Source of the DNA: an uncultured SAR116 cluster alpha proteobacterium
GTDB taxonomy: Bacteria > Pseudomonadota > Alphaproteobacteria > Puniceispirillales > Marisalimonadaceae
Assembly (NCBI GenBank): GCA_902593735.1
Contig: CACJJL010000002.1
Coordinates: 1 to 64,000, forward strand
Direction of reading: 5' to 3'
DNA length: 64,000 nucleotides
The notes under the pieces were generated by a model. It worked only from the letters and a program-made list of their open reading frames with translations. It was not told where the DNA came from and made no database searches. Below are positions 1 to 64,000 of this stretch, piece after piece. The number at the start of each line of letters is the position of its first letter. Within the stretch, counting starts at the first letter, position 1. The translations under genes and the position numbers were made by a program.

Positions 1-1234
1 GTTTCACGGACCACTGACCTTTAGTTAAATCTTATTCATCCAATCATATTTAACTTCTAACGTATATCCAGATCCATAAGATTGGCCTACAGTTTTTGTT
101 GACCAACCTCCAATCGCATCAACAATATCAGAAGGACATTGGACGGCTCTAAGTCTATCTCTTAAGCTATGTCTAAAAGAATGAATTACGCAATCATCTG
201 GTATTCTTGGCTTCAGCCATTTGTTAAGTCCATTACTGGCTGAGTTAGCATTGCACTTTTCATCGTTTGCGTACCTTGGGAAAGCAAATTGGTTGTTATC
301 ACTTATGATTTTTTTTGCTGCCCATAGAGATGCTCCTACAAGAGGAATAGTTCTATTACTCCCTTTGGTCTTAAGTCGTCTCCATGGGTGATTGATAATA
401 TTTACATGAGGTATTTCTGTACTTAATATTATATCACTTGTGAGTAAACCAACTGCTTCTGATAAACGCATGCCAGTGTCACTAATTAAGGCAATTAACC
501 ACCTGTTGTCATCGTTTAAGTTTTTACATTCAGTTTGAATGTCTCTTATATTTTGAATTGGAATAGGGAGTCTAATCTTTTTCTTATTATCGTCTGGAAT
601 GAATGTCCCTGAAAATGGATTTTTCATATTAATACCAAATTCATTTACAGTGATGTTGATCACTGCGTTGATAGACGAAAATATACGTTTAACAGAAGAA
701 GTGGATAATCCTTTTTTAAATAAGAAATCTCTGTACCTTGCAGCATCAATAGACTTTAAGGAGGTGATATCTACGTCACCAAAGCATTCTATTGTATAAG
801 ATATATTTCTTAAAGCAGTTCGATGAAAAAGCTCACCTTTACCATTACCTTTTAACTTGATGTAAGTGTCTAATGCTTTACTTAGTTTTACTGTTTCTGT
901 TTTTGATTTTTGGTTATCAAGAAAACTAAGTTTTAATTCTTTGGTGTGGAACAATTCTAATCTTAGTGTGTTCCAATAAGTTTCAAGACGATCAGTTAAT
1001 TTATTAGCAGATTCTATAGCTTTTTGTTTTGACGATGTTCTTAGAGAAATTACAACTCTATTCTTATTAAATTTTGTTTTTAAGTCTGATGGCACCTGTC
1101 TTGTAAAGTAATAAATACCATTCCTTTGATATAAATAATGTGGTGATCTTGTATACATCCTTGTCTACAGCCTCCGAGCTCCTAAAAATTAATTCAAGGA
1201 ATTCAGACACTTAACCATGGTTCACGGATGTTTT
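1..1234. mobile_element. Edge of an integrated element at tRNA-Arg (partial)
   Basis: The stretch between the window edge and the 3' end of tRNA-Arg holds only a tyrosine-recombinase gene, which starts about 77 bases from the tRNA and reads away from it. Elements that insert at tRNA 3' ends usually keep their integrase next to the tRNA. The body of the element should therefore lie to the left, outside the window, and the chromosome resumes from the tRNA rightwards. The distal attachment copy cannot be seen here, so the element's size and type (prophage, island or decayed remnant) are unknown. A lone integrase remnant is also possible. Confidence 0.45.
25..1158 (-). CDS. Tyrosine-recombinase integrase
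   Basis: A 377-residue site-specific recombinase of the phage integrase family. The N-terminal ~65 residues (HYLYQRNGIYYF...VPSDL) resemble the DUF6538-type arm-binding region common in alphaproteobacterial integrases. A SAM-like core-binding domain follows at about 90-185, then the catalytic domain. All catalytic positions are visible: R231 in DTGMRLSE, a lysine at 263/265, H326-x-x-R329, W352 in GGW (the H/W position), and the nucleophile Y361 nine residues later. The protein appears intact and probably functional. It sits beside tRNA-Arg, its likely attachment site, and points into the element. The start codon is the first in-frame ATG, in the short gap after the tRNA. Confidence 0.93.
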   Translation of the reverse strand: MYTRSPHYLYQRNGIYYFTRQVPSDLKTKFNKNRVVISLRTSSKQKAIESANKLTDRLETYWNTLRLELFHTKELKLSFLDNQKSKTETVKLSKALDTYIKLKGNGKGELFHRTALRNISYTIECFGDVDITSLKSIDAARYRDFLFKKGLSTSSVKRIFSSINAVINITVNEFGINMKNPFSGTFIPDDNKKKIRLPIPIQNIRDIQTECKNLNDDNRWLIALISDTGMRLSEAVGLLTSDIILSTEIPHVNIINHPWRRLKTKGSNRTIPLVGASLWAAKKIISDNNQFAFPRYANDEKCNANSASNGLNKWLKPRIPDDCVIHSFRHSLRDRLRAVQCPSDIVDAIGGWSTKTVGQSYGSGYTLEVKYDWMNKI

Positions 1235-1311
1235 TGGTGCGCTCGAGAGGATTCGAACCCCTGACCCCTAGATTCGTAGTCTAGTGCTCTATCCAGCTGA
1301 GCTACGAGCGC
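1235..1311 (-). tRNA. tRNA-Arg (anticodon ACG)
   Basis: Read on the minus strand, this folds as a complete tRNA. The acceptor stem is GCGCTCG/CGAGCGC, the D arm GCTC...GAGC, and the anticodon stem CTAGA/TCTAG with loop CTACGAA giving anticodon ACG. The T arm contains GGTTCGAAT. Discriminator A is followed by a genome-encoded CCA at 1235-1237. ACG is read as ICG after deamination of A34 and decodes CGU/CGC/CGA. The gene is intact although an integrase starts just past its 3' end, as expected if the element restored the tRNA on insertion. Confidence 0.96.
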
Positions 1312-1704
1312 ATTGTTTTTAATGGCTTTATTAACTTTGGTTTTGGCTATTTGATTCGACATTAATTAGCACTATTAAATACTTCAATTTAATTAAAAAA
1401 ACCACCAAATACCTCTTCATATATCACAATTTACTTATTTCTCTAACAATTGAATAAACAAAAACTATATAATCCAATTTAATACCAACTTATCTAAAAA
1501 GATAATTAATTATAATTGATAATATTTTTTAATTATATTATGAATGATTTTTTATGTTGCTATTCTGTTATAGCCACTGAGTCATAAAGTAAACAATTAT
1601 AATATTTGTTTCTATATAAAAAATGGACTTGGTTACAAGAGAGGACATTGATTTTTTAATAATATTATTAATTGAAGATCATTTTTGATATATGGGGTAA
1701 ATAA
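1312..1704. other. Non-coding AT-rich spacer
   Basis: About 390 bases of very AT-rich sequence between the tRNA-Arg 5' end and the first secreted-protein gene. It must carry the tRNA promoter (minus strand) and the promoter of the 1705 gene (plus strand). I see no convincing -35/-10 pair, no structured RNA and no open frame with coding character. Confidence 0.5.
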
Positions 1705-2124
1705 ATGTTTAAATTAACTACCATTGTATTGAGTTTTTTTCTTTCGAACTCATTATCAGCCGATACATTAAATTGTAATTTTACAGAATATAATGGCACA
1801 TTTAGACTTAACGTTGCAAAAGAATGGGTGCCTGAATTTCAATCTCACTTAATAGAAGATAGAAATGCAACTTATATCACTAAGAGAAATCTAAAAGGAG
1901 AGGTTACTTTAAATAACAGTGATAAAATTAAATGGAATTATAAACATAATCAAAAAATAAAACTTAATTCGGGTGGTGTTGATTATATGCCTTCAAACTA
2001 TGAGTTTATTTTTTTTAAAACTAATAAAAAAGTTGCTGCTTCAGTCACCTTCCCAGCTCATACATGGATACCAATAGATAATATATGGGGAAAATGCGAA
2101 CACTTAATTAAATCAGGAAATTAA
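1705..2124 (+). CDS. Small secreted protein of unknown function
   Basis: I do not recognise a family. The 139-residue protein begins with a Sec-type signal peptide (FKLTTIVLSFFLSNSLSA, cleavage near residue 18-19). It has one cysteine near the start of the mature chain and one near the C-terminus (GKCEHL), which could form a disulfide. A hydrophobic YEFIFF strand lies near residue 90. It is followed 70 bases later by another small secreted protein with the same layout: early Cys, an EW/SW-x-P motif, an aromatic FIFF/IIFF strand and a late KC. The two may be diverged paralogues. Likely periplasmic or exported. ATG start with a weak upstream purine stretch. Confidence 0.7.
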   Translation: MFKLTTIVLSFFLSNSLSADTLNCNFTEYNGTFRLNVAKEWVPEFQSHLIEDRNATYITKRNLKGEVTLNNSDKIKWNYKHNQKIKLNSGGVDYMPSNYEFIFFKTNKKVAASVTFPAHTWIPIDNIWGKCEHLIKSGN

Positions 2125-2193
2125 GTTTAAAATATTGATTGTAAGGTGATTTAATATCAATGTTTTATTTATATTAAATAAGGAGATATTTAG

Positions 2194-2592
2194 ATGAAGA
2201 AGGTAACTTTTTTTTGTTTAATATCATTGCTTTATAGTAGTTCAGCTTTCTCTGAGTATAAACAACATTTATGTGAAAGAAAAAGTATTGATATTGCTGG
2301 TTTTAAAGATATCTCAACAGCAGAAAGTTGGCATCCTAAAACATTTACCATTAAAACTAATATAGAGAATAAAACAGCATCTAAGAATAATAAAGTTGTA
2401 GATTTATGGATAAGAAATGATAATAAAAGAATGGAAGCTCGTTTTAAAAAAATGATGGAAGGAGGTTTTAAAAAAATTTATATTATTTTTTTTCTTCCGA
2501 ATGGTGAAATTCATACGGAATTAAGTGATACAGGTGGCTATAAAAGTGCAGGAGGAGCTGTTTATAAATGTAGTGGGTGGACAAAAAAATAA
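2194..2592 (+). CDS. Small secreted protein of unknown function
   Basis: A 132-residue protein with a clear signal peptide (KKVTFFCLISLLYSSSAFS, cleavage near residue 20) and a good ribosome site (aaggagat) eight bases before ATG. The mature part has a Cys near its N-terminus (HLCERK) and a Cys near its C-terminus (YKCSGW), an ESWHPKTF segment and a hydrophobic IYIIFF strand. It parallels the gene just upstream, which has EWVPEF and YEFIFF at matching relative positions. Probably periplasmic. Function unknown. The pair is probably one transcription unit. Confidence 0.72.
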   Translation: MKKVTFFCLISLLYSSSAFSEYKQHLCERKSIDIAGFKDISTAESWHPKTFTIKTNIENKTASKNNKVVDLWIRNDNKRMEARFKKMMEGGFKKIYIIFFLPNGEIHTELSDTGGYKSAGGAVYKCSGWTKK

Positions 2593-2779
2593 CTTCGTTA
2601 ATCAAATAAATTTTTAAGTATATTTCTAGATATAAGTTTTCTTATAATGTATATTTAAATGTATTTAATTAACAGTCTTAACTATGGTTTGAAAAGTTTA
2701 TATATATTACTAATTATAGACTATTAAACTTAGTACTAAGTAGAAATTTTTATATATAAAATTAAATATTCAATTCTGG

Positions 2780-3430
2780 TTATTGATCACTGTTAACTTT
2801 ATGAAATGTCATATTCATACTAAAAGATCTTCTTTCGCCTTTAGTTTGAAATGGGTACACACAGTGAAACAGGTAATTTGGAAATACATAAAAATCGCCT
2901 ACCCTTGGTTTAATAAGCATATTAGCTACGCCATAATGATTATTAACCCCATAAGAAAAGTTTATGTGACCATTTGCAGGATAATGATCTTTATAATCAT
3001 CTTCCCATTCTTGGTTAATTTTATCGGGTAAACTTAAATATCCAACACAGGAAAGTGTACAGTTATTATGGATATGTAGAGGATTATATTCATTTTCAAA
3101 TTGTCTTACAAACCATGCGTTGAGAATATTCAAATTATAACTATCATTTTTAGATGGTTTTTCTTGTCCAAAAGAGTTTCTATCAAGGCTATAACTATGA
3201 TATTCGCCAAGAAATTTTACCAGCGACTGACCAGCATAATTTTTAATATCATCCGTAAATTTAAGTTCTTGTCTAACTTTTCCAACTAATTTATCTGAGA
3301 AGTCTTCTAATTTTTCATTCATCATAGAATTTAATGTTTCAACAACTTCTTGATCCATTTTATAATAGCCAATTGTTGGTCCGAATGGAGTTAAAAATTC
3401 TTTGTTATTTTTTGGTTCATATATAGGCAT
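2780..3430 (-). CDS. Putative 2OG-Fe(II) oxygenase (TIGR02466-like)
   Basis: A 216-residue protein resembling the short 2-oxoglutarate/Fe(II)-dependent oxygenase-like family often annotated TIGR02466. Visible features are the HIHNN segment (HxH, probable metal ligands) near residue 120, the distal FHCVYPF histidine near residue 189, and ERRSFSMNM with the arginine expected to hold the 2OG carboxylate. The double-stranded beta-helix order His...His...Arg is preserved. The substrate is unknown; family members are often found in marine bacteria and phages. It is transcribed towards the secreted-protein genes and away from the GT61 gene. Confidence 0.7.
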   Translation of the reverse strand: MPIYEPKNNKEFLTPFGPTIGYYKMDQEVVETLNSMMNEKLEDFSDKLVGKVRQELKFTDDIKNYAGQSLVKFLGEYHSYSLDRNSFGQEKPSKNDSYNLNILNAWFVRQFENEYNPLHIHNNCTLSCVGYLSLPDKINQEWEDDYKDHYPANGHINFSYGVNNHYGVANMLIKPRVGDFYVFPNYLFHCVYPFQTKGERRSFSMNMTFHKVNSDQ

Positions 3431-3687
3431 AAGTTAATAACCTCTTTTAAAAACATAATTAAAGAAAATAATTTAAATTATTTATAATGTAAATCTTATT
3501 AAATTAAATTAAATTACTTTTCTATATTATTATAATAATTTTATATTAAAATCTATCAATAAAAAAAGCTTAATTTTAACTAAACTTGAACATTATTTAC
3601 TTTTTCGAAAAAGTAGTTATTAATTAATTTAAACTATAACCTCTACAACTTACAAAATGTTTATTATAAGTTTATCGTCGTGAATAA

Positions 3688-4782
3688 ATGGAAAACAAAA
3701 ACACCAAAAAATTAAAAGTTCACTTTGATCCATCACAGATTTTTGAAATTGTTGAATTATCCACATATTTTCAAAATAGATTTTCCTCAGAGCCAATTCT
3801 ATCATCAACTAGAAGTAATCCTTCATACAATATACAAAAATCTCTTAAGAAGAGAAATATAGTTAGAAGAAGACCGTTTTTATATAAAATTCAAAATGCT
3901 TCTCTATACGGACATTCAAATCTTATTTCAACGGATAAAAATGAAACAGCATTTTTAGGTTTAGTTTTTAATCTTAATCCTCACAAAATTTTTGGTGGGC
4001 AAGTGAATGAATTTAAATCTGATGAGCAAGGTATAACTGTTAATTACAACGAAGTCTTAAATTTTGAAAAAGGTTTATTTATTGGTGGCAGCGAAAATTT
4101 TGGTCACTGGTTATTTAATTGTTTAGGTAGATTAAATTACTTAACTGAATTAGAAAGAAATATTCCTATAATTGTCCATGATTATATGCCTGAAAGATTT
4201 TTTGAATGTATTCGATACTTCTCTTTAAATCCAATAATAAAAGTTCCTAAAGATACTTTATGTATCTTTAAAGAAATTTTTGTTGGAACAACTACTTGGT
4301 ACGTGGATGAAAAACAAACTTATTGGTGGAATGAAAATACTGTAAATTTTCTACACGATAATTTTACCAAAAATAAAAAATGTAAAGCTGAAAGATTAAT
4401 TTTCTTATCCCGTCAAAATACAAATTGGAGACAAATTTCTAACGAAAAAAATGTTTGTGAAAGATTATTGTCATTAAATTTTGAAATAATTAAGATTGAA
4501 GATTTATCAATCGAAAAACAAATTAATTTAGCATTAGAAGCTAAGACGATAATAGCACCTCTAGGTGCAAGTTCCTGTACTTTTATTTTTGGGAAAAACT
4601 CAACTAAATGTGTTACGATAGCACCAAATATTTGTTCACCAATGTTTGTTTCTGAACTATATTGTGGTCCATTGAATCTTCCTCATAAATGGGTTATAGG
4701 TAAAAACATTATAGGTAACAAAACATCTATAAATTCAGATTATTCAATACCTGATGATTTTAATTGGGAAGAATTTATTTGA
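3688..4782 (+). CDS. Glycosyltransferase family 61 (DUF563) protein
   Basis: A 364-residue cytosolic glycosyltransferase-like protein. The DUF563 core starts near residue 130 (GGSENFGHWLFNCLGRL; the N/GHW...L..L segment is typical). It continues to RLIFLSRQ near residue 235 and to the APLGASSCTFIFGK region near residue 290, where this family has its 'GA.l.n..F' block. The most likely role is adding a sugar to a surface polysaccharide or lipid carrier. No partner polysaccharide genes are adjacent, so the acceptor and donor are unknown. Confidence 0.78.
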   Translation: MENKNTKKLKVHFDPSQIFEIVELSTYFQNRFSSEPILSSTRSNPSYNIQKSLKKRNIVRRRPFLYKIQNASLYGHSNLISTDKNETAFLGLVFNLNPHKIFGGQVNEFKSDEQGITVNYNEVLNFEKGLFIGGSENFGHWLFNCLGRLNYLTELERNIPIIVHDYMPERFFECIRYFSLNPIIKVPKDTLCIFKEIFVGTTTWYVDEKQTYWWNENTVNFLHDNFTKNKKCKAERLIFLSRQNTNWRQISNEKNVCERLLSLNFEIIKIEDLSIEKQINLALEAKTIIAPLGASSCTFIFGKNSTKCVTIAPNICSPMFVSELYCGPLNLPHKWVIGKNIIGNKTSINSDYSIPDDFNWEEFI

Positions 4783-4896
4783 AATGTGTTCTTTATAATT
4801 AAATAATACTTGTATTTAAAAAAAATATGCTTTTGTCAGAAAAAATATGATGTATATTATATAAATAAAATAAATTTACTATTTTGATAATCGCAT

Positions 4897-5388
4897 ATGA
4901 ATACTCCAAGCATATATGATAAATCTTTTCCAGTTTCCTGGGAAGAAATTCACAGGAATAGCAAAGCTTTAGCGTGGAGACTTTCAGAAACAAAACCATG
5001 CAAAGGAATTATAGCTGTTACAAGAGGTGGCCTTGTACCTGCAGCTATAGTTGCAAGAGAGTTAGATATTCGATTAATAGATACCTTCTGCGTACTTTCT
5101 TATAACCAAAAAACTAAGGGTGATATACAAGTCTTAAAGGAATCTAGTGTTGCTAATAATGGTGAAGGATGGTTAATTGTAGATGATTTAGTTGACACTG
5201 GTGAAACTATTAAAGCTATAAGATCTAGTTTGCCTAATGCTCATTATGCAACAGTTTATGCTAAGCCAAGTGGTAGGAAGCAAGTTGATACATTTATAAC
5301 AGAAGTTTCTCAAGACACGTGGATATATTTTCCTTGGGATATGGAAATGAAACCAGCTCCCACAATTTCCGAGCGAACGCAAAAATAA
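4897..5388 (+). CDS. gpt: Xanthine(-guanine) phosphoribosyltransferase
   Basis: A 163-residue type I phosphoribosyltransferase. The PRPP-binding signature is visible as [13 protein letters not shown] near residue 90, and the pyrophosphate loop as [10 protein letters not shown] near residue 40. Length and the N-terminal '[16 protein letters not shown]' segment match the Gpt/XGPRT family rather than Hpt. It salvages xanthine or guanine to the nucleotide. It lies upstream of rpmH on the same strand but is separated by a probable rpmH promoter. Confidence 0.87.
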
Positions 5389-5393
5389 TCATA

Positions 5394-5422
5394 TTGACTA
5401 ACTAATGCAAAGGGTCTAGAAA
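5394..5422 (+). promoter_or_regulatory. Candidate sigma-70 promoter for rpmH
   Basis: TTGACT (5394-5399, five of six consensus bases) and TAGAAA (5417-5422, four of six) are separated by exactly 17 bases. They sit 40-70 bases upstream of the rpmH start, in the gap after gpt. A small inverted repeat (CTGTAT-AAA-ATACAG, 5442-5456) lies in the predicted leader just before the start codon. Seen in the sequence only; transcription is inferred. Confidence 0.4.
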
Positions 5423-5463
5423 CATTAATTTAGATAAGGGGCTGTATAAAATACAGATATAAA

Positions 5464-5598
5464 ATGAAACGTACATTTCAACCGAGTAATCTAGTAAGAA
5501 AAAGAAGACACGGATATAGATCTAGAATGTCTACTGTTGGTGGTAGAAATATAATACGTAACAGGAGAGCTAAGGGAAGAAAAAAACTCTCAGCATAA
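5464..5598 (+). CDS. rpmH: Ribosomal protein bL34
   Basis: A 44-residue basic protein starting [17 protein letters not shown] and ending [10 protein letters not shown], a full-length match in pattern to bL34 of the large ribosomal subunit. It is the first gene of the conserved rpmH-rnpA-yidD-yidC run. There is no strong Shine-Dalgarno; a 6-base inverted repeat ends seven bases before the ATG. Confidence 0.95.
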
Positions 5599-5652
5599 AT
5601 CCTCTTATTCTTATCCATGGCTTTTTAATCACATTGCTTATGAGTTAGTAAA

Positions 5653-5991
5653 ATGAAACTTGTAACTTTAAAAAAGAGAAAAGATTTTATTTTATCAAAC
5701 AAGCACGGAAAGAAATTTATTTGTAAACATTTTATTTTGCAAGAGTATTTAAAACTAGATAAGTCAGATAAAGGCCTGACATTTGGTTTTACTGCAACAA
5801 AAAGAATTGGTAATGCAGTTAAAAGAAATAGAGCAAAAAGAATAATGAAAGCATTAATTTCGAGTTTATTTTTAGAAAATAAAATTTTGTTTAAAGAGAA
5901 TTATAGTTATGTTTTAATAGCAAAGGACTCAATTTTAAAGGCTTCTTTTTTTGACATGCATAATCAATTGAAAGAATGTTTGAATAAATGA
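5653..5991 (+). CDS. rnpA: Ribonuclease P protein component
   Basis: A 112-residue basic protein that assists RNase P RNA in maturing tRNA 5' ends. The signature KRIGNAVKRNRAKRIMKAL (containing the RNR motif) is at about residues 57-75, and the N-terminal KKRKDF stretch is typical. It sits 54 bases after rpmH and overlaps the start of yidD by four bases (ATGA), so translational coupling is likely. Confidence 0.94.
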   Translation: MKLVTLKKRKDFILSNKHGKKFICKHFILQEYLKLDKSDKGLTFGFTATKRIGNAVKRNRAKRIMKALISSLFLENKILFKENYSYVLIAKDSILKASFFDMHNQLKECLNK

Positions 5992-6215
5992 TGATCAAAA
6001 GATTTTCAATATTTTTTTCAATTATCCTAATTGACTTTTACAAGTACATTATTTCACCTTTGTTAGGAAATAATTGCAGATACTTACCAACTTGTTCAGA
6101 ATATACAAAAGATTCGATTGTAAAATTTGGTTTAACTAAGGGAATTTGGTTAGGTTTAAAAAGAATAATAAAATGTCATCCATGGGGAAAAAATGGACAT
6201 GATCCCATAAAATGA
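5988..6215 (+). CDS. yidD: Membrane protein insertion efficiency factor
   Basis: A 75-residue protein with the family hallmarks: N-terminal hydrophobic/amphipathic helix, YKYIISPLLGNNCRYLPTCSEYT (the P-x-C-R-Y-x-P-T-C-S-x-Y block), and a C-terminal RIIKCHPWGKNGHDPI. It assists YidC-dependent membrane protein insertion. The start overlaps the rnpA stop (ATGA), and yidC follows after 85 bases. Confidence 0.94.
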   Translation: MMIKRFSIFFSIILIDFYKYIISPLLGNNCRYLPTCSEYTKDSIVKFGLTKGIWLGLKRIIKCHPWGKNGHDPIK

Positions 6216-6300
6216 ATATAAATTTCATTTCTTTTATTCACAAATAGTTTAGGTTAACTTGTCCAAAAAAATATATTAAAATTTTTATAAGCGAGAAAAA

Positions 6301-8025
6301 ATGAACCCAGAAACGAGAAATTTAGTTGCAGCAATTTGCTTATCTATGGCTGTACTTATAGGTTATCAAATATTATTTGTTGATCCCAAGAAAGATTTAT
6401 ACCAACAAGAAAATATTACAAAAGAAAATAATGACACCTCAAACATTCCTCTGCCTGAAAATGTAGGTAGTGGAATTACTACATCAGACAATAGTGCAAC
6501 AACTGATCAAAACAAAACAGTTCCAAGAATTTCAATGGAAAGCAAAGAGGTATCCGGATCCATTTCATTAAGAGGTGCAAGAATTGATGATGTTACTTTA
6601 ACACAGTATCGCGAAACGCTCGAGCCAGAGAGTGATTTAATTAAATTGTTATTAAAGTCTAATAGTAGGACACCATATTTTGTTGAATTTGGATGGAGTA
6701 GCCCTGATGGGATTAAAGTCCCTAATGGTAAAACGTTATGGCAATCATCAAGTAATCTTTTAACACCTGACAATACAGTCACATTAAAATGGAATAATGG
6801 CCAAGGAATAATTTTTTATCAAGATATTAGTATTGACAATACTTTTATGATTACTGTTAATCAAAGGGTAGAAAATAGTTCTACTAGGTCAGTTACTTTA
6901 TATCCATACGGTTTAATTAGAAGAGCTGGTGAACCAAATACAATTGATTTTTTCGTATTACATGAGGGTCCTCTTGGAGTTTTTGATAGAACATTGTCTG
7001 AACAAAGTTATAGCGATTTAACAGAGGCTGGGAAAAAAGGTATTAATATAAAGCCAAATGAATCAGGAGGTTGGATAGGATTGACTGACAAATATTGGAT
7101 GACAGCTTTACTACCTGATCAAAAACAGAAATATAATTTTACGTTTAGAAAATTAAGCTCAAACGGTGGTCAATATCAAACTGACTTTTTAGGAAATGCT
7201 ATAACTATTTCTGCGAACTCTAAGGGTGAGTTTCTATCAAGGACGTTTGCAGGAGCAAAAAGATTGGCTTTGTTTGATAATTATGAACAAAAATTTAATA
7301 TTCAACATTTTGACTTGGCCATTGATTTTGGTTGGTTTTATTTTTTAACGAAACCTTTCTTTTATGCTTTATCTTGGGCAAATGATTACTTAGGTAATTT
7401 TGGATTAGCAATTTTAGCTATAACAGTAATTGTTAAATTATTATTCTTTCCATTAGCAAATAAATCTTACAAGAGCATGGCTAAAATGAGAGTGCTAACA
7501 CCTCAGATTCAAAAATTGAGAGAAAGAGTTGGTGACGATCGACAAAAATTAAACCAAGAAATGATGAATCTTTATAAAAAAGAAAAAGTGAATCCTGCGG
7601 CTGGATGTTTGCCAATTTTAGTTCAGATTCCTGTGTTCTTTGCTCTTTATAAGGTTTTATTTGTTTCAATTGAAATGAGGCAAACACCTTTTTTTGGTTG
7701 GATTAAAGATTTGTCTGTTCAAGATCCAACCAGTATTTTTAACCTATTTGGTCTGCTTCCTTATAGTACATCATTTTTACCAGACTTTTTAAATATTGGT
7801 ATTTGGCCATTGTTAATGGGTGTGACCATGTTTTTACAGCAAAGACTAAACCCAACTCCACCGGACCCTATACAAGCAAAAATATTTGCATGGATGCCAG
7901 TTGCATTTACATTTTTATTAGCAACTTTCCCTGCTGGTTTAGTAATATATTGGACATGGAATAATCTGCTTTCAATATGTCAGCAATGGGTAATTATGAA
8001 TAGGATGAACAAAGAGTCAAAATAA
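6301..8025 (+). CDS. yidC: Membrane protein insertase YidC
   Basis: A 574-residue inner-membrane insertase of the Gram-negative type. It has one N-terminal membrane helix (residues ~8-26), a large periplasmic beta-domain (~60-330), then a five-helix conserved core. The core contains the helix before FPLANKSYKSMAKM, the cytoplasmic coiled region, GCLPILVQIPVFFALYKVL, and the last helix pair ending in WTWNNLLSICQQW. Length is normal for alphaproteobacteria. It probably shares a transcript with engB, which starts two bases after the yidC stop. Confidence 0.96.
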   Translation: MNPETRNLVAAICLSMAVLIGYQILFVDPKKDLYQQENITKENNDTSNIPLPENVGSGITTSDNSATTDQNKTVPRISMESKEVSGSISLRGARIDDVTLTQYRETLEPESDLIKLLLKSNSRTPYFVEFGWSSPDGIKVPNGKTLWQSSSNLLTPDNTVTLKWNNGQGIIFYQDISIDNTFMITVNQRVENSSTRSVTLYPYGLIRRAGEPNTIDFFVLHEGPLGVFDRTLSEQSYSDLTEAGKKGINIKPNESGGWIGLTDKYWMTALLPDQKQKYNFTFRKLSSNGGQYQTDFLGNAITISANSKGEFLSRTFAGAKRLALFDNYEQKFNIQHFDLAIDFGWFYFLTKPFFYALSWANDYLGNFGLAILAITVIVKLLFFPLANKSYKSMAKMRVLTPQIQKLRERVGDDRQKLNQEMMNLYKKEKVNPAAGCLPILVQIPVFFALYKVLFVSIEMRQTPFFGWIKDLSVQDPTSIFNLFGLLPYSTSFLPDFLNIGIWPLLMGVTMFLQQRLNPTPPDPIQAKIFAWMPVAFTFLLATFPAGLVIYWTWNNLLSICQQWVIMNRMNKESK

Positions 8026-8027
8026 AG

Positions 8028-8675
8028 TTGGATGCAATCTTGTTATATGATGATCTTGAAATTGAAAAAGCTAGAAAAATATTTTCAGGGGAATGTAAAT
8101 TCATAGCTGCTGCTCTCGATATTAATGTTCTACCTCTTCAAAAAGGGAATGAGGTAGCATTTGCAGGAAGATCTAACGTTGGTAAAAGCTCACTTGTTAA
8201 TGCCCTTACAAATAGAAAAACCTTAGCTAGAACCAGCCAAACACCAGGAAGAACAAGACAATTGATATTTTTTGACCTTGTTTATCAAACCAAAAGGCTT
8301 ACACTAGTCGATCTGCCTGGTTATGGTTATGCAAAGGCACCAAAGAAGGATATACTATCATGGACATCTCTTACATTAAAGTATTTAAAAGGTAGACCTA
8401 CTCTAAGAACTGTATGTTTGTTAATTGATAGTAGGCGAGGAATTGGAGATTTAGATATAACTATAATGAAAGAACTTGATAAAGCTGCAGTAAGTTGGGT
8501 TTTAGTTCTTACAAAAATTGATAAATTGAGTGATAAAGAAATTATAAAAGTGAAAGACAATTCTAATAAAATTATTTCTAGATATACAGCTGCCTTCCCA
8601 GAAATAATGGTCACTTCAAGTTTCAAAAATAATGGTATTGGAATGCTGAGAACATATTTAGCAAGCTTTGCATAA
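8028..8675 (+). CDS. engB: Ribosome biogenesis GTPase YsxC/EngB
   Basis: A 215-residue GTPase needed for large-subunit assembly. The G motifs are in order: GRSNVGKSS (P-loop), the SQTPGRTR switch region, DLPGYGYAK (DxxG) and LTKIDKL (TKxD). The start is TTG at 8028, two bases after yidC. An ATG start is not available ahead of the conserved N-terminus, and the tight junction supports the TTG choice. Confidence 0.94.
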   Translation: MDAILLYDDLEIEKARKIFSGECKFIAAALDINVLPLQKGNEVAFAGRSNVGKSSLVNALTNRKTLARTSQTPGRTRQLIFFDLVYQTKRLTLVDLPGYGYAKAPKKDILSWTSLTLKYLKGRPTLRTVCLLIDSRRGIGDLDITIMKELDKAAVSWVLVLTKIDKLSDKEIIKVKDNSNKIISRYTAAFPEIMVTSSFKNNGIGMLRTYLASFA

Positions 8676-8750
8676 AAAAAGATAAAATAATAATTAAATT
8701 CAAAAATATATGATAATAATAGTAATATAACATTTTACACGGTTAAAGTA

Positions 8751-9665
8751 TTGAAAAAAAATAAAGATCAAATTCAATCTAAATGGCTTAAAAAAGCCGA
8801 TTTACTTACAGAAACTTTACCTTTTATGAAACGTTATGCAAATAAGGTTATTGTTGTAAAGTTTGGCGGAAATGCAATGGGTAAAAAGGAATTTGTAAAC
8901 AGCTTTGCAAAAGATATTGTTTTATTACAACAAGTTGGAATGCTTCCAGTTGTGGTACATGGGGGCGGGCCACAAATAGGTGAAATGTTATCTAAGCTTC
9001 AAATAAAAACCGAGTTTATAAATGGGCTTCGAATAACGGATGCTGCAACAATTGATGTTGTCGAAATGGTACTTAGTGGAGTAACAAATAAATCAATAGT
9101 TTCTGCCATTGCTAATTCTGGTGCAAAATCAGTTGGAATTTCTGGTAAAGATGGAAACCTAATAACTGCCAAAAGGTTAATTAAAGTTGATGAAAATTCT
9201 GATTCTAATGTGGAAAAAGCAATTGATCTTGGTTATGTAGGTGAACCTGAAAAGATTGATCCTCAAGTTATACATGCCTTGATCAATGAAAAAATGATAC
9301 CTGTAATCGCTCCTGTTGGGATTGGAGCAGATGGGTTAACTTACAATATAAATGCCGATACAGCAGCTGGTTCTATATCAGCTGCAATGAAGGCTTCTAG
9401 AATGATTATGTTAACTGATGTTGCCGGAGTTCTTGACAAAGATGGCAAGTTGATTCCAGAATTGACAATTTCAGATGCACAAGAATTAATAAAAAATAAA
9501 GTTGTTGTTGGTGGTATGATCCCAAAAATTAAGACGTGCATTGATGCTGTATTAGGTGGTGCAGAAGCATCTGTAATTATGGATGGTAGAATGCCTCATT
9601 CTTTATTGTTAGAACTTTTCACTGAACATGGTGTGGGAACTATTATTAGAAAAAGTTCTAATTAG
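8751..9665 (+). CDS. argB: Acetylglutamate kinase
   Basis: A 304-residue amino-acid kinase-fold enzyme catalysing the second step of arginine synthesis (N-acetylglutamate to its 5-phosphate). Visible blocks are VVKFGGNAMG (phosphate binding), VVHGGGPQIGEML, INADTAAGSIS and the MLTDVAGVLD segment near residue 225. A C-terminal G-G-M-I-P-K-I block follows. The start is TTG followed by a lysine run. Position after engB is typical of alphaproteobacteria. Confidence 0.95.
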   Translation: MKKNKDQIQSKWLKKADLLTETLPFMKRYANKVIVVKFGGNAMGKKEFVNSFAKDIVLLQQVGMLPVVVHGGGPQIGEMLSKLQIKTEFINGLRITDAATIDVVEMVLSGVTNKSIVSAIANSGAKSVGISGKDGNLITAKRLIKVDENSDSNVEKAIDLGYVGEPEKIDPQVIHALINEKMIPVIAPVGIGADGLTYNINADTAAGSISAAMKASRMIMLTDVAGVLDKDGKLIPELTISDAQELIKNKVVVGGMIPKIKTCIDAVLGGAEASVIMDGRMPHSLLLELFTEHGVGTIIRKSSN

Positions 9666-9675
9666 TTTAAATTTT

Positions 9676-10386
9676 ATGAAATTGGTTTTAAATAATATTG
9701 AAAATATAGATTTTAATGAAAAATATGATCATTGGATTTTTGACCTAGATAACACAATTTATGACTTTCATTTAGGATTGTTTAGGCGTGTCTCTTTAAG
9801 AATGACTGAATACATTAAAGGATTTTTTAATTTAAATGATCTTGATGCTCTTACACTTCAAAGAAATATGTATAAAAAATACGGTCTAACCTTAAGAGGT
9901 TTAATGATTGAAAAGAAAATTAATCCAGAGCCATTCCTTGAATTTGTACATGACGTAGATTTTAGTGAATTAAATGAAGATGTTACACTTAAAAAATTAT
10001 TAGGTAAAATTAAAGGTAAGAAATCAATTTATACTAATGCGACATTTAAACATGCAGAAAATATATTGAAATCAATGGGAATATTTCAAGAATTTGAAAT
10101 TATTTTTGACATTAAGGATGCAAATTATATAGCCAAACCAGATCTTAACTCTTATCTCATGATGAAAAAAAAACTAAGTCTTAATGATAAGAATATTTCA
10201 AAAAGTATTTTCTTTGAAGATACAGCTAAAAATTTAAAGCCTGCAAGTGAATTAGGAATGAGCACAGTATGGATTGAAAATGATTTTAACAGAAAAGAAG
10301 CTGATAGTTTAAGAGAATATATTAATTTCACTGGATCAGATATAAAATCTATTTTAAGTAATATGTTAGAATTTCAAAAAAGATAG
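9676..10386 (+). CDS. HAD-family hydrolase (pyrimidine 5'-nucleotidase type)
   Basis: A haloacid dehalogenase-superfamily phosphatase of about 236 residues. Motif I is FDLDNTIYD (nucleophile Asp), motif II is the YTNAT stretch near residue 113, a lysine lies in the IAKPD segment, and motif IV is FFEDTAKN. The DxDNTLY form and the position between argB and dapD match the alphaproteobacterial 'pyrimidine 5'-nucleotidase' subgroup. I chose the ATG at 9676, just after argB, because an upstream TTG in frame would overlap argB and add unconserved residues. The substrate is inferred. Confidence 0.86.
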
Positions 10387-10415
10387 TTTGTTTTAATTTA
10401 ATTGAAGGGAAGATA

Positions 10416-11276
10416 ATGGAAATAGAAAATATGAAATCAGTTATAGAAAGAGTTTTCGATAATAATGAAGATATTAATCCAAATACTACTGGTGAAATCA
10501 GAGTTTCTATTGAAACTGCTTTAGATTACTTAGATAAAGGTAAATTAAGAGTAGCCGAGCCATTTGGAAATAGTAAATGGCAAGTGAATCAATGGTTAAA
10601 AAAAGCAGTCTTATTATCTTTTAAGATAAATGATATGGACATAATTTCTGGAGGACCAAAAAGTCAAAATACTGATCCAGCTAATTGGTGGGATAAGATT
10701 CCCTCTAAGTTTTCAGGATGGCGTAAAGAAGAGTTCAAAAAAGCTGGTTTCAGAGCAGTTCCTGGAAGTGTGGTAAGACATTCTGCATATATTGCACCTA
10801 GTGTTGTATTAATGCCATCATTTGTAAATATTGGTGCTTATGTTGATAGTGGGAGTATGATTGATACTTGGGCAACTGTTGGATCCTGCGCACAAATTGG
10901 TAAAAATGTACATATTTCAGGTGGTGCGGGTATCGGAGGTGTTTTAGAGCCTGTTCAAGCAGGACCAGTCATCATTGAAGATGATTGTTTTATTGGAGCG
11001 AGATCTGAAGTAGCAGAAGGTGTTGTAATTGAAACAGGAGCAGTTTTATCTATGGGAGTGTTTATTGGTGCATCTACAAAAGTTATTGATAGAAACACAG
11101 GCGAAATCTACACAGGCAGGGTGCCTGCATTTTCTGTTGTAGTTCCAGGATCTCTTCCTGGGAAACCGCTACCTGATGGCTCCCAAGGACCAAGTTTATA
11201 TTGTGCTGTAATTGTAAAAAAAGTTGATGCTCAGACACGTTCAAAGACATCTGTAAATGAACTTTTAAGAGATTAG
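10416..11276 (+). CDS. dapD: Tetrahydrodipicolinate N-succinyltransferase
   Basis: A 286-residue trimeric left-handed beta-helix acyltransferase of the succinylase branch of lysine/meso-diaminopimelate synthesis. The hexapeptide-repeat region begins near residue 120 ([20 protein letters not shown]) and includes [14 protein letters not shown] and [22 protein letters not shown]. It starts after a good aaggga ribosome site. dapE follows after 12 bases, so two steps of one pathway are coupled. Confidence 0.96.
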
Positions 11277-11288
11277 TTAAGGTCTTTT

Positions 11289-12455
11289 ATGTCTAATATT
11301 TTAAACCCAATAGAGTTAACTTCAGCTTTAATTAAGTGTAGAAGTATAACCCCAATATCTGCAGGTTCTATTGATTTAATTATATCATATTTAGAACCTA
11401 TGGGATTTAAATGTAAAAAAATTGACTTTGGACAGGGTGATGAAAAGGTTGAAAATTTATATGCAAGATTTGGTTCTTTAGAACCAAATATTTGCTTTGC
11501 AGGTCATGTGGATGTTGTTCCTACTGGTGATGTACAAAGTTGGTCCATAGATCCTTTTGGTGGGGAAATTAAAAAAGGAAAAATATGGGGAAGAGGTGCC
11601 GCAGACATGAAATCTGGAATAGCTGCCTTTATAGCTGCTGTTTCAGAGTTTATAGAAATGAACAAAAACCTCAAAGATTACGGTAGTGTCTCCTTTATAA
11701 TTACTAGTGATGAAGAAGGGAAAGCAATAAACGGTACAAAAAAGGTAGTTGAATGGCTAATGAATAAGTCAGAAAAAATTTCTGGTTGCATTGTTGGTGA
11801 ACCAACTAATGTAAACCAAATAGGTGATACAATTAAAATTGGAAGGAGAGGGAGTTTTACTGGTTCTTTGATTGTTAAAGGTATTCAAGGTCATGTTGGT
11901 TATCCTAATTTAGCAGAAAACCCAATAAATTCACTTTTAAAAATGCTAGAGCCTTTTGCAAAAATATATTTAGATAAAGGAACTAGTGAATTCCAACCTA
12001 GTTCTGTAATGATTACTACAATTGATGTGAATAATGAAGCTAGTAATGTTATTCCAGGGGAGGTAAAGGCAAAATTTAATATAAGATTTAATACCTTACA
12101 TTCTGTTGCTTCGCTACAATGTATGCTTAAAAACCAGTTTGACGCTATTACTAAAAACTATGAGTTTGACTATTTTTGTAATGCTGAACCTTTTCTAACA
12201 AGTGATGAAGAACTCAAATCAACTCTTCAAAATGCAATCACAAAAGTTGTAAATGTTAATCCTGAAAAATCTACTACAGGCGGCACTTCAGATGCACGGT
12301 TCATAACAAAATTATGTCCAGTAATAGAGTTTGGTTTGGTAGGAAAAACAATGCATAAGATAGATGAAAATGTTGAAGTTGATGATATTATGAAGTTAAC
12401 AAGTATTTATAATAAATTTCTCCATAATTATTTCAGAGTTGAAAAAAATGATTAA
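11289..12455 (+). CDS. dapE: Succinyl-diaminopimelate desuccinylase
   Basis: A 388-residue M20-family zinc hydrolase that removes succinate from N-succinyl-LL-diaminopimelate. The metal and catalytic motifs are in order: GHVDVVPTGD (first His plus Asp), GRGAADMKSG (bridging Asp), SDEEGKA (catalytic Glu), GEPT, and the C-terminal GGTSDARF and MHKIDENV (final His). The dimerisation domain lies at about 180-290. The stop overlaps the start of the next gene. Confidence 0.95.
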   Translation: MSNILNPIELTSALIKCRSITPISAGSIDLIISYLEPMGFKCKKIDFGQGDEKVENLYARFGSLEPNICFAGHVDVVPTGDVQSWSIDPFGGEIKKGKIWGRGAADMKSGIAAFIAAVSEFIEMNKNLKDYGSVSFIITSDEEGKAINGTKKVVEWLMNKSEKISGCIVGEPTNVNQIGDTIKIGRRGSFTGSLIVKGIQGHVGYPNLAENPINSLLKMLEPFAKIYLDKGTSEFQPSSVMITTIDVNNEASNVIPGEVKAKFNIRFNTLHSVASLQCMLKNQFDAITKNYEFDYFCNAEPFLTSDEELKSTLQNAITKVVNVNPEKSTTGGTSDARFITKLCPVIEFGLVGKTMHKIDENVEVDDIMKLTSIYNKFLHNYFRVEKND

Positions 12456-13029
12456 ATTTCCTCCAAATCCTTTTGTAATAAAAGATGGGTTTTTATCTGC
12501 ATTTCAATTTATGTCGAAAAAAGGTAATTCTTCTCAATTATTTAATTTAAATTTAAATGGATTTTGGGATAGTTGTTGGATAGTTTTTTTTGTGAATGCA
12601 GTTGTCTCAACATTAGCTTCATATGGAATTAAAGCAAATATTGATGGTGATATTCAAAGTGGAATATTACCTAGATTGCTTCTAATTACCATTATAGATA
12701 TTTGTTTATTCTCAATCTTAGTTAACAAAATTTTTGAAAAAATTGGGAAGGGTGGTAAGTTCTTTAAATTTATTATACCATTTAATTGGATACAGTCTTT
12801 CCAGGCCATTTTAATGTTAAGTTTTGCTGTTTTAGGTTTGATTTTACCTCCGTCAATTTTCGTATTTTTTGGCATCATGGTAGTAATTTGGGTTACATTT
12901 TCTTTATGGCGTATTGGAAAAGAAGAGGTTGGTTTGACTGGTTGGGGAGCCACTGGTATGATTTTCTTATCAGTTATTATTGAAGCAAGTTTAGGAATGT
13001 TTTCACGTTCATTGTCAATGACAATTTGA
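12448..13029 (+). CDS. Integral membrane protein of unknown function
   Basis: A roughly 194-residue membrane protein with about four to five hydrophobic helices (near residues 45-65, 78-95, 105-135, 140-160 and 165-185). I recognise no catalytic motif. The ATG at 12448 overlaps the dapE stop by eight bases (ATGATTAA). A TTG nine bases earlier is an alternative start. It ends one base before the convergent truA stop. Similar small membrane proteins occur beside dapE in other alphaproteobacteria, but no function can be assigned. Confidence 0.75.
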   Translation: MIKFPPNPFVIKDGFLSAFQFMSKKGNSSQLFNLNLNGFWDSCWIVFFVNAVVSTLASYGIKANIDGDIQSGILPRLLLITIIDICLFSILVNKIFEKIGKGGKFFKFIIPFNWIQSFQAILMLSFAVLGLILPPSIFVFFGIMVVIWVTFSLWRIGKEEVGLTGWGATGMIFLSVIIEASLGMFSRSLSMTI

Positions 13030-13030
13030 T

Positions 13031-13867
13031 TTAATCATACTGATTGCTATCATAAATAATTGGCCAATTGTCATCGAGTAAATCATTTGGATACTCTACT
13101 TTTTCCAGATAAAGACCTTCTGCCGGAGCAGTTGGTCCTGCAAGATTTCTGTTTTTGCTTTCAAGAATATTTTTTACATCCTCGGGCTCTAATATTTCTT
13201 CACCTACTTTATAAATTGTCCCCACAATGATTCTGACTTGACTATGTAAAAAACTTTTTGCTACGACTTTTATATTTATTTCATAACCCAGATTTGTAAT
13301 TGATATTTCATCTAATGTTCTAATTGGGGATTTTGCTTGACAGTTTATAGTTCTAAAGCTCGTAAAATCATGTTTCCCAATTAAATATTTTGTTCCTTCC
13401 TCCATCAATCGAATACTCAAATTTTTTCTTGAATGCCAAACTTTTCCTTTTTCAATCCCAGGTGGTGCAGCACGACATAAAATTCTATACTTATAATAAC
13501 GTTTTGTTGCACTAAACCTAGCGTTAAAATCTGACGCAACTTGTTTAGTAGAAACTACTCTAATATTAGATTTCTTTAAATGTGAATTAAAAGCAGAGAT
13601 TATATAAAATGGATGTTTAGTTGTTAATCTATGATTTTTAGGAAGATTTATATGAGCTACTTGTCCCAGGGCATGAACTCCAGCATCAGTTCTACCGGAA
13701 CCTTGAATTTCAAATTTTTGATTAAAAATATTTTTTGCAGCCTCTTCTAAACTGCCTTGAACAGAAATTCCTTCATTTTGCTTTTGCCATCCAACTAAGT
13801 TTTTGCCGTCATACTCAATTAGTAAAGCATATTTAACAGTTTTATTATATTCCAAATTTTTCACCAA
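13031..13867 (-). CDS. truA: tRNA pseudouridine(38-40) synthase
   Basis: About 278 residues. TruA isomerises U38-U40 of the tRNA anticodon arm. The catalytic aspartate is in GSGRTDAGVHALGQ near residue 60. The LLIEYDGKNLVGWQ opening and the C-terminal SFLHSQVRIIVGT segment are typical. The exact start is uncertain: TTG 13867, GTG 13864 and TTG 13855 are all in frame and overlap the end of fmt, implying coupling. It is in the minus-strand run def-fmt-truA. Confidence 0.94.
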   Translation of the reverse strand: MVKNLEYNKTVKYALLIEYDGKNLVGWQKQNEGISVQGSLEEAAKNIFNQKFEIQGSGRTDAGVHALGQVAHINLPKNHRLTTKHPFYIISAFNSHLKKSNIRVVSTKQVASDFNARFSATKRYYKYRILCRAAPPGIEKGKVWHSRKNLSIRLMEEGTKYLIGKHDFTSFRTINCQAKSPIRTLDEISITNLGYEINIKVVAKSFLHSQVRIIVGTIYKVGEEILEPEDVKNILESKNRNLAGPTAPAEGLYLEKVEYPNDLLDDNWPIIYDSNQYD

Positions 13868-14774
13868 TTTTTATTTTAGTTCCATTTAGAAAATCTTTTG
13901 CAGACATGATTTTTTTCCCAGGCTTTTGTAAATATTTAATTTCTAAAGTTGATCTATTTCCACATGCTACAATTATTTCATTGTTACATTCTATTATTGT
14001 ACCTGGTTTTAATTGATGATTATTTTCACAAAGTTTGGTTTCAACAATTTTAATTTTAACACCAGATAAAAATGTGTAAGTACTTGGAAAAGGGTTAAAT
14101 GCTCTTACTTTATTAAAAATATTAATAGCTGGTAAATTCCAATCTAGATTAGCTTCATCTTTAACAATTTTATCAGCATATTTTATACCGTCTTTTTTCT
14201 GTTTTATTGGTATGATTTTACCAGTGGTATAATCTTTAATAGTATGAACAAGTAATTCTCCTGTCAAATTTGATAATTTATCATGTATAGTTTTAGAAGT
14301 ATCACTAGAATGAATATTTATAGATTTTGAGGATAGTATTGGTCCAGTATCCATTCCTTTTTCCATTAACATTATACATGAACCAGTTTTATTATCGCCT
14401 GCTTCTATAGCTCTTTGTATTGGAGCAGCACCACGCCACCTTGGTAAAAGGCTAGCATGACCGTTGATGCAACCAAATTTAGATGTTAACAAGAACTTTT
14501 CAGGTAGAAGCAAACCATACGCAACAACAACAACTAAATCTGGTTTCAGGTTTTTAAATTGATTAAACACATCTTCGTGTTTTAAAGTTGAAGGAGTAAT
14601 TGTTTTTAAATTGAATTCTTTTGCAGTTTTTTCAACTGGAGAAAGTTTTGTTTTCATACCTCTTCCTCTAGGTCGAGCAGGTTGTGAATAAACACCAACT
14701 ATATTATAATTTATCTTAATTAACTTAAGGCTGGGGACAGCAAAATCTGGAGTTCCCATAAATATTATATTCAA
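13845..14774 (-). CDS. fmt: Methionyl-tRNA formyltransferase
   Basis: A 309-residue enzyme that formylates initiator Met-tRNA. The N-terminal fold starts MNIIFMGTPDFAVPSL. The catalytic block is INGHASLLPRWRGAAPIQ (catalytic His and SLLP loop) near residue 108, followed by MDTGPIL. The C-terminal OB-like tRNA-binding domain covers about 205-305. It is directly downstream of def on the same strand, the usual pairing of formylation and deformylation. Confidence 0.96.
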   Translation of the reverse strand: MNIIFMGTPDFAVPSLKLIKINYNIVGVYSQPARPRGRGMKTKLSPVEKTAKEFNLKTITPSTLKHEDVFNQFKNLKPDLVVVVAYGLLLPEKFLLTSKFGCINGHASLLPRWRGAAPIQRAIEAGDNKTGSCIMLMEKGMDTGPILSSKSINIHSSDTSKTIHDKLSNLTGELLVHTIKDYTTGKIIPIKQKKDGIKYADKIVKDEANLDWNLPAINIFNKVRAFNPFPSTYTFLSGVKIKIVETKLCENNHQLKPGTIIECNNEIIVACGNRSTLEIKYLQKPGKKIMSAKDFLNGTKIKIGEKFGI

Positions 14775-14797
14775 CTAACCCTCGTTTTTATTACATT

Positions 14798-15364
14798 TTA
14801 ATTTTTAGAATATTCTTTGATAGCTTTTTTAAAAATTATTTCTCTTTTTAATTTTGATAGATGATCAATAAAAAGAATACCATTTAAATGATCTATTTCA
14901 TGTTGAATACAAGTTGCTAATAATCCATCAGCATTAATGGTTTTACTTTTTTTATTCTCATCTATATACTTTACTTTTAAAGATGATGGCCTTTTGATTT
15001 TGGCATTGTATCCAGGTATAGACAAGCATCCCTCTTCCATTTCTTCAATATTTTCACCTAAACTTATTATTTCTGGGTTTATCATTTTAATTGGAAAAGA
15101 TTCAATTTGTTCATTATCAATTTTTCCATTATATTCTTTTTCTGATTTATCTTGAGTTTCGAATTTCTTTTTTCCACAATCCATTACAATTAATCTTTTA
15201 TCAATTGCAATTTGTGTCGCTGCTAAACCAATGCCATTTGCATGATACATGGTTTCCATCATGTCATCTAGAATGGTTAAGATATTTTCATCAATAACTT
15301 TTACAGGTTTAGCAGTAACTTTCAAAAAAGGATTAGGTACTTTTATTATTTCTTTAAGGCTCAT
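14798..15364 (-). CDS. def: Peptide deformylase
   Basis: A 188-residue metalloenzyme that removes the N-formyl group from new proteins. All three family motifs are present: GIGLAATQI (motif 1), EEGCLSIPG (motif 2, metal-ligand Cys) and QHEIDHLNGILFIDHL (motif 3, HExxH). An insertion of about 15 charged residues (KKKFETQDKSEKE region) lies between motifs 1 and 2. It is first of the minus-strand operon def-fmt-truA and divergent from rmuC. Confidence 0.95.
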   Translation of the reverse strand: MSLKEIIKVPNPFLKVTAKPVKVIDENILTILDDMMETMYHANGIGLAATQIAIDKRLIVMDCGKKKFETQDKSEKEYNGKIDNEQIESFPIKMINPEIISLGENIEEMEEGCLSIPGYNAKIKRPSSLKVKYIDENKKSKTINADGLLATCIQHEIDHLNGILFIDHLSKLKREIIFKKAIKEYSKN

Positions 15365-15444
15365 TTAGCAAAATCCTTATGTATTTTGTGCTAGTTAATT
15401 TAAAAACAATTTGTATTATTATAATATCTTAATATGGATACAAA

Positions 15445-16485
15445 ATGGATTTAAAATACTTAATTATATTTATCATTTCTTTACTTATACTCTCAATCAT
15501 AATTTTTTTAATATGTAAATTATATTTTGAAAATAAAAATAAAAATCTTATTACACCTTTAAATCACGAATTAAATCAAATTACTGAATTAAAAGGAGCA
15601 GTTTCTCAATTAAGCAGAAGTATGGAAGAGAGGTTAGGCAACTTTGGGACTTCTATTGGTAATAGTCTTACGCAGCAAACTCAAAATACACAAAAATCTC
15701 TTATGGAGATGCATGAAAGATTGGCGATAATTGATAAAGCTCAAGAGAATATTCATTCATTATCAACTCAGGTCAATGATTTACAAAATATTTTGTCGAA
15801 CAAACAACTTAGAGGAGCATTTGGTGAGGTTCAACTCGAAAATATAGTTAAAGATGCACTTCCTCAAAATGCATACCAATTTCAATATACACTATTATCC
15901 AATGCTAGAGTTGACTGTATTGTAAAAATGCCACAACCACCTGGTTCAATTTGTATAGATTCAAAATTTCCATTAGAAGATTATAAAAAATTTACAAAAT
16001 CTTCAAATGAACAAGAAAAAAAAGATAATTTAAAATCATTTCATAATGCAGTTCAAAAACATATTAAGGATATTGCTGATAAATATATTTCACCAGGTGA
16101 AACTGCAGACTCAGCCATAATGTTTCTTCCTAGTGAGTCAATTTATTCAGAAATTAATATTAGGTTTCCAAGACTAGTTAATGAAAGTAGAAATAAGAAA
16201 GTTTACATGGCTGGACCTGATAATTTAATGCTGCTTTTGCATACCGTAAGGGCTATATTAAGAGATGCTACGATGAGTCAAACAGCAGGAAAAATACAAA
16301 TTGAAGTAGATAAGTTAAATAATGATTTAAATTTATTAGCTGACAGAATTTTAAAACTTGATAAGCATTTTGACTTGGCAAGAAAAGACTTGGATGAAAT
16401 TAAAGTTTCACACAGAAAAATTGAAAATAGAGGTAATGTGATAACTTCAATTGAAGTAAGTGACAAGAAAAAATTAAGTGAATAA
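15445..16485 (+). CDS. rmuC: DNA recombination protein RmuC
   Basis: A 346-residue RmuC-family protein. An N-terminal membrane helix (residues ~4-25) is followed by a coiled coil of about 80 residues and then the RmuC nuclease-like core. The core holds RGAFGEVQLENIVKDALP, VDCIVKMP, CIDSKFPLEDY and the MFLPSESIYSEI segment. The K/D/E residues of the restriction-endonuclease-like fold appear in 'IDSKFP'. The ATG is preceded by a weak ribosome site. It ends one base before recR, which runs the other way. Confidence 0.88.
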   Translation: MDLKYLIIFIISLLILSIIIFLICKLYFENKNKNLITPLNHELNQITELKGAVSQLSRSMEERLGNFGTSIGNSLTQQTQNTQKSLMEMHERLAIIDKAQENIHSLSTQVNDLQNILSNKQLRGAFGEVQLENIVKDALPQNAYQFQYTLLSNARVDCIVKMPQPPGSICIDSKFPLEDYKKFTKSSNEQEKKDNLKSFHNAVQKHIKDIADKYISPGETADSAIMFLPSESIYSEINIRFPRLVNESRNKKVYMAGPDNLMLLLHTVRAILRDATMSQTAGKIQIEVDKLNNDLNLLADRILKLDKHFDLARKDLDEIKVSHRKIENRGNVITSIEVSDKKKLSE

Positions 16486-16486
16486 A

Positions 16487-17080
16487 TTATAACTTATTTC
16501 TAGCTTTTAAAGCTTGCGCAATTGTTCCATCATCTAAAAAGTCTAATTCCCCACCAACTGGTAATCCATGAGCTAGTCTTGTGATGTTAATATTGAATTT
16601 ACTCAATATATCAGCTAAATAATATGCTGTAGTTTGTCCGTCAAGTGTAGCTGAGATTGCAATAATTATCTCTGTAATAGATTTATCTTCTAATCTTTTT
16701 TCTAAAGAAGCAATATTTAGTTGATCTGGATTTACCCCATCTATTGCAGACAATACTCCACCTAAAATATGATATTTTCCATTATAAACATTTGATCTTT
16801 CTAAGGCCCACAAGTCTGCAACAGTTTCAACAACGCATAATAAGTTTTGATTTCTAGAAGGATCTTTACAAATTTGACAGATTTTATTTTCGTCTAAATT
16901 ACCACACTTGATACAACTTCCTATGTTATTAGCTACTGTGCTCAAATCTTCAATAAGTGGTAATAGTAACTTTTCTTTATCTTTTAATAAGTGCAGAACA
17001 ACTCTTCTGGATGACCTAGGACCCAAACCAGGCAGTTTAGAAACTTTTTTAATTAGTTTTTCTAAATATTGTTCAGACAT
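16487..17080 (-). CDS. recR: Recombination mediator RecR
   Basis: A 197-residue RecFOR-pathway protein. It shows the N-terminal helix-hairpin-helix (KLPGLGPRSSRR), the four-cysteine zinc module (CIKCGNLDENKICQIC), the Toprim region (LLCVVETVADLWALE) and the C-terminal GLPVGGELDFLDD block. It follows dnaX after only 20 bases. The small ybaB gene that usually sits between these two is absent here. Confidence 0.96.
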   Translation of the reverse strand: MSEQYLEKLIKKVSKLPGLGPRSSRRVVLHLLKDKEKLLLPLIEDLSTVANNIGSCIKCGNLDENKICQICKDPSRNQNLLCVVETVADLWALERSNVYNGKYHILGGVLSAIDGVNPDQLNIASLEKRLEDKSITEIIIAISATLDGQTTAYYLADILSKFNINITRLAHGLPVGGELDFLDDGTIAQALKARNKL

Positions 17081-17100
17081 TTTAATTTTCCAAATGTAAT

Positions 17101-18816
17101 TTAAGTTGATTTTTTGTCTTCAATTGAAGTTATTTCAGCCTCAGGAAAATGTTTAAATAATTCTGCAAAATGAGGATTTGTTTTTACTTTTTCTTTCTGC
17201 TCATTCAATTTAATTTTTTGTTTTTCAACTATAGTTTTTTCTCCATCTTCCTCGGAATGAATGACATTCCATTTATTTTTTGTTATTTTTTCTAAAGCAT
17301 AAGATAAGTTTTTCAGTATCTCTGTATCAGATTTGAATTTTAATCTTAGTTTTATATTTTGTTTTTCAAAAGATATTAAATGAACATTATTAATTAATTG
17401 AGCATGTAGCAATGCCTCTCTGTTTTTTAAAAGTAGATTCAACAAATCTTCAAAAGTTTCTGGATTTTTAAAATTTTCTAAATTTTCTTCACTATTAATT
17501 ATAACTTCATTAATAACCTTATTTTGAGAATGTGAAGATTCAGAAATTTCAGTCTGTTCGTTTTCTGATTCCTCTATTTTGTTATTAATTATATCGTCTT
17601 TATTTAATTTTTCTTGAGAATTTGAAATTTCAGAAACTTTAGTTTTTTCATTCTCTGATTGAGTATTTGTTTGCTCTGATTTTTTTTCTAAAAATTTACT
17701 TGGATCTGGAAGGGATGATCCATAACATAATTTTATTATTGCCATTGAACCAGCTTGTTCTTCATTAGGAGCATATTTTAATTCTTCAAAACTCTTAATT
17801 AAAATTTGCCATAATCTTACAAGCTTTGGTAACCCATTTGTAGAAATTTGAGAAATTTTTTTCTCCATGGTCTCGTTTATATTAGTGTATGATTTAGTGA
17901 CATTGATTTTTGATGCTAAGTGACATATTTCCAAAAGGTTTGAGATGATTTGAAGTGGTTGCACACCGTTTTGTAAAATATCATCATAAACTTTTAGAGC
18001 TTCATTACATTGATTTGATAGACATAGCTGAAACAATTCAATATTTTTTTCATAACCACTTAGTCCAAGCATATTTAAGACTATTTTTTCCTTAATTTCG
18101 TCTCTACAAAGAGATGCAGCTTGATCAAGCAAAGATAAAGCATCTCTTACAGAACCTTCACTTGCTTTACAGATATGTGATATAGAGTCATTCTCATAAG
18201 AAATATTTTCGTTTTGACAAATATTTTTTAAGTGATTTGATAATGTTTTAAAATCAACTCTTTGAAGATCAAATTTCTGACATCTGGAAATTATTGTTGC
18301 TGGTATTTTTTTTATTTCAGTCGTTGCAAAAATAAATTTTACATTTTGCGGAGGTTCTTCTAACGTTTTCAAGAGAGCATTAAATGCAGCGTTAGATAAC
18401 ATATGAACTTCATCTATGATGTAAACCTTGTATCTAGCATTATTTGGTGAATATACTACTGAGTCAATAATTTCTCTAATGCCATCAACGCCAGTTCTAC
18501 TAGCGGCATCAACTTCAATAACATCAAGAAAATTTCCATTATTTATGGATTGGCACGGTGAGCAATTATTACAAATTTCAAAAGAGGGATCTTTTTTGGT
18601 GCCATCACCTATACAATTTAAGGCTTTAGCGATTATTCTTGCTGTAGTAGTTTTACCAATTCCCCTTATCCCAGTTAAGAGAAATGCATGAGCCAGTCTA
18701 CCTTTATTAAGAGCGTTATTAAAAGTTTTTACTAGTGTATCTTGTCCAATTAATTCACTAAAATCATTTGGTCTATATTTACGAGCTAAAACTCTATAAT
18801 TGTTTTGTTCATTAAT
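17101..18816 (-). CDS. dnaX: DNA polymerase III subunit tau/gamma (unusual start)
   Basis: Clamp-loader ATPase of about 571 residues. Open frame and conserved sequence continue well upstream of the only conventional start (ATG 18402). They include YRVLARKYRPNDFSELIGQ, the Walker A stretch GIRGIGKTT, the zinc module CNNCSPC and the Walker B DEVH. No ATG, GTG or TTG occurs in frame between 18402 and the in-frame stop at 18844-18846. The expected first residue falls on ATT at 18814-18816 (giving x-NEQNNYRVLARKYRP). Either ATT initiates, or one base is missing in the A-run just after the out-of-frame ATG at 18812, which would restore MNKNNYRVLA. The low-complexity middle (~330-400) separates the ATPase from the tau tail. 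It lies just after the SRP RNA gene. Confidence 0.88.
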   Translation of the reverse strand: MNEQNNYRVLARKYRPNDFSELIGQDTLVKTFNNALNKGRLAHAFLLTGIRGIGKTTTARIIAKALNCIGDGTKKDPSFEICNNCSPCQSINNGNFLDVIEVDAASRTGVDGIREIIDSVVYSPNNARYKVYIIDEVHMLSNAAFNALLKTLEEPPQNVKFIFATTEIKKIPATIISRCQKFDLQRVDFKTLSNHLKNICQNENISYENDSISHICKASEGSVRDALSLLDQAASLCRDEIKEKIVLNMLGLSGYEKNIELFQLCLSNQCNEALKVYDDILQNGVQPLQIISNLLEICHLASKINVTKSYTNINETMEKKISQISTNGLPKLVRLWQILIKSFEELKYAPNEEQAGSMAIIKLCYGSSLPDPSKFLEKKSEQTNTQSENEKTKVSEISNSQEKLNKDDIINNKIEESENEQTEISESSHSQNKVINEVIINSEENLENFKNPETFEDLLNLLLKNREALLHAQLINNVHLISFEKQNIKLRLKFKSDTEILKNLSYALEKITKNKWNVIHSEEDGEKTIVEKQKIKLNEQKEKVKTNPHFAELFKHFPEAEITSIEDKKST

Positions 18817-18853
18817 ATTTTTTATTTGATATCTCGTTTTTAATCAGTAAAAC

Positions 18854-18941
18854 GAAGGGCCTCACAACCCGCTATCATTGTTACGGCTGCTTCCTTTCGG
18901 ACCTGACCGGATTGGCAAGAATTACGTCCGTGTGACCCTTC
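18854..18941 (-). ncRNA. ffs: Signal recognition particle RNA (small, 4.5S type)
   Basis: On the minus strand this reads as a single long hairpin. The ends GAAGGG and CCCTTC pair. The conserved Ffh-binding apical region is present: a GGTCAGGTCCGAAAGGAAGCAGCC core in which GGTCAGG, the GAAA-type tetraloop and the asymmetric AGCAGCC side can be recognised. About 88 bases long, it is the short bacterial form without an Alu domain. The ends are set from the terminal pairing and may be off by a few bases. dnaX starts about 38 bases downstream on the same strand. Confidence 0.93.
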
Positions 18942-19000
18942 ACAAATATTTATGTTATAAATAATAGTAATATGCAAGAATTTCTGTGTGTTTTTTTGAA

Positions 19001-19849
19001 TTAGTTTTTCTTAGATCTAGAGTAAGTTCCAATAATTTTAACTGAATTTGGTTCGCTATAGAAATACATCTCTTCTAAAGCATTTTGCATAGGTTTTGTA
19101 TCTGGATGACCTTCTGCATCAACATAAAATCTTGCTGCGTTCATCTCTTTACCACCAATATAGCTCTCAAGTTTGGTAAGATTTATTCCGTTAGTAGCAA
19201 ATCCACCTAACACTTTATATAATGCAGCAGGAACAGATCTAACCTCAAAAATTATAGTTGTTACAGGAATTGGTATGTCTACAGATGGTGTCTGAGGATC
19301 TCTAGCCATAATCAAAAATCTAGTTGTATTATGTTCTGCATCTTCAATATTATTTTTTAATATTTTAAGGTCATAGATTTTTGCCGCCATGTTTGAAGCT
19401 ATTGCACCAATTTTAGGATTTTCTAACCTTGAAACCTCTTCCGCTGCTCCAGCAGTATCTATATGTTGTATTGGGATTAGGTTATGTTTTTTTATAAATT
19501 TTCTACATTGAGCAAGTCCTTGTGCATGACTTTTAACATATTTCAAATCTTCTAGTTTAGATGTTTTAAGCCCAAGTAATTGATGATTTACTCTTTGGAA
19601 ATGTTCACCAACAATAAATAAGCCACTTTCTGGTATTAAATGATGGATATCTGCCACTCTTCCTGCCAAAGAATTCTCAACAGGGACCATTGCGTAATCT
19701 GTTTTTTTATTTTTAGTGGCGTTAAGCATATCTTCAAATGAATTACATGCTAGTGTCTTAGAGTGAGGGAAACAAGCTTCACAAGCCATATTTGAATATG
19801 CGCCGGCCATACCTTGAAAAGCAATTATAAGTTTACTTTTATTATTCAT
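19001..19849 (-). CDS. pheA: Prephenate dehydratase
   Basis: A 282-residue monofunctional enzyme converting prephenate to phenylpyruvate in phenylalanine synthesis. The periplasmic-binding-like catalytic domain runs from residue ~8 (AFQGMAGAYSNMA) through VPVENSLAGRV and HAQGLAQC. The DNTTRF-type motif appears as EHNTTRFLIMAR near residue 172. A C-terminal ACT regulatory domain (~195-275, with NLTKLES) should bind phenylalanine for feedback inhibition. No chorismate mutase domain is fused. Confidence 0.94.
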   Translation of the reverse strand: MNNKSKLIIAFQGMAGAYSNMACEACFPHSKTLACNSFEDMLNATKNKKTDYAMVPVENSLAGRVADIHHLIPESGLFIVGEHFQRVNHQLLGLKTSKLEDLKYVKSHAQGLAQCRKFIKKHNLIPIQHIDTAGAAEEVSRLENPKIGAIASNMAAKIYDLKILKNNIEDAEHNTTRFLIMARDPQTPSVDIPIPVTTIIFEVRSVPAALYKVLGGFATNGINLTKLESYIGGKEMNAARFYVDAEGHPDTKPMQNALEEMYFYSEPNSVKIIGTYSRSKKN

Positions 19850-19896
19850 TTTTTTCTCTATTTTGTTTGACTTAATTTATTATATGAATAACTTGA

Positions 19897-20649
19897 TTAA
19901 GTCTTTAAAATAATTTCTGCTTTTTTTAAATCTGATTTAGTATCTACCCCAATCGGGTGTTCAGAAGTAACAATTGTGTGTATCTGCATTCCTGCTTCAA
20001 GTGCGCGAAGCTGTTCAAGTTTCTCTGACTTTTCTAGTGGGGAAGGTTTTAGTTTTACAAATTTTTCTAAAACGTCTCTCCGCCATGCATAAATCCCAAT
20101 ATGATGCCAAATATTTTTACTTCCGCTGGGAATACATGCTCTACTAAAATATAATGCTTTTCCAACATCGTCTATTTTTGGGTTATTATTTTTAAAAGTT
20201 GCTACTACTTTCACAACTGATGGGTCATCAAACTCATCAGGAGAGGCTTTAACAATTACTGTTGTAATTTCCTTCAATGGATCATCAGCTACCTGTGCTA
20301 ATTTTTGGATTAAATTTCCTGAAATATTTGGCAGATCGCCTTGCAGATGAATAATATTTTTATATTTTTTTTCATGGTCAAACTTTTCAAGAGCTTCTAA
20401 TATCCTATCTGATCCACTTTCATGTTGATGAGAAGTCATTAATGCAGTTCCACCATACTCACTAACAGTTTCAAAAATCAACTTATCATCAGTTGCTACA
20501 ACTACTGGAGCATTTAATTCTGCGTTTTTTGCACAATTGTATGCATGAATTATTAATGGGATACCATTTATCTTAAGTAGTGGTTTATTGGGTAATCTTG
20601 ATGAACCTATCCTAGCAGGTATCATAATTATGGTATCAGTATATTCCAA
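19897..20649 (-). CDS. kdsB: CMP-KDO synthetase (3-deoxy-manno-octulosonate cytidylyltransferase)
   Basis: A 250-residue nucleotidyltransferase that activates KDO with CTP for lipopolysaccharide inner-core synthesis. It shows the N-terminal IPARIGSSRLPNKPL, the ATDD segment near residue 53, the QGDLPN block (the family's QGDEP-like site) near 104, the KALYFSRACIP segment and the YAWRRDVLEKF helix. Its presence implies that the cell makes KDO-containing lipopolysaccharide. It is upstream of pheA on the same strand. Confidence 0.94.
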   Translation of the reverse strand: MEYTDTIIMIPARIGSSRLPNKPLLKINGIPLIIHAYNCAKNAELNAPVVVATDDKLIFETVSEYGGTALMTSHQHESGSDRILEALEKFDHEKKYKNIIHLQGDLPNISGNLIQKLAQVADDPLKEITTVIVKASPDEFDDPSVVKVVATFKNNNPKIDDVGKALYFSRACIPSGSKNIWHHIGIYAWRRDVLEKFVKLKPSPLEKSEKLEQLRALEAGMQIHTIVTSEHPIGVDTKSDLKKAEIILKT

Positions 20650-20790
20650 TTTTAGGCTCCATGAATCATGTATAATTATATTTAAAATTTTTTGGAAATA
20701 ATTTATTACCCTTTTTAACTTTTATACTTGAAGAAAGCTTTTCTTGCATGTAAATAATTATTTATCGAGAATTTTTTTGTGGATTAATTT

Positions 20791-21324
20791 ATGGATGCAT
20801 TGAGATTTAACAAGATAGCAGCAGCTTTATTATCAGGTGTTTTGTTGATAATGGTCTTTGGAAAAATTGGAAATTTACTGGTTAGTCCAAATACGGAAGT
20901 CTCAAAAGCATATCCAATTGAAGTTCCAGAAAAAGCTGAAACAAAAATAAAAGAAACTAAAGAAATAGTGGTTGAACCTATACTTGCTCTTTTAGCTAGC
21001 GCAGATATAAATAGTGGTCAGAAAATTTCTAAAAAATGTGTTGCTTGTCATGGATTTGAGGCTGGAGGTGCAAACAAAGTTGGGCCTAACCTTTATAATA
21101 TCGTTAACAAAGAACAAGGTAAAGCTGACTATGCATATTCTAAAACACTTGCATCATTATCTGGGAAATGGACTTACGAAGAGCTGAACAAATTTTTGTA
21201 TAAACCAAAACTATTTTATAAAGGTACTAAAATGAATTATGCAGGTTTATCAAAAACAAAAGATAGAGCTGATCTAATTGCTTGGTTAAGAACAAAGAGC
21301 GATAGTCCAGTAGCCTTACCATAG
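20791..21324 (+). CDS. Membrane-anchored class I cytochrome c
   Basis: A 177-residue mono-haem cytochrome. Residues ~10-30 form an uncleaved membrane anchor, a proline/charged linker follows (~35-65), then the haem domain. The haem-binding CxxCH appears as CVACH near residue 82, VGPNLYN follows, and the probable axial methionine is in KGTKMNYAG near residue 150. The layout resembles CycM/cytochrome c552 electron carriers that shuttle electrons to the aa3 oxidase. The exact redox partners are inferred. It is divergent from kdsB. Confidence 0.86.
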   Translation: MDALRFNKIAAALLSGVLLIMVFGKIGNLLVSPNTEVSKAYPIEVPEKAETKIKETKEIVVEPILALLASADINSGQKISKKCVACHGFEAGGANKVGPNLYNIVNKEQGKADYAYSKTLASLSGKWTYEELNKFLYKPKLFYKGTKMNYAGLSKTKDRADLIAWLRTKSDSPVALP

Positions 21325-21369
21325 ATCGAAAATAAATGAACAAAAATTCCTTTTGAAAAGGTCCCTTTT

Positions 21370-22161
21370 ATGAATGAAGCTGAATTTATTGAGATTTCAA
21401 ATTTTTTGAATTTGTTAGCTGATCGTTCAAAAATTATAACTTTAGAAGGTTTTAGCTCTGATCTAACTCTACAAGTTAAAGATGATGGAAGTCCTGTAAC
21501 AGACTATGATATAAATGCTGAAAAGATATTAAGAGAGACCATATCAGCCAAATTTCCAAATCACAATATATTTGCTGAAGAGATGGGATTTACAAAAAAT
21601 AATTCTGATTATACCTGGATTATAGATCCAATAGACGGAACTCGTAGCTATGTTATTGGAAGGCCTTTATGGGGCACATTAATATCACTTGCATTTAAAG
21701 GTGAGCCAATTATTGGCATGGCTGATTTTCCTGCCCTAGATGAAAGATGGATTGGTTATAAAAAGAAGTGTCTACTAAATAATTCATCTTTTACAAAAAA
21801 CTATAAATCTATCACCAGTTTATCTGAATCAACAGTTGGTTGTACAGGACCACATTTATTTTCTGAAATAGGTAAACAAAAATATGAAACTTTGATAAAA
21901 AAAGCTAAGTATCATGTTTGGTCAGGAGATTGTCATAATTATTGTTTGGTAATCAAAGGAGGCTTAGATTTAGTAGTTGAAGAAGGTCTTTCTTCATATG
22001 ATATCTTACCACTGATGCCAATATTAAAAGCAAAAGATATTATTATAACCGACTGGAATTCTAAAAAAGTAAGTTTTAAGAATGATTTATACAGCAAGTA
22101 CTCTGTTATAGTTGCAAGAGATAAAAATATTCATGAGACAGCAATTTATTATATGAATTAA
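21370..22161 (+). CDS. hisN: Histidinol-phosphatase (inositol monophosphatase family)
   Basis: A 263-residue Mg-dependent phosphatase of the IMPase fold. Metal-site motifs are the first Glu in AEEMGF near residue 74, DPIDGTRSYVIGRP near residue 95, and the second Asp in WSGDCHNY near residue 192. DGTRSYVIG rather than DGTxNF favours the HisN-type histidinol-phosphatase that replaces HisB-type enzymes in many alphaproteobacteria. Other substrates (inositol phosphate, PAP) remain possible. It starts 45 bases after the cytochrome gene. Confidence 0.8.
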   Translation: MNEAEFIEISNFLNLLADRSKIITLEGFSSDLTLQVKDDGSPVTDYDINAEKILRETISAKFPNHNIFAEEMGFTKNNSDYTWIIDPIDGTRSYVIGRPLWGTLISLAFKGEPIIGMADFPALDERWIGYKKKCLLNNSSFTKNYKSITSLSESTVGCTGPHLFSEIGKQKYETLIKKAKYHVWSGDCHNYCLVIKGGLDLVVEEGLSSYDILPLMPILKAKDIIITDWNSKKVSFKNDLYSKYSVIVARDKNIHETAIYYMN

Positions 22162-22169
22162 TTTAAAGT

Positions 22170-23630
22170 TTAACGTTTTGAACAATATTTTATAATCATA
22201 TTCACAATATTCCTTAACCCCATAGCCTCTCCGCCCACGGGGAAACCTGGCCGTGATGAGGTGTTCCATGCCATTAGATCAACATGTGCCCAATTTGTAT
22301 TTTCATTTATAAATCTATTTAGGAATAATGCTGCAGTTATTGCACCACCTGTTCCTGATGATCCAGTACTACTTATTGCATTATTATTTTTATCAAGTTG
22401 TTTATTATAAGGGTTAAATAAAGGTAATCTCCACATTGGGTCAATTTGTTTTATACCCTCATTTATTATATCTTCACCTAAATCATCGTTGTTTGTAAAT
22501 AATGCAGGTAATTCTGTGCCTAAAGCCACTCTTGCGGCTCCAGTTAAAGTAGCAAAATCTAAAATAAAATCACTTTTTGTTTTGCTTTCCTGACAATAAG
22601 TGAGTGCGTCTGCAAGTAATAATCTGCCTTCCGCGTCTGTATTACCAATTTCAACTGGAGTTAGGTTTCTTGAATAAACAATATCTAGTGGTCTCATAGA
22701 TTTTTCAGAGATAGCATTCTCAGCAAGTGGTAAAATCACTCTTAAATTAATAGGACAGTTTATTGACATTAAAACATAAGCTATGCCTAGAACTAATGCA
22801 CTACCACCCATATCTTTTTTCATTAATAACATACTATTGGAAGGTTTTATATCCAAACCACCACTATCAAAAGTAACTCCCTTACCAACCAAAACAATGT
22901 TTGGATAGTTGTTTTTTTTATTTTTATTCCATTGAAGATCAATAAGCACAGGTTTGTTTTCTGAAGACCTACCAACAATATCTACTAAGGGAAAATTCTT
23001 TTCTAGTTGTTTGTCTTTAAATGTTAAAATTACAGGTGAAAATTTTTTAAATAATTTTTTTATTATTTTTTCATATTTTAGTGGTGTTAGTATGTTTGGA
23101 GGCAAATTTATCAAATCTCTTGTTAGAAAAATACCTCGCATTTCTGCAAAGCATTTTTCTAATAAATTTTTTGAAATTTCTTTTTTACATTGAAACAAGC
23201 ATAAGGACTGATTTCTGTGAGTATTTTTGGTTATTTTTTTCATGGAAAAATTATAGAATGCTAATCCCCATCCTAAAATAAAGCTGAACTTGTCAAAGTT
23301 TTCAAATTCGTCAACAAATTGAACACTCCATTTTTTCTTTGGAAGTTTTTGTGATAGTGTAGCTGCTTGGTCAATTAAGCTTTTTTTCGGTTCATTAGAT
23401 TTTTTAATTATAGCAATTGCTCCACCAAGATCAAATTTCTCATCTGGAAAAAATCCAAAATGCTGTGCTTCTATTGCAAAACTTGTATTTAAAAAATTTT
23501 TTTGTTTTTTGGATATTAACTTAGTTGAATTTAAACTTTTTATATTGTTAAAAAGATAAAGAGGAGTTGATTTGATTTTTCTATTTTCGCAAAATCCATT
23601 TAGAATCTCATTAAAATTATATACCATCAT
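22170..23630 (-). CDS. Leucyl aminopeptidase (peptidase family M17)
   Basis: A 486-residue cytosolic metallo-aminopeptidase. The di-metal site is visible as GKGVTFDSGGLDIKPS near residue 250, KDMGGSA, and the hallmark NTDAEGRLLLADALTY near residue 327. The C-terminal WAHVDLMAWN segment is also typical. The N-terminal domain is divergent, as usual. It releases N-terminal residues from peptides. It is convergent with hisN, with eight bases between them. Confidence 0.92.
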   Translation of the reverse strand: MMVYNFNEILNGFCENRKIKSTPLYLFNNIKSLNSTKLISKKQKNFLNTSFAIEAQHFGFFPDEKFDLGGAIAIIKKSNEPKKSLIDQAATLSQKLPKKKWSVQFVDEFENFDKFSFILGWGLAFYNFSMKKITKNTHRNQSLCLFQCKKEISKNLLEKCFAEMRGIFLTRDLINLPPNILTPLKYEKIIKKLFKKFSPVILTFKDKQLEKNFPLVDIVGRSSENKPVLIDLQWNKNKKNNYPNIVLVGKGVTFDSGGLDIKPSNSMLLMKKDMGGSALVLGIAYVLMSINCPINLRVILPLAENAISEKSMRPLDIVYSRNLTPVEIGNTDAEGRLLLADALTYCQESKTKSDFILDFATLTGAARVALGTELPALFTNNDDLGEDIINEGIKQIDPMWRLPLFNPYNKQLDKNNNAISSTGSSGTGGAITAALFLNRFINENTNWAHVDLMAWNTSSRPGFPVGGEAMGLRNIVNMIIKYCSKR

Positions 23631-23712
23631 TTAATTACCTCTTAAATAAATTTAAAATTATAACATTACTCTTAAAATATGGTATTTCTAAATTAATAAA
23701 AAAGTTAAAGAA

Positions 23713-25440
23713 ATGAATAGTATTTTAGAATTTTCAGAATTTTTTAAAAAATTAAAAAAATTAAATTATTTATTTTTAGGCTCCTTGATTATTTTAATAA
23801 TTTTAGCTCTTTTCTCTGGGCAATACTCAATACCCCCTATAGATCGGGATGAAGCACGTTTTGCTCAAGCTAGCAGTCAAATGATTCAAAGTGGTGATTA
23901 TGTAAATATAAAATTTCAAGACGAAATTAGGGCAAAGAAGCCAATAGGCATTTACTGGCTTCAGGTAGTTTCAGCAAAGATATTTGGTCAAGAAAATATT
24001 GGGTCGTATAGAATACCATCCTTATTAAGCTCTATTATAACATTAATTTTTGTTGCTTTAATAACTAGGTTGATTTTCCCGGTTTATCAGACACTTATTG
24101 TAACTTTATTATTTGCATCATCAATTGTATTTATGGGAGAAGCTCACCTAGCAAAAACAGATGCCACTCTTTTGTGTTTAATCTGTGCTCAGCAATTCTT
24201 TTTACTTAAAATAATCTTGAATCAAGATAATACTTTCAAAGTAAAATACCTTTACCCAACATTAATGTGGCTAGCTTTTTCTTTTGGAGTTTTAGTAAAA
24301 GGCCCTGTTTCAATAGCTATACTAATTCCTACAGTGATTGCATTTTCTATAATTCAGAAATCTATAAGTTTGATAAAATCTTTAAGACCTATTTTTGGTT
24401 TTCTAATATGTTCTTTAGTAATTCTACCATGGTTTGTTGCAATTGATGAAGCAACAAACGGGATGTTTTTACAAAAAGCTTTTCAAGAAGATTTTTTTAG
24501 TAAATTGGAGAGTGGTCAAGAGGGACATGGAGCATTACCAGGAACTCATTTATTAACATTATCAATTTCAATATGGCCTATTGCAACTTTTTTACCTTGC
24601 TTGATTTTATTTAGCTTTCAAAATAGAAATAATATAGTTATAAAATTTTTATTATGTTGGATTTTACCATTTTGGGTCATTATCGAATTAATTCCAACAA
24701 AACTTCTACATTATCCACTTCCTGTTTTGCCAGCAATTGCAATTCTCGCAATAGGTGGACTATTGCAGTTTAAGTCTAATGTCAAAAAAATAAAAAATGT
24801 TTCATTTCAAAAAATTACTTATATTTCTGCTATTTTATTTAGCCTTGGAGGAATTATAATAAGTGTAGGTATTTTTTATATTTCTTCTAAGTTTAATATT
24901 GAAAACGATTTTATTTTAACATTTTTCACTATATTACTTGTTTTAATTTCGATTGTTATTTTTATTTTGTCCAATACTTTGATTTTTAATTTCAAAATTT
25001 TATATCTAGATATTAGTAAAAATTTTTACAATATTTTATTTACAATTATTGCTCTTGCATCAATTTTTAATATTATTAATTATAATTCAGTTTTACCTAA
25101 CCTAGATTATTTACATCCAAGTAAAGCAATCGTAAAGAAATTAAAAAAAGTTAAGGCTGATGCTGTTGCATCTTCAGGCTATCATGAACCAAGTCTTGTT
25201 TTTTTATTAAATGGTAATGTTTTATTATCTGATCCTCACGAAGTTGCTATTTTCATGGCAGAGGGTAAAAACAATGTAGCGTTAATAGAAAAAAGTGATC
25301 TAAAACAATTCTTGCAAACAACAAATGATCTAAATTTAAAAATAAAAAAAATATCTATAGTAAAAGGTTTTAACATAGCTAAAGGAAAACATGTAGAAAT
25401 ATACATTTTTCAAAATCAATTGTTTGACCTGATTAATTAA
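23713..25440 (+). CDS. ArnT/PMT-family glycosyltransferase
   Basis: A 575-residue GT83-like integral membrane glycosyltransferase with about 10-12 membrane helices. The first periplasmic loop carries PPIDRDEARFAQASSQM, the catalytic Asp-Glu/Arg motif of ArnT and PMT enzymes, and the AKKPIGIYWLQ block that follows. It transfers a sugar from a polyprenyl carrier to lipid A or another surface acceptor. The next two genes are a polyprenyl-phosphate sugar transferase-like GT2 and a lipid A biosynthesis N-terminal domain protein, which supports a lipid A-modification role. The sugar is unknown. Confidence 0.85.
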   Translation: MNSILEFSEFFKKLKKLNYLFLGSLIILIILALFSGQYSIPPIDRDEARFAQASSQMIQSGDYVNIKFQDEIRAKKPIGIYWLQVVSAKIFGQENIGSYRIPSLLSSIITLIFVALITRLIFPVYQTLIVTLLFASSIVFMGEAHLAKTDATLLCLICAQQFFLLKIILNQDNTFKVKYLYPTLMWLAFSFGVLVKGPVSIAILIPTVIAFSIIQKSISLIKSLRPIFGFLICSLVILPWFVAIDEATNGMFLQKAFQEDFFSKLESGQEGHGALPGTHLLTLSISIWPIATFLPCLILFSFQNRNNIVIKFLLCWILPFWVIIELIPTKLLHYPLPVLPAIAILAIGGLLQFKSNVKKIKNVSFQKITYISAILFSLGGIIISVGIFYISSKFNIENDFILTFFTILLVLISIVIFILSNTLIFNFKILYLDISKNFYNILFTIIALASIFNIINYNSVLPNLDYLHPSKAIVKKLKKVKADAVASSGYHEPSLVFLLNGNVLLSDPHEVAIFMAEGKNNVALIEKSDLKQFLQTTNDLNLKIKKISIVKGFNIAKGKHVEIYIFQNQLFDLIN

Positions 25441-25484
25441 AATAGCTATTGATTTCTATATATTCAATAATTGCAATACTAAAC

Positions 25485-26216
25485 ATGTCCAAAACAACTG
25501 AAATTTCTATAGTTATTCCTGTTAAAAATGAAGCAGGAAATATTGATAGCTTAATTGGTGAAATTCATCAGTCATTAAAAAAGTTTAGTTATGAAATAAT
25601 ATACGTAAATGATGCATCAGAAGATAATACGGTGTTAGAATTAAAAAATAATATGAAAAAAAACAAAAAGTTAAGGGTTATTAGTCATGAAAATAGTCAA
25701 GGTCAATCCGCAGCTTTGAGGACAGGTATTAATGCATCAAATTCAACACTAATAGCAACTTTGGATGGCGACGGTCAAAATGATCCATCAGATCTTCCAA
25801 AAATGATTGATACACTCAAAAGTTATAAAGATGAGTTAATATTAATTGGAGGAGTTAGAGTAAATCGTAAGGATAGTATTACTAGATTATGGGCATCATC
25901 TTTTGCAAAATACTGTAGGTTTATTTTGCTTAAGGATACTCACCCAGATTCAGGTTGTGGTATAAAAGTATTTCATAGAGAGTTATTTTTAAGGCTTCCT
26001 TATTTTGATCATATGCATAGGTTTTTATCAGCTTTAGCCCTACGTGAAGGAGCCAAGGTTTTAAAATTCAATGTTAAACATAGAGAAAGAGTAATGGGGA
26101 ATTCAAATTATACTAATTTTGGAAGATTCCTAGTTGGCCTTTTTGATGTGCTAGGGGTAATTTGGCTAAGAAATAGAATGCCAAAAAATACTTCTTATAA
26201 AGAGATTTTAAAATAA
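25485..26216 (+). CDS. Glycosyltransferase family 2 (polyprenyl-phosphate sugar transferase type)
   Basis: A roughly 243-residue GT-A fold enzyme without membrane helices. It opens ISIVIPVKNEAGNI, with VNDASEDNT and the DXD-like LDGDGQNDP near residue 90. The pattern is that of dolichol-phosphate mannose synthase/ArnC-like enzymes that load undecaprenyl phosphate. I chose the ATG at 25485 because the upstream in-frame TTG adds residues outside the conserved fold. It sits between the ArnT-like gene and the LAB_N gene, where it likely makes the lipid-linked sugar used by the former. Confidence 0.84.
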   Translation: MSKTTEISIVIPVKNEAGNIDSLIGEIHQSLKKFSYEIIYVNDASEDNTVLELKNNMKKNKKLRVISHENSQGQSAALRTGINASNSTLIATLDGDGQNDPSDLPKMIDTLKSYKDELILIGGVRVNRKDSITRLWASSFAKYCRFILLKDTHPDSGCGIKVFHRELFLRLPYFDHMHRFLSALALREGAKVLKFNVKHRERVMGNSNYTNFGRFLVGLFDVLGVIWLRNRMPKNTSYKEILK

Positions 26217-26229
26217 TTAGGAATTTGTA

Positions 26230-26610
26230 ATGAATTTTATTTCGTTCTTATCAAACCAGATAGAAAAAGGTGCAATTTTTTTAAATGAGTTAATAATTGT
26301 CATACTACCATTTATGGAGCCTTATTTATTAAATCATCCAGAAGCAATCATGATTATTATAGGTTTTGGAGGGCAGGCATTATTTGCAACACGTTTTGTT
26401 ATTCAATGGATAAGCAGTGAAAATGCTGGTAAGTCAGTTATACCCATAGCTTTCTGGTATTTTTCAATTTCAGGCGGACTGGTTTTATTAACTTATGCAA
26501 TTTGGAGACAAGATCCAGTTATAATTGCTGGACAGTCTGTTGGTGTATTTATATACGCCAGAAATTTATATTTTATACATAGAGAAAAGAAACTAGAAAA
26601 TAATTCTTAA
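26230..26610 (+). CDS. Lipid A biosynthesis N-terminal domain protein
   Basis: A 126-residue membrane protein with three to four helices. The diagnostic LAB_N block is GFGGQALFATRFVIQW (near residue 48) followed by SVIPIAFWYFSISGG and the GQSVGVFIYARNLYF end. Such small proteins accompany ArnT-like and GT2 genes in lipid A glycosylation clusters and probably help move or present the lipid-linked sugar. It is the third gene of the plus-strand trio. Confidence 0.86.
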   Translation: MNFISFLSNQIEKGAIFLNELIIVILPFMEPYLLNHPEAIMIIIGFGGQALFATRFVIQWISSENAGKSVIPIAFWYFSISGGLVLLTYAIWRQDPVIIAGQSVGVFIYARNLYFIHREKKLENNS

Positions 26611-26644
26611 AGAATATTTTAGTACATTAATTTAGAGACTAGAT

Positions 26645-27628
26645 TTATGAAAATTCATTTTTAATTGGTCTGGCAAGTAAGTTTTTTATAATATCTTTGA
26701 TATCTGATTTTTTGTTTATTATTTTATAAATAGCTTCTACAATTGGTAGCTCTACATTAAGGTTTTTAGACAATGAAATGGCAGAATCTAGAGCGTTTAA
26801 ACCTTCTACTAGACGTTTGGGACGCTTATAATTATTTTTTATTATATCAATCCCGTATGCCATATTTCTAGAATGCGGTCCACTACAAGTTAAGCTCATA
26901 TCTCCAATGCCAGCAAGACCAAAGGCTGTTGCCTGATCCCCACCTGCTTTTTTAATTAATTCGCATGTTTCCGAAATGCCTCTAGTAATAAGCGCAGCTT
27001 TAGCATTATCACCTAATTCTAAGGCATCAACAATACCAGCACCAATGGCAATTATATTTTTTATTGCACCCGCAATAGACGCCCCACTTGGATCATTACT
27101 AGGATAAAGTCTTAAATTGGAATTGTGAAATAATTCACAAATAGAAGTGGCTATATCAATCTTTTTATTAGCTACTATTGCAGCTGCAGGCTTGTTGTTA
27201 GCAATTTCATCAGCAAAAGTGGGTCCAGTTAGTATAGAAAGTAATATGTTATGAAATTTATTTTCTACAATTTCATTAAAAGTTTCACCTTTTTTTGTTG
27301 CAAAACCTTTTGAAGTAATAATCACATTAATTTTGTTTTTAGAAAAAGATGAGATTTCTTCAATAGCCATTAAAACTCTTTTGCTTTCTGTAGTAATAAA
27401 AATTAAATCACTACCTTTTATGGCTTTTTCTTTGTTTGTAGTTGCTTGTATCAAAGGACTTAATTTTAAATTAGGGAATCTTTCTGATTTACAATTGTTT
27501 ATCTGTGTTTCCCGTGTCTTATCAGACACTAATATAGTAGAATTATGATTTAGTGTGGAAAGTGTAATTGCTAATGCTTGCCCCCATGCACCACCTCCAT
27601 AAAAACATATATTTGAATAAATTGACAT
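26645..27628 (-). CDS. gpsA: Glycerol-3-phosphate dehydrogenase [NAD(P)+]
   Basis: A 327-residue enzyme making sn-glycerol-3-phosphate for phospholipids. It has the N-terminal Rossmann motif YGGGAWGQALA, the VITSKGF segment, LTGPTFADEI near residue 135, and the catalytic lysine helix in AGAIKNIIAIGAGI. The C-terminal LTCSGPHSRN block completes the family pattern. It begins immediately after the tsaD stop (no gap), so the two are co-transcribed. Confidence 0.95.
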   Translation of the reverse strand: MSIYSNICFYGGGAWGQALAITLSTLNHNSTILVSDKTRETQINNCKSERFPNLKLSPLIQATTNKEKAIKGSDLIFITTESKRVLMAIEEISSFSKNKINVIITSKGFATKKGETFNEIVENKFHNILLSILTGPTFADEIANNKPAAAIVANKKIDIATSICELFHNSNLRLYPSNDPSGASIAGAIKNIIAIGAGIVDALELGDNAKAALITRGISETCELIKKAGGDQATAFGLAGIGDMSLTCSGPHSRNMAYGIDIIKNNYKRPKRLVEGLNALDSAISLSKNLNVELPIVEAIYKIINKKSDIKDIIKNLLARPIKNEFS

Positions 27629-28723
27629 TTATGCTTTTGCTCCACTTTTCCCAATATTTTGATGTATAGGGTTTATTAAATGTGTATTGGGATCTAATGG
27701 CCACCTTGGTCTTGGTTTAAAATTTAAATTGCTTTCACCTACATTATTATATTTTTCATATCCTGCCCACGCTATCATTGCACCATTATCTGTGCATAAA
27801 TTTAATGGAGGTGCAAAAAAAGTACTATCTGTTTCTAAACATAGTTTATTTAGTTCTTCTCTAATATGTAAATTTGAAGCAACTCCACCTGAAACTACAA
27901 GTTGAATATTAGACATGTTGCCAAGAATTTCCTTAAATTTTGTAATTCCTAATCTGGTTCTATCAATTAAACAATCTGTTATAGATTTTTGAATGCTTGC
28001 TGATAAATCACTTATTATTTTTTTGTTTAATTTTTTTTTCATTGCTATCTGATTAAAAGCTGTTTTGAGACCTGAAAAAGAGAAATTTGGATTTTTAGAT
28101 TTATGCATTGGTCTTGGTAAATAAAAACTCTTTGGATCTCCATCTTTAGACATTTTTTCTATCATTGGTCCACCTGGGAAACCTATTCCAAGTATTTTTG
28201 CAGCTTTATCAAAAGTTTCTCCAGCTGCATCGTCTAAGGTTGAACTTATTCTTATATATTTTCCATATTCTATTACTGCAATTATTTGAGTATGGCCTCC
28301 AGAAACTAAAAGAAGAAGATAAGGATATTTAATATTATCTGTTAAACGAGCAGTTAATGCATGTCCCTCTAAATGATTTACAGCGACGTAAGGTTTTTCA
28401 AGAGACATAGCTACAGATTTAGCAAATACAGTACCTACGATTACGCCGCCAATTAATCCTGGCCCTCCTGTAGCTGCAATTAAGTTAATGTCTTTTAAAT
28501 CTAGTTTTGATTCTTCTAATGCTCTATTTAATGCATATTCTAAGTTAGATAAATGGTCTCTAGCTGCTATTTCAGGTACGACACCACCAAAATTATTTAA
28601 ATTTGAGTTTTGATTGATTACAACATTAGACAAAATATCTTTTTTAGAAGTAACCACGCCAATTGCTGTATCATCACAACTTGTTTCAATACCAAGTATC
28701 TTTATATCATCAGAACTACACAT
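27629..28723 (-). CDS. tsaD: tRNA N6-threonylcarbamoyladenosine transferase TsaD
   Basis: A 364-residue ASKHA-fold enzyme that installs t6A37 on ANN-decoding tRNAs. It has the N-terminal GIETSCDDTA, the metal-binding H117-x-x-x-H121 in NHLEGHALTA, LLLVSGGHTQ, and the FSGLKTA and GGVASN blocks. Full length. It is divergent from hemC and upstream of gpsA. Confidence 0.96.
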   Translation of the reverse strand: MCSSDDIKILGIETSCDDTAIGVVTSKKDILSNVVINQNSNLNNFGGVVPEIAARDHLSNLEYALNRALEESKLDLKDINLIAATGGPGLIGGVIVGTVFAKSVAMSLEKPYVAVNHLEGHALTARLTDNIKYPYLLLLVSGGHTQIIAVIEYGKYIRISSTLDDAAGETFDKAAKILGIGFPGGPMIEKMSKDGDPKSFYLPRPMHKSKNPNFSFSGLKTAFNQIAMKKKLNKKIISDLSASIQKSITDCLIDRTRLGITKFKEILGNMSNIQLVVSGGVASNLHIREELNKLCLETDSTFFAPPLNLCTDNGAMIAWAGYEKYNNVGESNLNFKPRPRWPLDPNTHLINPIHQNIGKSGAKA

Positions 28724-28881
28724 AAAATTCCTAATTAAATTAAAATTTTATTATAAATTAAATTTAAAACTAAGTAATGCAATATAAATTAATATTGTAA
28801 GTTTTACGATTTACTATAAGTGTATAGAAATATTCAAGATTTAATAAATAACTTGACAATATAAAAGATTAATAAATTGAA

Positions 28882-29796
28882 ATGACACTTAAAATAAGAA
28901 TTGCTACCCGAAAATCAGAACTCGCTTTACGACAAGTAGATATTGTTAAAAGTTATTTTGGAAAAGATGTTGAAATTAAAGTTGTAAAAGTTACTACATC
29001 GGGAGACAAAAATCTAAATAAATCTTTATCTGATATTGGAGGCAAAGGTGTTTTTATTAAGGAATTAGAGTATTTTATTTTAAATGGACTTGCTGACATT
29101 GCTGTTCACTCAATGAAAGATATGGAAACAGATATTACAAAAAATACTGAAATTTCAGCTGTTCTTCCAAGAGGTGATAGAAGTGATGTTTTGCTGGGCA
29201 ATTATGATTCATTTGATAATTTACCAAATAAAGCAATTGTGGGAACAAGTTCTGTTAGAAGAGCTGCTTTTGCTAAATATTATAGGCCTGATTTAAACAT
29301 AAAGCTTTTGAGAGGCAATGTTGGAACACGAATTGAAAAGCTAAATTCTGGATTATATGATGCAATTATATTAGCCAAAGCAGGTTTGGATAGGTTAAAT
29401 ATTAAAGTTGGTAATATAATTCCAAATGAAATTATTCCTCCAGCATCTTCTCAAGGAGTTATTGCAATTCAATCTATTATAAATGGCAGTAATAAATATC
29501 AAAAACAACTAAAGATGCTCTTAAATAAAATTAACGATGAAAGGGCTTTTTTTGAAACTTTAGCCGAAAGAAGTTTTTTAAAAACTTTAGACGGTTCTTG
29601 TAAATCTCCAATTTCAGCAAGTGCACATTTTACTGATAGTAAAGAATTGATATTGTATGGAGCAATTGCAACTTTAGATGGTACTAAAGTAATTAGATCT
29701 AAAATCAAAGGATCAATTAAAGATGCAATTTTGTTAGGTGAAGAGTTAGGGAATATAATTAAAGCTCAAGCTAGCGGTGACTTTTTATTTAAATAA
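28882..29796 (+). CDS. hemC: Porphobilinogen deaminase
   Basis: A 304-residue haem-pathway enzyme that links four porphobilinogen units into hydroxymethylbilane. It shows RIATRKSELALRQ, the VHSMKDM block, VGTSSVRR, LLRGNVGTR and the dipyrromethane-cofactor cysteine C240 in LDGSCKSPIS. It heads the hemC-hemD-mitofilin-hemY run. A perfect TTGACA lies at 28853-28858, but no -10 at correct spacing fits before the start codon. Confidence 0.95.
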   Translation: MTLKIRIATRKSELALRQVDIVKSYFGKDVEIKVVKVTTSGDKNLNKSLSDIGGKGVFIKELEYFILNGLADIAVHSMKDMETDITKNTEISAVLPRGDRSDVLLGNYDSFDNLPNKAIVGTSSVRRAAFAKYYRPDLNIKLLRGNVGTRIEKLNSGLYDAIILAKAGLDRLNIKVGNIIPNEIIPPASSQGVIAIQSIINGSNKYQKQLKMLLNKINDERAFFETLAERSFLKTLDGSCKSPISASAHFTDSKELILYGAIATLDGTKVIRSKIKGSIKDAILLGEELGNIIKAQASGDFLFK

Positions 29797-29820
29797 CTTA
29801 AATAAACAAGGAGTTGATGG

Positions 29821-30570
29821 ATTAAAAAATCAAAAACAATTACTTTTGTCCTTCGAGAAAAAAAAGATGCTGAAAGGAATTCACAATATCTAAATGATAA
29901 TGGGGTTTTTTCAAAACCGTTTCCTATAACTTCATTAAAATATGAAGATTTTAAAAACTTAACTGTTTCAAAAAACTTTTTTAATTATATTATTATATCA
30001 AGTCCTAAAGCATTAATTATTCTTGATAAGATAATTTTAAACACACTACGCAATATCACTAAAGACATAAGAATTTTTTCTGTAGGATTTGAAACTGCAT
30101 ATCAACTGAAAAAGTTATCTTATACTAATATTTTACAAGCTAATAATAATTCTCAATCTCTACTTAACTTAATTGTAACTAACACTAAAAAAGAAGATTA
30201 TGGTTTATGGATTGCTGCTAAAAATAGAAGTGTTGAACTTGAAAAAAATTTATTAAAAAATAACAGAAAAATAGAAATCATAGAGGGTTATAGCACCCAT
30301 CCAATTTTAGAATTACCAAAGCTTTTGCAAACAGATTTACTTGAATATGATTTATTAAACTTAGTCATATTTTCATCAAGAAATGTATCTATTGCAAAAC
30401 AAATTTTAGAAAATTACAATTTATTCAACATTGTTAAAAATAAATCGACTATATATGTTAATAGTGAAAATGTTGCTAATAAAGCAGAGAGTATAGGTTG
30501 GATAAATATAAAAATTATTAAGAAAAATTTTACTAAAGAATTTTTAGACAATATAATTAGATTACCTTAG
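29821..30570 (+). CDS. hemD: Uroporphyrinogen-III synthase (unusual start)
   Basis: About 249 residues. HemD closes hydroxymethylbilane to uroporphyrinogen III. The sequence is divergent, as usual for HemD, but has the expected ITFVLREKKDAERN opening, the IIISSPKA segment near residue 60 and the IFSSRNV block near residue 180. The position straight after hemC supports it. No ATG/GTG/TTG exists in frame before TTG 30325, and an in-frame TGA lies at 29815. The best start is ATT 29821, seven bases after AAGGAG. The alternative is an extra T in ATGGATTAAAAAA: removing it gives MDKKSKTITFV from the ATG at 29817. Confidence 0.8.
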   Translation: MKKSKTITFVLREKKDAERNSQYLNDNGVFSKPFPITSLKYEDFKNLTVSKNFFNYIIISSPKALIILDKIILNTLRNITKDIRIFSVGFETAYQLKKLSYTNILQANNNSQSLLNLIVTNTKKEDYGLWIAAKNRSVELEKNLLKNNRKIEIIEGYSTHPILELPKLLQTDLLEYDLLNLVIFSSRNVSIAKQILENYNLFNIVKNKSTIYVNSENVANKAESIGWINIKIIKKNFTKEFLDNIIRLP

Positions 30571-30584
30571 TACACAGGGACATA

Positions 30585-31439
30585 ATGATGATAAAAGCCA
30601 AAACTCATAAAGCTAAGAGTGATAAAGAAACAATCATCGATATGGAGCCAGTAAATGAAACACAAAAAACAATTATTTTAAAAAATCCTATTTTTTTAAT
30701 ACCATTTATAACCATCTTTTCGTTTGTTATAATTTTAATTTGGTTGATAATATATTATTTGCCAAATCATATTGAACAACATTCAAAAAAAATCATTCTA
30801 CTAAATAATGAGATTGAGGCTTTAAAAGATAAAGAAAATATAAAAATCAATGAAATTAATACAGAAATTAAATTACTTAAAAATAAACTTAATAGTCTTG
30901 ATTTTAATAATACCGAAACAATAAACCTCGAAATTAAAAATCAAGGTAATTCCTTGTCATTAATAAAAGAAGATCTAGATAAAATTTCAAATAAAATTAA
31001 GATTTTAGAAAACAAAACTGAAACAGCAAAAAAAGAAATTGAACAAGATAATAATGATGTTCAAGTTAAAAGCTCTTATGAACCTATAAAGTTTTCACAA
31101 AATATAGATAAATCTCAAAAAGAACTCATAAAAGAAGGTGAAATAATTATAGAAAAACTTCTCTCAAAAAAAGACTTTGGTTCATCTTCCAATTACGATA
31201 AGGCTCTAAGTGAACAGACCTATTTGAATAAATTGAAAAATTATTTTGCGGGTATTTTTAAGCTTAGAAAATTTTCAGATAACACCACTCCTAGAGGATT
31301 AATTACAATGGCAGAAAAAGAACTTGAAAACAAAAATTTTAATAATTTTTTATCTACCATAAAGACACTTCCTGATAATTGGAAAGAAACTATAAAAGTC
31401 TCAATAAATAGGTTTGAAAAAGCATTAAATCAAAATTAA
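30585..31439 (+). CDS. Mitofilin/Mic60-like membrane protein
   Basis: A 284-residue single-pass protein. A short cytoplasmic stretch is followed by a membrane helix (~35-57), a long coiled coil (~60-155), and a C-terminal helical domain with LNKLKNYFAGIFKLRKF...TPRGLITMAEKELEN. These match the alphaproteobacterial mitofilin (COG4223) layout. Its place between hemD and hemY is the classic position. Mitochondrial Mic60 shapes cristae junctions; the bacterial protein is thought to shape intracytoplasmic membranes or contact outer-membrane complexes. The role here is inferred. Confidence 0.78.
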   Translation: MMIKAKTHKAKSDKETIIDMEPVNETQKTIILKNPIFLIPFITIFSFVIILIWLIIYYLPNHIEQHSKKIILLNNEIEALKDKENIKINEINTEIKLLKNKLNSLDFNNTETINLEIKNQGNSLSLIKEDLDKISNKIKILENKTETAKKEIEQDNNDVQVKSSYEPIKFSQNIDKSQKELIKEGEIIIEKLLSKKDFGSSSNYDKALSEQTYLNKLKNYFAGIFKLRKFSDNTTPRGLITMAEKELENKNFNNFLSTIKTLPDNWKETIKVSINRFEKALNQN

Positions 31440-31453
31440 AAATGAGAGAATAA

Positions 31454-32848
31454 GTGATTCTTAAAATCTTAAAAGTAATTATTTTTATTTCCATCATATG
31501 GTTTTTATCAGAGTTGTTTTCTGAGTATCCAGGTGTAACATCTATAAATTGGATGGAGTGGGGAATTCAAATACCTACAGATAGGTTTATTTTAATTATT
31601 ATTTTATTTTCTGTAATTTTAATCTTTATTGATAGGATTTGGCTAGCTTTTTTGAATTTACCAAAAGCGGCATTTAGACGATTTGAAGCAAACAATAATA
31701 AAAAAGTTGAACAAAAATTAGTAAAGGCATTTTTGCTAGCAAGTCATGGAGAATTAGAAACTGCAGCAAAAGAAGCTGCTTTAGTATCAAAAAATACAAA
31801 GGATAAAAAGTTAGGAGAATTATTAAATACACATATTAATGTCTTTAACAAATTAAATAAAAACTCTTTTGATAATGAAGAATTATCAAAAAATTATTTT
31901 AAACAGCTTACTGATGAACCATCCACAGCATTTGTTGGTCACTTAGCACTTATGAGACAAGCAATATTCTATAAAAAAGATTTAAATGAAATTATTAATG
32001 AAGGTCTAAAGGCTCTTAAATTTGAACCTAATTCAAAACAAATTTTACAAGTTTTGTTATTTTCCTATGCAAAGCTGAAAGACATTTCAAATTCTCTTGT
32101 ATATCTCAATAAATTAAAAAAACTGAATTATATAGAAGATATTATATACAAAAATATATATGCAGATTTAAATTACTTAAAGGCATTAGATTACTTAGAA
32201 GATGAAAAAAGTTATCTTGCTACCAATCATTTAAAAGAAGCTTTTAAACACAAACCAAGTCATATTGGTGTTTCTGTAAAGTTGTCAGGCCTGCTCAAAG
32301 GGATTGGTTCAAAAACAAAGTCAATAGATCAATTAGAAAAAACTTTTCTATTAACTGCTAACCCAGATATTTTAGAAGAACTATCAAAAAAATGGAATTT
32401 AAAAACATCAGGATCTCGTGTTTCAAAAGCCATTAACCTTTTGAGTAAAAAATCTTCTCAAGAAATTAAAAATGATCTTAAAATAGAAGTGGCATGTTTT
32501 GCTATTTCAGAGGAAATTTGGGGAGAGGCTGAAAAACTATTAAAAGATATTCCTGAGGATAAACTTACAACCAAAGCTTATCAAGCGCTGGCAGATATAG
32601 CTGGATCTCAAAATAATCCTGAAGTAGTTAAGAATTATCTTGAGAAAGCTACAAGCGCTAATGAAGGATATAATTATTTTTGTTATTCCTGTGGTAATAA
32701 AAATCATAATTGGGAATTACATTGTCCAAAATGTGATCAATTAAGTACTATTGATTGGATGAAAATAGAAAATAATCAAAATTTTAATGTTTTAGAAATT
32801 TCTTCAGATAATAAGATTAATAGATTATCAAATAAAATACTCAATTGA
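31454..32848 (+). CDS. hemY: HemY-like tetratricopeptide membrane protein
   Basis: A 464-residue protein with two N-terminal membrane helices (~5-22 and ~42-62), the HemY_N region with FRRFEAN, then TPR-like helical repeats (~95-410). It ends in a four-cysteine zinc-ribbon/rubredoxin-like knuckle (C-Y-S-C ... C-P-K-C, ~417-440) like that of LapB/YciM. It is encoded after hemC-hemD-mitofilin. The function is not enzymatic as far as known. The gene ends 21 bases inside the convergent LysE-family gene. GTG start close behind mitofilin. Confidence 0.85.
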   Translation: MILKILKVIIFISIIWFLSELFSEYPGVTSINWMEWGIQIPTDRFILIIILFSVILIFIDRIWLAFLNLPKAAFRRFEANNNKKVEQKLVKAFLLASHGELETAAKEAALVSKNTKDKKLGELLNTHINVFNKLNKNSFDNEELSKNYFKQLTDEPSTAFVGHLALMRQAIFYKKDLNEIINEGLKALKFEPNSKQILQVLLFSYAKLKDISNSLVYLNKLKKLNYIEDIIYKNIYADLNYLKALDYLEDEKSYLATNHLKEAFKHKPSHIGVSVKLSGLLKGIGSKTKSIDQLEKTFLLTANPDILEELSKKWNLKTSGSRVSKAINLLSKKSSQEIKNDLKIEVACFAISEEIWGEAEKLLKDIPEDKLTTKAYQALADIAGSQNNPEVVKNYLEKATSANEGYNYFCYSCGNKNHNWELHCPKCDQLSTIDWMKIENNQNFNVLEISSDNKINRLSNKILN

Positions 32849-33460
32849 CATATTAACTAAATAAATAGAAAAAATAATCAAAAGTATCCCAAAAAATAAA
32901 AAAATTATTTTTTGATTAAGTATAATGTAGTTTTTTAATTTAGGAAGGTTAACAGAGTAAGAAACTAAAATATACCAGACTGTGTCAATTATTCCTGCTA
33001 ATAATCCAACACCAATTTTATAATAGTCATTAAAGTCATTATTTATAAACTGACTAAAAACAGATGTAAAAAAAAATAGAATTTTAGGGTTTATTAAAGA
33101 TGTTGTAAGTCCCAAAAAAAAACTATCTGTAACTTTTTTTGGCATTATCAACTTTTTGTTTATGTTTTTTTCATTTGTTTTAAAAAACATCATTTTATAA
33201 CTGAAAAATGTAAGAAATACTGCACCCATTAATTGAATGAATGGTATTATAGAGGGCAAATTTTTATCAATTAAACTTATAGTGTAAATAGAGATTAGGG
33301 CATAAATAAATATACCAAACCCATGCGCTAATGAAGCAATGATTCCTGATAAAAAGCCTCTAGTATTATTTATGTAAATTATTACTAAAATACTTGGTCC
33401 AGGTGTTGTTGCACCTGCTACACAAATAAGTGTAATAGACAGCCATTCATAAATACCCAT
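32828..33460 (-). CDS. LysE/RhtB-family amino acid exporter
   Basis: A 210-residue inner-membrane protein with about six helices. The N-terminal TPGPSILVI block and the FFLGLTTSLINPKILFFF segment near residue 110 are the LysE/RhtB hallmarks. It probably exports an amino acid or a related small molecule. The substrate cannot be told from sequence. Its 3' end overlaps hemY (convergent). trmL lies upstream on the same strand. Confidence 0.87.
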   Translation of the reverse strand: MGIYEWLSITLICVAGATTPGPSILVIIYINNTRGFLSGIIASLAHGFGIFIYALISIYTISLIDKNLPSIIPFIQLMGAVFLTFFSYKMMFFKTNEKNINKKLIMPKKVTDSFFLGLTTSLINPKILFFFTSVFSQFINNDFNDYYKIGVGLLAGIIDTVWYILVSYSVNLPKLKNYIILNQKIIFLFFGILLIIFSIYLVNMSIEYFI

Positions 33461-33486
33461 ATCTAAACTAAACCTTAAACTAAACT

Positions 33487-33951
33487 TTAAACTAAATTTT
33501 CAAACTTATTTTGTCTCAGTCCTTCATAAACTGTTATTGCCACTGAGTTACTTAAATTAAGACTTCTACTATTCACAATCATGGGTATCCTAAGCTTATT
33601 TGTAACTTTTATTTTGTCTAAGATGTTATTTGGTAATCCGCTAGTTTCACCTCCAAATAAGAAGCAATCATTTCTTTTAAATTTTATTTTAGTAAAAGTT
33701 TTTTCAGCAAATTTGGTAAATGCATAAATTTCATTAAACTTTATTGAATTTAAACATAAATCAAAGCTATCATGTAAAAAAAAATCTGAATCTTTTTTAT
33801 AATCTAGTCCGGCTCTTTTAAGTGAATTATTACTTAGATTAAAACCTAATGGTCTAATTAAATGTAATTGAGTGCCAGTATTAACTGCTAACCTCATAAT
33901 ATTACCTGTATTAGGTGGAATTTCAGGATTATATAAAATTATATGAAACAT
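33487..33951 (-). CDS. trmL: tRNA (cytidine/uridine(34)-2'-O)-methyltransferase
   Basis: A 154-residue SPOUT methyltransferase. It has the N-terminal NPEIPPNTGNIMRL, the middle LFGGETSGLPN and the C-terminal IPMIVNSRSLNLSNSVAITVYE trefoil-knot motifs that define TrmL. It methylates the wobble base of some leucine tRNAs. Full length. It is in a minus-strand run with the YtoQ and LysE genes. Confidence 0.93.
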   Translation of the reverse strand: MFHIILYNPEIPPNTGNIMRLAVNTGTQLHLIRPLGFNLSNNSLKRAGLDYKKDSDFFLHDSFDLCLNSIKFNEIYAFTKFAEKTFTKIKFKRNDCFLFGGETSGLPNNILDKIKVTNKLRIPMIVNSRSLNLSNSVAITVYEGLRQNKFENLV

Positions 33952-33969
33952 TAAATTTTCTAACTTAGT

Positions 33970-34419
33970 TTAATTTAGAGACCCTTCTAGAATATATTTT
34001 AAGATTCTTACAACTTGCGATTGATCTTTTGCAACAGCAGATGCTGCTGCATCTACTTCTTTAAGTGCATGTTGGTGTTCATCATTATGGATTATAATTA
34101 TAGATTTGTTTAAAGCTGCAGCAAAACCTGCATCAAACGCTGCATTCCATTGCTTATATTTTTCTCCAAATTTAACAATAACAATATCAGCATCCTTAAT
34201 TGCTTTTCTTGTTTTTATAGAGTTAATATTTGCTCCTTTACTGTCTTTCCAGAAATTTTTTTCTTCTTGTCCTAATATTTCTACTCCACAATTATCAGAC
34301 GCTTCATGATTTGTTATTGGAGAGGAAAAAGAAATATTTAAATTTTCATTTTTGCATAAGTTGATTATTTCTTGACGCCAATCAGTGTGAATTTCTCCTG
34401 AAAGATAAATTTTCAACAT
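33970..34419 (-). CDS. YtoQ-family protein
   Basis: About 149 residues, starting MLKIYLSGEIHTDWR. The KIYLSGEIHTDWR opening, the GANINSIKTRKAIKDADIVIVKFG centre and the QWNAAFDAGFAAA segment match the YtoQ family, related to nucleoside 2-deoxyribosyltransferase-like Rossmann proteins. The biochemical role is not established. I chose the ATG at 34419 rather than an upstream in-frame start because the conserved part begins there; the chosen start is two bases from the MFS gene stop. Confidence 0.8.
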   Translation of the reverse strand: MLKIYLSGEIHTDWRQEIINLCKNENLNISFSSPITNHEASDNCGVEILGQEEKNFWKDSKGANINSIKTRKAIKDADIVIVKFGEKYKQWNAAFDAGFAAALNKSIIIIHNDEHQHALKEVDAAASAVAKDQSQVVRILKYILEGSLN

Positions 34420-34420
34420 G

Positions 34421-35650
34421 TTAAGATCCCTTCTTAATATTGTTAGATAATAATTTTGGTGCATGCTTCATGGTAATAGCTAAAGAAATGCTTGCAAACA
34501 TAGCTAATATACACATACCTAATAAAATAGAATTATAATTATGTCCAAAATCTAATAGCATTCCTACTAATGCTGGACCTAATGAAGTTCCAAACACCAT
34601 TGTTGATGTTGATAAAGACCTAACAGATCCCAAATTTTTTGTTCCGTAGTAATTTGGCCAAAAAGTTCCTCCGATTGTCATTGCTAAGCCTTGGGTCATT
34701 CCTAGAAAGGCAAGTCCAATAATTGCATGAAGATATGTGTTACCAAAAGAAAATATTAACAATCCTAAGGACATTGGTAGTAAGTAGAATGGTAAAATTT
34801 TTTCGACACCAAATTTGTCTAGGATCCAACCAGAGCATAAGGTAGTGAAAATGGACATTGAAGTATAGAATGGGAATAGGGCAGTAAAAGAAATTAAAGA
34901 CCAATCTTTAATTTCTGTTAAATGAACCATGTTAAAAAAGAAGGCAGTAGAAAAAATTGGTGGAATTAAAAAAGGTACTATCACGGCCCAAAATACCCAA
35001 TGATTAAGAGCCTCTTTTCTGGTCCAATGCTTATTCTTCATACCTAATTGATTAGAAATGTTTTCTTGTTTACTGTTAGGAATTCTTTCATTGGATAATA
35101 ACTTCAATATTACAGGTAATAAGAATAACAATATAATCATTCCGACAACCCAACTATTTCTCCAGCCAATAATTGTAAACAAACTCACAAATACTACTGG
35201 GAATATTGCTTCCCCAATTGAAAATCCCATTATTGATAAAGATAAAGCTTTGCCTTTGTTTTTACCATACCATTTACCTATAGCCACAGCAGGTATGTGT
35301 ATTAGCATTCCTTGACCAAAAAACCTGAGACCAAAAATTATTAATGGAAGAAGCCAAACAATCTCATTAAAAGTCATGATTAAGCAAAGGAGGCTTAAGC
35401 AAATGATTACAATTTTTATATTTGATGTAATTTTATAATTATCAATGTAACCACCAAAAACTAACATAGCCATAGCAGAAACTAAAGTTCCTCCAGAATA
35501 GATAGCGCCCCAATCGCCATGAGATAAATCAAACGCTTCTCTAATTTCACCAGCGAATAATGAAATAAAAAAAGTTTGTCCAAAACAGGAACTAAAATAC
35601 AAAAGAGCTGTTGCTAACAACCATCTAGCATTTTCAATTATAAAATTCAT
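34421..35650 (-). CDS. Major facilitator superfamily transporter
   Basis: A 409-residue protein with about 12 membrane helices in two halves and a charged central loop near residue 205. The N-terminal half has the loop motif FGGYIDN near residue 67 (a G-x-x-x-D type motif A), and the second half has the CSGWILDKFG counterpart. It resembles oxalate/formate-antiporter-like or monocarboxylate MFS proteins. The substrate is unknown. YtoQ follows immediately on the same strand. Confidence 0.82.
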   Translation of the reverse strand: MNFIIENARWLLATALLYFSSCFGQTFFISLFAGEIREAFDLSHGDWGAIYSGGTLVSAMAMLVFGGYIDNYKITSNIKIVIICLSLLCLIMTFNEIVWLLPLIIFGLRFFGQGMLIHIPAVAIGKWYGKNKGKALSLSIMGFSIGEAIFPVVFVSLFTIIGWRNSWVVGMIILLFLLPVILKLLSNERIPNSKQENISNQLGMKNKHWTRKEALNHWVFWAVIVPFLIPPIFSTAFFFNMVHLTEIKDWSLISFTALFPFYTSMSIFTTLCSGWILDKFGVEKILPFYLLPMSLGLLIFSFGNTYLHAIIGLAFLGMTQGLAMTIGGTFWPNYYGTKNLGSVRSLSTSTMVFGTSLGPALVGMLLDFGHNYNSILLGMCILAMFASISLAITMKHAPKLLSNNIKKGS

Positions 35651-35711
35651 AAGGTCCCAATCTAAACGTTAGGTGGATTTTATGTTACTTAAATAATGTT
35701 TAGGCAATGGT

Positions 35712-36671
35712 TTAAATTTTTAATTCACCAATTAGATGACTTTCTATATCAAGAAATGTATCAGTAGGATTTCCAATTCTTCCATATCCATTCCAAACTT
35801 TAAACCCAAGTAATTCTTTTTGATAGTCATTTAAATTTGAAAAAACATCTTTTTTTATGCCTAAGGTAAAATTTTCTTGAGGTCTAAATTGTGGGCCACA
35901 AAAAGTTATTAATAATGCAAGCCTATTATCCTTTGTAATATTTGCACCTGTTCCGTGCCATACCCTACCATCCGTAATAATAGCACAACAGGGGGGACCT
36001 TCAGCAGATATAACTTCTATATCTTTATCTAAAATTTTATCTGGATGACGTCCAAATAAATGAGATCCCGGGACAATACGCGTACCCCCATTTTCTTTAC
36101 TCATTCCATTTAGCATTATTAAAACATTAGTTACAGCTGGTCTTGAAATAAGTTCGTTATTGTGACCAATATTTTCATTGATTTTGATATTAAATTTATC
36201 TCTTTTAATTGATCCTGGAGGCAAAAAATCATCATTTCGATTTACTGGGTCAGGAAACCACCATTGATCAGTATGAAGATCCATTGCAACGCCTCCTGGC
36301 TTAGCAATGTTTGCTCCAAAGCTTGAAACTAGGAATTCATCTCCAACAATTTCTTTTACGCAATCTACATAGTTGTGTTTTGCTAATATATCTAAAAATA
36401 CTTTGCCTTTATTAGGCAACATCCATACTCGTTGGTTGACCCCAGGGGCATCAGTATATTTATTGAATTCACCCCATTTCTTTTTTTCACTGCCATCCTC
36501 GTAGGCAAGATTTAATTCTTTTTCTGCATTAGCCTGTTCAATTAATCTTTCTATAGCCCTGTTATTTAGATCTGGTGGAATAGCGTTTTTAAGTAAACAA
36601 TAACCCCATTTTTTCAAGTCATTCTTTGCAACTTCTTTTGACTCTGTTGGCTTTGGATAATTAAGGTTCAT
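35712..36671 (-). CDS. Phytanoyl-CoA dioxygenase (PhyH) family protein
   Basis: A 319-residue 2-oxoglutarate/Fe(II)-dependent oxygenase. The metal facial triad is visible: His and Asp in LHTDQWW near residue 138 and the distal His in VWHGTGAN near residue 240. The 2OG-binding Arg follows in DNRLALLITF. PhyH enzymes hydroxylate small or acyl substrates in the cytosol. It is next to a DapA-like aldolase on the same strand (16-base gap before the aldolase end), so it probably acts in the same catabolic route. Confidence 0.88.
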   Translation of the reverse strand: MNLNYPKPTESKEVAKNDLKKWGYCLLKNAIPPDLNNRAIERLIEQANAEKELNLAYEDGSEKKKWGEFNKYTDAPGVNQRVWMLPNKGKVFLDILAKHNYVDCVKEIVGDEFLVSSFGANIAKPGGVAMDLHTDQWWFPDPVNRNDDFLPPGSIKRDKFNIKINENIGHNNELISRPAVTNVLIMLNGMSKENGGTRIVPGSHLFGRHPDKILDKDIEVISAEGPPCCAIITDGRVWHGTGANITKDNRLALLITFCGPQFRPQENFTLGIKKDVFSNLNDYQKELLGFKVWNGYGRIGNPTDTFLDIESHLIGELKI

Positions 36672-36687
36672 TTTGATCCTCTTAATT

Positions 36688-37572
36688 TTATTTTATAAGG
36701 TTTAGATTAATTAGGGCTTCCCTCACTTTTCCTTTCTGATTATCGGTTGCAGGAGAGGTTGGTTTTCGGGCAAAACCACTTTCAAGACCTTGTAAACTTT
36801 GAGCGTATTTACATAAAGATGGCATATTATCTAAGCCAATTGCGTCCCATAAAGGCATTAGTTTTTCATGAAGGTCCTTAGCAGTTTCCCAATCTTGTTT
36901 AATAACAGCATCCCATAATTTTACAGATGGACCAGGGGCTGCAGTCAAAATTGCTGCAATTGATCCAGGTGCACCCAATTTGTATGATAAGTAAAGGAGA
37001 GCATCAACAGCACTAAAAATCATATTTTTAGGGTTAGCTCTTCTAATTAGGTCAGCAAAAAGTTTCATGTCACCAGCGCTTTGTTTTACGCCTAAAACTC
37101 CTGGAACTTCATCCATAATTCTTAATAGTAAATCAGGTGATAAATAACACCAAGGTACAACATTATAAATTAATATTGGTATCTGGCATTCATCATGTAT
37201 CTCTTTAAAATGTCGTACCAATGCATCATCATCAGGCCTAAATAAATAACTTGGTGGTGTTATTTGAAGAGCTTCAACATTAAGAGACTTTACTGACTTA
37301 CCTCTTTCAATTACTTCAGATGTCGAATTAGAAATAATACCAGCAACTAAAGGTAACCTGCCATTTAAAGATGAAGCAGTTTCTGTCATTAGGGATAAAT
37401 ACTCATCTTTGCTTAGAGCATGACCTTCACCCGTACTACCTCCAGCCGCTAAACCATGAACACCATTTTCAATTAACCAATCCACTTGTGGCTTTATCAA
37501 AGCAAGATCAATTTCTCCATTTGCCTTAAATGGAGTTGTAAAAGGTGCAATAATTCCTTTTAATGCAGTCAT
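36688..37572 (-). CDS. Dihydrodipicolinate synthase/N-acetylneuraminate lyase family aldolase
   Basis: About 294 residues of (beta/alpha)8 class I aldolase. GGSTGEGHAL near residue 40 is the phosphate/carboxylate loop, the Tyr is in ILIYNVVPW near 130, and the Schiff-base Lys is in GVKQSAGD near 158. I chose the ATG at 37572 because AAGGAG precedes it by six bases; an in-frame start 24 bases upstream has no such site. The catabolic neighbours and the presence of dapD/dapE elsewhere argue for a sugar-acid or hydroxy-oxoacid aldolase/dehydratase rather than lysine synthesis, but a true DapA cannot be excluded. Confidence 0.82.
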   Translation of the reverse strand: MTALKGIIAPFTTPFKANGEIDLALIKPQVDWLIENGVHGLAAGGSTGEGHALSKDEYLSLMTETASSLNGRLPLVAGIISNSTSEVIERGKSVKSLNVEALQITPPSYLFRPDDDALVRHFKEIHDECQIPILIYNVVPWCYLSPDLLLRIMDEVPGVLGVKQSAGDMKLFADLIRRANPKNMIFSAVDALLYLSYKLGAPGSIAAILTAAPGPSVKLWDAVIKQDWETAKDLHEKLMPLWDAIGLDNMPSLCKYAQSLQGLESGFARKPTSPATDNQKGKVREALINLNLIK

Positions 37573-37660
37573 GGTTTTCTCCTTAAAAAAATTCACTAGA
37601 TTTTTTATTATAAATAAACTTTATTAAAAATATAAAGCTAAAAGAACAATATAAATCATT

Positions 37661-38635
37661 ATGGGAATGCATAAATCAATGATAATTGATAAAGAAACTG
37701 ATATTTTTCTAAAAAATCGTATTAAAAGTAATTCAAAATTACATCACTTATTAGATCCTGTAGAATTAAGAACTGAACGTTTGAGACAGTTGAAGGAAGA
37801 TAAATTAACACCTCCAAAAATTTATGATTTAGAAAATTTAAAAATAAAAAACCGATTTAACAAAGATGTTAAATTAAGATTTTATTTCCCAAATAATTTT
37901 AATAAAAAAAATAAAATTCCAACTATAGTTTTTTTTCATGGAGGTGGTTTCGTCATGGGGGATTTGGATACTCATGACTTTACCTGCAGATCAATTTGCT
38001 TAGAGGCTCAAATGATTGTTGTGGCTGTGGATTATAGTTTGTCTCCAGAGCATAAGTTCCCCTATGCAGTAGAAGAGGTTAAAGATGTTTTAAATAGCCT
38101 TGTAAATTTTGAAAACGAATTTTTTATTGATCTTGAAAATATTTTTGTATGTGGAGATAGCGCTGGTGGTAATTTAGCAACTGTTTTGGCTATTAACTCA
38201 AGGGACAAAAAGGTAATTCCGATAAGAGGCCAGATATTGGTATATCCTTGTGTAGATCTAACTTTAACAATGAGATCTATGGATATTTTTTTAGAAGGTA
38301 TGACTTTAACTTTTGATACCATGGACTATTTTGTTAAACATTATCTTAATTCAAGTGATGATGCAGTTAACTGGGAAGCTTCACCGCTTTTCACTAAGGA
38401 TTTATATAATTTACCTGAAACATTCATATTTGCGGCTGGGTTAGATCCTTTGTTGGATGAAGGAATAGCTTACACAAATAGATTAAAAAGCTTTAGTAAT
38501 AAAGTGACTTATAAATTATATCCGGGTCAGATACATGGTTTTTTGTCAAATTCTGTACATTTTCCTAAAGCTGCAGATTGTATAAAAGAAATAGGAAAAG
38601 CTGCTAACTCAATGGTATTTAAAAAGAGAGTTTAA
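37661..38635 (+). CDS. Alpha/beta hydrolase, hormone-sensitive lipase (esterase) family
   Basis: A 324-residue esterase-like protein. The oxyanion-hole motif is FFHGGGFVMGD near residue 92. The nucleophile elbow is GDSAGGNL near residue 165, with catalytic Asp in AGLDPLLDEG and His in QIHGFLS near residue 291. These are the family IV signatures. Cytosolic, no signal peptide. It precedes the epimerase gene with no gap (stop at 38635, start at 38636). It may hydrolyse a lactone or ester in the local pathway. Confidence 0.88.
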   Translation: MGMHKSMIIDKETDIFLKNRIKSNSKLHHLLDPVELRTERLRQLKEDKLTPPKIYDLENLKIKNRFNKDVKLRFYFPNNFNKKNKIPTIVFFHGGGFVMGDLDTHDFTCRSICLEAQMIVVAVDYSLSPEHKFPYAVEEVKDVLNSLVNFENEFFIDLENIFVCGDSAGGNLATVLAINSRDKKVIPIRGQILVYPCVDLTLTMRSMDIFLEGMTLTFDTMDYFVKHYLNSSDDAVNWEASPLFTKDLYNLPETFIFAAGLDPLLDEGIAYTNRLKSFSNKVTYKLYPGQIHGFLSNSVHFPKAADCIKEIGKAANSMVFKKRV

Positions 38636-39520
38636 ATGGGAAAAATTATCATTTTTGGAGGATGCGGATTTTTAGGAAGTTGGATAGTAAAAGCCTTTTT
38701 AAAAAAGGGTTATAGCGTTTCAGTTTTTGACTTAAAAATCCAAAAAGAATTGCTTAGTTATTTTACAGGTGAGGATATTAATAAAATTAAATTTATTCAG
38801 GGTGATATAACAAATTATGAAGAGGTCAAAGAAGTAACTACTAATATGGATTATGTAATAAATTTGGCTGGATTAATGACCCCAGATTGTAGTTCAAATC
38901 CTATTTTAGGTGCCAAAGTAAATGTACTCGGCTCAATTAATGTTTTTGAAGCTTTGAAAAAAAATAATATTAAGTTTTTAGTTTATGCAAGCAGTGCAGG
39001 AGTTTTTGGGCAAAAAGATAATTACTACCCATTTCCAGAAACCCATTACGGTGCATATAAGTTAGCAGTTGAGGGCATCGCAAGAGCGTATTTCAATGAA
39101 ACTGGTATTTCAAGTGTTGGAATTAGGCCATACATAATTTATGGGCCAGGAAGAGAAGTTGGGGGTACTGCAGGAGTAACTTTAGCCTGTAAGGCAGCAA
39201 AAAAAGGAGATAATTATACTGTAAATTTTTCAGGCAAGGCAGGTTTTGTTTATGTTCAAGATGTTGTAAATTTAGTTGAGATGTCAATATCTCAAATTCC
39301 CTCAGGTGCACTAACTTTAAGTATAAATGGAATAACAGCAGATGTTAGCGATTTTATAAATTTAATCAAAAAAAATATACCGCTATCAGATATAAGCATC
39401 AAAGATAATCCTTTAAGTGTAGTAGAAGAAATACGAGGAAATGAGCCTACCAAAATATTTAAAAAATTTAAGTATACTTCTCTTGAAGATGGGATTAAAA
39501 GTACAATCGATTTTTATTGA
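38636..39520 (+). CDS. NAD-dependent epimerase/dehydratase
   Basis: A 294-residue extended short-chain dehydrogenase. The nucleotide-binding GGCGFLGSWIV is at the N-terminus. The active-site YGAYK (Tyr-x-x-x-Lys) is near residue 140, and RPYIIYGPG follows. It starts directly after the esterase stop, so translation is probably coupled. The sugar or hydroxyacid substrate is unknown; a dehydrogenase role is as likely as epimerisation. Confidence 0.85.
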   Translation: MGKIIIFGGCGFLGSWIVKAFLKKGYSVSVFDLKIQKELLSYFTGEDINKIKFIQGDITNYEEVKEVTTNMDYVINLAGLMTPDCSSNPILGAKVNVLGSINVFEALKKNNIKFLVYASSAGVFGQKDNYYPFPETHYGAYKLAVEGIARAYFNETGISSVGIRPYIIYGPGREVGGTAGVTLACKAAKKGDNYTVNFSGKAGFVYVQDVVNLVEMSISQIPSGALTLSINGITADVSDFINLIKKNIPLSDISIKDNPLSVVEEIRGNEPTKIFKKFKYTSLEDGIKSTIDFY

Positions 39521-39543
39521 AACCTAGAAAGAAAAATTAAATT

Positions 39544-40425
39544 ATGCCTTTAAATATTTCTTCAAATGCAAAGGGCATATTATTTATAATTGCTGCTGTA
39601 TCATGTTTGTCTTTAATGGATGGGGTTACAAGATACCTAACAGACTATTATAATGTGATAGCAATTAATATGTTTCGATATTTCTTCCTATTTCTATTTG
39701 TAATTTCAATTAACAGTATTGGGAATAAAAGTATTATTATTGTTTCAAAGAGCAAGTTTAAATTTATTCAAATTCTTCGAGGAGCTATCCTAGCAGTTGA
39801 AATGTGTTTTGCACATTATCTTTTTTTAAAAATTGGTCTTATAGAAACACATGCAATTTTTGCTAGCTGTCCATTAATGGTAGCATTTCTATCAGTTTTT
39901 TTTTTAAAAGAAAAAGTTGGTTGGAAGAGGTGGTCTGCAATTTTAATTGGTTTCATAGGTATTCTAATCATGCTCAGACCAGGATCAAAGGTTTTTGATC
40001 CACTATCTTTAATAGCGTTAGCTTGTGCACTTGCATTTGCTGTTTATCAAATACTTACTAGATATGTGTCAAGTGAAGATAGCCCCGATACAAGTCTTTT
40101 TTACACTGGCATTACGGGATTTGTCATTTTAGGTACAATTGGTCCTTTTTTCTACAACTCAATTGAGAATTCTCATTGGTTATTTTTATTAGCAATTTGT
40201 ATGTTAGGTGCTGGTGGACATTTTCTTATGATCAACGCTTTCAAACATAGTGAAGCATCTATACTACAGCCATTTACATATTTACAATTGGTTTTTGTTT
40301 CAATTATAGGTGTAATAGTTTTTAATGAAAAATTAGAAAATGAAATAATTTTAGGTTCATTAATAGTAATTGTAGCAGGTTTATTTACTTTCTGGAGAGA
40401 ATATATAAAAAGTCTAAAAAGTTAA
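39544..40425 (+). CDS. EamA-family (DMT superfamily) transporter
   Basis: A 293-residue protein with ten predicted membrane helices in two EamA repeats (~8-140 and ~155-288). The pattern of drug/metabolite exporters (RxMRP-like ILIMLRPGSKVF at the middle) is visible. It probably exports or imports a small metabolite or amino acid. It lies between two short-chain dehydrogenase genes in a plus-strand run with short gaps (23 and 10 bases), so it likely serves the same pathway. Confidence 0.84.
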   Translation: MPLNISSNAKGILFIIAAVSCLSLMDGVTRYLTDYYNVIAINMFRYFFLFLFVISINSIGNKSIIIVSKSKFKFIQILRGAILAVEMCFAHYLFLKIGLIETHAIFASCPLMVAFLSVFFLKEKVGWKRWSAILIGFIGILIMLRPGSKVFDPLSLIALACALAFAVYQILTRYVSSEDSPDTSLFYTGITGFVILGTIGPFFYNSIENSHWLFLLAICMLGAGGHFLMINAFKHSEASILQPFTYLQLVFVSIIGVIVFNEKLENEIILGSLIVIVAGLFTFWREYIKSLKS

Positions 40426-40435
40426 GGAGTAAGAA

Positions 40436-41245
40436 ATGTCAAAGCACAAATTTAGTAAGATATTATTAACAGGTGCGGCCGGTGCTTTAGGTGAACAGCT
40501 AAGAAAAACATTATCACAAAATTGTAATCTTTTAAGAATTTCTGATAAAGAAAAATTAGTGAAAAAATTTGAGAATGAAGAAGTAAATCAAGCAGATCTC
40601 TCTTCTCCAGAAGCAATGATAGATCTAACAAAAAACATTGATTGTGTTGTTCATATGGGCGGACAAAGCGTTGAAGGTTCATGGAGTAATGTTTTGAACT
40701 CTAACATAATTGGTATGTATAATTTGTATGAAGGTTGCAGAAAAAATAACATTAAAAGGGTAATATGGGCAAGTTCAGTTCATACAGTAGGGTTTTATCC
40801 AAGGTCAGAAGTTATTGACAGTAAAGTACCAACTCGACCAGATAGTAATTATGGATTATCAAAGGTTTTTGGTGAGTCATTGGCTCAATATTATTGGGAT
40901 AAATATAACATAGAAACAGTATCGGTAAGGATATATTCGTGTTTAGAAGAGCCCAAAGATCATAGACATTTGTCAACATGGCTAAGTTATGATGATCTAA
41001 GAAGACTTATCATTTCTTGTATAAATTGTCCAAATGTCCAACATTCAATTATTTTTGGAGTATCAAATAACGATTCGATTTTAACTGACAATAAATATGC
41101 CAAACATATTTCTTATAAACCAAAAGATAATGGGGAAAGTTTTAGAGCTTTAATTGAAAAAAAAGATGGGTTCGTTGATTCGACAGATCCTCTTGTAACA
41201 ACTCATGGTGGGTATTTTGCTTCGTCAGGTCACTTTGATGATTAG
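40436..41245 (+). CDS. Short-chain epimerase/dehydrogenase, uronate dehydrogenase-like
   Basis: A 269-residue extended SDR. The opening ILLTGAAGALGEQLRK is the NAD-binding motif. WASSVHTVGFYPR and the YGLSKVFGESLA block (Tyr-x-x-x-Lys) follow, with RIYSCLEEPKDHRHLSTWLS near residue 170. The last block and the overall length resemble uronate dehydrogenase (Udh), which oxidises glucuronate or galacturonate to the lactone. Substrate assignment is inference. It ends the plus-strand run that started with the esterase and is followed by a long spacer. Confidence 0.78.
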   Translation: MSKHKFSKILLTGAAGALGEQLRKTLSQNCNLLRISDKEKLVKKFENEEVNQADLSSPEAMIDLTKNIDCVVHMGGQSVEGSWSNVLNSNIIGMYNLYEGCRKNNIKRVIWASSVHTVGFYPRSEVIDSKVPTRPDSNYGLSKVFGESLAQYYWDKYNIETVSVRIYSCLEEPKDHRHLSTWLSYDDLRRLIISCINCPNVQHSIIFGVSNNDSILTDNKYAKHISYKPKDNGESFRALIEKKDGFVDSTDPLVTTHGGYFASSGHFDD

Positions 41246-41609
41246 ATCAAAATTAAAAATGCAATCAAAATTTTACTTTTTATAAAAAAATTAAAAATAA
41301 TCAATGACTTGTAGGTATAATTTTCTTAATTTTATTTAAATTAAAAAATAAGTTTTAACTAATTCCTGTCTGTCTAAAATTTAATCGAAATTTAAATTAT
41401 AAATATATTAGATTGTTATTTAGGCAAAATAAAAACAAAGTCTGTCAAGCAAAAAAAAATAATTGAAATTTTATAAGTTTTTTCTTGCCTTTATTTAAAT
41501 AATTAAGAAAGATACGAATCAGTTGAGAAACAAATGTTTCTTTTATTTGACTTTTTTGAGTTGTTTATTCACTTAAATACAGTCTATTTTAATACTAGGG
41601 AGGAATTTC
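41246..41609. other. Regulatory spacer before the first TRAP operon
   Basis: About 360 bases without a credible open frame. It contains homopolymeric A/T tracts, a 7-base dyad (described separately) and the strong AGGGAGGA ribosome site just before dctP. This is the longest non-coding gap to the right of 1704, consistent with a regulated promoter region. I see no recognisable riboswitch or tmRNA/RNase P signature. Confidence 0.6.
41526..41541. promoter_or_regulatory. Dyad-symmetric candidate operator upstream of dctP
   Basis: AGAAACA-AA-TGTTTCT is a perfect 7-base inverted repeat with a two-base centre, about 70-85 bases before the dctP start. The loop is too small for a good RNA hairpin, so a protein-binding site is more likely. 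TTGACT follows at 41547, which could place the dyad next to a -35 element. Seen in sequence; binding is inferred. Confidence 0.3.
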
Positions 41610-42668
41610 ATGAAATTCAAATCAAACCTATTTGTAGGTGCTGTAGCTTTAGCTGCAACTAGTTTAGTAGCTGTTTCGGCAAATGCTGACAAGCTACGTT
41701 GGAAAATGCAAAGTACTTGGGGTAGCCAAGTTGCAATTAACGGTGAAGCTGCTGTTTATTTTTCCAATAAAGTTAAGTCAATTTCAGGTGGTGACGTCCA
41801 GTTGAGATTTCACGAGCCAAACGCGCTTGTACCTTCACTAGAAGTCTGGGATGCTGTTAAGAATGGGTCTGTAGATGCAGGTTATACAACACCTGGATAT
41901 CATGCTGGTAAAATACCCGCAGTTTCTTACTTTACAGCTGTTCCTTTTGGTCCAGGTGCAAGTGAGTACCATGGTTGGATGGAATATGGCGGAGGTCAGC
42001 AGTTAAAAGACAGGATTTATGGCGAGTATGGTCTTAAAGCTCTTAATTGTTTAACTCACGCTCCTGAGACATCAGGTTGGTTTAGAAAGAAAATTAACAA
42101 TGTTGAAGAGTTGAAAGGTATGAAAATGCGTTTCTTCGGTCTTGGTGCTATGGTTATGAGTAAATTAGGTGTGTCAACACAATTACTTGCAGGTGGAGAT
42201 ATTTATCCAGCTCTTGAGAAAGGTGTTATTGACGCAACAGAATTCTCTATGCCTACTCACGATTTAAGTTACGGTTTCTATCAATTAGCAAAGTTTAATT
42301 ATTTCCCAGGTTGGCATCAGCAAACATCAATTGGTGAGCTATTAATGAGCACTAAAGGATGGGGTGGTCTAACTAAGACACAACAAGCAGTTATTAACAC
42401 TGCATGTCGTGATACAATGTGGTGGGCTTTAGTTAGATCTGATGCTAAGCAAGTTCCTGCTATGGCAGAGCTAGAGAAAAAAGGTGTTACATTCGTAACA
42501 TGGCCTGACTCAGAAATTTCTAAGTTCAAAAAAGCTTGGGATGCTGTTGTTGAGGAGAAGTCAGCATCTGACCCTCTTTTCAAAGAAATTACTGCTAGCT
42601 ATAACAAGTTCAGAGAAGACTACAGTATTTGGTCATCAAGAGCTTATCTAAAAGCTAAAAAGTACTAA
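41610..42668 (+). CDS. dctP: TRAP transporter solute-binding protein (DctP family)
   Basis: A 352-residue periplasmic binding protein. The signal peptide covers residues 1-26 (cleavage after VSANA). The mature protein has the DctP fold with the conserved carboxylate-binding Arg in MKMRFFGLG near residue 172 and GGDIYPALEKGVIDATEF near residue 195. The WKMQSTWGS opening resembles the TakP/'mannitol-chloroaromatic' group that binds 2-oxo or other small carboxylates. AGGGAGGA lies five bases upstream of ATG, which suggests high expression. A terminator-like hairpin follows before dctQ. Confidence 0.9.
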   Translation: MKFKSNLFVGAVALAATSLVAVSANADKLRWKMQSTWGSQVAINGEAAVYFSNKVKSISGGDVQLRFHEPNALVPSLEVWDAVKNGSVDAGYTTPGYHAGKIPAVSYFTAVPFGPGASEYHGWMEYGGGQQLKDRIYGEYGLKALNCLTHAPETSGWFRKKINNVEELKGMKMRFFGLGAMVMSKLGVSTQLLAGGDIYPALEKGVIDATEFSMPTHDLSYGFYQLAKFNYFPGWHQQTSIGELLMSTKGWGGLTKTQQAVINTACRDTMWWALVRSDAKQVPAMAELEKKGVTFVTWPDSEISKFKKAWDAVVEEKSASDPLFKEITASYNKFREDYSIWSSRAYLKAKKY

Positions 42669-42686
42669 TAATATTACTTAATTTTG

Positions 42687-42728
42687 AGTACACTTGTTAT
42701 TTATGGTAACAAGTGTACTTTTTTTTTT
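42687..42728 (+). terminator. Rho-independent terminator/attenuator between dctP and dctQ
   Basis: A perfect 13-base-pair stem (AGTACACTTGTTA with TAACAAGTGTACT, loop of seven) is followed by nine Ts. It lies 18 bases after the dctP stop. dctQ continues on the same strand 73 bases later, so partial termination probably keeps binding-protein transcript above that of the membrane subunits. Confidence 0.88.
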
Positions 42729-42801
42729 AATAAATAAATTGAATTTTTGTATTTAATAAGTTAAGTAAAATTACTTACTGTATACTTTTCTGGGGGGAAT
42801 A

Positions 42802-43413
42802 ATGGCACTGACAGAACAAAATATGGAAGGTCTAATTTCAGTTAGCGAAAAACTTCGTGAAATTGTAAATAGAGTTGGACGTGCTAGTACATGGTTGTTA
42901 GTACCTTTAGTAATAATCACAATGTGGGATGTGGTTGCCAGAAAATTAGTTTGGATACAAATTTGGATGGTGGCTAATTTTGGCTCTTTCTTTGAATCAA
43001 CTCTAATGCAAGAAATGGAATGGCACCTTCATACAGTAGTTTTTTGTTTGGTTTTGGGTTATGGATATACTCACAACAGGCATGTAAGAGTGGATTTTCT
43101 AAGAGAAAATTTTAACTTTCAATCAAAGGCGAAAGTTGAATTTTATGGAAATATATTCTTTATGCTACCATTTACACTTATTTGTGTATATTTTTCTTGG
43201 ATTTATATGGTAGATTCGTACATAATTAAGGAAGTATCCGCATCATTAGTTGGTTTAAGTAATAGATGGATTATAAAAACATTCTTGCCTATTGGGTATT
43301 TCTTTTTATTCTTAGGTGGAATGTCAGTTATGATACAATTAATCGCTGTAATTTGGGGCGATAATAAAAAGAAACTTGATCTTATGGTACTTGATTATGA
43401 TAAAAGTAAATAA
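42802..43413 (+). CDS. dctQ: TRAP transporter small membrane subunit (DctQ)
   Basis: A 203-residue membrane protein with four helices (~35-55, ~75-95, ~110-135 and ~160-185). It has the DctQ-type E-x-x-W/H segment MQEMEWHLHTVVFC and the RHVRVDFL loop near residue 95. It has a G-rich ribosome site (six Gs) five bases before ATG, downstream of the dctP terminator. It forms the transporter membrane domain with DctM. Confidence 0.87.
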   Translation: MALTEQNMEGLISVSEKLREIVNRVGRASTWLLVPLVIITMWDVVARKLVWIQIWMVANFGSFFESTLMQEMEWHLHTVVFCLVLGYGYTHNRHVRVDFLRENFNFQSKAKVEFYGNIFFMLPFTLICVYFSWIYMVDSYIIKEVSASLVGLSNRWIIKTFLPIGYFFLFLGGMSVMIQLIAVIWGDNKKKLDLMVLDYDKSK

Positions 43414-43453
43414 GGGTAAAAAATTATTTACCAAGATTTCTACGAGATAAACA

Positions 43454-43930
43454 ATGTGGTTTTCAAAAGTTCCAGGTTATATTTTTGATAAACAAAAAAC
43501 ACCATATTTAACTGAAGCTAAGGAACTAAGTTTGGCTCAATCTCAATATGAGTTGACTGCGTATGGAGTGTTTGTTGGAACTATTTATGGAATTATTGGA
43601 TTAGCCGCATTGTTATCAATATTTCAAGGTAATAGTTGGATTTACTATATCTGGTTATTAGCTTCTGTTTCAGTAATTTATTCGATATTTAGCGTTATAC
43701 GAAATTATGAATTATTTTCATCTTATATAATTTCTTTAGCTCCGTCTGTTATAGTATTATTCTGCTTCTATGAAGCGATTATTAAAAATTCATCTCTATT
43801 AACTATGACTATTTTTGTTTGTTTGCTTCTTCTCTCCCTTAAATATGGCTGGAGAATCTCAAGGATTGTTGCTTGGCAAAGATATACTGGAGAATATGAA
43901 AATTATAATTTTAAAAAAGAGAAAGCATAG
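43454..43930 (+). CDS. TRAP-operon membrane protein of unknown function
   Basis: A 158-residue protein with four predicted membrane helices (~35-57, ~62-85, ~92-113 and ~115-135). I recognise no family. It is encoded between dctQ and dctM with gaps of 40 and eight bases, so it is certainly co-expressed with the transporter. It could be an accessory subunit, a diverged DctQ-like piece, or an unrelated insertion. The N-terminal region is cytosolic and charged. Confidence 0.75.
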   Translation: MWFSKVPGYIFDKQKTPYLTEAKELSLAQSQYELTAYGVFVGTIYGIIGLAALLSIFQGNSWIYYIWLLASVSVIYSIFSVIRNYELFSSYIISLAPSVIVLFCFYEAIIKNSSLLTMTIFVCLLLLSLKYGWRISRIVAWQRYTGEYENYNFKKEKA

Positions 43931-43938
43931 GTGCAGTT

Positions 43939-45330
43939 ATGGATTTTGTTGATATTATCATAGAATATCTCCCAATTTTTATGTTCCTTACAATGGGTGT
44001 ACTTTTATTTATTGGATATCCTGTTGGTTTCATACTTGGTGGTGTAGCTATAACTTACGGATTTATAGGTTATCTATTTGGAGTTTTCAAAATTGCAGAG
44101 TTTTTTAACTTTGTTCCTCGAATGTGGGGGTTTTCTGCAGAAAACCTAATATTAGTGGCCATACCAAGCTTTGTTTTTATGGGAACCATGATGGAAAGAA
44201 GTGGTATTGCTAACGACTTATTAAGAACAACACAGATTTTACTTAGAAAAGTTCCTGGTGGATTGGCTATGTCTGTGACAGTTATGGGTACGGTTTTGGC
44301 AGCTATGACAGGTATCATTGGTGCTTCAGTTACTATGATGACAGCACTAGCATTACCTACAATGTTAAAAAATAAATATAGTCATGCACTTTCTACTGGA
44401 GTAATTGCAGCATCAGGTACTCTAGGAATACTTATTCCGCCAAGCATTATGTTGATTATAATGGCTGACATTATGCAGGTTTCTGTTGGAAACTTGTTTA
44501 TGGGAGCAGTTATTCCAGGATTAACATTAGCTTTAATGTACTTAGTTTTCATTTTTGTGTGGTGTTCTATTGACCGAAATGTTGCACCAGCCCTTAAAGA
44601 AGGAGATTTGGAATATGAAAAGGGTAAATTACCGCAAATGGTCTTAAAAGCATTTCTACCGCCAGTTGCATTGATCGTTCTTATCAAAGGTTCAATTTTG
44701 CTTGGATGGGCAACACCTAGTGAAGCTGGTGCAGTTGGAGCCTTTGGAGCAACAATATTAGCTATAATTGGAAATAAATTCACTATACCTATGTTAAGGA
44801 GTGTTTTGCATTCATCTGGTCTAACTATTTCTATGGTCTTTATGATCATTTTAAGTGCTACATGTTTCGCTTATGTGTTTAGATCGCTTGGTGGAGACTA
44901 TATTGTGGAGGAGCTTATCGAAAAGGCTGGTCTTGGATCTTGGGGTTTATTATTTCTTTTAATGGGAATGACATTTTTACTTGGATTTTTCCTAGATTGG
45001 GTTGAAATTACTTTAATTATTCTTCCAATATTCGCTCCACTTGTGGTTCTACTAGATTTTGGTGATCATGTTTCACAATTAACTGGCCTTGATGGTCGTA
45101 AAGAAACTATGGTGTGGTTTTTAGTCTTGATGGCGATTAACCTTCAAACTTCATTTCTTACACCACCATTTGGTTTTGCTCTATTTTACTTAAAAGGAGT
45201 TGCTCCTCCTGAAGTTGCTACATTAAGTATTTATAGAGGTGTTATACCTTTTGTTATTATACAGTTAATAGGTCTAGGCTTCGTTATATATCAACCAGAA
45301 ATGGCGTTGTGGCTGCCACGACTTATATAG
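43939..45330 (+). CDS. dctM: TRAP transporter large membrane subunit (DctM)
   Basis: A 463-residue permease with about 12-14 hydrophobic segments. The DctM repeat motifs are visible: VAIPSFVFMGTMMERSG near residue 70, the GTLGILIPPSIMLII block near residue 152, the GWATPSEAGAVGAFG segment near residue 255 and LTPPFGFALFYLKG near the end. It carries the sodium-coupled translocation path. A terminator hairpin follows the stop within 14 bases. Confidence 0.92.
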   Translation: MDFVDIIIEYLPIFMFLTMGVLLFIGYPVGFILGGVAITYGFIGYLFGVFKIAEFFNFVPRMWGFSAENLILVAIPSFVFMGTMMERSGIANDLLRTTQILLRKVPGGLAMSVTVMGTVLAAMTGIIGASVTMMTALALPTMLKNKYSHALSTGVIAASGTLGILIPPSIMLIIMADIMQVSVGNLFMGAVIPGLTLALMYLVFIFVWCSIDRNVAPALKEGDLEYEKGKLPQMVLKAFLPPVALIVLIKGSILLGWATPSEAGAVGAFGATILAIIGNKFTIPMLRSVLHSSGLTISMVFMIILSATCFAYVFRSLGGDYIVEELIEKAGLGSWGLLFLLMGMTFLLGFFLDWVEITLIILPIFAPLVVLLDFGDHVSQLTGLDGRKETMVWFLVLMAINLQTSFLTPPFGFALFYLKGVAPPEVATLSIYRGVIPFVIIQLIGLGFVIYQPEMALWLPRLI

Positions 45331-45343
45331 AAATTAACAAAAG

Positions 45344-45366
45344 CCGCATCTTGATGCGGTTTTTTT
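45344..45366 (+). terminator. Rho-independent terminator after dctM
   Basis: CCGCATC-TT-GATGCGG forms a seven-base GC-rich stem and is followed by seven Ts. The next gene's ribosome site (AGGAT) begins directly after the T-run and its ATG is 12 bases from it. No promoter fits between, so read-through of this terminator, or a promoter inside dctM, must serve the downstream genes. Confidence 0.82.
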
Positions 45367-45377
45367 AGGATCAATAA

Positions 45378-46313
45378 ATGGATAAAATTGGGATCTGTGG
45401 CGCGGGTTTGATTGGAGCAAGCTGGGCAATTGGTTTCGCAAATGCTGGTTTTAAATGTTTTGTTTATGACGTAAATCAAAATAGTTTTGCAAAATTTAGG
45501 AAAACATCAAACAAATTAATTCAAGATTTACGTATAATTAATCCCGATATTAACGAAGATAGGATAAATTCTAATATAAAACTTAACTGTAATATTGAAG
45601 AAATTTGCAATGACTCTATGTTAGTCCAGGAAAGTGTTATAGAAGATTTAGAGATTAAAAAAAAAATTTTTGTACAATTAGATAAACTAACATCAGAAAA
45701 TACTATAATTGCCTCATCATCATCTTACCTTTTAATATCTAGAATTTCGGAGCTTGTTAAACACAAGCATAGATGTATTAATGCTCATCCAGCGTTGCCG
45801 CCACATATTGTTCCATTTGTTGAAGTTGCTGGTGGGGAAAATACCGATTCTAAAATTATTAAACAAGCTGTCTCAATATACAAAAAAGCCAAATATGCTG
45901 CTATAACTGTAAATAAAGCGGCAGAAGGTTTTATTTTAAATAGATTGCAGGGTGCTCTTCTTAACGAAGCAGTTAGACTTCACGAAGGAGGTTTTGCTTC
46001 TATGGAAGATATCGATATAGCTTTAAAACATGCATTAGGCATAAGGTGGGCATTCATGGGTCCCTTTGAGATTATGGATTTAAATGCGCCAGAGGGTATT
46101 AAAGATTCTTTTACTCGATATAGAAAGGGTATACAAAATTTAGCTAAGGAGCAAAATAGTGTTCCTGAATATTCAGAAGAATATTTAAATAAATTAGAAA
46201 TGGATCAAAGAAAAAGATTATCTTATGATCAAAGGGATAATAGAGTAGAAAAAAGAAATAAAATGATTGCATTAATTAGAAAGCTTAAATCTGAATTAGG
46301 AGAGGATATTTAA
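45378..46313 (+). CDS. 3-hydroxyacyl-CoA dehydrogenase family (3-hydroxyacid/gulonate-type)
   Basis: A 311-residue NAD-dependent dehydrogenase. Rossmann motif GICGAGLIGASWA is at the N-terminus. The catalytic His region is INAHPALPPHIVPFVEV near residue 138 and the C-terminal domain contains GIRWAFMGPFEIMDLNAPEG. The latter pattern favours the lambda-crystallin/L-gulonate 3-dehydrogenase and carnitine dehydrogenase side of the family, which act on free 3-hydroxyacids. The next gene encodes a BKACE, which would cleave the resulting 3-keto acid. Confidence 0.84.
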   Translation: MDKIGICGAGLIGASWAIGFANAGFKCFVYDVNQNSFAKFRKTSNKLIQDLRIINPDINEDRINSNIKLNCNIEEICNDSMLVQESVIEDLEIKKKIFVQLDKLTSENTIIASSSSYLLISRISELVKHKHRCINAHPALPPHIVPFVEVAGGENTDSKIIKQAVSIYKKAKYAAITVNKAAEGFILNRLQGALLNEAVRLHEGGFASMEDIDIALKHALGIRWAFMGPFEIMDLNAPEGIKDSFTRYRKGIQNLAKEQNSVPEYSEEYLNKLEMDQRKRLSYDQRDNRVEKRNKMIALIRKLKSELGEDI

Positions 46314-47246
46314 ATGGCTAAAAAAGTTATTATCAGCTGTGCAGTAACAGGAGCGATACATACACCTTCAATGTCAGAGTTTTTACCGGTGACAGCAGAA
46401 GAAGTTATTGAACATTCATTAGTAGCACATGAAGCTGGTGCTGCTGTCCTGCATTTGCATGCACGAGATGAGGATGATGGCCACCCAACTCAAGATCCGG
46501 AAGAATTTCAAAAATTTCTGCCAACTATTCACAACTCTTGTGATGCAGTGATAAACATTACAACTGGAGGTGGTCCACAAATGACAGTGGAAGAGAGAAT
46601 GAAGCCTGCAATGCATTTTAAACCAGAACTTGCTTCCTTGAATATGGGATCAATGAATTTTGGACTTTTCCCAATGCTCAAAAGACATAATCAGTTAAAA
46701 TATCCTTGGGAAAAAGAGATGCTTGAAAAAAGTAAGTATTCTCTTTTTAAAAATACTTTTGAAGATATTGAAAACATAATGACATTTGGCTATGAAAATG
46801 GAACTAAGTTTGAGTTTGAATGTTATGATGTTGGTCACTTATATAATCTTCATTATTTTCATAGAGAAGGTATGTTAAAAGGTCCTTACTTTATTCAATT
46901 TGTTATGGGAATAATGGGTGGTATTGGTGCTGATGCTGACAATTTATTACATATGAAAAAAACAGCTGATAAATTATTTGGTGAAGTAGGTTATGAGTGG
47001 TCAGTTGTCGGTGCTGGAGCAACTCAAATGAGGATGAATGCAACTGGTGCTTCTTTAGGTTCTCATGTGCGTGTTGGTCTTGAAGATTCTCTATGGGATG
47101 GTCCTGGTAATTTAGCTAAGACAAATGCTGATCAAGTAAAAAGGGTAAGAGAAATCTTAGAAGGACTTTCACTGGAGATTGCTACACCTGATGAAGCAAG
47201 ACAAATGTTAGGGCTAAAAGGAAAAAATAATACTAACATAAATTAG
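46314..47246 (+). CDS. Beta-keto acid cleavage enzyme (BKACE, DUF849)
   Basis: A 310-residue zinc-dependent TIM-barrel enzyme. The metal-binding His pair is in VLHLHARDEDDG near residue 48, the catalytic ARDEDDG Glu/Asp lies beside it, INITTGGG near residue 83, and FECYDVGHLYN near residue 165. BKACEs condense a beta-keto acid with acetyl-CoA to give acetoacetate and a new CoA ester (or the reverse). The start follows the dehydrogenase stop with no gap, so the two act together. Confidence 0.9.
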   Translation: MAKKVIISCAVTGAIHTPSMSEFLPVTAEEVIEHSLVAHEAGAAVLHLHARDEDDGHPTQDPEEFQKFLPTIHNSCDAVINITTGGGPQMTVEERMKPAMHFKPELASLNMGSMNFGLFPMLKRHNQLKYPWEKEMLEKSKYSLFKNTFEDIENIMTFGYENGTKFEFECYDVGHLYNLHYFHREGMLKGPYFIQFVMGIMGGIGADADNLLHMKKTADKLFGEVGYEWSVVGAGATQMRMNATGASLGSHVRVGLEDSLWDGPGNLAKTNADQVKRVREILEGLSLEIATPDEARQMLGLKGKNNTNIN

Positions 47247-47256
47247 AAAGTTAAAA

Positions 47257-48033
47257 ATGAACTACGAAAAACTTCTTGAAGGTAAAAAAGTTCTTATAAC
47301 AGCTGGAGCTGACGGGATCGGTTATGCAATAGCTAAAAGATTTGACAAAGCAGGAGCCAAAGTCTTTGTATGTGATATCAATTCTGAAGCTGTGAACAAA
47401 GTCAATGATGTTGATGATAATATCAAAGCAGTTGTATGTGACCTTAGGCAAACCCAATTGATCTCATCTATGGTTGAAGCCGGGTTTGATTACCTAAAAG
47501 AAATTGACATTATTGTAAATAATGCTGGGATTGCAGGAGAGACTGCTGGTATTGGTGAGCAAACCCTAGGAGGTTGGCAAGAGTGTTTACAAGTTAATAT
47601 TACTAGTCATTTTGAAACAATGAGACTAGTTGTTCCACGTATGAATAACGATGGATCAATTCTGTCGGTATCTTCAGTTGCTGGTAGAGTTGGCTTTGCT
47701 TACAGAATACCGTATGCAGCTACAAAGTGGGCGGTTATAGGCATGGTTAAGAGTTTAGCAATTGAACTAGGTCCTCGGGGTATAAGAGCAAACGCACTTT
47801 TACCAGGTATTGTTGAAGGGGAGAGACAAAACCGAGTTATTGAAGCAAAGGCTAAAGTTAAAAAAGTATCATTCGAAGTAATGAAAGACGAAATTTTATC
47901 CGGTGCGTCATTGAATAGATTTGTAACTCACGAAGATTTAGCAGAGCAAGCTCATTTCTTGTGTAGTCCTCTTGGGAAAAATATTTCTGGTCAAGCAGTA
48001 AGTGTTTGTGGAAATATAGAAAAGGCCGGATAA
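47257..48033 (+). CDS. Short-chain dehydrogenase/reductase
   Basis: A 258-residue classical SDR. It has the nucleotide-binding TAGADGIGYAIA (GxxxGxG form), INVNNAGIAG-like NNAGIAG near residue 88, the catalytic Ser in ILSVSSVAG, and YAATK (Tyr-x-x-x-Lys) near residue 155. The last residues (GQAVSVCGN) are the usual family end. It starts ten bases after the BKACE stop. It likely oxidises or reduces an intermediate of the same pathway. The substrate is unknown. Confidence 0.88.
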   Translation: MNYEKLLEGKKVLITAGADGIGYAIAKRFDKAGAKVFVCDINSEAVNKVNDVDDNIKAVVCDLRQTQLISSMVEAGFDYLKEIDIIVNNAGIAGETAGIGEQTLGGWQECLQVNITSHFETMRLVVPRMNNDGSILSVSSVAGRVGFAYRIPYAATKWAVIGMVKSLAIELGPRGIRANALLPGIVEGERQNRVIEAKAKVKKVSFEVMKDEILSGASLNRFVTHEDLAEQAHFLCSPLGKNISGQAVSVCGNIEKAG

Positions 48034-48035
48034 GT

Positions 48036-48884
48036 TTATTTTATAATTTCATCTAATATTGGATAGATATAAGTTTTAAATAAATCTGGATTTTCTGACA
48101 TAGGAAAATGACCTATTCCTGGTATTATAGTTGCTTTAGATCCCTTAATTCTTTTTGCTGTTTCTAGTGTCCGTTCAGGTGTACAAGAACAATCATATTC
48201 ACCTGATAAAAGATATACTGGACATTTTGAAGTATCTATTAAATTTGAACGTTCATCAAAGTCTCCGTCATGCCAATAAAAATAAAGATCTCCTTTGAAA
48301 ACGCCGGGCCCTCCTTGCATATAATGCCATAAAGTTTCATGTTTAAAATTATTTGGACTCTGAGGTGCTATTTGTGAGGAAACAAATGCCGCTTGAACTA
48401 AACCACCATGAACATCTGGTCTGTGCAGCCATTCTAGATCATAATAAGGTTCAAGTTTGTCAGAACCTTCAAGTGCAATCACAGCTTTAAAGTAATCACA
48501 ATGTTCTAGGGCAAGATGTAAGACTACTCTTCCACCCATGGAGCAACCCATTATAACTGGATCAGTTAATTTATATTGCTTACAAAAAGACATTATTATT
48601 TCTTTATAAAGATTTGTAGTTAGTTTGTAGTCTTTCAATTCATAACCTTCTGGTGGGTTGGATTTCCCATGCCAAGGTAAATCAAAAACAATTACTCTAT
48701 AATTATTTGTAATTCTTTTATCATTTAAAATATGTCGAAATTGTCTTCCATCAGACCCGGCTGTATGCAGGCATAATAGAGGTGTCCCCTGTCCTGCCTC
48801 CTCAACATAAATTCTATAATTGTCTTTTTTTATATTTAAATTAAAATATCTGCCAATAATATCCTCAAAGTTTAAATCAGTCAT
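48036..48884 (-). CDS. Alpha/beta hydrolase
   Basis: A 282-residue alpha/beta-fold hydrolase. It shows LLCLHTAGSDGRQF, VFDLPWHGKSNPPEG, the nucleophile elbow GCSMGGRVV near residue 127, LLSGEYDCSC (catalytic Asp region) and GHFPMSENP (His). The triad is Ser-Asp-His, so it is an esterase, lactonase or C-C hydrolase type. It overlaps the upstream small gene by eight bases (48877-48884), so they form an operon. Its substrate is not predictable. Confidence 0.86.
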   Translation of the reverse strand: MTDLNFEDIIGRYFNLNIKKDNYRIYVEEAGQGTPLLCLHTAGSDGRQFRHILNDKRITNNYRVIVFDLPWHGKSNPPEGYELKDYKLTTNLYKEIIMSFCKQYKLTDPVIMGCSMGGRVVLHLALEHCDYFKAVIALEGSDKLEPYYDLEWLHRPDVHGGLVQAAFVSSQIAPQSPNNFKHETLWHYMQGGPGVFKGDLYFYWHDGDFDERSNLIDTSKCPVYLLSGEYDCSCTPERTLETAKRIKGSKATIIPGIGHFPMSENPDLFKTYIYPILDEIIK

Positions 48885-49245
48885 GCTTATCTCTATTAGA
48901 AGCTATTAGATCTTTAAAATATTGAAGGTTTTGTATAAATGGGGTTAGATTTCCATCTATATATATAATTTTTTTCGCAAGCATAGCAAAGATATCATGA
49001 TAATCTCTAGGAGGTACTTTTAACCAATGTTTATTCCAACTATCCCTTTGTCCATAAATTTTAAAAGTTCCACTTTGGGTTAAAATTTCCCTTTCATTTA
49101 TAGACAATACATTTCCACTCAGGATCTCAATTAAATAATCTTTGTCTCCAATACCAAATGTAAAAGTGATATTTAACCAACGACCATTTTCAATTAATCT
49201 TTTATTGGAATTTATGTTGTTTATCCAATTTTCGATTGATAGCAT
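48877..49245 (-). CDS. Small protein, possible SCP2-like lipid/ligand-binding fold
   Basis: A 122-residue cytosolic protein that I only tentatively recognise. The ITFTFGIGDKDYLIEILSGNVLSINE pattern followed by KIYGQRDSWNKHW and IDGNLTPFIQNLQYF near the end resembles SCP2-like sterol-transfer domains (strand, alternate strand, 'G...l......f'). It overlaps the hydrolase start by eight bases, so the hydrolase and this protein are made together. It could instead be an uncharacterised small family. Confidence 0.5.
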   Translation of the reverse strand: MLSIENWINNINSNKRLIENGRWLNITFTFGIGDKDYLIEILSGNVLSINEREILTQSGTFKIYGQRDSWNKHWLKVPPRDYHDIFAMLAKKIIYIDGNLTPFIQNLQYFKDLIASNRDKHD

Positions 49246-49337
49246 AACTATATTCTTTCAATTATGTAAAAATATAAGTCTTTATAAATATTTTACAAAA
49301 GGAATCTTTGATATAAGTTTATACTATAGGGGGAGAA

Positions 49338-50546
49338 ATGTTTAACATTAATAATTTTTTACATTTAGATGCTCTAAAACCAGCAGTGGAATGGAAAGGT
49401 TTTCCAAAATACAATTTTGTAGGAGGGCATATTGATGGTGATAGTATCCCAGTGCAATCTATAAAGGATTCTCTAAATAAAATAATATTAAAAGAGGGAA
49501 AAACTTTAGCTAAATATGGACTAGAAAGTGGTCCTCAGGGCTTTTTACCATTAAGAAAATTTATATCAAATCAGTCAAAAGTTAGTTCAAAAATTAATTG
49601 CTCCGAAAGAGAGATATTAGTTCTTTCTGGTTCATTGCAAGCTTTAGATCTTGTAAATCAGACATTTCTTAGAAAAGGAGATACAGTAATAATTGAAGAG
49701 GAAAATTATGGAGGAACTATTTCAAGGCTGAAAAGACTTGGTGTAAATATGGTTGGAATACCCCTAGAAAAAGATGGAATGAATCTAAAAATCTTAGAGC
49801 AAGAGTTGAATTATCTTCTGAAAAAAGAAATAATCCCAAGATATATTTACACAATCCCAACAATTCAAAACCCAACTGGAACAGTAATGACTGTTGCTAA
49901 AAGGAAACAACTAATAAAATTATCAAAAAAATATCAAATACCTATTTTTGAAGATGATTGTTATGCAGATCTTCTTTTTGAAAAAAAAAGACCCCCTGCA
50001 ATAAAGTCGTTTGATAAAGAGGGTTATGTAACTTACTGTGGATCTTTTTCTAAATCAATTGCACCTGCACTTAGAGTTGGATATTTAATTGCCAATTGGG
50101 AAGTTTTATCAAGAATATTACCTTATAAAACTGATGCAGGTAGCGGATCATTAGAACAAATGGCACTGGCAGAGTTTTGCAAGAAAAATTTTAATTCACA
50201 TGTCAAAACACTAAAAAATAAATTGCAAAAAAAATCAGAAGCTATTTGCAGTGCTTTGGACAAATATTTTGGATCTTCTGCTGAATATAAAAAACCTGAT
50301 GGTGGAATTTTTGTTTGGGTTGATCTGCATAAAAAAGTAGACACATCTCGTCTTTACGAATTGGCATTAAAAGATGGTGTGGCAATAAATCCAGGAAATG
50401 AATGGTCAATTAATATAAGTGGTAGACATAAAATGAGACTTTGCTTTGGTAATCCTTCAATTAAAGAAATTGATGAGGGCATTAAACGTTTGGCTATAAT
50501 ATGTAGAAAAGAATTTGGAATACCCACAAAGATTGCGAATTTATAA
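49338..50546 (+). CDS. PLP-dependent aminotransferase (class I/II fold)
   Basis: A 402-residue fold-type I aminotransferase without an N-terminal regulatory domain. It has YGLESGPQGFLPLRKFIS, ILVLSGSLQALDLV, PTIQNPTGTVM near residue 175, FEDDCYADLLF (Asp pairing with PLP) and the Schiff-base Lys in YCGSFSKSIAPALRVGY near residue 238. This is the pattern of 2-aminoadipate-type and related LysN-like enzymes. The amino donor and acceptor are unknown. It ends six bases inside the convergent hydrolase gene. Confidence 0.85.
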   Translation: MFNINNFLHLDALKPAVEWKGFPKYNFVGGHIDGDSIPVQSIKDSLNKIILKEGKTLAKYGLESGPQGFLPLRKFISNQSKVSSKINCSEREILVLSGSLQALDLVNQTFLRKGDTVIIEEENYGGTISRLKRLGVNMVGIPLEKDGMNLKILEQELNYLLKKEIIPRYIYTIPTIQNPTGTVMTVAKRKQLIKLSKKYQIPIFEDDCYADLLFEKKRPPAIKSFDKEGYVTYCGSFSKSIAPALRVGYLIANWEVLSRILPYKTDAGSGSLEQMALAEFCKKNFNSHVKTLKNKLQKKSEAICSALDKYFGSSAEYKKPDGGIFVWVDLHKKVDTSRLYELALKDGVAINPGNEWSINISGRHKMRLCFGNPSIKEIDEGIKRLAIICRKEFGIPTKIANL

Positions 50547-51443
50547 ATTTTTAATCTTCATTATATATAAAATGGCTTCGGAAAAATTTTTAGGGTCCTC
50601 CTGAGGCACATTATGGCCAATATTTGGAAGAATTTCATGTTTAAGATGACTTGAAAATTTTTGTTTAATTTTTGCAATATCAGATAATCCGGTCACGCCG
50701 TCATTATCACCATCAATTGTTATTGCAGGCGCAGAAATAACAGGCTGGTTAGATAATTTCTTTTCTATTTTTTCAAACTTTTTGTCGCCACATACTAGCC
50801 CAAATCGATGCCGGTAACTATGAATAACTACTTCTACAAAATCAGGATTCTCAAAAGCATTAGCACTTAAATTATATAAAATATTATTAACATTCCAAGT
50901 TGGTGACCATGTTTTCCATATAAATTTTATAAAATCGTGACGTTGATTTAAAAGACCATTTCGTCCCCTTTCACTATGGAAAAAATATTGATACCATAAT
51001 TTTTGTTCAATTTCTGGTTTAACTGGTATTGATGATTTTTTTATGTCTTGAATATTGTACCCGTTGCAGGAAACTAAACCTAAACACCTATTTGGATATA
51101 GTGCAGCGACTATGCATGCTGCCCTGCCGCCCCAATCATATCCTCCTAAAATTGCTTTATCTATCTTGAGTGCGTCCATAAGTTCTAACAAGTCAAATCC
51201 AAGTGCTGCTTGTTGACCTGAACGTAGGGTATCATTTTGTAAAAAAATTGTGTGTCCATACCCTCTTAAGTAAGGAATAATTATTCTGCAGCTTGACATT
51301 AATAACGGGACTACTTCTTTGTAAGCATGAATATCGTATGGGAAGCCATGCAAAAGTATTACGGGTAAACCTTTTCTTGAACCCGCCTCAAAGTAGCTGA
51401 CATTTAAATCTCCAGCATTTATATTTTTTAAATTCTTTATCAA
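50541..51443 (-). CDS. Alpha/beta hydrolase with Asp nucleophile (epoxide hydrolase/dehalogenase type)
   Basis: A 300-residue hydrolase with HGFPYDIHAYKEV at the oxyanion region. The nucleophile elbow is GYDWGGRAA near residue 115, where Asp replaces Ser. Asp at this position is characteristic of epoxide hydrolases and haloalkane or fluoroacetate dehalogenases. The His is in NIGHNVPQEDP near residue 280. Cytosolic. It lies between the aminotransferase and the Lrp-family gene; its pathway link is unclear. Confidence 0.83.
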   Translation of the reverse strand: MIKNLKNINAGDLNVSYFEAGSRKGLPVILLHGFPYDIHAYKEVVPLLMSSCRIIIPYLRGYGHTIFLQNDTLRSGQQAALGFDLLELMDALKIDKAILGGYDWGGRAACIVAALYPNRCLGLVSCNGYNIQDIKKSSIPVKPEIEQKLWYQYFFHSERGRNGLLNQRHDFIKFIWKTWSPTWNVNNILYNLSANAFENPDFVEVVIHSYRHRFGLVCGDKKFEKIEKKLSNQPVISAPAITIDGDNDGVTGLSDIAKIKQKFSSHLKHEILPNIGHNVPQEDPKNFSEAILYIMKIKNL

Positions 51444-51463
51444 TTTTCAAATAACATAAATTA

Positions 51464-51931
51464 TTAATAATTTGTAGGTAAAGTATTTATTGTTTTAACT
51501 CTTCCTAGCGCAAAATTTGTTTCTATTGATGCAATACCTTTAACCTTTGTGAGTTCTTCTCTCATAAAGATTTCATAGTTTTTTAAGTCAGTTGCAACAA
51601 CTCTTAATAAATAATCTCTATTTCCAGTTACTAACCAACAATCCATAACAGCATCTAAAGATGTTATTTCTTTTTCAAATGACTTTAAAATTTGATCAGT
51701 TTGATTCTCTAATCTAACAGATACAAAAGCAGTTACCGGATAACCATAAGCAATTTCATCAATAATAGCTGTGTAACCAGCAATTAAACCTTTTTGCTCT
51801 AAGGTTTTTACTCTTCTTAAGCAAGGAGAGGGTGATAAGCCAACTTTTTCAGCCAACTCAAAATTAGTTAATTTTCCATTTTGCTGAAGAAAAAAAATAA
51901 TTTTTTGATCTATTTTATCAATATTGCTCAA
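51464..51931 (-). CDS. Lrp/AsnC-family transcriptional regulator
   Basis: A 155-residue regulator. The N-terminal winged helix-turn-helix (NFELAEKVGLSPSPCLRRVKTLEQKGLI, ~22-50) is followed by an AsnC-type ligand-binding domain (~65-150, with DAVMDCWLVTGNRDYLLRVVATD). Such proteins sense amino acids or related acids. It is divergent from the AceE-like gene across 122 bases, so it is a good candidate regulator of the 52054-62122 operon. The ligand is unknown. Confidence 0.9.
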   Translation of the reverse strand: MSNIDKIDQKIIFFLQQNGKLTNFELAEKVGLSPSPCLRRVKTLEQKGLIAGYTAIIDEIAYGYPVTAFVSVRLENQTDQILKSFEKEITSLDAVMDCWLVTGNRDYLLRVVATDLKNYEIFMREELTKVKGIASIETNFALGRVKTINTLPTNY

Positions 51932-52053
51932 AAAAAACCTATTTTAATATAATATTTTATTAATAGACTTATATTAGCAGATAATATTAAATTTAGAAGT
52001 ATTTTTATAATATTTAGTCATTCATTCCATTTGAAAGATGCTACAGTAAAAAA

Positions 52054-54351
52054 ATGAATGATGTTGATATTTTAAAAAAAATTGAAAAGAAAGTGTTGTG
52101 GCTTGCTTGTTGGATGATTCATAATGCAAATCATATTAGAGAAAATCAAGATAGCCTTAAAGTTGGTGGTCATCAAGCTAGTTCTGCTTCAATAGTTTCT
52201 ATAATGACAACCTTGTATTTTAGTATTTTAAAACCTGAAGACAGAGTTGCAGTTAAACCACATGCAAGTCCAGTATTTCATGCTATTCAGTATTTATCTG
52301 GATTGCAAACTAAAGAAAAAATTCAAAACTTTAGAGGTTTTGGTGGTGCACAATCATACCCGTCTAGAACAAAAGATATTGATGATGTTGATATTTCGAC
52401 TGGATCAGTTGGATTAGGTGTGGCAATGACAAGTTTCATTTCATTAATTCAAGATTATATTGCAAGAAAACAATTTTACAAAAACAAACCGTTAGGGAGA
52501 ATGATTGCATTAGTTGGTGATGCAGAGCTAGATGAGGGTAATGTTTATGAGTGTCTTCAAGAAGGTTGGAAACATGATTTAAGGAATGTTTGGTGGATAA
52601 TTGATTATAACCGACAATCACTTGATGGAGTTGTCCATGAAGGGTTATCTGAAAGGCTAAGTTCAGTTTTTTCAGCTTTTGATTGGAACCTTGTAGTATT
52701 AAAATATGGTAAATTACAAGAAGAAGCATTTAAAGAGCCAGGTGGAAATAAATTAAGAAAATGGATTGATGATTGCCCTAATCAATTATATTCAGCTCTA
52801 ATTTTTGAAGGTGGTGAAGCTTTTAAGAAAAGAGTTTTAGATGATATTGGCGATCAATCTGAGATTTCAAATCTGATTAATAAAAGATCTGATTCTGAGT
52901 TTTTAGAATTAATGTCAAATTTAGGAGGTCATTGTATTTCTACTCTTTGTAAGTCATTTAATAAAATTAAGAATGATAAACCAACTGCTTTCATTGCATA
53001 TACAATTAAAGGGTGGGGCACTCCATTAGCAGGCCATAAAGACAATCATGCTGGTCTTATGACTAAAGCTCAAATGGAAGATTTTAAATCTAAATTAGAA
53101 ATTAATGATGGTGAAGAATGGAATAATTTTTCTGCCGAAAAAAAACATTTAAATATAGATGAATATATAAAAAACCTACCTTTTCAAAAAGCAGGTCATA
53201 GAAAATTTGCTGGAAATAAAGTTGTAATTGATGAACCAATTTTGATTATTGATAATAAAATATCTACTCAAAGTGCATTTGGAAAAATTCTAGATTCATA
53301 TGCAAAAAACAATACTGAATTTACCCAAAGAATTGTAACCACATCGCCCGATGTATCAGTTTCGACTAACCTTGGATCGTGGATTAATAGAAGAGGATTG
53401 TTCAGTAGAAAAGATAATTCTGATATTTTTAAGGATAGGAAAATACCTTCTGCTCAAAAATGGATTTTTTCTCCAGATGGACAGCATATAGAGCTTGGTA
53501 TAGCTGAAATGAATTTATTTATGATGCTTGGGTCCGCTGGTCTTTCTCATGAGTTATTTAATGAAAGATTGTTCCCTATAGGCACAGTTTATGATCCGTT
53601 TATAGCACGAGGTTTAGATGCTTTAAACTATGCTTGTTATCAAGATGCAAGATTTATAATTGTAGGAACTCCCTCTGGTGTCTCCTTAGCACCAGAGGGC
53701 GGTGCACATCAATCTATTGGAACTCCTTTAACTGGCATAAGTCAGCCAGGCCTATTAAGTTTTGAACCTGCTTTTGCAGATGAGCTGTCAATTATGATGA
53801 ACTACAGTTTTAATTATTTGCAAGATGAAAATGGGGGTTCAGTATATATCAGATTAAGCACTCGATCTATTGATCAACCATCTAGAGAATTAACTAAAGA
53901 TTTACAAGATCAAATTTTAAAGGGAGGATATTGGTTAAAACAACCTGGTTCAAATCCAGAAATCATATTAGCCTATCAAGGTGTTATAGCAGCAGAAGTC
54001 ATTGAAGCAACTGCTAATTTAGGAGAAAAATTTAGAGATGTTGGGGTCCTAGCTATTACGAGTTCAGACATATTATTGAGTGATTGGAAAAATAAACATT
54101 TATCTCCAAATCAAAATAACACTAAATCTCATATTGAAAATTTATTAAAAGATGTTCCAAGAGACACGAAGATTTTGACAGTAATTGATGGTCATCAATT
54201 AACATTATCTTGGTTAGGCTCTGTACTTGGTCATAAAGTAATACCTCTTGGAGTTGATTTTTTTGGACAAACTGGAAATATAAAAGAACTTTTGACAGAG
54301 TTTGCAATTGACTCTGGTAACATAAGTAACTTAGGCTTTAAATTTGCCTAA
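52054..54351 (+). CDS. AceE-like thiamine-diphosphate dehydrogenase/transketolase
   Basis: A 765-residue protein of the homodimeric pyruvate dehydrogenase E1/transketolase type. The N-terminal GGHQASSASI and NHIREN stretches recall AceE. The ThDP/Mg motif is GDAELDEGN at 155-163, ending in IDYNRQSLDG ~25 residues later. A second ThDP-interacting domain (~475-620) contains ELGIAEMNLF. It is about 120 residues shorter than E. coli AceE. No E2/E3 genes are nearby, so the true substrate may be another 2-oxo acid or aldehyde. It is divergent from the Lrp-type regulator and 31 bases from dctP. Confidence 0.8.
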   Translation: MNDVDILKKIEKKVLWLACWMIHNANHIRENQDSLKVGGHQASSASIVSIMTTLYFSILKPEDRVAVKPHASPVFHAIQYLSGLQTKEKIQNFRGFGGAQSYPSRTKDIDDVDISTGSVGLGVAMTSFISLIQDYIARKQFYKNKPLGRMIALVGDAELDEGNVYECLQEGWKHDLRNVWWIIDYNRQSLDGVVHEGLSERLSSVFSAFDWNLVVLKYGKLQEEAFKEPGGNKLRKWIDDCPNQLYSALIFEGGEAFKKRVLDDIGDQSEISNLINKRSDSEFLELMSNLGGHCISTLCKSFNKIKNDKPTAFIAYTIKGWGTPLAGHKDNHAGLMTKAQMEDFKSKLEINDGEEWNNFSAEKKHLNIDEYIKNLPFQKAGHRKFAGNKVVIDEPILIIDNKISTQSAFGKILDSYAKNNTEFTQRIVTTSPDVSVSTNLGSWINRRGLFSRKDNSDIFKDRKIPSAQKWIFSPDGQHIELGIAEMNLFMMLGSAGLSHELFNERLFPIGTVYDPFIARGLDALNYACYQDARFIIVGTPSGVSLAPEGGAHQSIGTPLTGISQPGLLSFEPAFADELSIMMNYSFNYLQDENGGSVYIRLSTRSIDQPSRELTKDLQDQILKGGYWLKQPGSNPEIILAYQGVIAAEVIEATANLGEKFRDVGVLAITSSDILLSDWKNKHLSPNQNNTKSHIENLLKDVPRDTKILTVIDGHQLTLSWLGSVLGHKVIPLGVDFFGQTGNIKELLTEFAIDSGNISNLGFKFA

Positions 54352-54382
54352 GTAATTTTAATAATAATAACGGATAGGAGTT

Positions 54383-55378
54383 ATGATGAATAAATTAATT
54401 AAAATACTAATAATAAGTTTTACGAGCTTATTTTTTACTGCTAATGCTTTCGCTGCAGATGTAACGATGAGGATATCATTGCAGTTGCCTATGAAAAGTC
54501 ACTTAGGTCAAAATTTACTACTCTTTAAAAAAGAAGTTGAAAGTAGATCAAATGGAGAAATCAAGGTCGAAATTTACGACTCAGCGCAGCTTTATAAAGA
54601 TAAAGAAGTACCTGCAGCAGTTGGTTCTGGATCGATTGAATCAGGTGTGGCGTCATTAACAAGATATGTTGGTGATATTCCAGCAGTTGATTTATTCTAC
54701 CAACCATTCTTGTTGAATACTGACAAAAAAGTAAGAAAAGCTGTTTCCAAAGGTTCTTCAATCAGAGGACCAATAGATAACGCAATTAAAAATACTGGCT
54801 CAACTGTATTATGGTGGCAAGCCTATGGTAACGCAATAATGCTTTCAAAAGGTATAGCTATTAAAAATCCTTCTGATATGAAAGGAAAAAAAGTTAGAGT
54901 TTTTGGAAAGACCTTAGGTACTTTTGTGAAAGCAGCAGGAGGAGCACCCACATTGATCTCTGGTTCCGAACAATATTTAGCTTATCAAAGAGGTACAGTT
55001 GATGTTGGGATGACAGGCGTGTCAGGTGTGAAGTCAAGAAAATTATTTGAGGTTATGGATACTATAACAAAAACTAATCATGGAGTAATTGAGTTTATTG
55101 TTGTTGCTAATACAAAATGGTTTAATAGTCTATCAACAAAACAAAAGGATATCATAATTAAATCCGCAGAAATTGCCGAAAAAGATGTGCGTGACAATGT
55201 CGCTAAAATTGAGCAGGAAGCATATGATTTAGCTAAGTCGAAAGGAATGAAAATTGTAACTCCAAGTAAAGCTGATATTGATGCTTTTAAGTCTGCATCT
55301 AAACCAGTTTATGAAGATTATAAGAAAAATGCCGGATCACTTGGTTCGCAGCTTTTAGATGCAGCCTCTAAATTATAA
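54383..55378 (+). CDS. dctP: TRAP transporter solute-binding protein (DctP family)
   Basis: A 331-residue periplasmic protein with signal peptide MMNKLIKILIISFTSLFFTA (cleavage near residue 24, ANAFA). The mature domain shows DVTMRISLQLPMKSHLG, the middle GKKVRVFGKTLGTF (carboxylate-binding Arg near residue 173) and SGSEQYLAYQRGTVDVGMT. A good AGGAG ribosome site precedes ATG. It starts 31 bases after the AceE-like gene and belongs to the nitrile hydratase operon. The ligand is unknown. Confidence 0.9.
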   Translation: MMNKLIKILIISFTSLFFTANAFAADVTMRISLQLPMKSHLGQNLLLFKKEVESRSNGEIKVEIYDSAQLYKDKEVPAAVGSGSIESGVASLTRYVGDIPAVDLFYQPFLLNTDKKVRKAVSKGSSIRGPIDNAIKNTGSTVLWWQAYGNAIMLSKGIAIKNPSDMKGKKVRVFGKTLGTFVKAAGGAPTLISGSEQYLAYQRGTVDVGMTGVSGVKSRKLFEVMDTITKTNHGVIEFIVVANTKWFNSLSTKQKDIIIKSAEIAEKDVRDNVAKIEQEAYDLAKSKGMKIVTPSKADIDAFKSASKPVYEDYKKNAGSLGSQLLDAASKL

Positions 55379-55387
55379 ATTTTAAAA

Positions 55388-55416
55388 AGAGAGAGTTTTA
55401 AACTCTCTCTATTTTT
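55388..55416 (+). terminator. Terminator-like hairpin abutting the dctQ start
   Basis: AGAGAGAGTT pairs with AACTCTCTCT (stem about ten bases, loop of three to four), followed by A and five Ts. The dctQ ATG follows at 55417, directly after the T-run. No separate ribosome site fits between. The GA-rich left arm is the only purine stretch, so the hairpin may both attenuate transcription and control dctQ translation. Confidence 0.65.
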
Positions 55417-55911
55417 ATGATGATTTATTTCGAAAAAATTATAGATTTAGTTGCCTGGTTGTCAGCATGGTTATTTTGTATAGCTGGTTTTATGCTTTCA
55501 TATGAAGTTGTTGCTAGATACTTTTTTTTAGCACCTACTTCGTGGGCCGCCGAACTTAGTCAACTTTCACTTATTTATGGTACCTTATTAGCTATGCCTT
55601 GGGCATTAAAGTCAAGAAAACATATTCAAATAAATTTAGTAATCAACAGACTATCCAAGACCAATAAAAAAATAATTAATATTTTAATTATGATAATCTT
55701 AATTATTTTTTCTTCATATGTTATGATTTTTGGTTTTGAAATTTTTTATGATTCTTTTTTTAGAGGCAGGACCACAGGAAGTTTATTAAACCTACCGTCA
55801 TGGATTGCTGAGTTGTCTGTCCCATTATGCTTTTTTTTGCTTTTCATACAGTCAATTTTTGAAATTATCAAATTGTTAAAAAATATTGAACCACCAGAAA
55901 GTAATCATTAA
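55417..55911 (+). CDS. dctQ: TRAP transporter small membrane subunit (DctQ)
   Basis: A 164-residue protein with four membrane helices (~12-32, ~45-65, ~85-105 and ~125-145). It has the DctQ pattern MLSYEVVARYFFLAPTSWAAELSQ and the RKHIQINLV loop near residue 70. It starts at the ATG that touches the upstream hairpin; a second ATG follows immediately. The dctM start is two bases after the stop. Confidence 0.88.
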   Translation: MMIYFEKIIDLVAWLSAWLFCIAGFMLSYEVVARYFFLAPTSWAAELSQLSLIYGTLLAMPWALKSRKHIQINLVINRLSKTNKKIINILIMIILIIFSSYVMIFGFEIFYDSFFRGRTTGSLLNLPSWIAELSVPLCFFLLFIQSIFEIIKLLKNIEPPESNH

Positions 55912-55913
55912 TT

Positions 55914-57188
55914 ATGACTATATTCTTAGTTCTAACATTGATGTTTGTTTTATTATTATCTGGTCTACCAGTATCTTTTTCTCTTGGTTTTCTTGGACTT
56001 TCAATGTTAATTTTTGGTGGCTTTTCACCTTTAATGGCACCTCAGGCAATTTTGTCGACCCTTGATGGTTTTATTTTACTTGCAGTTCCACTTTTTCTTT
56101 TAATGAGCAATGTGCTCTTAAAAGGTGGATGTGGGAAAGATTTATTTAATGCTGTACAAGCCTGGGTTGGACACTGGCCTGGTGGTCTAGCAGTGGCAAC
56201 AATTATTTCGTGTGGTATTTTTGCTGCTATTTCTGGTGTATCTGTCGCAACTGCAGCCACCATTGGTGTTGTTGCTATACCAGAAATGATCAAAAGGGGA
56301 TATAATAAAAATTTTGTTTATGGACTTTTAGCTGCTGGTGGAACATTAGGAATATTAATACCTCCAAGTTTGCCAATGATTGTATATGGTTTCATTACAG
56401 AGGAATCTGTAATTGCATTATTTCTTGCAGGAATCGGGCCAGGGATTTTCTTAATATCTTTGTTTATTATTTATTCTATAGTGTTTTCTCAATTTTTTGG
56501 TGGTTTTAAAAAATTAGAACCAAGCAGTTGGGATGTAAAAAAAAATACTTCCAAAAAAGTAATTCCTACAATTATTTTAGCCGTTTTAATACTCGGCGGA
56601 ATTTATACTGGTGTATTCACTCCAACTGAAGCTGCAGCAATAGGTTTTTCTTTGTCTTTAATTATAACTGTACTTATATTAAAAACTTTAACTTGGGCTG
56701 ATTTTAAAGAAGCTGTTTTTGAGTCAATGGTAACCACTGCTGCTATTTTGATTATAGTTGCATGTGCAAAAACATTCGGAAAGGCAATTGCACTATATAG
56801 AATTCCTCAGGATATATCTTACTTCATTAGTTCAACCATCGATACAAAAGCTCTTTTTATGATTGTCGTATGTATAATTCTAGTTGCCATGGGATTAGTT
56901 TTTGAAACTTTGTCAATGGTTATAATAATGGTACCAGTTCTATTACCAGCTGCAATGGCAATAGGGGTGGATCCTATTTGGTTTGGTATTTTTATGGTTA
57001 TTATGGTTGAGTGTGCTTTGATTACACCTCCCGTTGGATTGAATCTTTATGTAATACAGTCTGTAGCAAAAACTCAACTAGGAGAGGTCGCTAAAGGAGT
57101 GTTCCCTTTTATAGTGATGATGATTTTCACAGTTTTTGTAATGTATATATGGCCTGACTTAGCACTCTATATTCCTTTTAAATTATAA
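55914..57188 (+). CDS. dctM: TRAP transporter large membrane subunit (DctM)
   Basis: A 424-residue permease with about 12 membrane segments. It shows LAVPLFLLMSNVLLKGG near residue 60, VATAATIGVVAIPEMIKRG, GTLGILIPPSLPMIVYG near residue 143, the FTPTEAAAIGFS segment and LITPPVGLNLYVIQ near residue 365. It is translationally close to dctQ. It completes the second TRAP transporter, encoded within the nitrile hydratase operon. Confidence 0.92.
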   Translation: MTIFLVLTLMFVLLLSGLPVSFSLGFLGLSMLIFGGFSPLMAPQAILSTLDGFILLAVPLFLLMSNVLLKGGCGKDLFNAVQAWVGHWPGGLAVATIISCGIFAAISGVSVATAATIGVVAIPEMIKRGYNKNFVYGLLAAGGTLGILIPPSLPMIVYGFITEESVIALFLAGIGPGIFLISLFIIYSIVFSQFFGGFKKLEPSSWDVKKNTSKKVIPTIILAVLILGGIYTGVFTPTEAAAIGFSLSLIITVLILKTLTWADFKEAVFESMVTTAAILIIVACAKTFGKAIALYRIPQDISYFISSTIDTKALFMIVVCIILVAMGLVFETLSMVIIMVPVLLPAAMAIGVDPIWFGIFMVIMVECALITPPVGLNLYVIQSVAKTQLGEVAKGVFPFIVMMIFTVFVMYIWPDLALYIPFKL

Positions 57189-57222
57189 ATTTTTATGAAA
57201 TAATTATTTAGGGGATTTTGAA

Positions 57223-58122
57223 ATGAAAAATAAAACAGCTTTAATTAAAAAAATAAGTCAGCCTGATAATTTAAGAAAAATTTTAAATGAAAAATCATTT
57301 GTACCAATACCGTCATGTTTTGATGCTTTATCTGCTAAATTGATTGAACAAGCTAATTTTGATGTAACCTTTATGTCAGGGTTCGCTGCGTCCGCTTCTA
57401 GGATAGGATCTCCAGATCTTGGACTAATGACCTTTTCAGAGGTTTTTGATCAGGCTAATAATATCTGCAATGCAATTGAAATACCGATGATTGTAGATGG
57501 AGATACTGGATATGGAAATGCTATGAATGTACGAAGAACATTAAAGGAATGCTCCAAGGCAGGTTGTGCTGGCATTTTAATTGAAGATCAATTAGCACCA
57601 AAGCGTTGCGGTCATACACCAGGAAAAGATGTGGTTAATCGAGAAGAAGCGTTTGATCGGATAAGAGCAGCTAGCGATATGAGAAATGAAGGATATGATA
57701 TTTTAATTACGGCAAGAACTGACGCCAATCACACTCACGGTCTCAGTGAGGCAATATCAAGATCACAAAAATTTTATGAACTTGGAGCAGACATCATGTT
57801 TATTGAAGCCCCTAAAAATAAGGAAGAAATGAGAACAATCTGTAAAGAAGTTCCAGGTGATAAAATTGCTAACATTGTTGAGGGTGGCATTACACCAAAT
57901 TTATCTATGAAAGAATTAGCAGAAATTGGGTATAAACTTGCTGTGTACCCACTTACAGTTATGAGTTCAGCAATGAAAGCAATGACAAACTCTTTAAATT
58001 TACTGATGAAAGATGAAGATAGGTCTGGGTTATTACTAGATTTTAGTGATTTAAGACAAAAAATTGGATTTGACGATTATTACGAAATATCAAGCAAGTA
58101 CGAAACTTCAAAAAGAAGTTGA
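57223..58122 (+). CDS. Isocitrate lyase/PEP mutase superfamily enzyme
   Basis: A 299-residue TIM-barrel enzyme with VDGDTGYGNAMN (Mg-binding region) and the active-site loop EDQLAPKRCGHTPGK, in which C129 lies in KRCGH. That Cys is the catalytic acid of 2-methylisocitrate and dimethylmalate lyases and is often missing in PEP mutases and oxaloacetate decarboxylases, so C-C lyase activity is likely. ITARTDAN and FIEAPKNKEEM follow. GGGG-rich ribosome site absent; AGGGGA lies upstream. It is between the TRAP transporter and the first zinc dehydrogenase. Confidence 0.86.
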   Translation: MKNKTALIKKISQPDNLRKILNEKSFVPIPSCFDALSAKLIEQANFDVTFMSGFAASASRIGSPDLGLMTFSEVFDQANNICNAIEIPMIVDGDTGYGNAMNVRRTLKECSKAGCAGILIEDQLAPKRCGHTPGKDVVNREEAFDRIRAASDMRNEGYDILITARTDANHTHGLSEAISRSQKFYELGADIMFIEAPKNKEEMRTICKEVPGDKIANIVEGGITPNLSMKELAEIGYKLAVYPLTVMSSAMKAMTNSLNLLMKDEDRSGLLLDFSDLRQKIGFDDYYEISSKYETSKRS

Positions 58123-58149
58123 TAATTTTTAGATGGGGAGAATTGTTTA

Positions 58150-59196
58150 ATGAAGAGTTATCAGGTTGTTGAGTTTGGTAAACCTTTAGAATTAAGAGAA
58201 TATGAAAATCCACAACCTAAAGGAGATGAAGTTCTTGTAAAGATTACAGCTTGTGGTGTTTGTCACAGTGATCTTCATTTGGCAGATGGTTATTTTGATT
58301 TAGGAGATGGAAAAAAAATAACATTGGCTGATAGAGGAACAAAATTACCATTTACGCCAGGACACGAGATTACTGGAACTGTAGTTGCTCTTGGTGAGAA
58401 AGTAAAAGACATTAAAATAGGTGACTCAGGAATAGTATTCCCTTGGATTGGTTGTGGAAAGTGTGAAGCATGTTTGGAGGATAATGAAACATTGTGTGAA
58501 ACGCCTAAATATTTGGGTGCTCGTCTTAATGGAGGCTATTCAGATCATATCATTGTACCTGATAGTAAATATATTGTTTCTTATGGTGACATGGACCCTG
58601 CGCAAGCAGCACCATATGCATGTTCAGGATTAACTGCATTTAGTGCTTTGAAAAAAATTCCTACAACTTCAAAAGACGATTGGATTATAATAATTGGTGC
58701 AGGTGGTGTTGGTATAAATGGTATTTTATTGTCACCTGCAACACATAAAGCAAAAATTCTAGTAATAGATAATGATCCAGAAAAGAGGGAAAAGGCTATT
58801 GAAGCTGGTGCTAATGAAGCTTTTTCACCAGACGACGAAACTGAAATTAGAAATAAAATTGGAATTGGAGCCTCAGCAGCAATTGATTTTGTTGGTAGAC
58901 CTGAAACTACTGACTTAGGTCTGTCGCTTGTAAAAAAAGGAGGTATGGTAATTGTTGTAGGTTTATATGGAGGATCATTAAAACTTTCATTGCCATTAGT
59001 TCCAATGAGATCTATGACACTTAGAGGTTCTTATGTCGGTGAATTAAGGGAATTAAAAGAACTAGTTAATATTATTAAATCCGGCGAAATAAAATTAATA
59101 CCAGTAAAAAAACAAGGATTAGAAACAGCAAATCAAGCAATGTCTGATCTAAGGTCTGGTAAAGTTAATGGAAGAATAGTTTTAATTCCAAATTAG
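58150..59196 (+). CDS. Zinc-dependent alcohol dehydrogenase (MDR family)
   Basis: A 348-residue medium-chain dehydrogenase. Catalytic zinc ligands are C38 (CGVCHSDLH) and H72-E73 (PGHEITG), and structural zinc cysteines are C102, C105, C108 and C116. The Rossmann stretch is IIGAGGVGING near residue 185. Substrate unknown; it oxidises an alcohol or reduces an aldehyde, likely NAD(P)-dependent. It precedes nitrile hydratase alpha by 31 bases, with GGGGAG before its ATG. Confidence 0.9.
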   Translation: MKSYQVVEFGKPLELREYENPQPKGDEVLVKITACGVCHSDLHLADGYFDLGDGKKITLADRGTKLPFTPGHEITGTVVALGEKVKDIKIGDSGIVFPWIGCGKCEACLEDNETLCETPKYLGARLNGGYSDHIIVPDSKYIVSYGDMDPAQAAPYACSGLTAFSALKKIPTTSKDDWIIIIGAGGVGINGILLSPATHKAKILVIDNDPEKREKAIEAGANEAFSPDDETEIRNKIGIGASAAIDFVGRPETTDLGLSLVKKGGMVIVVGLYGGSLKLSLPLVPMRSMTLRGSYVGELRELKELVNIIKSGEIKLIPVKKQGLETANQAMSDLRSGKVNGRIVLIPN

Positions 59197-59227
59197 AAAT
59201 ATTAAATCAAAAAAAAGAGATTAGATT

Positions 59228-59869
59228 ATGAATAAAAAGAAAGATATTAGCGGTGACCATCATCATCCACATGATCAAGCGCATTCACATTTGCCATCAG
59301 ATCCTGAATTGAGAGTAAAAGCTGTAGAGACTTTACTTTTAAATAAAGGTTTAATTGACTCTAAAACTTTAGATGAATTGATTGACACTTATGAGAATAG
59401 AATAGGTCCTAAAAATGGAGCAAAAGTAGTAGCTAAAGCCTGGGTAGATCTAGAATATAAAAAAAGACTTTTGAATGATGCGACATCAGCAATTAGAGAA
59501 TTGAGTTACCAAGGAAGACAGGGTGAAAATATGGTTGTTGTTGAAAACACAACTGAAACTCACAATGTAATAGTTTGTACATTATGTAGTTGTTATCCAT
59601 GGCCAGTCCTTGGCATTCCCCCAACTTGGTATAAAAGTGATGAATATAGATCTAGAACAGTAAGAGAACCTAGAAAAGTTCTTCTAGAATTTGGCTTATC
59701 TTTAGACCCAAAAGTTCAGATAAAGGTATGGGACTCTACCGCTGAAATAAGATATTTGGTATTACCAATGAGACCAAAAGGTACAAAAAATATGGATGAA
59801 CGTGAACTTGCAGAATTGGTAACAAGAAATTCAATGATAGGTACTGGATTACCAAAGGAAATAAAATGA
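59228..59869 (+). CDS. nthA: Nitrile hydratase alpha subunit (cobalt type)
   Basis: A 213-residue metallosubunit. The metal claw is C117-T-L-C120-S-C122 followed by [13 protein letters not shown]. Thr after the first Cys and Tyr after the last favour cobalt rather than iron (Fe enzymes have CSLCSC and T). C120 and C122 would be oxidised to sulfinate and sulfenate. The N-terminus carries a His/Asp-rich stretch ([13 protein letters not shown], residues 9-21) that may bind metal. The stop overlaps the beta start (ATGA). It hydrates a nitrile to an amide with the beta subunit. Confidence 0.95.
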
Positions 59870-60606
59870 GTAGAATGCACGACATGGGTGGTCGTTTTGG
59901 TGATGGATTAATTCCTGTTCCAAGAGATGACGAAAATGAAGTAACTAACTTTGAACCAACTTTCAAATATGAATGGCATGCTAAGGCATGGGCAATTACT
60001 CTTGCTGCTGGAGCTTTAGGTGAATGGAATCTAGATATTAGTCGTCACTATAGAGAGTGTTTGCCACCAAAAGATTATATAAATTTTTCCTATTACGAAA
60101 AATGGTTAGCAGCTCTTACTAACCTTTTAATAGATAAAAAACTTGTTTCGTTTGATGAGTTAAAAGAATATGTTTCTAAAGCAAAAAATGGAACTTTAAA
60201 AAAATTCTCTAATAAAGACATCAAACTTGATCGCAGAACTTGGTTAGCTAAAGATGTTCAAAAAACACTAGGTTGGGGAGGTCCTTCTATTAGAGACACA
60301 AATATAAATCCTGTTTTTGATATAGGCGATAAGGTTATTACACAAAATTACAGTCCAAATAAAGATGTTAGTGGTGGTCATACACGATTACCAAAATATG
60401 CCATGGGAAGAGTTGGAGTAATTCATTCTTATAACAACAACCATGTTTTCCCTGATAAAAATGCTCATGATTTGGGAGAGAACCCCTTACCATTGTATAC
60501 TGTAGAGTTTAAGTCTTCAGAGTTGTGGGGAGAATTGGCCGAGAATGAAAATGACAGTATTTTCTTAGACTTGTGGGAACCATACCTAAAACTTTTTCCA
60601 CATTAA
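59866..60606 (+). CDS. nthB: Nitrile hydratase beta subunit
   Basis: A 246-residue subunit with the N-terminal [26 protein letters not shown] and C-terminal [17 protein letters not shown] (the HTRxPRYxRGKxGxI family block) followed by LWGE and FLDLWEPYL. It is one continuous chain. Thiocyanate hydrolase would have split beta- and alpha-type chains instead, so nitrile hydratase is the better call. Starts within the alpha stop (four-base overlap). Confidence 0.95.
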
Positions 60607-60622
60607 TTTTAAAAAGATAAAA

Positions 60623-60982
60623 ATGAAATCTTATTATAATTTACCTTTTACGAATAAAACTCAAGATCAAATTGTTTTCCAAAATCCTTGGCATAGTCAG
60701 TTATTTGCGATTACAGTTCAAATGTCCGAGAAAGGAAATTTCAGCTGGAAAGAGTTTGTAGATGTTTTCGAAAAGTCACTAAAGAAACAAAGATCACTTT
60801 CAAAAAACTTAGATGGTAGTAATGATTATTTTTCTTGTTGGTTAAATGCGCTTGAAGAAATCCTCATTATAAAAAAAGTAAGTAATAAAGATACCTTGAT
60901 GTTATTAAAAGAAGACTGGACTCAAGCTTATTTGTCCACACCTCATGGCAAGCCGGTAAATATTAAAAATAGGAGTGTTTAA
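60623..60982 (+). CDS. Nitrile hydratase activator/accessory protein (P14K/NhlE type)
   Basis: A 119-residue protein with the FQNPWHSQLFAITVQMSEKGNFSWKEFVDVF pattern and YFSCWLNALEEIL of the nitrile hydratase accessory family. In cobalt enzymes this chaperone carries the alpha subunit and loads cobalt by subunit swapping. It is encoded just after the beta gene (16-base gap), and its stop is adjacent to the next ATG with no gap. The third-gene position supports the cobalt assignment. Confidence 0.88.
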   Translation: MKSYYNLPFTNKTQDQIVFQNPWHSQLFAITVQMSEKGNFSWKEFVDVFEKSLKKQRSLSKNLDGSNDYFSCWLNALEEILIIKKVSNKDTLMLLKEDWTQAYLSTPHGKPVNIKNRSV

Positions 60983-62122
60983 ATGTCAATTAAATGTAAA
61001 GCTGCAGTTATTAGAAATAATAAATTAACTGCCCCATATAAAGACTCTAAGCCACTATCAATTGAGGAAATCAATATATCACCCCCGCTGGAAAATGAAG
61101 TTCTTGTGAAGGTTATGGGTGCTGGTCTCTGTCATTCTGATTTGTCAGTTATTAATGGATCCAGATTAATGCCTTTGCCATTGGTGATTGGTCACGAAGG
61201 TTCGGGTGAAGTAGTTGAATTAGGAAGTGCTATAAAAGACATAAAAATTGGAGATCATGTTGCGTTTCAATTTTCACCTTCTTGTGGAAGATGTAGAAGG
61301 TGTCTTGAAGGAAGACCTCAAGTATGTGAACTTGCTGCTACAACAAAAGGTATAGGTGATTTAATGTCAGGTGGAAGCAGATTGACAGATATGGAAGGCA
61401 ATAGGTTAAATCATCATATGGGTATTTCTTGCATGTCAGAATTTAATGTGGTCGATAGAGGATCTGTAGTTGTTATTGACAAAGCTTTTAATATAGAAGA
61501 TGCAGCTCTTTTTGGGTGTGCTGTTATGACTGGTGTAGGAGCTGTAATTAATACAGCAAGAATAAGACCGGGAGATTCAGTTGCAATTATTGGATTAGGA
61601 GGTGTAGGGCTAAATGGTGTCATTGGTGCAAAACTTGCAGGAGCTGAAACTATAATTGCAATTGATATTGATCCATCAAAATTTATTAGAGCAGAAGAAC
61701 TTGGGGCAACTCATTGTTTTGATAGTAGAAATAATAATATGGTTGAAGAAATAAGAGATTTAACAAATGGTGGTGTTGATTATGCTATTGATCTAGCTGG
61801 GGTAATACAAGCCATGGATACTGCTTATCAAATTATAAGGTATGGTGGAGCCGTAGTTACTGCTGGTTTATCGCCTATAAATACTCAGTTTAGTTTTAAT
61901 CATAGTGATTTAGTAGCGCAGGAAAAATCAATTTTAGGAAGTTATATGGGCTCATGTGTTCCTGTAAGAGACGTGCCTAGATTTCTAAACTTATATAAAC
62001 AAGGACGTTTGCCAGTAGATAAATTGATTGATGGTAAAATTAAATTTGATAATTTAAATGAAGGTTTTGATAGATTATCAAAGGGTGAAGTTGTTAGACA
62101 GATACTAGTGCCAAATGCATAG
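60983..62122 (+). CDS. Zinc-dependent alcohol dehydrogenase (class III-like MDR)
   Basis: A 379-residue enzyme. Catalytic zinc ligands are C50-H51 (GLCHSD) and H71-E72 (IGHEGSGE); structural zinc ligands are C101, C104, C107 and C115. The third catalytic Cys is in LFGCAVMTGVGAV near residue 174, and IIGLGGVGLNGV is the nucleotide site. The longer form and the FGCAVMTG motif resemble class III formaldehyde/NDMA-dependent dehydrogenases. The start touches the accessory-protein stop. It closes the nitrile hydratase operon. Confidence 0.9.
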   Translation: MSIKCKAAVIRNNKLTAPYKDSKPLSIEEINISPPLENEVLVKVMGAGLCHSDLSVINGSRLMPLPLVIGHEGSGEVVELGSAIKDIKIGDHVAFQFSPSCGRCRRCLEGRPQVCELAATTKGIGDLMSGGSRLTDMEGNRLNHHMGISCMSEFNVVDRGSVVVIDKAFNIEDAALFGCAVMTGVGAVINTARIRPGDSVAIIGLGGVGLNGVIGAKLAGAETIIAIDIDPSKFIRAEELGATHCFDSRNNNMVEEIRDLTNGGVDYAIDLAGVIQAMDTAYQIIRYGGAVVTAGLSPINTQFSFNHSDLVAQEKSILGSYMGSCVPVRDVPRFLNLYKQGRLPVDKLIDGKIKFDNLNEGFDRLSKGEVVRQILVPNA

Positions 62123-62125
62123 CTT

Positions 62126-62923
62126 TTATATCATTTTCCAATTTTTATAAAAAATACTCCTAGTATTTTTTAATAAAAAACCGACTAATTTTAAAATTAC
62201 TTTGATTATATTGTCAAAATGAGAAGGCCTAATAATATCAATAAAAGCACAAAATCTTAAATCATCTTCTTCATTAAAGCTTTGGTGTATTAAAGTGTCA
62301 TCAAAAATAAACAATGGATTAGACTTCCATTTATGGATTCTTCCATCAGCTTCAATAAAAGAACCTTCCTTTTTAACTTTATTAAAATTATACAAAATTC
62401 GATAAGTCATTCTTAGAGGACCAAAATGTCTAGACGTTGAAGTCTTCTCTCTAAAAAGTGAAACACCAATAGTTTTTATATATTTATATTCATTATTAAA
62501 TTCTTCAATTGAATCATTCAGTTCATATCCATACCATTTATAAAATAACATTGTTCTATTATCATTTAGATTTTCTTTAAATCTCTTTGCGATTTCTTTA
62601 GAGTTTTTATCAAATAGCGAAATAACGTCATTGATTTCATTTTGATGACCTTGGGGAAGATCTTCAATTTTATAAGTGTGAAGATTTCTGTGCGACAAAA
62701 GATCAGATAAAAGATTTAATGGTGATAGTAAAAAAGTTAAAAAACCTTTACCTATGAAATATTCTTTAATTAATTTTAGATCCATTGTTTTGTGCCTAGA
62801 CACATCAATTAATCCACATAAAATCCAGAATGGAAATATTGCCGATATTCCAATATTTATAAATAAAAAGATTGTACTTAGAAACAAAGGTATAAGTAAG
62901 ATTAATTTAAAGATGATATCCAT
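62126..62923 (-). CDS. Aspartyl/asparaginyl beta-hydroxylase (AspH/LpxO-like) family protein
   Basis: A 265-residue 2-oxoglutarate/Fe(II) oxygenase. One or two N-terminal membrane helices (~5-32) precede the catalytic domain. His-x-Asp-like and distal His residues are in RHFGPLRMT near 170 and FDDTLIHQSFNEEDD near residue 220, with DLRFCAFIDIIRP as the family end. The N-terminal anchor suggests LpxO-like lipid A acyl-chain hydroxylation, but a protein substrate is possible. It is convergent with the zinc dehydrogenase. Confidence 0.75.
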   Translation of the reverse strand: MDIIFKLILLIPLFLSTIFLFINIGISAIFPFWILCGLIDVSRHKTMDLKLIKEYFIGKGFLTFLLSPLNLLSDLLSHRNLHTYKIEDLPQGHQNEINDVISLFDKNSKEIAKRFKENLNDNRTMLFYKWYGYELNDSIEEFNNEYKYIKTIGVSLFREKTSTSRHFGPLRMTYRILYNFNKVKKEGSFIEADGRIHKWKSNPLFIFDDTLIHQSFNEEDDLRFCAFIDIIRPSHFDNIIKVILKLVGFLLKNTRSIFYKNWKMI

Positions 62924-63062
62924 TAAAAACTTTGTTTATAATTAATATTAATAAATACTTAATCTATAATTTTAAGGAATTTCTATCAACTTTTATTTAG
63001 ATTGTTTGAGAAATAAAAATTTAATATTATGGTAGTTTATAAAACTATTAGGGAATTTAACG

Positions 63063-63548
63063 ATGCCTAGCTTTGATATAGTAAGTAAAATAGACATGCC
63101 TTCAGTTCAAAATGGTTTAGATGGTGTGAAAAAAGAAATTAGTACTAGATATGATTTTAAAGGAAGTATGTGTGAAGTAAAACAGCAAGAAGATAAAATT
63201 ATTATTAAAGCTGATGATGATTTGAAAAGAAAGCAAGTTGAGGATCTTATTATTACTCACCTTACTAGAAAAAAAGTTGATACAGGCGCATTGGTATTCG
63301 AAAAACCAGAAGCTGCATCAGGTAATTCCATTAGACAAATTGTATTAATCAAACAAGGTGTTGATAGAGAAGTAGCTCAAAAGATAGTAAAGGCAATTAA
63401 ATCCTCAAAAAGTAAAGTACAAACTTCTATTCAAGGTGATGAAGTAAGAGTATCTGGTAAAAAAAGAGATGATCTTCAAGCAGCAATTAAATTAATAAAA
63501 GAATTAAATATTAAGCACCCACTACAATATGAAAATTTTAGAGACTAG
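63063..63548 (+). CDS. yajQ: YajQ/DUF520 nucleotide-binding protein
   Basis: A 161-residue protein with the two-domain ferredoxin-like DUF520 pattern. It opens PSFDIVSKIDMPSVQNGLDGVKKEISTRYDFKG, contains IRQIVLIKQGVDREVAQKIVKAIK and ends KRDDLQAAIKLIKE. YajQ binds nucleotides (cyclic-di-GMP in some bacteria). Its stop shares the palindrome CTAG with the convergent hydrolase stop. Confidence 0.94.
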   Translation: MPSFDIVSKIDMPSVQNGLDGVKKEISTRYDFKGSMCEVKQQEDKIIIKADDDLKRKQVEDLIITHLTRKKVDTGALVFEKPEAASGNSIRQIVLIKQGVDREVAQKIVKAIKSSKSKVQTSIQGDEVRVSGKKRDDLQAAIKLIKELNIKHPLQYENFRD

Positions 63549-64000
63549 AATTTTATAATTTTTGCTCTTTTATCTCTGCTTCCCCATGAAGATGAATTAA
63601 CTGCAGTAAAAAATTTAAGTAAATGATTATTAAATAAATCTGGTTCTTCTAAGTTGATTGTGTGTCCTGTTTTTGGAACTATTAACAAACCAGCTGTCTT
63701 TATAGTCCTCTTCAAATACAAACCTACTTCAAGACACATATCATCCTCATCACCGTTTATAATTAGTGTTGGACAAGTTATACCTCTTATTTCTTCTTCT
63801 AAAGAATATAAGTTAGGTCTTTTATTCTGAACGCCCAATAAAGTATTGGCTGAACCGACAGGATCATGTTTTATTAGTTGGTCATTAAATAGTTGCCAAC
63901 CTTTTGGATCTTTATTTTGAAATTGAACTCTAGTAGGACCTAGAGCATATTCTGATCCAAATTTATCCATTCCCTCATTTAAAATAATTTTTGCACTATC
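63545..64000 (-). CDS. Alpha/beta hydrolase (partial, C-terminal part)
   Basis: The open frame runs past the right window edge: codons continue upstream of the ATG at 63970 without a stop, so only the C-terminal ~151 residues are in view. It shows GITCPTLIINGDEDDMC (catalytic Asp region) and VPKTGHTINLEEPDLFN (catalytic His), typical of the alpha/beta hydrolase end. The nucleophile elbow lies outside the window. Substrate unknown. Confidence 0.78.
   Translation of the reverse strand, partial: DSAKIILNEGMDKFGSEYALGPTRVQFQNKDPKGWQLFNDQLIKHDPVGSANTLLGVQNKRPNLYSLEEEIRGITCPTLIINGDEDDMCLEVGLYLKRTIKTAGLLIVPKTGHTINLEEPDLFNNHLLKFFTAVNSSSWGSRDKRAKIIKF

Follow-up and report, generated by a model that had tools for sequence, protein, structure and literature searches.

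TRAP transporters play an important part in uptake by marine bacteria. A stretch of 64,000 nucleotides from a SAR116-clade alphaproteobacterium (the window; own assembly 1.81 Mb) carries two operons for such transporters, and in both of them a hairpin lies between dctP, the gene for the substrate-binding protein, and dctQ, the gene for the small membrane subunit (Table 1). The first-pass annotation had pointed to these two hairpins, and that of the second operon is present where it had placed it. For the second operon, it had proposed that the hairpin attenuates transcription and also controls the translation of dctQ by concealing a ribosome site. Here we ask what the hairpin of the second operon does: does it end transcription, does it restrict access to the dctQ start, or does it form the 3' end of a dctP mRNA?

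Table 1. Positions of the two TRAP operons, their hairpins and neighbouring elements in the window.
Feature	Position	Strand	Evidence or remark
dctP, TRAP substrate-binding protein	54383..55378	+	PF03480 183.9 bits; NCBIfam TRAP_S1 134.2 bits
dctP stop codon TAA	55376-55378	+	
RNA hairpin, 10 bp, 3-nt loop, 9 nt past the dctP stop	55388..55410	+	folding, covariation, junction control
AU-rich tail ATTTTT	55411..55416	+	U-rich in 16/21 family junctions; sequence not fixed
First in-frame ATG	55417..55419	+	unique to the window sequence among 20 aligned rows
dctQ from the conserved start, small membrane subunit	55420..55911	+	PF04290 87.8 bits; start by alignment
dctM, large membrane subunit	55914..57188	+	PF06808 342.1 bits; TIGR00786
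dctP, first TRAP operon	41610..42668	+	PF03480 138.5 bits
Hairpin, first TRAP operon: 16 bp, loop of 3, then T-run	42686..42720	+	z -5.63 to -6.50
dctQ, first TRAP operon	42802..43413	+	PF04290 37.9 bits

The arms of the hairpin, AGAGAGAGTT (55388-55397) and AACTCTCTCT (55401-55410), enclose the loop TTA (55398-55400), and the stem is followed by ATTTTT and then by two ATG codons, at 55417 and 55420. Positions 55360-55460 fold as RNA with -21.3 kcal/mol, whereas shuffled versions average -13.7; z is -2.96, and an equally good fold arises in 2 of 200 shuffles. The stem itself is only moderately stable, at -12.3 kcal/mol with four G-C pairs. On its own, such single-sequence evidence is weak. A generic terminator pattern occurs at chance rate (four in 10 kb, 5.0 expected by shuffling), and since this pattern is not rare in 10 kb, the case for the hairpin rests on conservation. 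No Rfam family matches the hairpin region at gathering score, the matches in the window being one tRNA and one SRP RNA. The minus strand has promoter-like matches near 55372-55465; over the 10 kb such matches number 39, against 45.7 in shuffles, and so are not in excess.

Orthologs were collected by a search with the dctP protein against 121 genomes (30 matched, own genome included) and by a search for dctM in named genomes, from which 80 of 189 relatives were kept. With repeats among L010-L119 removed, the set comprises 81 unique dctP windows; L073, L082 and L110 are without dctP. The first-pass annotation had called for a check of covariation in the stem, and covariation was found. Scored on eight core pairs of the ten in a 20-row alignment of SAR116 orthologs (A1, with L017 and L022 left out), it reaches 0.300, against 0.116 in shuffled alignments and 0.009-0.065 in slid registers. 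In the same rows, 98.1% of the cells of the core pairs can pair, and 14 cells are changed on both sides of a pair, against 4.1 in shuffles; one measure, the tally of doubly changed pairs (three), is not above shuffles (142 of 500 are as high). The changes observed in the stem run from G-C to C-G to U-A, and from G-C to A-U. Each of the 21 unique junctions of the SAR116 family that have a dctQ match carries a hairpin of -10 kcal/mol or lower; outside the family, the stem has an entirely different sequence, but a hairpin is mostly kept. Because close orthologs share kinship, these counts are not independent events. Judging by these alignments, the hairpin is under selection.

A hairpin that sets subunit stoichiometry has three marks: a stable stem-loop between the gene for a binding protein and that for a membrane subunit, a structure that is kept by selection and is specific to this junction, and more or longer-lived mRNA for the binding-protein gene than for the genes behind it. 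The first two were found here, the second by the covariation and by comparison of junctions. Folding of the 63 nt past the stop codon gives z <= -2, the threshold used here, after dctP in 62 of the 81 unique orthologs, and in control windows at 3/77 dctQ 3' ends, at 8/78 dctM 3' ends and in 6/81 windows inside dctP. With the SAR116 family left out, the counts are 40/59 after dctP, 2/58 after dctQ and 8/60 after dctM. Across 19 SAR116 loci with 76 co-directional gaps of 20-150 nt, every dctP-dctQ junction has a z of -2.67 or lower, and the structure is nearly absent from the other junctions of the same loci (3/57 reach z -2). Within the 64-kb window, both dctP junctions pass, as do 2 of the 44 other co-directional junctions. 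The threshold is missed by 19/81 orthologs, and by 26/50 loci of the broad sample described below, which makes the hairpin common, not universal.

The hairpin lies near the dctP stop. In 79 of 80 unique junctions with a dctQ match (hairpin <= -10 kcal/mol, regions of up to 110 nt past the stop), a median of 12 nt (IQR 10-17) separates the dctP stop from the G-C stem, a narrow spread, and a median of 16 nt (IQR 8-33) separates the G-C stem from the dctQ start, a wide one. Stems start 5-20 nt past the dctP stop in 58/79 junctions, and end 5-20 nt before the dctQ start in 43/79. These distances suggest that the partner of the hairpin is dctP, an argument that is moderate because the search region began at the dctP stop. 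The two TRAP systems had been thought to carry their hairpins at an identical operon position, which is true of the proximity to the dctP stop only: in the first operon, 17 nt separate dctP from the hairpin and 81 nt separate the hairpin from dctQ, so that the position of the hairpin matches the dctP stop, not the dctQ start.

The own genome has nine dctP genes, and an intergenic hairpin is present in six of the eight that have a presumed dctQ behind them; the ninth, with no presumed dctQ behind it, likewise ends in a hairpin. The two exceptions, L003 and L008, have gaps of 11 and 18 nt to dctQ. At L003 (11-nt gap), a 16-bp hairpin lies inside the first codons of dctQ, and z <= -3 is reached in 25 of 29 unique relatives of this locus, against 3/29 at the threshold in a control placed 200 nt deeper into the next gene. 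Measured at the proper stop, L235, L247 and L254 of this group have z values of -5.04, -2.30 and -6.16, and L256 has no hairpin (z 0.42). In the alignment of this group (A2, 18 of 29 distinct windows), five pairs show double changes, and none of 500 shuffles matches any of the five measures of covariation. In L244, L245 and L248 (the relatives span L228-L257), the hairpin at the dctQ start is degraded, and another strong hairpin lies deeper in dctQ. For the L008-type operon, z <= -2 in 9/25 unique windows, against 0/25 controls, makes a weak case for a hairpin. In the L003 and L008 window set, the stop of L275 is doubtful by eye, and L284 is too short.

The hairpin also recurs in other genomes. 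In five SAR116-order genomes, z <= -2 is found at 29 of 39 dctP loci (30 of 37 matches, plus the nine of the own genome), a count that includes L128 with a z of -4.27 and is 28/39 otherwise; most of the loci under the threshold are those with a gap of 10-13 nt or with no dctQ nearby. A broad sample from Proteobacteria was also examined, made up of the dctQ matches that scored best in 114 and 120 genomes and not drawn at random. Here the threshold is reached at 24/50 dctP-dctQ junctions, against 2/48 dctQ 3' ends, 9 of 59 loci without a dctP match having been left out. Sorted by gap, the broad sample gives 15/27 for gaps of 30-150 nt and 7/19 for gaps under 20 nt. At these other loci, the gene behind dctP was mostly called dctQ by its position. 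A strong hairpin is also found after the stop of ABC-type binding-protein genes in four SAR116-order genomes (L150-L168), with z <= -2 in 10/19.

From its conservation and its place, we consider it probable that the element is a stoichiometry hairpin, that is, a 3'-end element of the dctP part of the dctPQM mRNA, which would stabilise the dctP mRNA, end it, or do both. Given the size of the ribosome footprint, a hairpin lying about 9-12 nt past the dctP stop would stand approximately where a ribosome has its front edge during termination. After cleavage of the downstream dctQM part by an RNase, the hairpin would block 3'-5' exonucleases; the SAR116 hairpins, with their U-rich tails, probably end a share of the transcripts as well. 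Decay protection and termination would both leave more dctP mRNA than dctQM mRNA, and we propose that the soluble binding protein would therefore be made in excess over the membrane subunits. We infer this effect on mRNA and protein ratios, and equally the split between decay protection and termination.

Related elements have been described for other operons. In the decay-regulated ABC operons found in E. coli, the stabilised gene always encodes the substrate-binding subunit; the protective hairpins lack a U-tract, intrinsic terminators having been excluded beforehand by the authors, and 17 of 26 sit inside the next gene (PMC5927463), as the hairpin of the L003 group sits inside dctQ. The malE-malF intercistronic structure of E. 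coli and the hairpins that Dar and Sorek tied to differential decay (2018; PMC5927463) resemble the element studied here in that they follow the operon-first binding-protein gene, are without a U-tract and often lie inside the next gene. They differ in that they concern ABC operons with measured half-lives, whereas we deal with TRAP operons and with sequence evidence only. In Clostridia, stem-loops after ABC binding-protein genes are partial terminators with reduced U-tracts, and such stem-loops are predicted in E. coli (Wu et al. 2022, PMC9045158). The likeness lies in a stem-loop directly behind the 5' binding-protein gene and in a U-tract weaker than that of ordinary terminators. Those stem-loops belong to clostridial ABC importers, with termination established by experiment (in E. 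coli by prediction), whereas those of SAR116 and other Proteobacteria belong to TRAP operons and are known from their sequence alone. The puf operon of Rhodobacter capsulatus (PMC6238624) is likewise alphaproteobacterial, and stabilising secondary structures together with RNase E sites set its subunit ratios, but its genes serve photosynthesis, not transport.

For TRAP operons, a literature search that mostly covered journals open without subscription found no report of a hairpin between dctP and dctQ, and in the accessible part of a TRAP review (PMC5812351) neither "stem" nor "intergenic" occurs, nor do "terminator" and "mRNA". For ABC importers, regulation within the operon of the ratio between binding protein and membrane subunit has been described; as the hairpin trick is already known there, its wide occurrence in TRAP operons is modestly new. 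The hairpins at 29/39 SAR116-order and 24/50 broad-sample dctP genes suggest that two unrelated transporter classes have arrived at the same RNA solution. A simple rule could thereby predict the subunit ratios of uncultured bacteria from their sequence.

As for termination, we scored the tail as U-rich if T makes up at least five of the 8 nt that follow the last G-C pair. By this measure, the tail is U-rich in 16 of 21 SAR116-family junctions and in 7 of 10 close relatives beyond the family (seven of the same order, three further), against 21% of shuffled junctions. These tails speak for a mainly leaky intrinsic terminator, at whose U-tract the polymerase would stop in a fixed share of rounds, with no role in stabilisation, and so do the long T-run behind the hairpin of the first TRAP operon and the finding that stem-loops after ABC binding-protein genes are partial terminators in Ruminiclostridium (PMC9045158). 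We regard this explanation as possible but doubtful. Only 9 of 48 more distant relatives have such a tail, and the hairpin is present there nonetheless; tails vary even among orthologs whose dctP is 97-99% identical to that of the window; in L143, the relative from G030 of the junction in the first TRAP operon, a 13-bp hairpin is kept but no T-run follows it; and a hairpin within the coding sequence of dctQ is hard to explain by termination alone. If the count starts where the folded stem ends, at least five T are found in 18/78, which would be unfair as evidence against termination because A-U pairs swallow the tail. As the family tails are U-rich after the last G-C pair, partial termination is a possibility. 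Measured against an intrinsic terminator, which has a G-C-rich stem and a direct U-tract, the window offers four G-C pairs and a U-rich tail. The SAR116 element thus looks like a weak terminator, and elsewhere it looks mostly like a plain hairpin. The transcription attenuation that had been proposed for the hairpin is plausible but unproven.

A broader scheme, which we hold to be unlikely, would make the SAR116 hairpin a dual device, shifted to about 7 nt from a dctQ start that lacks a Shine-Dalgarno (SD) site: it would set the P:QM mRNA ratio and, when folded, limit dctQ to ribosomes that have completed dctP and start again beyond the hairpin. In TRAP operons throughout Proteobacteria, steady selection would keep such a hairpin where the binding-protein gene ends, while its sequence could change and it could even shift into dctQ.

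Control of dctQ translation as the main function, in which the folded hairpin would block the 30S subunit at the SD-less start so that dctQ is made only by ribosomes coming from dctP, appears improbable. It gains some support in the SAR116 family, where the last G-C pair lies a median of 7 nt before the dctQ start and where an SD-like 4-mer shortly upstream of dctQ is lacking in all 21 orthologs, a result that holds under the pattern applied to the window genes. The closeness is lost, however, in seven order-level orthologs (median 49 nt), and the median is 19 nt in the other 51, while the hairpin stays; in the first TRAP operon the spacing is 81 nt, and dctQ has its own GGGGGG run just upstream. 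Moreover, SD-less starts are common: among 67 mechanically called window genes, an SD-like site is present in 26 and absent in 41, against a random coding background of 12.9%. With the hairpin only 7 nt away, initiation at dctQ may still be hindered in the SAR116 family, but this spacing is not kept elsewhere.

The start of dctQ itself bears on this alternative. The first-pass annotation had the T-run of the hairpin touching the dctQ ATG, which is correct for the window sequence. Since the ATG at 55417 is found in none of the 19 other aligned rows, and the ATG at 55420 is common to 20/20, the conserved dctQ start is 55420. The first-pass annotation had also considered the GA-rich left arm a possible ribosome site hidden by folding, and this idea has to be abandoned. 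The distance from the arm to the ATG downstream is 22-29 nt for the first and 25-32 nt for the conserved one, and the arm is replaced by other arms in relatives; distance and non-conservation rule it out as an SD site, in line with the 0/21 count. A hairpin that hides a ribosome site would hold the dctQ ribosome-binding site paired in its stem, and no such pairing was found.

That the palindrome arose by chance, or is a DNA-level site without an RNA role, has a negligible probability. Similar terminator-like patterns are indeed expected about five times per 10 kb by shuffling, but the covariation in the stem and the junction control (19/19 dctP-dctQ junctions against 3/57 others) rule it out, and the hairpin recurs in paralogs and distant orthologs whose stem sequences are unrelated.

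In the first TRAP operon, a stem-loop with a T-run (45328-45390; z -3.90) lies behind the presumed dctM and before the next co-directional gene, and it is probably the terminator of that operon. Upstream of dctP in the second operon, positions 52054-54351 encode a 765-aa protein that resembles a transketolase or pyruvate dehydrogenase E1 and scores far under the curated cut-offs for aceE and transketolase. Downstream of the transporter (57223-60982), there are a gene of the PEP-mutase/isocitrate-lyase family and a nitrile hydratase alpha chain gene, with an alcohol-dehydrogenase-like gene, judged by eye, between the two, which suggests a catabolic cluster.
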